From positions 1 to 20,388 of the IMG/VR virus record IMGVR_UViG_3300009149_000371: 20,388 nucleotides of DNA. One strand, given 5' to 3'. The stretch comes from a virus. Below are positions 1-20,388 of the stretch, piece after piece (within the stretch, counting starts at the first letter, position 1; each line of letters begins with the position of its first letter). The notes under the pieces are model-generated. The model was not told the DNA's origin and made no database searches. It was given only the letters and a program-made list of their open reading frames with translations. The position numbers were made by a program, and so were the translations under genes.

Positions 1-58
1 CTACTATTTTTAAGAGGTCGAGATCTTCGGATATTACGGCTAGATTTCTGTACTTCAT
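1..58 (-). CDS. Partial small gene, N-terminus only, unknown function
   Basis: The minus strand opens a reading frame at ATG 58-56 that runs off the window's left edge. It reads MKYRNLAVISEDLDLLKIV. A good ribosome binding site, AGGAG (complement of 65-69), lies 6 bases upstream of the ATG. Another ATG three bases closer to the site is followed at once by a stop (ATG AAA TGA), so the start at 58 is preferred. It follows the small genes at 127-303 and belongs to the leftward operon. The 19 visible residues show no family signature. Confidence 0.5.
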   Translation of the reverse strand, partial: MKYRNLAVISEDLDLLKIV

Positions 59-64
59 TTCATA

Positions 65-100
65 CTCCTGTTTGAATCATACATACTACTCATACAGGAG
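65..100 (-). promoter_or_regulatory. Inverted repeat that could mask the ribosome binding site of the leftmost gene
   Basis: CTCCTGT (65-71) and its exact complement ACAGGAG (94-100) are separated by 22 bases. On the transcript the arm at 65-71 contains the AGGAG ribosome binding site for the gene starting at 58, so pairing would hide it. The stem is only 7 bp with a long loop and no T-run follows, so it is not a terminator. Regulation is an inference and chance is possible. Confidence 0.25.
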
Positions 101-126
101 ATAGGCGTTTCACACAAGTAAGTCTT

Positions 127-303
127 CTACTCTTTAAACGGACACCCCTCGTCGGAATTGAGGTATTCGATGCGCTTGGTTAAGGCTATTCGATCCACTT
201 TAGCCTGGCAAGCTCGTCCGTAATCTCCTTGAGCCTTGGTTCTTGATCCCAGGTGTCTTTCGGAACTTCCTTCTTCAGTATCCTTTCGTCCATAATGCAT
301 CAT
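127..303 (-). CDS. Small phage protein, 58 aa, unknown function
   Basis: The frame opens with ATG ATG at 303-298 and closes at TAG 129-127. The first ATG overlaps the stop of the preceding 13-codon frame in an ATGA arrangement, and AGAGGA lies just upstream, so translation is probably coupled. The C-terminal half looks protein-like, with RACQAKVDRIALTKRIEYLN followed by an acidic stretch and a CPF motif near the end. The N-terminal half is rich in Gly, Ser and Arg and looks less natural. A second frame at 186-293 overlaps it and may be the real coding frame for that stretch. I do not recognise the family. Confidence 0.5.
   Translation of the reverse strand: MMHYGRKDTEEGSSERHLGSRTKAQGDYGRACQAKVDRIALTKRIEYLNSDEGCPFKE
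186..293 (-). CDS. Alternative or overlapping 35-aa reading frame
   Basis: The frame runs from ATG 293-291 to TAG 188-186, inside the 58-residue gene but in a different frame. It begins MDERILKKEVPKDTWDQEPR and continues as a charged, helix-forming sequence ending LARLKWIE. This composition is more typical of a small phage protein than the overlapping part of the 58-residue frame. GAGGA lies about 10 bases upstream, further than ideal. Either the two frames overlap, or one gene has been split by an indel near 190. No family is recognised. Confidence 0.35.
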   Translation of the reverse strand: MDERILKKEVPKDTWDQEPRLKEITDELARLKWIE

Positions 304-341
304 TCCTCTTCTTCATCCACTAAAAAGTTAAATGTTATCAT
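300..341 (-). CDS. 13-codon minigene: duplicated tail of the small gene upstream of the oxygenase
   Basis: The frame is MITFNFLVDEEEE followed by a stop. Its ATG (341-339) overlaps the TGA of the oxygenase gene (340-338), and its TGA (302-300) overlaps the ATG of the 58-residue gene (303-301). Both junctions are ATGA, the usual form for coupled translation. The peptide matches the C-terminal end of the broken small gene at 945-1054 (VNFLVEEEND), and the two share 16 identical bases. It is best explained as a leftover copy of that gene's tail, kept when the oxygenase gene entered. Whether the peptide has a function is unknown. Confidence 0.45.
   Translation of the reverse strand: MITFNFLVDEEEE
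316..331. repeat. Direct repeat, left copy (16 bp) flanking the oxygenase gene
   Basis: TCCACTAAAAAGTTAA occurs here and again at 961-976 in the same orientation. The two copies sit just outside the two ends of the 2OG-Fe(II) oxygenase gene. Here it encodes the NFLV part of the 13-codon frame. Confidence 0.85.
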
Positions 342-952
342 AGTATCAATTCTGTTAAGTTTTTATTATCTCCAATAATTCCTTTAATAAATACATTAAA
401 AGCTAAACTAATTCTAGTATTATCTCCTTCTTTGGTTTCCACCATATGAGGTAAAGAAGAAGGAAATAGTATAATATCTCCAGTTTTAACAGGAAACCAC
501 CATGTTTCTGAATTGTATAAATTCCAATCTCTAACTTCTAGTTTAATAGTTTTGTAATTATCCTTAAAAAATTTAATCTTATCATGTTCTTCATGGCCGT
601 TAATATAGAATACACCAGACACTAATGAATTAGGGTGTGCGTGTTTATGATGATATTGATTAGTTTCAGTATAGTTTAACCAAGACTGTGTAATATAAGG
701 AGTAACCGCATCTCTGGTGGATATCACTTTGTCAAAATAATCTTGTACTATTAAATCTAAATCTTTTTTAATATTGGTAAAGGGTGTTTCATTAAGAATA
801 TAATTATTATTAGAGGTTATGTTACCATCATTTTTATAGCAATCTTTTTTAGATTTATCCACGAACTTTAATTCTAATGGTGTTAATGCTCTATTTAATT
901 TTGACATATAGACAGGGGTTGGAAATATCCCACTAATATTAGATTCAATCAT
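338..952 (-). CDS. 2OG-Fe(II) oxygenase family protein (204 aa)
   Basis: This is a putative Fe(II)/2-oxoglutarate-dependent oxygenase of the small phage and marine bacterial type (2OG-FeII_Oxy_5-like). Visible signatures are SWLNYTETNQYHHKHAHPNS (about residues 89-108, with the first metal-binding region), SGVFYINGHE, then GDIILFPSSLPHMVE with the distal histidine, and TRISLAFN with the arginine expected to bind the 2OG carboxylate. Length suits the family. The substrate is unknown; protein, nucleotide or small-molecule hydroxylation are all possible. The start at 952 follows a GGAGGAAG ribosome binding site. The gene is markedly more AT-rich by eye than its neighbours, with A- or T-ending codons, and a 16-bp direct repeat brackets it. 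Both suggest recent acquisition. Confidence 0.85.
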   Translation of the reverse strand: MIESNISGIFPTPVYMSKLNRALTPLELKFVDKSKKDCYKNDGNITSNNNYILNETPFTNIKKDLDLIVQDYFDKVISTRDAVTPYITQSWLNYTETNQYHHKHAHPNSLVSGVFYINGHEEHDKIKFFKDNYKTIKLEVRDWNLYNSETWWFPVKTGDIILFPSSLPHMVETKEGDNTRISLAFNVFIKGIIGDNKNLTELIL

Positions 953-1054
953 TTTCTTCCTCCACTAAAAAGTTAACCGTCCGTACATCCCCGTCCTTCT
1001 TAACAACCTTAAAGTACTCCGGACGAGAGGTTTTTCGTTATCTGACGGCTTCAT
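945..1054 (-). pseudogene. Small phage gene (about 36 aa) split by an apparent -1 frameshift
   Basis: ATG 1054-1052 has a good ribosome binding site (AAGGA, about 8 bases upstream) and reads MKPSDNEK. In frame 0 it then becomes implausible and stops at 965. Moving to the -1 frame at the run of five A (complement of 1031-1035) continues as TSRPEYFKVVKKDGD and ends VNFLVEEEND at TGA 947-945, overlapping the oxygenase start. The downstream frame has no start codon of its own. One missing A, through mutation or sequence error, or programmed -1 slippage at the A run, would rejoin the two halves. The ORF overlaps the end of the 83-residue gene. The family is not recognised. Confidence 0.55.
961..976. 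repeat. Direct repeat, right copy (16 bp) flanking the oxygenase gene
   Basis: This is the second copy of TCCACTAAAAAGTTAA, identical to 316-331 and in the same orientation. Here it encodes the NFLV part of the tail of the frameshifted small gene, immediately upstream of the oxygenase ribosome binding site. Confidence 0.85.
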
Positions 1055-1289
1055 TGCTTTTTCCTTTCTTTCCTTTGCGGAGGCGTTCGGGCTCGTTACT
1101 ATAGCCGCGAATTTGGGTTACGTTATGACGTCTCATTTCTTTCAACAACACCTCGCACACCTCTACGGGCAGACCTGTGGTTTCTTGTAGTTCTTTTGTT
1201 GCGGACTTCATATTTGTTTGCCCGACTCGATAGTCAACCATTGCGTCTATCATTCCGGTCACATCTACTTTGGTTTCAATTTTAGCCAT
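1038..1289 (-). CDS. Hypothetical protein, 83 aa
   Basis: The protein starts MAKIETKVDVTGMIDAMVDY, has a mainly helical middle containing TTGLPVEVCEVLLKEMRRH, and ends in a basic tail rich in Lys and Arg (RKGKKGKS). It overlaps the end of the SNF2 helicase gene by 25 bases, with AGGA of its ribosome binding site inside that gene, so the two are probably co-expressed. No signal peptide or membrane segment is visible. The basic tail would fit nucleic acid binding, but that is a guess. I do not recognise the family. Confidence 0.7.
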   Translation of the reverse strand: MAKIETKVDVTGMIDAMVDYRVGQTNMKSATKELQETTGLPVEVCEVLLKEMRRHNVTQIRGYSNEPERLRKGKKGKSNEAVR

Positions 1290-2725
1290 TCTGCTGCTTC
1301 CTCTCCTAATACTTTTGCTCCGATAGCTATCTTAGCTTGAAGCGATTTCACTATACGTTCGTCTATCGTACCTTCACATATTATATCTACATATGTAACG
1401 GCTTTAGTCTGGCCTATCCTATGGCATCGATCCTCCGATTGGGCTCGATATTCCAAATTATAATCATTGGCATAATAGATCACCAGATTTGCCTGGGTTA
1501 ATGTCAGCCCATACCCTGCGGTAGCTGGATTCCCTACAAAAAAACGTAAGGGATGCCTTGGATTCTGGAAATTAATAATGATATCATTGTGCTCATCGTC
1601 TGAAGTGTCTCCAAAATAAGAAGCAGCACTGTCTTCGCCGTACTTCTCTTTAAGAACGCGCACAATTTCCTTGATGTCATGTCTAAACCTAGACCAGATG
1701 ATTGCTTTACCAGTACTTTCCTCAAGAATTTCCAAGACAGCATTCATCCTGGTAGAGGGAAAGGTCAACATCTCGCCGTCATCGGTCTTCAAATGACCTG
1801 ACATAACCTGCTGCAGTCGTAAAAGCTGAGTGATTACAGCCGGAGCGGTCATTAGTTCTCCTCCTTCCAGTAAAACCATAGCATGTTTACGAATACTTTC
1901 ATACATCTTCGCCTGTTCCTTGCTCAGATCCACATATCTAGTGGTGTAGATCTTATCCGGGAGGTCAAGACATTCCGATTTCAGCACTCGATAGGAGAAT
2001 TCGTTTATCTTTTTTGTTAATTCATCCAAGTTTCTGTACCCCACCACCTGTTGGAAAGCATGTGTACCCAAGGTTACTCGTTTTACTACCGCGTAGCGTC
2101 CTTGAAAAGCGTAGAAGCTATCGTAACCCAAGATGCCAGGACCAAGGAACTCGGCTTGAGCATAGATATCCAACGGGGACTTTGTGATTGGGGATCCCGT
2201 GAGTAACCTTTTGAATTCGAACCCAGCAGCTATCTTATGAAGAGCCTTAGTCCTCTTAGCTTTAGGATTTTTAATAGTTGTACTCTCGTCAATGGCTATC
2301 AGACCATGCCCCCCGTACTTTTTTGCCATCCATTCCCCTGCTTGCCGTCCTTTTATGGACGAGAATGCCTCGACATTCATAACAAAAACAGTAAGACCAG
2401 AGTATGCTTCCTTCACGGAGGACATTTCCTCACGTTGTTTCTTATTAGGGGTTGCGATCCATCGGATCATCCGGTGAGGCACCTCATCAGACATATGTTG
2501 AGGCAGTTCTTTCTGCACCCAATTTCTATACACTCCCTTCGGAGCGATAATCAGGGCGAAATTGACCTTGCCTTTTTGGAAAAGAACTCCCAAGTTATCG
2601 ATAAGGATTTTTGATTTGCCCGTCCCCATTTCACACAGGAAAGCGTAACTTTTTCTCGAACCAGCCTTCTCCATCCCAGTCTGTTGGTGAGCATAAGGTT
2701 TAGTTTTAAATTTGTAGTTGACCAT
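1265..2725 (-). CDS. SNF2-family (superfamily 2) helicase / DNA-dependent ATPase
   Basis: This is a two-domain SF2 ATPase of the SNF2/RapA type. In order, it shows a Q-like YAHQQTGM segment, Walker A GTGKS (about residues 34-38), DEST as the DEAH-type motif II (about 146-149), LTGSPITKSPLDIYAQAEFL as motif III, and a C-terminal RecA domain with AGYGLTLTQA and the motif VI segment RAQSEDRCHRIGQT with its arginine fingers. SNF2-like phage proteins are thought to remodel protein-DNA complexes or help replication and recombination. The start at 2725 is chosen because GGGAG lies 8 bases upstream; the ATG at 2740 has no site and would lie 2 bases from the predicted transcription start. It is the first gene of the leftward operon. 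Confidence 0.93.
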   Translation of the reverse strand: MVNYKFKTKPYAHQQTGMEKAGSRKSYAFLCEMGTGKSKILIDNLGVLFQKGKVNFALIIAPKGVYRNWVQKELPQHMSDEVPHRMIRWIATPNKKQREEMSSVKEAYSGLTVFVMNVEAFSSIKGRQAGEWMAKKYGGHGLIAIDESTTIKNPKAKRTKALHKIAAGFEFKRLLTGSPITKSPLDIYAQAEFLGPGILGYDSFYAFQGRYAVVKRVTLGTHAFQQVVGYRNLDELTKKINEFSYRVLKSECLDLPDKIYTTRYVDLSKEQAKMYESIRKHAMVLLEGGELMTAPAVITQLLRLQQVMSGHLKTDDGEMLTFPSTRMNAVLEILEESTGKAIIWSRFRHDIKEIVRVLKEKYGEDSAASYFGDTSDDEHNDIIINFQNPRHPLRFFVGNPATAGYGLTLTQANLVIYYANDYNLEYRAQSEDRCHRIGQTKAVTYVDIICEGTIDERIVKSLQAKIAIGAKVLGEEAAEWLKLKPK

Positions 2726-2748
2726 TTCTTTTTCTCCCATTAAGGTAG

Positions 2749-2777
2749 TATTTACGGAAATAGAAACGCCGTGTCAA
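2749..2777 (-). promoter_or_regulatory. Sigma-70-like promoter for the leftward helicase operon
   Basis: On the minus strand a perfect -35 box TTGACA (2777-2772) is followed after 17 bases by TAAATA (2754-2749), a weak -10 box. Transcription would begin near 2742, giving a short leader before the ATG at 2725. It lies in the 65-base gap between divergent operons. I see no equally clear promoter for the rightward genes in this gap. Confidence 0.5.
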
Positions 2778-2805
2778 CCATTTAACCTGAGAAGGAATAA
2801 ATCTA

Positions 2806-3360
2806 ATGGAACTATTTGAAGACTACTTCGACGAATCCGAAGCGGTGGCATTAGTTAGCACCGAAACCACTAAAAACCTGAGTATGCTAGTGAGGCAGCT
2901 TAGAGATCTGGACAAAAAGATTGAAGATTCCGAAGCGGATTTGAAATCTTTGAAGTCTGAGCGTCACCAACTTTCGATTGACAGTATCCCCACGCTTATG
3001 GATGAGATGGGCATTGAGAGATTGGACGTGGACGGGGTAACTGTTCAACGAAAGTTGATAGTTCATGCGTCGATTCCTTCCGACAGAAAGGAAGAGGCTC
3101 ACGAATGGCTTCGTCAAAATAACCTTGATGATATTATAAAAAATGATATCACCTGCTCGTTTGGGAAAGGTGAGGACAATCTCGCTGGAGACGTTGTGGG
3201 AATGCTCGAGGAGCGTGGTTTTTATCCCAAGACGAAGACACACGTCCACCCAAGTACACTAAAAGCGTTCGTGAAAGAACGTGTGGAGTCAGGAAAACCT
3301 ATCGATCTAGATATGTTCGGTGCGTATATTAACAATGCAGCAGAAATAAGGAGGAAGTAA
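2806..3360 (+). CDS. Coiled-coil protein of the replication operon, 184 aa, unknown function
   Basis: Residues about 22-57 form a charged heptad-like stretch (LRDLDKKIEDSEADLKSLKS) that predicts a coiled coil. A compact domain follows with MGIERLDVDGVTVQRK, IIKNDITCSFGKGE and a C-terminal VHPSTLKAFVKERVESG. The ribosome binding site AAGGAA lies about 9 bases before the ATG. It heads the rightward operon and is followed one base later by the SSB-like gene, so a role in DNA replication, recombination or host nuclease control is likely. A coiled coil followed by a small domain recalls Gam-like nuclease inhibitors, but I see no decisive motif. Confidence 0.75.
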   Translation: MELFEDYFDESEAVALVSTETTKNLSMLVRQLRDLDKKIEDSEADLKSLKSERHQLSIDSIPTLMDEMGIERLDVDGVTVQRKLIVHASIPSDRKEEAHEWLRQNNLDDIIKNDITCSFGKGEDNLAGDVVGMLEERGFYPKTKTHVHPSTLKAFVKERVESGKPIDLDMFGAYINNAAEIRRK

Positions 3361-3361
3361 T

Positions 3362-4150
3362 ATGAATGAAGTAGCTAACAAAAAAGGAACCGCCGTATCG
3401 ACCGATATTATGGACGATATTTTCGAGACAGCAGGAGAAGGTACAACTTTCGACAGCTCTGAAATGCAAATCCCTTTTGTGAGATTGATCCAGGCTCTAT
3501 CGCCTCAACTCAACAAAAAGAAAGCGGAGTTCATTGCGGGATCGTCGCAAGGAGATGCCTTCAATACGGTCACAAGCCAGTACTGGGCGGGAGACTCAGG
3601 ACTTATAGTTGTTCCGTGTTACCAGACTACTAAGTACCTAGAGTTTGTACCCCGTGAAAGCGGTGGTGGATTTCAAGGGGAGATTCCAGCAGGAGATCCT
3701 CGGATTCAGCAAGCGTCTAGGGTGGGGTCAAAGGAAATACTTCCGAATGGCAACGAGCTTGTGAAGTCAGATCAACACTTTTGTATTGTTGTTGGTGAAG
3801 ACGGAACCACACAACCGGTCGTTGTGGATATGAAATCCACACAATTAAAAGTCAGCCGGCGGTGGAAGACACAGATTGCTATGCTAAAGATCAAACATCC
3901 GACGACAGGTGCTATGATCTCTCCAGCAGTTTTCGCTACGAAATGGAAACTCACCGCAATCGAACAGTCTAATGACAAAGGTACATTTGCCAACTGGCAG
4001 GTGGAGAATGTAGGCCTCGTTGATAGTCGAGATCTGCTACAAGAAGCCAAAGCTTTCCGCGCATCGATTGCGGCAGGCGAGGTGAAGGCGGCTGCGGAGG
4101 ATGTTCCTAACCCCTCCAGTACTGAAAACGAGGATGACATTCCGTTTTAA
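3362..4150 (+). CDS. Putative single-stranded DNA-binding protein (262 aa)
   Basis: The C-terminus is an acidic tail ending NEDDIPF, the same tip as bacterial SSB, which docks replication and repair partners. The body is β-rich (VTSQYWAGDSGLIVVPCYQT, FCIVVGEDG), fitting an OB-type fold, but bears no obvious sequence match to bacterial SSB. Ser/Ala/Glu-rich linker sequence precedes the tip, as in SSB. GGAGGAAG overlapping the end of the previous gene is the ribosome binding site. Position next to primase and polymerase genes supports the role. The assignment rests on the tip and context rather than a catalytic signature. Confidence 0.65.
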   Translation: MNEVANKKGTAVSTDIMDDIFETAGEGTTFDSSEMQIPFVRLIQALSPQLNKKKAEFIAGSSQGDAFNTVTSQYWAGDSGLIVVPCYQTTKYLEFVPRESGGGFQGEIPAGDPRIQQASRVGSKEILPNGNELVKSDQHFCIVVGEDGTTQPVVVDMKSTQLKVSRRWKTQIAMLKIKHPTTGAMISPAVFATKWKLTAIEQSNDKGTFANWQVENVGLVDSRDLLQEAKAFRASIAAGEVKAAAEDVPNPSSTENEDDIPF

Positions 4151-4165
4151 GTATATCAGTCCCGT

Positions 4166-4200
4166 GTGGTGGGGGTCGGGGGATACCCCACCACCTTTTT
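4166..4200 (+). terminator. Terminator-like hairpin between the SSB-like and primase genes
   Basis: A 9-bp perfect stem, GTGGTGGGG (4166-4174) with CCCCACCAC (4186-4194), encloses an 11-base loop and is followed by C and five T. This is the form of a factor-independent terminator. It lies inside the operon just before the AGGAG site of the primase gene. It may act as a partial terminator, giving more SSB-like protein than primase and polymerase, or stabilise the upstream mRNA end. Confidence 0.8.
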
Positions 4201-4211
4201 AGGAGAGAACA

Positions 4212-5747
4212 ATGTCGAATGCTAAAAGACTATTGGCGGTTTTTGAGGGGTCTAGTATTGCTCATGGGAGAACGACCGTTGGTCGTGTTGGGCGGAATGG
4301 AAAGACCGAAGCTAAGTACCATGTTATCCGGGAACCTCTGACCGAAGCGCTCGTGCAGGATCATATAGATGGTAAGCAAGGTGTTAACTCAATCCCTATC
4401 AACTCCGGTAACAACTGTAAGTTCGGTGTCTTGGATATTGATATCTACGACTTGGATTTAGCCGAGTTAAACAACAAGATCCGTCGCCTGAAGCTACCCC
4501 TGTTTCAGTGTCGATCTAAGTCAGGTGGAGCACATCTGTATTTATTTCTAAAGGATTGGGAACCGGCGGCTCTAGTGCGAGAATATCTGCTAGAGATATC
4601 TGTAGTGTTAGGGTACGCCAGTGACTGTGAGATTTTTCCGAAGCAAGATAAGATTATGTCTGACCGAGGAGACGTTGGCAGCCACATTAACATACCGTAT
4701 TTCAACGCAGAACAAACTATGCGTTATTGTTTCGATAGCCGGGGCCAAGCGATGGAGTTGGAAGAATTCCTAACCGCAGTTGAGACTGGTCGGATATCGG
4801 TGTCAGAATTAAATGCGATGAATATGGGTGGAAAAAGGGAGAACTTTACGGACGGTCCTTACTGCCTTGAGGTGATGACGGGACTAGGCAAGGTAACAAA
4901 ATATAGAAACATCTTTATGTTTTCAGTGGGAGTGTACGCCCGGATGAAATGGCCTGACGACTGGAAGAAGCATCATGAAGAATATAACAGGAAGTTTTGC
5001 TCTCCAGCGTTGCCCTCTAGGGAGATCGCGGACATACAGAATTCATTGGAGAAGAAGGAGTACTTCTATACATGTGATACCTGTCCGTTGAAAGATCACT
5101 GCGATAAGGATCTGTGCAAGACTAGACCTTATGGTATCGGGAATGAGGCCGTAGATCTTCCTAAGATGGGAGGTCTTACCGTCCTAATGTCTCAACCAAG
5201 GCTGTACTTTATGGACGTTGAAGGCAAACGAGTTGAGTTGACTACAGATCAATTGGTTAACCAAGGCCTCTGGGCCAAGGCGTGTGTCGAACAGATCAGT
5301 TACTTTCCATCCCTGATGAAGCCGAGCAAGTGGACATCAATGATTAATCAGATGCTGCAGCAAGGTACATACCTTGAGGTAACAGAAGAATTTACATATT
5401 CTGGACAGTTCAAGGATCATCTTAGAAACTATTGCACGAGCCGAGTTCGAGCGATGAGCCCCGAAGAGATGCAGATGGGCAAGCCCTGGACCGAGGACGG
5501 AGTAACTAAGTTTATGATCAACGGTCTGATGGACTATCTTAACAAACAGGACTGGAAACATTGGACTAAAACTCAGGTCCAAGAAGGAATTAAGGCCTTG
5601 AATCCTGACGGGGACGGAATCGGGAAACAAAACATAATGAGACAAGGGAAACGAACGTCTATTAGAGTTTGGTTCGTCCCTTCATTTGAAGAAGAAGAAC
5701 TTGAAATACTGGAAAAGGAGAACGACTATGACGAAATCCCATTCTGA
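4212..5747 (+). CDS. Archaeo-eukaryotic-type primase (AEP superfamily, TOTE-like), 511 aa
   Basis: The three AEP motifs are visible: GVLDIDIYD with the metal-binding Asp pair (D75, D77), SKSGGAHLYLF (motif II, about 102-112), and EIFPKQD (about 140-146). A cysteine cluster follows, C288-x2-C291-x5-C297-x4-C302 with KTRPYGIG after it, likely binding zinc or an iron-sulphur cluster. It would make primers for the family A polymerase encoded downstream. The last residues are acidic and end DYDEIPF, like the tip of the SSB-like protein encoded just upstream. The site AGGAGAG lies 7 bases before the ATG. No helicase domain is fused to it. Its last 20 bases overlap the next gene. Confidence 0.82.
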   Translation: MSNAKRLLAVFEGSSIAHGRTTVGRVGRNGKTEAKYHVIREPLTEALVQDHIDGKQGVNSIPINSGNNCKFGVLDIDIYDLDLAELNNKIRRLKLPLFQCRSKSGGAHLYLFLKDWEPAALVREYLLEISVVLGYASDCEIFPKQDKIMSDRGDVGSHINIPYFNAEQTMRYCFDSRGQAMELEEFLTAVETGRISVSELNAMNMGGKRENFTDGPYCLEVMTGLGKVTKYRNIFMFSVGVYARMKWPDDWKKHHEEYNRKFCSPALPSREIADIQNSLEKKEYFYTCDTCPLKDHCDKDLCKTRPYGIGNEAVDLPKMGGLTVLMSQPRLYFMDVEGKRVELTTDQLVNQGLWAKACVEQISYFPSLMKPSKWTSMINQMLQQGTYLEVTEEFTYSGQFKDHLRNYCTSRVRAMSPEEMQMGKPWTEDGVTKFMINGLMDYLNKQDWKHWTKTQVQEGIKALNPDGDGIGKQNIMRQGKRTSIRVWFVPSFEEEELEILEKENDYDEIPF

Positions 5748-5952
5748 TAAACTTATACCTGTCGGCGAAGTGGCTGAGTGGCTTGGGGTATCTAGGTCCA
5801 CAATATATAAGTGGGTTGAGCTAGATAAATTCCCAGCACCTTTGATCCTTGGACCCGCAATGGACGGAAAAAGAAGTGCTAGTCGCTGGGTGGAGGCTGA
5901 AGTCAAGGACTGGCTTGATTCTCGAGCCAGAGGCATTCAACATGGGGTCTAA
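5728..5952 (+). CDS. AlpA/MerR-type helix-turn-helix protein (74 aa)
   Basis: IPVGEVAEWLGVSRSTIYKWV (with W and E nearby) is a typical winged HTH of the AlpA/excisionase type (HTH_17 or Phage_AlpA). SASRWVEAEVKDWLDSRA matches the usual end, where an Arg-Trp pair precedes the helix. The start at 5728 is taken because AAGGAG lies 7 bases upstream; a longer frame from 5686 would mostly reuse primase sequence. Such proteins act as transcription regulators or excision factors. Here the gene overlaps both neighbours in the replication operon, which suggests a regulator of replication genes or a DNA-bound accessory factor. Confidence 0.85.
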   Translation: MTKSHSDKLIPVGEVAEWLGVSRSTIYKWVELDKFPAPLILGPAMDGKRSASRWVEAEVKDWLDSRARGIQHGV

Positions 5953-7471
5953 CAGCACTCTGATCTTTGGTCCTCCTGGGTGCGGCAAGACCCATACTCT
6001 AATTGAGAGTGTGAAGGAGGCGTTAACTAATGGAACACCTCCGGATCGAATTGCTTTTGTATTCTTTACGAAGAAGGCTATCCGGGAAGCTACAGATAGA
6101 GCGTGTGCTGAATTTAATCTTACAGACAAAGATCTTCCTCACTTCAGAACATTACACTCGATGGCGTTTAGGGGATTAGGACTTCAATCTAGTGACATGC
6201 TTGCACGAACGGACTGGAAGGTTATCGGGCAACAACTTGGGTTAGTCTTTGATGGGGCGAATAGCATTTCTCCCGAGGATGGAATGATTATGCCCGTGGC
6301 CGTTGGGAACGGAGATAAATACCTCGAGATAATGCACCGAGCCAGATATAAATTAGTTACAGTGGATCAAGAGTATAATCATGTTGGGAATCGAGAATTG
6401 TATTATGCTCTCTTCGATAGGATTGAGCGGGTTGTATCGGAATATAAGCGGCAGCTTTTCAAATGGGACTTTGTAGACCTCATTGAGAGCTACATCGAGA
6501 ACGTGGAGCCCCCGTTCTTGGATCTTCTGATTGTTGATGAGGCTCAAGATCTTACGCCTCTCCAGTGGAAGATGGTGCAGAAGATAGCTCTTAGTGCAAA
6601 GAAGGTTCTTTATGCTGGGGATGATGACCAGGCCATACACAGATGGACAGGGGTAGACGTTGAATTGTTTTTGAATTGCAGTGAGCAGACGAGGATCTTA
6701 ACCCAGAGTTATAGACTGCCGATATCGGTACATGGGTTATCTCAACACATGGTTCAACGAATAAACAACAGAAAAGAAAAAGATTTCCGACCGACTTCCC
6801 ACGAGGGAACCGTGAATTTTCACAGGAGTCTTGAGGAACTTGATTTTTCTACGGGGTCATGGACTCTTATGGCGCGAACTAATTCTATTGTGAAGGGGTG
6901 GGGAGAGCAGATGGAGGACGCAGGTCTTTTGTATTCTATCAAAGGGCGAAGTAGCATTGATCCAGTAACGGCGGAGGTTATTTCTTTTTGGAAAATACTG
7001 CGACAAGGAGGGAAGTTACCTCTTGCATCCGTTATAAAACTCTACGAAACTGTACCTAAGATGGGAGACTTTAGAGTAGTCAAAAGAGGTTCTAGTAAAC
7101 TTCTAGAGACAGTGAACCCTGAGAGTTTCCTGTCTTACGAAGATTTGAGTGTGGACTACGGAATGGTTGCGCCCCAGGATAGAGATCCGATGGACGTGGC
7201 TCGATTAGGTACACATGCCAAGCAGTATATCCAAGCCATTGAGCGTAGAGGAGGGGATATTATGAGCGTCCCCAAGGTAAAGCTTTCAACTTTTCATGCA
7301 ATGAAAGGAGGAGAAGATGATAACTGTGTGGTCTCTATGTCTACCCCAAGGGTTTGCGCTGAGAGTCCCCATCAAGACGACGAACACCGCGCCTTTTATG
7401 TCGGCGTAACGAGATCCAAGAACAATTTGCATGTCATTGAGTCACACAAAGGGTATAGGTATCAAATATGA
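5942..7471 (+). CDS. UvrD/Rep-type superfamily 1A DNA helicase (about 509 aa)
   Basis: Motifs appear in order: Walker A GPPGCGKT (about residues 10-17), FFTKKAIREA (Ia), HFRTLHSMAF, VDEAQD (motif II, 198-203), GDDDQAIHRW (motif III), LTQSYRLP (IV), KLSTFHAMKGGEDD (V) and HRAFYVGVTRSKNNLHVI (VI). This is a 3'-5' SF1A helicase, though Dda-like 5'-3' helicases share many motifs. The start at 5942 is right at the Walker A domain; an in-frame upstream ATG at 5849 would read through the HTH gene. AGAGG lies about 7 bases upstream. As no DnaB-type helicase is seen, it may unwind the fork. Confidence 0.93.
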   Translation: MGSNSTLIFGPPGCGKTHTLIESVKEALTNGTPPDRIAFVFFTKKAIREATDRACAEFNLTDKDLPHFRTLHSMAFRGLGLQSSDMLARTDWKVIGQQLGLVFDGANSISPEDGMIMPVAVGNGDKYLEIMHRARYKLVTVDQEYNHVGNRELYYALFDRIERVVSEYKRQLFKWDFVDLIESYIENVEPPFLDLLIVDEAQDLTPLQWKMVQKIALSAKKVLYAGDDDQAIHRWTGVDVELFLNCSEQTRILTQSYRLPISVHGLSQHMVQRINNRKEKDFRPTSHEGTVNFHRSLEELDFSTGSWTLMARTNSIVKGWGEQMEDAGLLYSIKGRSSIDPVTAEVISFWKILRQGGKLPLASVIKLYETVPKMGDFRVVKRGSSKLLETVNPESFLSYEDLSVDYGMVAPQDRDPMDVARLGTHAKQYIQAIERRGGDIMSVPKVKLSTFHAMKGGEDDNCVVSMSTPRVCAESPHQDDEHRAFYVGVTRSKNNLHVIESHKGYRYQI

Positions 7472-7731
7472 AACGAGCAGCAATATTGAAACGAGCAGAA
7501 GAACTCATCAACGGCAAGAGAGCCCGGGAATATGGAGACGCCTACGATAACCATGAGCGCATAGCCAAACTATGGGCCGTAGTTCTTGGAATGGATGTGA
7601 GTGTTGGACAAGTCTATCTTTGCTTAAATCAATTGAAAGTCTCTAGACTTATTGAGACACCCGACCATGAGGACTCGTGGATAGATATAGCAGGATATGC
7701 CGCACTGGGCGGGGAAAAATGGGACGAATAA
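7468..7731 (+). CDS. DUF6378-like phage protein (87 aa)
   Basis: The pattern INGKRAREYGDAYDNHERIA, then AKLW, KVSRLIETPDHEDSWIDIAGYAAL matches the DUF6378 family of small phage proteins, with conserved YGD, N, LK.sRl and DiaGYaal. Their function is not established. The ATG overlaps the helicase stop as ATGA, so translation is coupled. It sits directly before the polymerase leader, which points to a role linked to replication or nucleotide metabolism, but nothing catalytic is evident. Confidence 0.85.
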   Translation: MKRAAILKRAEELINGKRAREYGDAYDNHERIAKLWAVVLGMDVSVGQVYLCLNQLKVSRLIETPDHEDSWIDIAGYAALGGEKWDE

Positions 7732-7743
7732 GGAGAGAGAACA

Positions 7744-7764
7744 ATGGATTCTGAGGATCAGTAA
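7744..7764 (+). CDS. Six-codon minigene in the polymerase leader
   Basis: ATG GAT TCT GAG GAT CAG TAA encodes MDSEDQ. It has a strong ribosome binding site (AGGAGAGAGAACAATG) almost identical to that of the primase gene (AGGAGAGAACAATG at 4201-4214). Its stop overlaps the polymerase start as TAATG. It could be an upstream frame that sets polymerase output by re-initiation, or the remnant of an earlier start. Confidence 0.5.
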   Translation: MDSEDQ

Positions 7765-9680
7765 TGCAGAAGAACCTATTTGAAAAGACAGGCAAGGACA
7801 ACGATTTCTTAATAAAGAATGAGATGGATCTTATCGAAAAAGACTGGAACATACCTCCAGAGTATCCCGACTTGACGGGGTATAAACAAATAGCCGTGGA
7901 TCTTGAAACCTATGACCCAAACTTAACTACCCTAGGCCCTGGGTGGTCTAGGAAAGACGGACACATAGCCGGGATCGCAGTAGCAGCAGGGGATTATTAC
8001 GGATATTTTCCCATCCGACATCAGAACGGTCACAACTTAGACCACAAGATGACGATGAAGTGGCTCAAGAAGCAGATGGAAACTCCGAACATAGATAAGA
8101 TCATGCACAATGCCACCTACGACGCAGGATGGCTCCGTGTAGAGGGCATAGAGGTTCAGGGTAGGATAATCGACACAATGCTTGCTGCCGCGCTCATCGA
8201 CGAGAACAGGTTCTCCTACAGCCTAAACAATTTAGGACGTGACTATCTCGGTGAGACTAAGAGTGAGAAATTACTTCGTGCCGCTGCAGCAGAGTGGGGC
8301 ATAGACCCGAAGGCTGACATGCACAAGCTACCACCAAAGTATGTTGGAGCATACGCGGAACAGGATGCCGTGCTTACATTAAAGCTATGGGAAAGATTTA
8401 AAACCGAAATTAACACACAAGAACTCAATCACATCTTTGAATTAGAAACTTCTCTCATCCCTTTAATGCTAGACATGCGGGAGAAAGGTGTTCGTGTTGA
8501 TCTAAACAAGACGGACGAGATCCGCAAAGAGTTACGGATCAAGGTGCAAGATTTAAAATCTGAGATTAAACGTAGAACAGGTATTTTAATTGAGCCTTGG
8601 GCTAACGCCTCGGTCGAGAAGATCTTTAAATCTCTAGACATAGACTACCCCCGGACAGAAGCGGGAGGTTCGTCCTTTACAAAACATTTCTTAAACGCAC
8701 ATCCTCATGAGGTAGCTCAGATGATTGTGAAGTTAAGGGAGTTTGACAAGGCTGATAGTACTTTCATTGATAGTATCATGCGACATGAGCATAACGGTCG
8801 TATCCATACTGAATTCCATCAGCTAAGAAAAGACAACGCAGGAACTGTTACAGGTAGATTTTCTTCTAGCAACCCGAACCTACAACAGTTTCCAGCGAGG
8901 GATCCAGATATTAAGAAGGCTATTCGCGGACTGTTTCTTCCAGAAGAAGGACAAAAATGGGGAAGCTTTGATTACTCGAGCCAAGAACCGAGGCTCCTGG
9001 TTCACTTCGCATCCTCCATTCCTGAGAGGCTTAGACATTCTGTCGTGAATACTATCGTGGAAGAGTACAATACAAACGATGTAGACCTACACCAGATGGC
9101 GGCAGACCTAGCCGGGATCACACGCAAAGAAGCTAAAGTCGTGAACCTTGGTATTATGTACGGGATGGGCGTTGGAAAGTTATCCACACAACTTGACATA
9201 ACTAAGGATGAGGCGAAAGAACTTCTCGAACAGTACACGGAGAAGATTCCTTTTGTAAAACAACTGGCGACAATGGCAAGCCGGAGAGCCGACACGAAGG
9301 GACAGATACGAACGATCCTAGGACGGAAGTGCAGGTTTCATCTATGGGAACCACGATCCTTTGGGTACAACAAGGCATTGCCTCTCGACGAGGCGGAGAA
9401 AGAATACGGAGGGTTGGGCATGATACGGAGAGCCTTTACATACAAAGCGTTAAACAAATTAATTCAAGGGAGTGCAGCGGATCAAACAAAGAAAGCTATG
9501 GTTGATTGCTATGCTGAGAATTTTATTCCTATGCTAACAGTCCATGATGAGTTATGCTTCTCCGTAGAAGGTCAGGAGCAAACTGATAGGATCAAGGAAA
9601 TTATGGAAACAAGTCTTCCCTTAAATGTACCCACGAAAGTGGACTGCGAGGTTGGAGATAATTGGGGAGAGGTAGGATAA
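7764..9680 (+). CDS. polA: Family A DNA polymerase with 3'-5' exonuclease domain
   Basis: The 3'-5' exonuclease domain shows AVDLETYD (D46, E48), HNATYDAGWL and YAEQDAVLT. The polymerase domain shows motif A SFDYSSQEPRL (D403), O-helix motif B KVVNLGIMYG, and motif C VHDE (594-596). The 5'-3' exonuclease domain of bacterial Pol I is absent, as in other phage polymerases of this size (638 aa). Position 462, equal to Phe762 of E. coli Pol I, is Leu; this residue affects nucleotide selection and replication speed. The start follows GAGGA seven bases upstream and overlaps the minigene stop. It replicates the phage genome with the primase and helicases encoded upstream. Confidence 0.97.
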   Translation: MQKNLFEKTGKDNDFLIKNEMDLIEKDWNIPPEYPDLTGYKQIAVDLETYDPNLTTLGPGWSRKDGHIAGIAVAAGDYYGYFPIRHQNGHNLDHKMTMKWLKKQMETPNIDKIMHNATYDAGWLRVEGIEVQGRIIDTMLAAALIDENRFSYSLNNLGRDYLGETKSEKLLRAAAAEWGIDPKADMHKLPPKYVGAYAEQDAVLTLKLWERFKTEINTQELNHIFELETSLIPLMLDMREKGVRVDLNKTDEIRKELRIKVQDLKSEIKRRTGILIEPWANASVEKIFKSLDIDYPRTEAGGSSFTKHFLNAHPHEVAQMIVKLREFDKADSTFIDSIMRHEHNGRIHTEFHQLRKDNAGTVTGRFSSSNPNLQQFPARDPDIKKAIRGLFLPEEGQKWGSFDYSSQEPRLLVHFASSIPERLRHSVVNTIVEEYNTNDVDLHQMAADLAGITRKEAKVVNLGIMYGMGVGKLSTQLDITKDEAKELLEQYTEKIPFVKQLATMASRRADTKGQIRTILGRKCRFHLWEPRSFGYNKALPLDEAEKEYGGLGMIRRAFTYKALNKLIQGSAADQTKKAMVDCYAENFIPMLTVHDELCFSVEGQEQTDRIKEIMETSLPLNVPTKVDCEVGDNWGEVG

Positions 9681-9889
9681 TGGATCATGTCCATGTTGAG
9701 GCAATTGGTTTTAAAGACATGCATCCACATCAGGTGGACGCTCTCTTTGCATTTATCGAACTGGCACTCCGAGTAGCGGATCAATCAGAGAACGAACAGA
9801 AATTTCAAGAAGTATTTGAATCGGCTACGGATGCCGTCCTGTTATTTGGTGGCTCCGGGATTGAAATAAAAATTAACCCAGTCTGTTAG
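9680..9889 (+). CDS. Small protein after the polymerase, 69 aa, unknown function
   Basis: The ATG overlaps the polymerase stop as TAATG (9678-9682); an in-frame upstream ATG at 9662 lies inside the polymerase gene and is less likely. The N-terminus is His-rich (MDHVHVEAIGF, MHPHQVDALFAFIELALRVA). An acidic helix follows, then LFGGSGIEIKI near the end. No known motif is recognised. It is the last gene of the rightward operon, and its final 17 bases overlap the end of the opposing virion gene. Confidence 0.75.
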   Translation: MDHVHVEAIGFKDMHPHQVDALFAFIELALRVADQSENEQKFQEVFESATDAVLLFGGSGIEIKINPVC

Positions 9890-12800
9890 CTATCTCTATG
9901 TTCTGAGGGTTGTTACCCAATAAGGAGGGCGGTGTCGCAACTCTGTTGCTAGGTGTGTTAAGAGCTGCGAATGGATTACCCACAGGTGGTGCACTGTTAG
10001 GTGTGTTAAGAGCTGCGAATGGATTACCCACAGGCTGGGACGTCGGAGCTTGGGCCTGGGGTCTATACAAATTGACAGGCTCCCTGGAGAGTGGTGCAAC
10101 AGGTTTTGCTGGAGTAAACTCTGGGTCCTTGGTTAGTTTTTCTTTCTTAAACTGTTGATATGCTTTTGCTATATCTCCAGATGGAAACTGGTTCATGATG
10201 CCGAACCTCCTCATCTTATTCTTTATTTGAGAGCTTACTTTGTACGGATCAGAAAGTCCTCTGCTTACTCGATCAACTCCCGTGACGTTATTCTTTTCTA
10301 AGATGTTTTTTATTTTAAAACGGGACAATCCCAACGCTTTTCCATCCTCAAACATCTGAAACATTTTCTCGTCTGCTTTTTGTAAAGCTATATTTGCTTT
10401 TATGTAGCCTTGCAGCAAACCCTCTGAGTTAATGTTTCTATCGTCGGCAAGAGAAGTAAATTTTTGTTTGGCTTCGGACTGTTGTTTCTTTATGTCAAGA
10501 CCTTTGTATCGAATGTTTTTTTCGGGGTCGAAAGTTATCGGTCGGAACCCTAGCATGCCTAACGCCATCGACTTATCCATGCCGTATTCATTCCCTTGTT
10601 TGTCCATTGAATCGATGAACCCGTCTTCAGAGCCTAAAATTCCTCGAATAAATTTTCGCGGGACTATCTCTCCTCCCCGTCCTTCGAAAGGTAGAATATT
10701 TGGGATGGCGGTATTAGCCATGTGGATACCGCCTTTTTTAACTTTATCCGCCCAGGAATCCGCAGGAGAAAATATTTTTGCACCCGTGTCTGACATCCCT
10801 GAACCAAAAGGATTTCCCTCTTTGATTGCTTTTGCCGACATGGAAAATTCCATGAAAGGCTTCATGGATTCAGCCATAGATGTAAACATAGCTCCGGCTA
10901 AAGCTTCGGAGGATCTTTTTCCGTGACGCTTAGATGTAGCAAATGAATCCATTCCACTTTTCATAAGTTTAGCAATGTCATTGTATGGGTTGAAGGTGCT
11001 GAAGTTAATGAACTGTGGGTTGCCTTTTTTATCTACACCAATAGGAACTAACGTAGCATATTTTTCCCAAGGAGCTCCGAAAGACCTCTTGTACGCTTCT
11101 ATTTGATCTTTTCCTATTCCAGTAGCAAGCATCCCCGCCTGAACCGTTGCAGTGGGAACCATTATAGTTGTTGCGAGTACTCCCGACGCTCTTCTCATGC
11201 CTATGTTTTGAACCGCAGGTATATCCGAGGCTAATTCTTTCAAGGCTTGGTCAACAGTATTAAACCCTGTTCTATAAACCTCATATGGAAAAGTTACGAA
11301 GTTTCCAAAAGGAAGTTTTCTCATCCCTCGAATAAGACTAGGAGCTACGTCATAGTTTGGGACAGTATCTCGTACAATCTGACCAGCTCTGTCCTTAATT
11401 AACTCGTCTACCTGACCCGCGTTCAGATTAGAAGGCACTGGTGTTTCTGGGGATAAGTGTCTGTATTTATCCTCAATACTTAAATCGTTTAATGCACTTC
11501 TTAATTTATTTTGTTCGAACTTATAGTTGTAGATCTTCCAACCATCGTCACTACCTTGGTACAGTTTATCCATTAAGGTGGTAAAATCTTTGGCTGAGGC
11601 TTTGTATTCACCCACCCCTACCTTTTTATTCATTGCTCTTTGTACTGGGCCTTTAGAGAACCCTTTAAAAGACGGAGCGCCATATCCGCTCAACAATTCT
11701 TGGATCTCTCTTAAGTTAGCAGAGGTTCCGATTATGCCTCTTGACTGCATTTCTGCAAGTTCCTTAAGCATTGCTTCATCACCTGAGTTACGCATGTTCT
11801 TAAAAACGATATCAAAAGATTCTTTTAAACTTGCTCCTCGGCCTAGGTTTCCTTGCATCAAAGCAAACATGGATGCACTAGTAAGGTTTCTAACCTGTGT
11901 TACTGGAGACAAAACAGTTTTGGAATATTGAGTCACCCCTTTTACTTTCATCGCACCACTAAGACCCCTAGCGGCAATGTCCCAGAAATCTTTAGAGTTC
12001 CCCACTTTGTGTACAGTCAGGTCGGTATAAATTTGTTTGGGAACCATGTACCCATTTAGAACGCCCCAACCAGATTGATCCAATTGGTTCATGTCCAAGT
12101 TCGCATCTTTTAGAACATCATCTCCAAGTTCTCCGGGTCGAAAGGACGAACCCTCTTTTTCAGCACCTAATTCAACGTAGCCTTGTTTCCTCAAATTAGC
12201 TTTTTGTGCGTCGTTCAAAGACCCAGATTTACGAAACAAGGTTCCGATTCCCGTATTACTCTCTGCCGCTTTACGAATGTCATCAAAAAAAGTGTCCGCT
12301 GCTTTGAAGTTTGCTAAGTCTGAAATGGTTTGCACATACGCTTGGGTCGGGTTTGAAATTTCCCCCATCACTTCTCTTAGTTCTGGAGCGATATTCTTTC
12401 TTTCCAAAAGCATATCCGTGTTTAGCCGAACGCTTCCAATTCTGCCCGCCTCCACGTTCCTAGCACCACTAAAGGAATGTCTTTCTAGAAAAGATTTCGT
12501 AGCGGCTTCCGCAGCTTGGTCGTTCACACCATTTAAAAACTTTAATCCAACAATTTCCTGGGCACCCTCTGCGTTCGCTTTTGTCACAGCCGTTGCACCA
12601 ATTTCTTTCATGAAAACTGGATTCGTAAAATCTAACTCATTAACACCAGGAACATTTCTTATTGCTGCTTGAGTCAGTTCATCTTCCGCCATTGCTTTTC
12701 CACCAGTTCTAAAGAACTTGTTTGCAACCATCTGAGCGTCTTTTGTCGGGGCGTACTTTGTGTTTCTATGGATTTCGTAATCTCTTCTTAAGTACCCTTT

Positions 12801-14081
12801 GTTTCCAGCTATGGACTCCGTAATTAATTTACGGAGGTTTACATTACCCATCATCTGAACGCTTTCATTCAAGAGAGCACTCTCTTCAAGTGCAGACTTA
12901 GATAGATCTAAAACATGTTTCCGCATGCTATCAAGATTCTTCCTATCTACTCCAGTTGGGAGTTCATCATAGATCTTATTAAGCTGGTCTGGTTCCGCCT
13001 CAAGATATTTTCTAATAGATTTTTCTGCGGATTCCCTGCCAAGGAGTGATGCGTCGGGATCTAATTGACTAGATATTTTCTGCAAATCTTTTTCTAAAAG
13101 AGTCGCATTAGCTTCGGCTCTAGTCATGTCTATTTTAATGCCTTGTTTATTTAAACCCCTTGAAAGCCCAACGGCAAAAGGAAGACGCCCCCTGTATCTG
13201 AGGCCTCCTAAGAATGAGGAGAGTAGATCCTGTGACGGACTTGCTTTTCCCGCTAAGACCGTTTCATCAAGTCTGGCGATTGAGTCAGAAACATTAGACG
13301 CTCCTTTTAGCAGGGTTTTAGCTCCTTGTTGAACAAGAGCTCTACCACCTTCGAGCACGGGTTTCCCGACAGAACTTTGCGCCACGGCTTGACCCGCTTG
13401 TTGTGCAGGTTCTACAAGAATTTTTTTCCCGACCTTAAAAGCACCGATTGCTGCGGGAACCGCAATGGCGCCCTCCACTCCGAGAAAGAGCCTGTCTTTT
13501 ATATTCTCTAATGCCTTCTTTCTGTTGGATAATCCAGCTTCGCTTTCAGGTCCAGACCCCCCATCCCAAAAACCCTCTATTACAGATTCTGTGTCATTGG
13601 TTGCTACTATAAGATCTGTTGCACCTGCCGCCGCCGACTGCATAGCTAAGTTCTTTAGCTTACTCGCTTCTATTGCTGCCCCCCCACCAGCTTTTAATTT
13701 CCTTGCTTTTACAAGCGCGTTCAATGCCTTAACGCCAGCACCTCCAGGCACACCAAATTGAGTGATAAGCTCCGCACCTTTACCCATGAATCCAACGGGA
13801 TCTAGCCCCGCTGCCTCCCTGAAATCTTCAAATGTTTCTGTAACTGCATCCGCTGTTTGGGTTCCAGCCACGAGGTCAATGCCAGTAGCTCCGAGTTCCA
13901 AGATGCCCTGTGGGATTTTAGTTAATCCCGATCCGACACCCTCAATAATTTCTTGAAACCAGCCCTCGCTCTCGGGGTCAAGTCCTGATGCTCTTGGTTC
14001 GTCGGCAAGTTGAGCAAAGATGTTCCCTGATCCTGATGCTCTTGGTTTGTCGGCAAGTTGAGCAAAGATGTTTTCGGCCAT
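9873..14081 (-). CDS. Large internal-virion-type protein, 1402 aa
   Basis: Size, Ala/Lys-rich helical composition and position at the end of the virion block fit an internal virion or DNA ejection protein. Two hydrophobic, Gly-rich stretches occur near residues 45-75 and 100-150, and VLATTIMVPTATVQAGMLAT (about 960-980) is strongly hydrophobic, suiting membrane contact during genome entry. The segment KLPFGNFVTFPYEVYRTGFN (near 920) resembles the LPD38 region of large polyvalent phage proteins, seen as a weak match by eye. Both ends carry 16-residue repeats. No lytic transglycosylase motif is recognised. AGGA lies 7-8 bases before the ATG, inside the end of the upstream gene. Confidence 0.8.
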   Translation of the reverse strand: MAENIFAQLADKPRASGSGNIFAQLADEPRASGLDPESEGWFQEIIEGVGSGLTKIPQGILELGATGIDLVAGTQTADAVTETFEDFREAAGLDPVGFMGKGAELITQFGVPGGAGVKALNALVKARKLKAGGGAAIEASKLKNLAMQSAAAGATDLIVATNDTESVIEGFWDGGSGPESEAGLSNRKKALENIKDRLFLGVEGAIAVPAAIGAFKVGKKILVEPAQQAGQAVAQSSVGKPVLEGGRALVQQGAKTLLKGASNVSDSIARLDETVLAGKASPSQDLLSSFLGGLRYRGRLPFAVGLSRGLNKQGIKIDMTRAEANATLLEKDLQKISSQLDPDASLLGRESAEKSIRKYLEAEPDQLNKIYDELPTGVDRKNLDSMRKHVLDLSKSALEESALLNESVQMMGNVNLRKLITESIAGNKGYLRRDYEIHRNTKYAPTKDAQMVANKFFRTGGKAMAEDELTQAAIRNVPGVNELDFTNPVFMKEIGATAVTKANAEGAQEIVGLKFLNGVNDQAAEAATKSFLERHSFSGARNVEAGRIGSVRLNTDMLLERKNIAPELREVMGEISNPTQAYVQTISDLANFKAADTFFDDIRKAAESNTGIGTLFRKSGSLNDAQKANLRKQGYVELGAEKEGSSFRPGELGDDVLKDANLDMNQLDQSGWGVLNGYMVPKQIYTDLTVHKVGNSKDFWDIAARGLSGAMKVKGVTQYSKTVLSPVTQVRNLTSASMFALMQGNLGRGASLKESFDIVFKNMRNSGDEAMLKELAEMQSRGIIGTSANLREIQELLSGYGAPSFKGFSKGPVQRAMNKKVGVGEYKASAKDFTTLMDKLYQGSDDGWKIYNYKFEQNKLRSALNDLSIEDKYRHLSPETPVPSNLNAGQVDELIKDRAGQIVRDTVPNYDVAPSLIRGMRKLPFGNFVTFPYEVYRTGFNTVDQALKELASDIPAVQNIGMRRASGVLATTIMVPTATVQAGMLATGIGKDQIEAYKRSFGAPWEKYATLVPIGVDKKGNPQFINFSTFNPYNDIAKLMKSGMDSFATSKRHGKRSSEALAGAMFTSMAESMKPFMEFSMSAKAIKEGNPFGSGMSDTGAKIFSPADSWADKVKKGGIHMANTAIPNILPFEGRGGEIVPRKFIRGILGSEDGFIDSMDKQGNEYGMDKSMALGMLGFRPITFDPEKNIRYKGLDIKKQQSEAKQKFTSLADDRNINSEGLLQGYIKANIALQKADEKMFQMFEDGKALGLSRFKIKNILEKNNVTGVDRVSRGLSDPYKVSSQIKNKMRRFGIMNQFPSGDIAKAYQQFKKEKLTKDPEFTPAKPVAPLSREPVNLYRPQAQAPTSQPVGNPFAALNTPNSAPPVGNPFAALNTPSNRVATPPSLLGNNPQNIEIANRLG
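9950..10034 (-). repeat. 48-bp tandem repeat near the C-terminus of the large virion protein
   Basis: A 37-base unit at 9950-9986 recurs identically at 9998-10034, with a 48-base period. It encodes two copies of VGNPFAALNTP, 16 residues apart, in a Pro/Asn-rich tail. Confidence 0.9.
13983..14072 (-). repeat. 48-bp tandem repeat at the N-terminus of the large virion protein
   Basis: The unit at 13983-14024 recurs at 14031-14072 with one difference (C/T), a 48-base period. It encodes NIFAQLADEPRASG and NIFAQLADKPRASG, starting at residue 4. Confidence 0.9.
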
Positions 14082-14085
14082 TATT

Positions 14086-15273
14086 TTATCCTAAAATTTT
14101 AGACGCTGAGGTAAAGTCTTTGAAATACTTATCGAATAGAGCCACATTCTCGGCACTAGGGTTATCTCTTAAAGCTTTAATCTGAGCAGCGTTAGGAGCA
14201 CTAGTGGAAATAGCACTAGTGGAAGTAGCACTTGAACCACCAGTAGCATTGGCTACTTGCATCGCCATTGCTTTTATTCTTTCAATGTCAAGTTCCCCTT
14301 CGCCGTTTCCTAACCTCGGCGCGTTCTCACTCTTGATTAATTCTTCAACCACTCGAGCGTAGGTTCTTTCAGGAGTGTACTCGCTGGTCTTCTTACCTTT
14401 TGACGCGGCGATAGCCGTAGCTTGTGCCATAGCCAACCGTTGTTCCGCCCCAGCTTTTAGACCCGCAGCAATCCTTTGCATGTCATTGCCTTTAGCCGCC
14501 ATAGTGGTGGCTCCAACAATAGCCCTGATGGATCCCTCTACTTTGTTTCTCTGAGACACGGGGATCTTCTTGCCGCTGATACCGCTGTAAATTTTATTCA
14601 ACTCTTCTTGGACATTCCCTTCAGGGTTTCCCCCAAGTTGAGTAATGAAAGCCCGGGCACCAGCTTCAGTGTCGCCAGCATCTCTTGCTATTGCCGCAGT
14701 GTCTTGAAGATCTTTATTCAATCCAGCAGCCTTGTCTCCAAACTCCTCAGTAGTAAAAGGATTAGCGTAATAAGTAGACGCTCCAGCTAGAGTAGCTGCC
14801 CCTACTCCTTTAAGGCCCTTATATGTGGTGATTGGAACTATATTTTTCGGGACATTTTTTGCGACTGATCCAGCCGTCTTCGAAACATTGACTGCTGCTC
14901 CTAGTAGAGCCCCAACGGGACCGCCCTTTGCGTATTCGGTTTGAAGAGTAGGCATTCCAGCGACTGGACCCTGGGGCATTCTACTAGGAGCAGCTTGAGA
15001 CATTTGCATTAGCCCGGCTGGTGGAGCCATGTACTGGGCGTTTCTTTGCATTGTAATTGGAGAACCCATTGTTCTTTGCATTTGCCCTTGGCCCACAGGA
15101 ACAATCCTCCCTTGGCCCGTTTCTTTCTTTGGCATCGCCGTTTCTGTAACCGCATTCATCAACTGTGGGGACGACGCCAGAATCCCAGAAGGTTTCGAAC
15201 CGACTCCCGCCATATTGCGGAGCATCTTACGAGCGTCATCGTTTTTAAAAAGGCCTCTGTTATTTACACTCAT
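14086..15273 (-). CDS. Virion protein, 395 aa, probably internal or ejection-associated
   Basis: The N-terminal third is Met/Gln/Pro-rich and of low complexity (GQGQMQRTMGS, MAPPAGLMQM). A small KGGPVGALLGAAVN segment and a Gly/Ala-rich hydrophobic stretch (GVGAATLAGASTYYA, about 157-171) follow. The rest is helical and ends in a short Ser/Thr/Ala repeat. No enzyme motif is seen. GGAG lies 7 bases before ATG 15273. The stop is only 4 bases from the large protein's start, so the two are probably made together, as ejection proteins often are. The identification rests on context and composition. Confidence 0.7.
   Translation of the reverse strand: MSVNNRGLFKNDDARKMLRNMAGVGSKPSGILASSPQLMNAVTETAMPKKETGQGRIVPVGQGQMQRTMGSPITMQRNAQYMAPPAGLMQMSQAAPSRMPQGPVAGMPTLQTEYAKGGPVGALLGAAVNVSKTAGSVAKNVPKNIVPITTYKGLKGVGAATLAGASTYYANPFTTEEFGDKAAGLNKDLQDTAAIARDAGDTEAGARAFITQLGGNPEGNVQEELNKIYSGISGKKIPVSQRNKVEGSIRAIVGATTMAAKGNDMQRIAAGLKAGAEQRLAMAQATAIAASKGKKTSEYTPERTYARVVEELIKSENAPRLGNGEGELDIERIKAMAMQVANATGGSSATSTSAISTSAPNAAQIKALRDNPSAENVALFDKYFKDFTSASKILG
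14197..14226 (-). repeat. 15-bp tandem repeat in the 395-aa virion gene
   Basis: AGCACTAGTGGAAAT and AGCACTAGTGGAAGT lie side by side, followed by a partial third copy. They encode ATSTSAISTSA, a likely flexible linker. Confidence 0.8.
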
Positions 15274-15313
15274 TTTAAACTCCGCTTGGATTAATTAAAC
15301 CAGATAAAATTCC

Positions 15314-16447
15314 TTACCCTGTGGACTGTTGGGTTCCGCCTATCGTATTAGCCATACCAAAAATATTAGACAGGAAGCCTCCGCTAGGGGCCGTCGCTGT
15401 TGTAATACTACCCTGAGATGATGGAACACCTCGAAGAATATCGGACATGTACGAGAACCTTTGGAAAGGCTCATACGCTTCTTCCATCTGACCAGCTCTC
15501 TGCACGTCAAATTCTGACTGCCGCTGTCTTTGTTCCAATGATCCTAGATTAAACAATGAGTTAACATCTCTAGTTTGAGCTCCTTGAGCCGCCTCACCAA
15601 GAGCGGCTTGTTGAACGCCTGTCCTTGTCATGTCCCCACCAAGTGTGCCAATCCCTTGACCAAGCTGATTGAATATTTGTGCGGCGTTTTGTCCCCGAGA
15701 CATTTGATTCTCAAAAACAGACTGCGCTTGGTTTTGCGCGGCACCATACCCTTGAGATCTTAACTGAGCTCCAGTTCTAGCTTGCTGGTCGGCAGTGTTT
15801 CTTTGTAACTCAGATTGTTGTAGAGCCCCTCTTGACCCACCAAACGCATTTGAACCTACAGCCTGGGAGGACAGTCTATTTCTTTCAATGTCTGCCTGCC
15901 TGTTGATATCGGCATACTGGGTGTCTATTACTTCTTGGGTGTAAGGATCCATGTAAGATTTGTAGGCGTTGGGATCAAAAGTTCTTGCCGTTCCATCTGC
16001 GTTCTGCGTTCCCGACAGCGCCGATACACCCATCTCAGCTACGGCATTGCCTCTATCAAAAGCACCTAGGCCTCTTTGAACAGTCGCCGCTCCAGCATCC
16101 ATCATAGGTTTATACGCACCCACGCCGCTGATGCCTAATTGAATAGCTTCTTTTTGAGCGTCAGTGAATCGAGCTATATCTGGAGCCGCAACTCCACCTA
16201 TAGTCTGTTGAATAGGGTTCCCTGAAAAGTCTAGTTTCTGGGTGCCGTCTGCGTTAGTTTCAAAAACAGGGTTGCCGTCCTCATCAGAAATTAATTCCCC
16301 GTAAAGCGGAGACCTAGTTGCTATACCTGTCAGGCCTCCCGTCTCGGGATCGGTGCCATATATATTAGCTAACAGATCTTTTAAGAACTGTTCTTGATAA
16401 TCGGGAGTTGTGACCTGTCTTTGTTCACTTCCGGTTTCTTCGGGCAT
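15314..16447 (-). CDS. Virion-associated protein, 377 aa, Gln/Ala/Gly-rich
   Basis: The central part has the pattern YMDPYTQEVIDTQYADINRQ, followed by a helical Gln/Arg-rich region with NAFGGSRGALQQSELQR and further R/Q-rich repeats. The C-terminal part has YEPFQRFSYMSDILRGVP and a Ser/Thr/Gly tail. I recognise this pattern from proteins next to tail genes in marine podovirus-like genomes, where the function is unassigned. The ATG overlaps the previous stop as TAATG, with GGGGAG upstream. A structural or assembly role near the tail is likely. No enzyme motif is visible. Confidence 0.75.
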   Translation of the reverse strand: MPEETGSEQRQVTTPDYQEQFLKDLLANIYGTDPETGGLTGIATRSPLYGELISDEDGNPVFETNADGTQKLDFSGNPIQQTIGGVAAPDIARFTDAQKEAIQLGISGVGAYKPMMDAGAATVQRGLGAFDRGNAVAEMGVSALSGTQNADGTARTFDPNAYKSYMDPYTQEVIDTQYADINRQADIERNRLSSQAVGSNAFGGSRGALQQSELQRNTADQQARTGAQLRSQGYGAAQNQAQSVFENQMSRGQNAAQIFNQLGQGIGTLGGDMTRTGVQQAALGEAAQGAQTRDVNSLFNLGSLEQRQRQSEFDVQRAGQMEEAYEPFQRFSYMSDILRGVPSSQGSITTATAPSGGFLSNIFGMANTIGGTQQSTG

Positions 16448-17172
16448 TACGCTCTCCCCATCATATCTCGTTGCATTCGGTACAGTTGCGCTGCACCCGC
16501 TTCTCTATTGCCATTTCCAATACCTTCTACAGCTTCGGCGTTCACTACGAACTCACCATCCGATAGCGCCGCTTCTCTTACAGGTTGTCCATTCTGATAT
16601 ATCGTTGCTGGAATAGAATCACTAGTCGAGGACCCAGGTCCTTGGATATAGCCCCCCATATTGTAACCGTTTACAATACCACCTTGAGCCAGTGTCCTAG
16701 CTCTTATGTCTGGAGCTATTCTCCCTACGATGTTCGGGTTGTGACCATACATTAGTTTGTCTCGTACACTATCCGGAGTAGTCACGGAAGGTTTGCTTAA
16801 TAATTGCAACGCCAAGGAAGAGATCAAAGGGTTGTTATCGAGGAAGCTTGCCGCTCCGCTGATCCCTTTCCCGATGGATTGCATTGGACTTCCACCCGCA
16901 CCGTTGTACGAAGACCCCATGAACTGAGAGGGACCTTTCGACGGTTGGTTTCTTGTTGCGGGGCTTTGAGTGTTTCCCATAAAACCGCCGCCGCCGCCGC
17001 CAAACATGTTGAACGCTTGACCAAAAGGTGAAGCACCAAACCCGCCGCCAATGGCTCCTTTGATTAAAGATTCAAGACCGCCGCCTCCAGCCGCTGCCGC
17101 CGAAGCGCCTTTAAATGCACCCGCTAAAGAAGTCAACCCACTTATTGCCGCGATTATACCTGGTAATGCCAT
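16447..17172 (-). CDS. Virion protein, 241 aa, with tape-measure-like C-terminus
   Basis: The N-terminus is hydrophobic and Gly/Ala-rich (MALPGIIAAISGLTSLAGAF), followed by Gly runs (GGGG, GGGGGG). The C-terminal half contains LAQGGIVNGYNMGGYIQG, GSSTSDSIPATI and LSDGEFVVNAEAV. That set is typical of the C-terminal end of tape measure proteins and related tail proteins, but the protein is far too short to be a full tape measure. AAGGA lies 9 bases before the ATG. It is probably a tail or internal core component expressed with its neighbours. Confidence 0.7.
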   Translation of the reverse strand: MALPGIIAAISGLTSLAGAFKGASAAAAGGGGLESLIKGAIGGGFGASPFGQAFNMFGGGGGGFMGNTQSPATRNQPSKGPSQFMGSSYNGAGGSPMQSIGKGISGAASFLDNNPLISSLALQLLSKPSVTTPDSVRDKLMYGHNPNIVGRIAPDIRARTLAQGGIVNGYNMGGYIQGPGSSTSDSIPATIYQNGQPVREAALSDGEFVVNAEAVEGIGNGNREAGAAQLYRMQRDMMGRA

Positions 17173-17213
17173 CCGACGTGTCCTTTATTATTCATCATAC
17201 CGTAACCGTTTTA

Positions 17214-17513
17214 TTATGAAACAGCAACTGTTACCGTTCCTATTTGTCCTGTTCCTGTAGAACCTGCACTAGCACTTACATTTAATAAAGTTATTCTAAC
17301 GTAAGAATCCACGATATAGAACGTCCCCGCCTCTAATCCAACATCGTTTCCGTCTTGAGCATTTGTAAGAACTTGAGTAGTTGATCTGCTCTCCCCAGGG
17401 TTTTGAACTAGAAGCATAAAGAACTCTAAAGCTCTAACCAAATCCGCTATGTACACGCTGTTTATCTCTCCGGGAGGAGTAGGTAATCTTGGAAAAGCAA
17501 CAACAGATGCCAT
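17214..17513 (-). CDS. Small virion-block protein, 99 aa, unknown function
   Basis: It starts MASVVAFPRLPTPPGEINSV, continues with a helical LVRALEFFMLLVQNPGE, and has a β-rich C-terminal part (TFYIVDSYVRITLLNVSAS, GQIGTVTVAVS). The ATG overlaps the stop of the preceding tail gene as TAATG, and the gene ends with two stops in a row. It probably belongs to the tail or virion set because of position and coupling. The family is not recognised. Confidence 0.75.
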   Translation of the reverse strand: MASVVAFPRLPTPPGEINSVYIADLVRALEFFMLLVQNPGESRSTTQVLTNAQDGNDVGLEAGTFYIVDSYVRITLLNVSASAGSTGTGQIGTVTVAVS

Positions 17514-19411
17514 TATCTTCTCCCGTCAGTTCGCGTGTCAATTCTCGGAGTACCTAATCTCCAGCTAACGCCAAGATCGGAAGAGGTGACCTTGAGTGCC
17601 ACAGACCTGCCCCGTAATCTAACGTCCGCTTTCTGTGTGAATTGTTCAAAGGGTAAAGTTGTTGTGGAAGAACTCGTCAAAGCAACCGTGTCTGAGCCCG
17701 TCTGACCGTAAGAACTACCAGGATAATCTTGCATACTCATAGTCATACTTACGGAAGGATCTCCTTCCGTGGAGCCAACAAAACTGAAGTCAGGGATTAT
17801 TTTGCTGATAGCCATGAATCTATCTCCCTCCCCTATGTCCATTGGGCTTGACTCTATTGAGGAAGCCATCGCAGTCCCGTCCGCATCGTATCCAACCTCA
17901 TGGCTAAAGATATTTCCATTGTACGTTGCGGTTGGGTATTCTCTTATTCCTCGATCCATAAACGCTGATCGAGATAAATTTCCATAATACCAAACGCCTT
18001 CAGAGTAATTAAACGTCACATATGAATCGTTCTGACCGTCCCCTCCGTTAGCGGTGGAGTTTGTGTTTGAACAATAGAACCAAGTTACCTCACTGAACTC
18101 ACTGTTAAGGCCCCCATACACCTTATCTCTTTGCTGATAATTAAAATTAGAAAACACTTTATTTTTTACAGTGCACGGCAACTGTTTGACTGTACCCTCA
18201 TATAAATAGAACGTGTCTTGGCCCATCCAGAATACCGCGTCATCTACAGCGATCGTTGCATTTGGAGCCATGATAGTAATACTATTCGATAACGGTTGAA
18301 TGCCGAAAAAATAAGGAGCTCCTAGATACTGCATCGTATGCAGGGAACTATTCGTCCAAACTAAAATCTCGCGCTTAGTTTCCAAGGCTCTAATGAACGT
18401 GGACCCAGAACCTATAAGTAAATCCCCAGCGGAATTCGTAGGGGACGGGGACCAATTTAGAAAAGACTCCTGACTAGAGAATCGTATCAACAATGGGTCT
18501 TGAACGCCCGACCCAAGGGTGTTTGTACCAAAGGCAATGACATGACGACTGTTGTCCGCTACCATGATTTGCTTGGCTATTATAGGTGGATCACTAGCTT
18601 GGGACGAGAAGTCAGCTCCAGCTATATCTACGGCTCTCGCAGCAAGACCCCCACTTTGATCCCAATAATAAATTCCCGCATCCCTAGGATTAATTAATAA
18701 GTCTTCCCCAAAATTATCCTGGGACCAAAGACGCAGCTCTGCCGTAGTAACTAGATCACTAGCAGAACCCCAAGTTGATCTTCCCCAAGTACCTGCGCCC
18801 CAACCTGTTCCTCCAACGCCTGTATCAAGGCCCACGTTTATTTGATACTGTCCGTCCACGCCAGAACCGCCGTTCCCAGTATCACTAGAATTAGCTAGAA
18901 CCGCGCTCCCAGAGGTGTCTTTGGCGGTGACGGTGTATGAATTCGCATTAATAACGGTTAGGACTTGGTACTCTTGGTTAAGTACCGCAGCGGTTATTAC
19001 CCCTCCTAAACTAACTGCTCCTGCAAATGTGACAAAATCATTCTGTACCGTCAAGCTGGCAGAATCTGTTACGGTCAGGGTAGAAGAGCCATCGACTGCC
19101 GCAAACGTAATTGAGTTGGTGCTTACTTTTCTAATTGGAGTTACGTCATAGAAAGCTTGTCCGCTTTCTATGTAGAACTTCAGTTCCGTTCCAATACCCA
19201 GATATTGATCCGAGACCTGAGATACCCAGGCGTGCAAAGATCTACACGTTCCAAGGAACGTGGCCGTTGAATACTTGACCCAACCGCCTATCTTCTCAGG
19301 AAAACCTAACCTGAATCTAACCTTGTCAGAATCTACCCAACCGCCTTCATTCGAATACGAAGTCACATCACGGTTGATTCCAGGCCTAAACTTTAACTTG
19401 GTTAATGGCAT
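17513..19411 (-). CDS. Tail/head completion protein, P22 gp10-like (packaged DNA stabilisation type), 632 aa
   Basis: The N-terminus, KLKFRPGINRDVTSYSNEGG followed by WVDSDKVRFRLGFPEKIGGW, is the hallmark of the phage stabilisation protein family (Phage_stabilise, as P22 gp10), which forms part of the tail hub beneath the portal. The rest is β-rich with many Ser, Thr and Gly residues. The body is longer than P22 gp10, partly through inserted β domains near residues 95-180. AGGGG is the ribosome binding site. It could also be called a tail tubular-type protein. No signal or membrane segment is seen. Confidence 0.72.
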   Translation of the reverse strand: MPLTKLKFRPGINRDVTSYSNEGGWVDSDKVRFRLGFPEKIGGWVKYSTATFLGTCRSLHAWVSQVSDQYLGIGTELKFYIESGQAFYDVTPIRKVSTNSITFAAVDGSSTLTVTDSASLTVQNDFVTFAGAVSLGGVITAAVLNQEYQVLTVINANSYTVTAKDTSGSAVLANSSDTGNGGSGVDGQYQINVGLDTGVGGTGWGAGTWGRSTWGSASDLVTTAELRLWSQDNFGEDLLINPRDAGIYYWDQSGGLAARAVDIAGADFSSQASDPPIIAKQIMVADNSRHVIAFGTNTLGSGVQDPLLIRFSSQESFLNWSPSPTNSAGDLLIGSGSTFIRALETKREILVWTNSSLHTMQYLGAPYFFGIQPLSNSITIMAPNATIAVDDAVFWMGQDTFYLYEGTVKQLPCTVKNKVFSNFNYQQRDKVYGGLNSEFSEVTWFYCSNTNSTANGGDGQNDSYVTFNYSEGVWYYGNLSRSAFMDRGIREYPTATYNGNIFSHEVGYDADGTAMASSIESSPMDIGEGDRFMAISKIIPDFSFVGSTEGDPSVSMTMSMQDYPGSSYGQTGSDTVALTSSSTTTLPFEQFTQKADVRLRGRSVALKVTSSDLGVSWRLGTPRIDTRTDGRR

Positions 19412-19434
19412 GGGTGCCCCTGTTTATTTGACGG

Positions 19435-19527
19435 TTAGGTAATTGGATTGGCTAGTTTAATCGCCGCACCATCTGCAAAATCTATTGTCGCAATACCGTC
19501 ATTTTTTTCTCTAATTGTATACTTCAT
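19435..19527 (-). CDS. Small gene, 30 aa, unknown function
   Basis: It runs from ATG 19527 to TAA 19437-19435 and reads MKYTIREKNDGIATIDFADG, then AAIKLANPIT. It lies between the zinc protein gene (4-base gap) and the tail protein gene, filling what would otherwise be a 120-base gap on the same strand. The ribosome binding site is weak and purine-rich, so it may be translated by coupling. Function is not known. Confidence 0.55.
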   Translation of the reverse strand: MKYTIREKNDGIATIDFADGAAIKLANPIT

Positions 19528-19531
19528 ATTT

Positions 19532-19729
19532 TTACCATTTCTTTATTGGGCAAGATGCCGATTTCAAACGAATCTTCGCAGGCATAAAACAAAGACACTT
19601 TTTACATTGTCTTATTGACGCTCTGAACCACTCACACCTGTTACATATAGCCATCCGCATGGCTGGACTCTTCTCTATACTAATAGGAACATCAAGCATT
19701 GATGTTATGCTTTCGGGAAGCGTACTCAT
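19532..19729 (-). CDS. Small zinc-binding-type phage protein (65 aa)
   Basis: Cysteines fall in a ribbon pattern: C29-x2-C32, then C42-x2-C45-x-C47-F-M, and SCPIKKW at the end. This pattern, CxxC...CxxCxCFM...CPxxKW, is typical of small marine phage proteins related to DUF6171. It may bind zinc and act in protein or nucleic acid contacts. AAGGAG lies 8 bases upstream of ATG 19729. It sits amid tail fibre-associated genes, which fits other marine phages, but no biochemical role is established. Confidence 0.82.
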   Translation of the reverse strand: MSTLPESITSMLDVPISIEKSPAMRMAICNRCEWFRASIRQCKKCLCFMPAKIRLKSASCPIKKW

Positions 19730-19743
19730 TAGTTATTCTCCTT

Positions 19744-20121
19744 CTAAATGGTATCGTCCCAAAAAAGCACCCAGTTAATTGTCTCTTCATCCCAAATATA
19801 AGTGTCTGGTAATACGGCGTTATCAGGGTATGCTACAGGTGGTTCCCATTCACAAATAGCTTCATCCAACACCCAAGAAGGGTAAGGCTGCGGTGAGATG
19901 AAAGCGTCCCTAGTAGCATCATAAGTATAACCTATAGCAGCATAATTCTTTCTAATGCTCCTGTTATATGAAGTCTGTACCCAAGTACCACCAAATAAGT
20001 CAGTACAGAATTGAATACCTACAACTTCTGATTCATTTTTTTGTTCATCCAGAATGTCGCTGTTATCTACAACGATTACTTGAGTTACTAGGTTGTTTTC
20101 TATTTGTGCAAAATGTGCCAT
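19744..20121 (-). CDS. Conserved marine phage protein (MAHFA-type), 125 aa
   Basis: It starts MAHFAQIENNLVTQVIVVDN. The conserved core FGGTWVQTSYNRSIRKNYA leads into IGYTYDATRDAFISPQPYPS, and the end is Trp-rich. This protein type recurs in cyanophage and other marine phage genomes beside tail fibre genes, with no established function. The start at 20121 has AAAGGAAATAAT upstream; the longer frame from 20154 would run into the end of the fibre gene. It follows the Gly-rich fibre stop by 10 bases. Confidence 0.85.
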   Translation of the reverse strand: MAHFAQIENNLVTQVIVVDNSDILDEQKNESEVVGIQFCTDLFGGTWVQTSYNRSIRKNYAAIGYTYDATRDAFISPQPYPSWVLDEAICEWEPPVAYPDNAVLPDTYIWDEETINWVLFWDDTI

Positions 20122-20131
20122 ATTATTTCCT

Positions 20132-20388
20132 TTATTGAAATCTGTATCTGACAATTACGACACCTGAGCCACCATTACCACCATCACCACCATTATCATT
20201 ATAAGCACCTGAACCACCTTTTCCTGTATTTGCGCCACCATGGTTAACGCCAGATGGAGCAGTACCACTAATTGCTCTTGTAACACTAGTGCCTGTAATA
20301 GAAGAAGCTACGCCGACACCACCTGGACCATAACTGGGTGATGTTGATGAACCACCTGCACCACCACCTGCACCCCCTTGCCAAGTCC
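20132..20388 (-). CDS. C-terminal end of a Gly-rich tail fibre protein, partial
   Basis: The frame enters from the right edge and ends at TAA 20134-20132. It is Gly/Ser/Asn-rich, with GVASSITGTSVTRAISGTAP, a string of GG pairs, and the closing GGSGVVIVRYRFQ. The last segment is a well-known ending of Gly-rich phage tail fibre and adhesin domains. It probably contacts the host surface. Only about 85 residues are visible and the N-terminal body is outside the window. Confidence 0.8.
   Translation of the reverse strand, partial: TWQGGAGGGAGGSSTSPSYGPGGVGVASSITGTSVTRAISGTAPSGVNHGGANTGKGGSGAYNDNGGDGGNGGSGVVIVRYRFQ

Follow-up and report, generated by a model that had tools for sequence, protein, structure and literature searches.

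Genes 67 and 68 of Island3, a mycobacteriophage of cluster I, have 60 bp of their 3' ends in common (PMC3029335). An extra gene, the end of which repeats the 3' end of the upstream gene, lies there beside another gene; the repeat of about 60 bp is within the new gene's own 3' end, and the related phage Brujita holds a single copy (PMC3029335). In the HTVC023P-type phages eight non-orthologous 2OG-Fe(II) oxygenases are reported (PMC9599517).

Here we describe a 20,388-nucleotide stretch of viral DNA (the window; IMG/VR record IMGVR_UViG_3300009149_000371), in which a gene for a 2OG-Fe(II) oxygenase is flanked by two copies of the tail of a small gene, termed X. As in Island3, the 3' end of the upstream gene is repeated beyond the inserted gene. 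In the window, unlike in Island3, the repeat is about 23 nt long and lies outside the oxygenase gene, and the donor boundary can be read.

The oxygenase gene and its neighbours

The PolA protein of the window is 50–53% identical to those of the Pelagibacter phages HTVC023P, 023Pt_psg01 and DSL-LC04, and the window is therefore assigned to a podovirus like those of the HTVC023P type, of which it is a fragment. A search of bacterial genomes for its helicase found none. Elsewhere in the window, at 9950–10040, two perfectly matching stretches of about 37 nt, spaced by 48 nt, lie near the 3' end of the gene for a 1402-aa protein with GNPFAALNT repeats.

The oxygenase matches the whole of the PF13759 profile (positions 1–101 of 101) with an E-value of 3.2e-22 and 79.3 bits, against a cut-off of 27, which places it in this family. 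It also matches the PHROG family phrog_81 (E 1.8e-41). The only relatives with solved structures are 2rg4 and 3bvc, both uncharacterised. The protein is presumed to be an auxiliary enzyme. Its identity to the proteins of other phages is 74–88%. The gene has a GC content of 27.6%, compared with 43–44% in the flanks and 44.7% in the whole window. It is missing from all 47 loci that share the helicase (as first fetched), and in L002, L012, L013 and L333 there is no oxygenase between the conserved gene g83 and the next gene. This absence in relatives is a mark of a horizontally acquired gene, as are an identifiable donor lineage and boundaries that fall on gene edges, both of which are found here. 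The insert codes for the oxygenase alone and has no flanking inverted repeats; it shows neither the recombinase or endonuclease gene nor the defined ends of a transposon or homing-endonuclease insertion.

In the same four relatives, about 60 nt after g83 comes a gene beginning ..KYR(N/T)V... The window contains a gene start (MKYRNLAVISEDLDLLKIV) that matches this gene, cut by the contig edge at 58–1. About 1 kb of additional sequence, which consists of X, the oxygenase gene and a 35-codon gene (Table 1), is therefore present in the window. The small gene with a WDQxPR motif is on the strand opposite to the helicase in L012, L013 and L333 and on the same strand in the window, so the block could have changed place or orientation.

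Table 1. Features around the oxygenase gene, in window coordinates
Feature	Position	Strand	Description
35-aa gene	186..293	minus	Likely a real gene, downstream; overlaps a 58-aa ORF (127–303) in another frame
Repeat copy B	300..331	minus	Tail NFLVDEEEE-stop; inferred native end of X, leading into the next gene
Chimeric mini-ORF MITF/NFLVDEEEE	300..341	minus	13 codons; ATG overlaps the oxygenase stop codon (ATGA)
Right crossover	329..331	minus	TTA common to donor and recipient; donor of the L113 type compared with copy A
2OG-Fe(II) oxygenase	338..952	minus	204 aa; PF13759, phrog_81; 27.6% GC; acquired gene
Repeat copy A	945..976	minus	Tail NFLVEEEND-stop of X; 976–954 recipient-derived, last codons are the oxygenase start
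Small gene X	945..1054	minus	ATG (1054) and tail in different frames; break around 1030–1036
g83	1038..1289	minus	83-aa conserved gene upstream of X; relatives have homologues (53–69% identical) immediately following the helicase

Weak homologues of the product of the 35-codon gene (MDERILKKEVPKDTWDQEPRLKEITDELARLKWIE) that carry a W(D/E)..DPR motif occur in L013 (tblastn E 0.003), L168, L165, L214 and L333. The overlapping 58-aa ORF has no relative in viral contigs or phages, which is consistent with a wrong frame. The preliminary description expected the tail of the small gene to lead into this 58-residue ORF in genomes that lack the oxygenase; the 35-aa gene, which has homologues, is more likely to be the next gene.

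X itself is frame-broken. The ORF that begins at the ATG (MKPSDNEKPLVRSTLRLLRRTGMYGRLTF) stops inside the repeat, and the frame that encodes the tail has no start codon. The two are separated by a one-base frame break near the sequence GAAAAAC, which is either real or a sequencing error. Programmed frameshifting was considered and rejected, as the codon phasing at GAAAAAC, read from the sequence, gives no standard slippery heptamer. The tail frame has a codon score of 8.0 bits over 30 codons, compared with means of 8.7 in frame and -3.2 off frame. The small gene proposed earlier upstream of the oxygenase keeps its tail peptide but lacks an intact reading frame, and X is best treated as a putative gene, for which the tail peptide and the codon score argue. 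The position of the ATG is that at which the gene after g83 starts in the more distant relatives L003, L006, L010, L011, L015, L016, L018 and L020. No relative with X was found, and the closest ones (L002, L012, L013 and L022/G001) lack it altogether. We infer an empty site in which X was present and the oxygenase absent; none of the relatives examined has such a site. Two tail copies without the oxygenase, or the oxygenase without the repeat at the same boundaries, were likewise not seen among the relatives.

The flanking repeat and its junctions

A 16-bp exact direct repeat outside the AT-rich oxygenase gene, with matching peptide tails that each end in a stop codon, had been described before, and all of this is found as described. 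The repeat lies at 316–331 and 961–976, just outside the gene (952–338, minus strand); the 16-mer is TCCACTAAAAAGTTAA, which reads TTAACTTTTTAGTGGA on the minus strand (976–961 and 331–316). Extended without gaps it covers 32 nt, of which 28 are identical (300–331 and 945–976).

The 16 nt are the longest stretch common to the 100-nt flanks of the oxygenase gene, where 1000 dinucleotide shuffles gave at most 12 nt. Since a 16-mer repeat arises anywhere within 2.5 kb in 1/300 shuffles, it is the placement at both edges of one gene that makes the repeat significant. Among 1249 genes of the window and of related phage fragments, the start-side and stop-side flanks share at least 16 nt in two, the oxygenase gene and one gene of L233; by this count, flank duplication is not a general rule among these phages. 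The 16-mer has 26 matches in all viral contigs, none of them in the gene context seen here. The degenerate pattern VNFLV(D/E)E(E/D) has 48 matches, none a small-gene tail of the X kind, and many of these resemble tail-tube proteins. A search with the pattern YFKVVKKD gave no match.

The two tails differ after the repeat, and this had been taken to mean that the event was old or that the tails came from different phages. The junctions explain the difference instead. The left tail ends in the start region of the oxygenase gene, its last codons AAT GAT TGA being formed by the gene's own ATGATTGA, so the tails diverge because of a junction and not because of age. The part of the repeat derived from the recipient is 23 nt long (976–954 and 331–309), and 22 of these are identical. 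The sole difference is a G in the left copy and a T in the right. The G creates a Shine-Dalgarno sequence, GGAGG (963–959), 6 nt ahead of the oxygenase ATG, and the right copy retains AGAGGA before the next gene. The idea that the left repeat was brought with the donor's own leader was dropped, as the leaders of the donors agree over no more than 3 nt ahead of the ATG.

When the region is aligned as DNA with 80 donor-type loci, the similarity covers essentially the oxygenase gene only, typically from 953 to 338, at 80–87% identity. In about 80 donor-type genes it starts with the oxygenase start codon and ends at or just past the stop codon. The donor-type contigs have about 32% GC, and the neighbours of the oxygenase gene in them include tail genes.

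On the right side the donor match continues for 9 nt beyond the stop codon and ends within the beginning of the gene that follows in the donor (MITFILG...), which encodes 36 aa (MITFILGTILGVYLG...). Six loci (L113, L116, L118, L127, L340 and L342) read ATGATAACATTTA past the stop and then TACTTGGAACT... (ILGTILGVYLG), and the window at the oxygenase end reads ATGATAACATTTA and then ACTTTTTAGTGG... L113, L116, L118 and L127 have the 9 nt past the stop (TAACATTTA) in common with the window and then diverge into MITFILGTILGVYLG. Over its first 13 nt (341–329) the mini-ORF MITFNFLVDEEEE exactly matches the beginning of the next donor gene, and the repeat opens with the same TTA that marks the switch point. 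Because the donor match runs 9 nt into the donor's next gene and then gives way to the tail of X, the mini-ORF is a fusion of donor and recipient that begins as the former's next gene and ends as the latter's tail. The diagnostic match on this side is short, with 6 nt unique to the donor and 3 nt shared. The donors that match here have 76–77% protein identity and are not those closest over the gene body (85–88%). Elsewhere in the window, all of 178 ATGA sites match the post-stop sequences of the same donors over fewer than 7 nt, compared with 9 nt at the junction; ATGA sites in the donor loci reach 9 nt in 0.7% of 2681 cases.

Origin of the arrangement

The repeat and the boundaries of the donor sequence can be shown directly, and so can the chimeric mini-ORF and the break in composition. 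We consider it likely that the oxygenase gene came from an unrelated AT-rich phage and was acquired by two homology-poor crossovers within the last codons of X. At the left crossover the tail of X would have been joined to the oxygenase start codon; at the right one the opening codons of the gene that follows in the donor (MITF..) would have been rejoined to the tail of X at the TTA microhomology. About 23 nt of X would thereby have been kept on both sides of the oxygenase gene. The left copy would end X and give the oxygenase gene its Shine-Dalgarno sequence, GGAGG, and the right copy would provide one for the following 35-codon gene, so that the string of genes could stay translationally chained through ATGA-type overlaps. 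The order and mechanism of the crossovers are those we infer, as is the view that the duplication was kept because of its ribosome-binding site. The earlier proposal of a foreign gene inserted at the end of a small gene, with its tail kept on both sides, is supported in part: it agrees with the donor boundaries, the TTA switch and the drop in GC content, and no genome with the empty site was found.

The single recipient-derived difference between the copies would also fit two alleles. In that case the oxygenase gene could have been joined to a related X tail elsewhere and the cassette gained by short homologous recombination between X tails, of which a 60-bp version has been described in Island3 and Brujita (PMC3029335). 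This would still require one illegitimate junction somewhere, and thus an added step, and the searches gave no further contig with an X-like tail; we regard it as unlikely. Both copies contain Shine-Dalgarno sequences, and the 17-nt flank repeat in L233 includes the ribosome-binding-like GAAAGGAAAG, so the similarity might instead reflect convergence, in which ribosome-binding leaders that encode acidic tails cause GAGGAAGAA-like DNA to recur. The conserved half TTAACTTTTTAGTGG is outside the Shine-Dalgarno sequence, however, and flank sharing by chance extends to at most 12 nt, which leaves convergence very improbable.

The insert lies between direct repeats that are nearly exact, and L333 has a similar layout; this could also suggest a target-site duplication, made by a mobile element or by staggered-cut capture with a transposase or homing endonuclease. 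We give this an equally small chance, as the insert has neither of these enzymes nor terminal inverted repeats, its ends are set by codons and the copies have 1 mismatch in 23. Chimeric metagenome assembly has to be weighed because the record is of an uncultured virus and ends near the site, and because X has a frame break. Assembly k-mers are usually longer than 16 nt, the length of the exact repeat; in addition, every donor found differs from the gene by 12% or more, and both joins form plausible overlap and ribosome-binding-site junctions. An assembly artefact is therefore the least probable of these explanations.

Parallel cases and known systems

A different PF13759 oxygenase, only distantly related, is encoded in the close relative L333 (record G001; 3489–4163, minus strand). 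Its gene lies between two small genes that are direct neighbours in L012. It is directly upstream of the WDQDPRF small gene and is absent at that junction in L012. The L333 gene is preceded by CAGTTAGAGGAGATTAAAAATG and followed by ATTAGAAGAGAGGATTAAATG, where L012 has GAGTTAGAGGATTAAATG; DNA resembling TTAGAGGA..TTAAA..ATG, tail-like and bearing a ribosome-binding site, is present on both sides. The similarity is short and like a Shine-Dalgarno sequence, and it is no more than suggestive of entry by the same kind of event. In L233 a 17-nt repeat, TCAACTAGAAAGGAAAG, part of which resembles a ribosome-binding site, lies on both sides of a gene for a 77-aa protein (164–490).

With L333 as an independent case, single auxiliary genes might, in this phage group, repeatedly enter ATGA-coupled junctions between small genes and duplicate the upstream ribosome-binding tail, so that newcomer and displaced gene both stay translated. 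We hold this generalisation to be distinctly doubtful; if it were true, recombination between the tails could cleanly remove the newcomer gene.

It is seldom easy to read the mosaic joints of phage genomes. At this locus donor and recipient can be distinguished, as can a 3-nt microhomology and a duplicated ribosome-binding tail, and the locus provides a concrete example of how a foreign gene can enter an operon of closely packed, translationally coupled genes and leave the neighbouring genes unsilenced. Single-gene acquisition of this kind is already known, and the general picture of phage mosaicism is unchanged; what the locus shows is a clear trace of common gene exchange between phages, at a junction that can be read unusually well.

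Like phage morons and other illegitimate single-gene insertions, the locus has one foreign gene of differing composition, absent in relatives and joined at gene boundaries. It would differ from morons in that expression of the oxygenase seems to rely on the duplicated, putative ribosome-binding tail. The oxygenases of HTVC023P-type phages share superfamily and phage group with the gene in the window, whose close kin, in contrast, are in AT-rich phages with tail-gene neighbours; a position beside the helicase operon is not described in the portion of PMC9599517 used here. The PeSL mobile regulatory cassettes of T4-type phages, attributed to Arbiol et al. 2010, resemble the locus in having repeated regulatory DNA on either side of shuffled genes. 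They are promoter and stem-loop cassettes, whereas the repeat in the window is a coding tail with a ribosome-binding site that was found once. Island3 is a close and the nearest published precedent for this single-gene acquisition (PMC3029335).

Follow-up and report, generated by a model that had tools for sequence, protein, structure and literature searches.

Matched C-terminal tips on an SSB-like protein and its neighboring AEP primase change together across phage lineages and suggest a shared docking motif

Introduction

The C-terminal tail of the phage T7 protein gp2.5 is said to depend for its function on a terminal phenylalanine. The tail of the T7 primase-helicase (gp4) and its own terminal phenylalanine bind the T7 polymerase (PMC12230644), and the gp4 tail is reported to contact basic patches of that polymerase. 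Other systems are known from the literature: DDDIPF is the form of the Escherichia coli SSB tip (PMC5872125); recombineering by Sak4 falls tenfold when the phage HK620 SSB lacks its six C-terminal residues, NDYPPF (PMC5928155); the C-terminal region of gp32 binds the SF1 helicase Dda (PMC11551737); and short C-terminal motifs link human PrimPol, an AEP enzyme, to the ssDNA-binding machinery (PMC5457501). Here, we describe a viral locus in which an SSB-like protein and the adjacent AEP primase end in the same kind of tip, and we compare this pair across related phages. The open-licence papers that we searched contained no description of an AEP primase with an SSB-like tip, and the first-pass annotation of this DNA likewise knew of none.

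Results

The window, that is, the whole stretch of DNA that was analyzed (20,388 nucleotides, IMG/VR virus record IMGVR_UViG_3300009149_000371), encodes the pair as follows:

3362..4150, + strand: SSB-like gene, 262 aa (Pfam Pam3_Gp34, PF23977; phrog_2402)
4127..4147, + strand: SSB-like tip NEDDIPF, the end of the protein reading ...STENEDDIPF
4212..5747, + strand: AEP primase gene, 511 aa (phrog_21866 / AEP-TOTE)
5682..5744, + strand: predicted disordered tail of the primase, residues 491-511, marked by a drop in pLDDT
5724..5744, + strand: primase tip DYDEIPF, the end of the protein reading ...EKENDYDEIPF

The translations bear out the first-pass annotation in that both proteins carry SSB-like tips; its site began at 4120, which falls within the SSB-like gene, whose start is at 3362.

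The SSB-like ORF matches phrog_2402 and scores 203.5 bits against the PF23977 profile (cut-off, 27). Its predicted model has a pLDDT of 89, falling to 52-62 in the C-terminal tail. In the VIA-align list for this model, the top entry is the phiC31 RDF (Z 8.5), followed by gp32 cores and BRCA2 OB folds (both Z 6.7), with the T4 gp32 core 1gpc aligning at Z 6.7 and further ssDNA binders present. Foldseek alone returned nothing with E <0.001, a PDB sequence search gave no useful match, and the NCBIfam search left these proteins nameless. The protein is predicted to have a gp32-like OB fold and is a putative ssDNA binder. Profile, motifs, and predicted fold, in turn, identify the ORF at 4212-5747 as an AEP primase: it matches phrog_21866 over residues 1-505 (1e-75, 256.8 bits) and PF22548 (AEP-TOTE; 6e-11, 42.8 bits; cut-off, 27), and its model aligns with the CAPP prim-pol 7nqf over 190 residues (Z 20.9, rmsd 3.0). 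Across 89 aligned primase rows, Asp75, Asp77, Ser104, His108, Cys288, Cys297, and Cys302 are invariant; we take the two aspartates to be the catalytic DxD and Ser104 and His108 to belong to the SxxxxH motif of AEP enzymes. Neither Pfam nor phrog profiles matched a helicase domain on the window primase. The bulk of the modeled primase chain has a pLDDT of 83-98, and the blocks of the tail fall from 80 to 59 to 49. Both proteins present an SSB-Ct-type end, in which acidic residues are followed by IPF on a low-confidence, predicted disordered tail (pLDDT 49-62).

We next consider conservation within the clade of the window (clade A), represented here by the window and its 80 nearest viral loci. 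The primase ends in PF in 78 of 81 cases; the three others are a frame that reads into the next gene (L013), an early stop (L022), and a gene that runs off its contig (L079). The SSB-like ORF was not found in 13 clade A loci, and 67 of the 68 SSB-like proteins end in PF, the last one (L065) ending in IPV. The residues preceding the tip vary and the tip itself is kept: among 23 clade A primases (95% non-redundancy, mean core divergence of 42%), entropy is zero at the two final positions and 1.1 bits at the third from the end, against an average of 2.17 bits at positions 9-24 from the end. Conservation of the tip across primase homologs, for which the first-pass annotation had called for a test, thus holds in clade A. 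As a background, we used 6,482 closed, mechanically called ORFs of at least 100 aa from the fetched loci that encode neither protein, many of which are not genes; five end in PF and one in [IVL]PF. Among 6,674 clade A ORFs of at least 40 aa, no third protein with an [IVLT]PF end was found, the two other such ends both belonging to cut SSB-like fragments. Given this background rate, the clade A counts, and the entropy contrast, the pairing of the tips is not due to chance.

The end of the primase gene also overlaps the next ORF:

5728..5952, + strand: AlpA-like HTH ORF (Phage_AlpA, 1.3e-9), overlapping the primase tip in another frame

The start of this ORF shares 20 nt (5728-5747) with the end of the primase gene, and of 12 clade A representatives, 11 have an overlap of 17-23 nt between the end of the primase and the ORF that follows. 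Such an overlap could make the primase tip a by-product of the AlpA-like gene, or the two hydrophobic ends could be unrelated and coincide by accident; we regard this explanation as extremely improbable. In a codon-level comparison, silent-site variation persists in the primase tip codons while residues change in the AlpA frame, and in representatives of clades B, C, and D, the tip is kept with an overlap of 1-4 nt or none at all. The overlap is therefore ruled out as the cause of the tip. Against coincidence stand the background of 5/6,482 and the co-variation of the tips across lineages.

This co-variation extends to distant lineages, in which the tip pairs take forms such as DIV/NIV, DAPF/EAPF, ETEL/EPDL, HSEF/KAEF, and IPFA/PPFV. 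When one pair was drawn per lineage, matched tips were more alike than shuffled ones (last three residues, BLOSUM) across 24 lineages (p=2e-5) and, in the same test, across 16 lineages (p=2e-5). Among 80 clusters, matched tips again exceeded shuffled tips, both under a free shuffle (p=5e-5) and under a within-clade shuffle (p=0.0007-0.025 with two to four terminal residues compared); the partial Mantel correlation was weak (r=0.12, p=0.03). Of the single clades, only F reached significance throughout (p=0.002-0.05); clade B did so at one of the three tip lengths, and clades A and D, taken alone, gave no matching signal (p=0.16-1). The pair DEDVL/EEEI of L531, a locus from bacterial genomes that lies outside the permutation tests, is likewise similar. 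The Pam3_Gp34 family is nearly absent from bacterial genomes (1/369 and 0/385, the second count being without a positive control). Among phage records, 498 have a Pam3_Gp34-like match, and the tips compared here come from a subset of these.

In the whole genomes that we read, hardly any protein outside the pair bears its tip. [DN]IV ends occur on 2 of the 87 CDS of HTVC027P, and PF ends on 3 of the 84 CDS of DSL-LC04, the third being a 61-aa orphan. Of the 58 CDS in SH-Ab 15497, the three that end in F are the pair itself (GEF and SEF) and a small SSB ending in LPF. That the two tips change together by lineage suggests that both tails may plug into one socket of the viral copying machinery.

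The proximity of clade A tips to the bacterial hexapeptide DDDIPF raises the question of whether both tips imitate the tip of the bacterial SSB and compete for the SSB-interacting proteins of the host, and such ends can serve a function in phages, as for the HK620 SSB, in that case through a phage protein. However, many lineages depart from the host form on both tips together, as in the DIV/NIV, EF/EF, and APF/SPF pairs. Further, the SSB-like tip is QDIV in one phage of host strain HTCC1062 and ESVPF in another, SH-Ab 15497 has its own separate small SSB ending in DDDLPF alongside its EF/EF pair, and clade B tips are often uncharged. These observations disfavor mimicry of the host tip as a general explanation, and we consider it improbable. 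They likewise speak against host partners as the target, which the first-pass annotation had named among its possibilities; a pocket common to both tips is the best reading of the matched, conserved tips. Nor is acidity a constant feature, as the same annotation had implied, given that many clade B tips have no acidic residue at all.

Tip sharing also extends beyond AEP primases: the SSB-like tip is matched on VapE-like helicases (AEEF/GEDF and AEEF/KDEF) and on RepB-type primase-helicases (KKAPF/KKDPF and GKPVF/DKPPF). Some relatives, the Pseudomonas phage Ab18 and MW2 among them, join primase and helicase in one chain, which the window does not. To judge from these sequences, tip sharing reaches further than was first supposed, into distant lineages and three kinds of enzyme.

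The rule has exceptions. A tip-bearing SSB-like protein stands beside a tip-less primase in clade G (3/3 clusters), in clade H (10/10), and at locus L492, as well as in L528 and L529, which come from bacterial genomes, are clade H-like, and lie outside the permutation tests. Two more loci from bacterial genomes have a cut primase (L527) or one in which no AEP primase was seen (L530). In the clade E primase, xPY does not close the chain but is extended by five residues, the last of them F, an end that differs from that of its SSB-like partner, and the PSA28 pair is mismatched (NNDM vs. RSEF). Because the SSB-like tip persists in clades G and H and at L492 beside a primase that has none, the primase tip is, on the sequence evidence, dispensable there. 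Such tip-less primases, which the first-pass annotation had named as the contrary case, limit the rule and do not overturn it.

A separate observation concerns the gene order in clades G and H, where the start of the helicase gene mostly overlaps the end of the primase gene by 14-62 nt; we claim no cause for this, since clades A and F overlap too yet keep their tips.

Four further genes lie near the pair, three of them candidate partners:

1265..2740, - strand: SNF2-like helicase (SNF2-rel_dom, 1.9e-19), a candidate pocket owner
2806..3360, + strand: Pam3 gp33-like protein (DUF7307; PF23984, 1.1e-28)
5942..7471, + strand: UvrD-like SF1 helicase (UvrD-helicase, 8e-24), a candidate pocket owner
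7764..9680, + strand: A-family DNA polymerase (DNA_pol_A, 5.8e-64), a T7-like candidate partner

All 13 named records contain the AAA_19 domain (matched by the SF1 helicase), the SNF2 family, and the gp33-like family, the last being a constant companion of the SSB-like gene. As the SF1 and SNF2 helicases are found in every named record checked, the pocket owner is probably an SF1 (UvrD/Dda-like) or an SNF2 helicase. DNA_pol_A is found in 10 of the 13. Both tails might instead bind the A-family polymerase, as in T7, where both tails are reported to depend on a terminal phenylalanine; the presence of the enzyme in the window and in those 10 records agrees with this. However, SN, Hera, and RCIP0363 share matched or similar tips and have no DNA_pol_A match. 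The polymerase is thereby ruled out as a universal partner; it is a possible owner in the window and not a general answer, and we judge it unlikely that it accounts for the tips.

Alternatively, the pocket could lie on the SSB-like protein itself, whose own tail would cover the DNA-binding groove when free and whose groove would also receive the copied primase tail, bringing the primase to the SSB. Co-varying tips would fit a groove that co-evolves with both, and at a pLDDT of 52-62 for the tail, the model gives no support for intramolecular docking; we hold this arrangement to be unlikely. Clades G and H, with an SSB tip and no primase partner, are neutral on this point.

Discussion

We propose, with moderate confidence, that the two tips are a shared docking motif for the same pocket on a phage-encoded replisome protein. 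The sequences show directly that the tips exist, that they stay constant while the rest of the tail varies, that the two agree lineage by lineage, and that priming or unwinding enzymes of three kinds bear them; from this we infer that the tips would bind a pocket, that this pocket would be one and the same for both, and that the phage would encode it. On both the primase and the SSB-like protein, the last three to six residues would form one motif, set at the ends of flexible tails, in which the terminal aromatic or aliphatic residue and the free carboxylate would fit the pocket. The primase would be loaded onto the pocket-bearing replisome protein, or swapped with the SSB there; through such a hand-off, the primase would reach single strands coated with SSB, and it would be released when the SSB retakes the pocket. 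Each phage lineage would have its own specific pocket, and because of this specificity the two tips would drift together. More tentatively, the tip may be a lineage-specific "address tag," common to the Pam3_Gp34-type SSB and the priming or unwinding enzyme (AEP-TOTE, RepB-type, or VapE-like) and co-evolving with the phage pocket, a private and exchangeable code that would hold the parts of each replisome together and separate them from the SSB networks of the host and of other phages.

If this is true, the docking hub of the SSB tail does not belong to SSB alone, and separate families of priming and unwinding enzymes repeatedly acquire the same tail. Co-varying tips would then find replisome partners from sequence alone and predict orphan replisome members, such as the 61-aa DSL-LC04 protein, and the docking codes would be testable by tip swaps between purified proteins.

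Among the known systems, the bacterial SSB-Ct resembles the tips of clade A, which are nearly identical to DDDIPF and also stand at the end of a tail predicted to be disordered; unlike the bacterial case, the tip is here also found on a protein that is not an SSB, and both proteins show the lineage forms IV, EL, EF, APF, and IPFA. T4 gp32 and Dda are similar in the gp32-like fold that is predicted for the SSB-like protein and in the SF1 helicase domain in 13/13 named records, whereas gp32 contacts Dda through a helix inside its C-terminal region rather than through the extreme tip, and no T4 primase tail is known to us to take part. Human PrimPol is likewise an AEP enzyme with a short C-terminal motif; its motifs bind RPA and, to our knowledge, do not copy an RPA tail. 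The CAPP prim-pol and TOTE AEP enzymes are related by the closest solved fold (7nqf, Z 20.9) and by the Pfam AEP-TOTE match, and we know of no shared SSB tip in that family. T7 gp2.5 and gp4 follow a similar logic, as in the window too the SSB and the priming enzyme both end in a tail whose last residue is aromatic. In contrast to T7, where primase and helicase form one chain, the window has an AEP primase, a separate SF1 helicase, and an SSB predicted to be gp32-like; moreover, three of the tip-sharing phages have no A-family polymerase, and the tips differ between lineages and do so in concert. Should the shared pocket hold, the T7 tail pair would be an instance of a more general rule.

Conservation of the shared tip in clade A

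The SSB-like protein of the window (last residues NEDDIPF) and the adjacent AEP primase (NDYDEIPF) carry the same kind of acidic tip, as the first-pass annotation had proposed, and this sharing stands and reaches far past the window.

Genes in the virus record (20,388 bases)
338-952, minus: 2OG-Fe(II) oxygenase (PF13759, 3.2e-22; phrog_81)
1265-2740, minus: SNF2-like helicase, flanking
2806-3360, plus: Pam3 gp33-like protein, flanking
3362-4150, plus: SSB-like protein, 262 aa (Pam3_Gp34, PF23977, 203.5 bits; phrog_2402, function unknown)
4212-5747, plus: AEP primase, 511 aa (PF22548; phrog_21866)
5728-5952, plus: AlpA-like HTH ORF, flanking
5942-7471, plus: UvrD-like SF1 helicase, flanking
7764-9680, plus: A-family polymerase, flanking

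In clade A, the window's own lineage, sampled as the window plus the best 80 of 204 viral stretches encoding a relative, 78 of 81 primases end in PF (exceptions: loci L013, L022, and L079), as do 67 of the 68 SSB-like ORFs found, 13 loci yielding none. The lone divergent SSB-like protein (L065) ends EIPV, not EIPF, beside a primase ending DIPF; in L013 and L022, the primase frame reads on into the following gene or terminates prematurely, which may reflect assembly errors or real changes. As background, PF ends 5 of the 6,482 remaining closed ORFs in the loci that are at least 100 aa long (mechanical ORFs, many of them not genes). Among 23 clade A primases non-redundant at 95% (mean core p-distance 0.42), no variation occurs at the last two positions and the third shows 1.1 bits, against an average of 2.17 bits for positions 9-24. 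The tip codons vary silently (CCA, CCC, CCT, CCG; ATC, ATA, ATT), and the overlapping AlpA frame reads SHS, SPS, YRS, FHS, and others.

Predicted structures

The SSB-like model, built from 62 sequences (window and related loci), has a mean pLDDT of 89, falling to low confidence in the tail (last blocks 62, 52, and 58). Because Foldseek returned no match at E below 0.001, while VIA-align, run on Foldseek's candidates, gave the gp32 cores of T4 (1gpc, Z 6.7) and RB69 (2a1k, Z 6.7), together with BRCA2 OB folds and many SSBs, the SSB label is plausible rather than proven. In the VIA-align ranking, the phiC31 recombination directionality factor ranked first, above gp32 (9teh, Z 8.5, rmsd 4.0, 155 aligned), and the two families may have a common fold or origin. 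The primase model (76 sequences; mean pLDDT 92.2, pTM 0.61) drops to 59 and 49 in its last blocks, and its residues 1-200 match CAPP prim-pol (7nqf, Z 20.9).

Matched tips in distant lineages

Sampling by primase covered 25 phage records (16 read), seven further viral scans, and one genome scan; six genome loci had both proteins, and no SSB-like ORF was found in the other 15. In these distant lineages, the encoded tips of the two proteins change together.

Tip pairs (SSB-like end/primase end)
Clade B (DSL-LC04; 80 loci): mostly xPF/nearly always SPF; AVF/AFF in two loci
Clade C (HTVC027P; 80 loci): QDIV or EDIV/ENIV, and variants
Clade D: SH-Ab 15497 SGEF/KSEF; Kokobel2 HSEF/KAEF; JeffCo SDEY/KSEF; L264 ETEL/EPDL; L262 DEPEL/EPDL; L263 EEEM/ETEF; PSA28 NNDM/RSEF, not matching
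Clade E (80 loci): STPY or similar/mostly xPY, then five residues ending in F
Clade F (58 loci): usually F on both, with acid residues; ct3Et533 IPFA/PPFV
Genome loci: L499 DAPF/EAPF; L490 DNVPF/SEVPF; L485 KQQF/TRAF; L486 DEVPF/TEAF; L487 NSQF/PDKF; L492 GRPF/KQND

One genome, a Maricaulis MAG (G004), has seven Pam3_Gp34 matches (contigs C2, C10, C26, C30, C67, C92, and C97), which probably represent several phage contigs that were placed in its bin.

Clustering at 80% identity gave 89 primase clusters, with both ends readable in 80; F, Y, L, M, I, or V ends 64 of these 80 primases (exceptions: 10 in clade H, 3 in G, 2 in F, and L492) and 74 of the 80 SSB-like proteins. Last-three similarity was 5.17 for matched pairs versus 2.58 under free shuffling (p=5e-5, the floor) and 4.27 under within-clade shuffling (p=0.004); shuffling 12 clades gave p=0.008. 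One pair per lineage gave p=2e-5 for the last three residues over 24 lineages, exceptions included, and p=2e-5 (BLOSUM) or 6e-5 (identity) over 16 (one per clade, five single genome loci separate). The last residue alone gave p=0.01-0.09 at lineage level, and the partial Mantel correlation, controlling for core divergence, was weak (r=0.12, p=0.03). Matching within clades was found in F (p=0.002-0.05), ranged over p=0.04-0.27 in B, and was absent in A and D.

The tip is not universal among relatives: kept in clade A, it is, by the encoded ends, lost from some primases whose SSB-like partner retains one. Counting against the rule are clade H (80 loci), with [VTI]PF on the SSB-like protein and FHTGKFRT or similar, or QxxN, on the primase; clade G (Nanhaivirus), with VPF or IPF and GQD or GEA; and also L492. 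The tip-less primases are those of L095, L345-L424, L528, and L529 (clade H) and L089-L091 and L483 (clade G). In most representatives of both clades, the helicase gene that follows begins 14-62 nt before the end of the primase gene.

Tip carriers on other proteins

The tip is not specific to AEP primases and also occurs on VapE-like helicases and RepB-type primase-helicases. Phages that have the Pam3_Gp34 protein and another priming enzyme (three read first, then MW2 and RCIP0363) show the same matching in their predicted proteins, the enzyme ending in F, with last residues that resemble the SSB tip, in five of five: Pbunavirus SN, AEEF/GEDF (VapE-like helicase; its RepB-type primase, a separate protein, ends IGEE); Escherichia phage RCIP0363, AEEF/KDEF; Ab18, KKAPF/KKDPF (RepB-type primase-helicase); Bordetella phage MW2, GKPVF/DKPPF; and Serratia phage Hera, AEQF/EGAF, weak and the poorest match. 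A tblastn search with the Ab18 and SN proteins identified the enzymes of MW2, RCIP0363, and Hera. Restricted to these five pairs, the comparison gave p=0.017-0.033 for three- or four-residue ends. An EF-type tip sets a protein apart less clearly than PF or IV does, because in these stretches further CDS finish on an acid residue followed by F or Y, one example being SN 18142-18348 (PEDF).

Across HTVC027P, [DN]IV ends 2 of 87 annotated CDS, solely the SSB-like protein and the primase. In DSL-LC04, PF ends 3 of 84 (not counting the CDS annotated across the record start): the pair and a 61-aa orphan (EPAPF; L505:26811-26996, minus) that has no Pfam or PHROG match. Same-type ORFs occur in L103, L104, L140, L141, L158, L163, and L170; these small clade B ORFs, which measure about 27-61 aa counted from the first Met and lie downstream of the primase by 4.4-4.8 kb, end EPAPF or EEAPF in seven of 69 loci reaching far enough and may be a third kind of protein with the replisome tip. 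SH-Ab 15497 (58 CDS) has one further F-ended CDS besides its pair (GEF and SEF): a 99-aa match to phrog_18154 (single strand DNA binding protein; L509:31377-31676) ends DLDDDLPF, giving this phage a second SSB-like protein, whose tip type differs from the SGEF of the Pam3_Gp34-type one.

A probable common pocket and its candidate owner

Tips, conservation, and matching are sequence-level results, from which we infer binding; one pocket common to both tips is likely, and this part of the first-pass annotation survives. Competition with SSB for host partners, which it also suggested, is unlikely. Pelagibacter HTCC1062 is the recorded host of HTVC027P (QDIV/ENIV) and of HTVC023P (ESVPF/none) alike, and the tip is therefore not dictated by the host; together with the DDDLPF protein that SH-Ab 15497 carries separately, this speaks for a phage partner. 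An extra host contact in clade A is compatible with both observations, and clade A tips do look like the bacterial one.

As owner of the pocket, we favour a phage helicase. The AAA_19 domain of SF1 helicases, SNF2, and the gp33-like family each occur in 13 of 13 named records, the presence of AAA_19 and SNF2 being only permissive because both are broad families. The SSB-like protein itself is a rival owner, as is a polymerase; against the A-family enzyme, DNA_pol_A was found in 10 of the 13 records but not in SN, Hera, or RCIP0363. Ghosh and colleagues reportedly described in 2009 a dependence of the T7 gp2.5 tail on its terminal Phe. In T7 gp4, an acidic tail and terminal Phe bind the polymerase, according to PMC12230644, PMC8472574, and PMC12593628, and the C-terminal region of T4 gp32, according to PMC11551737, binds the SF1 helicase Dda.
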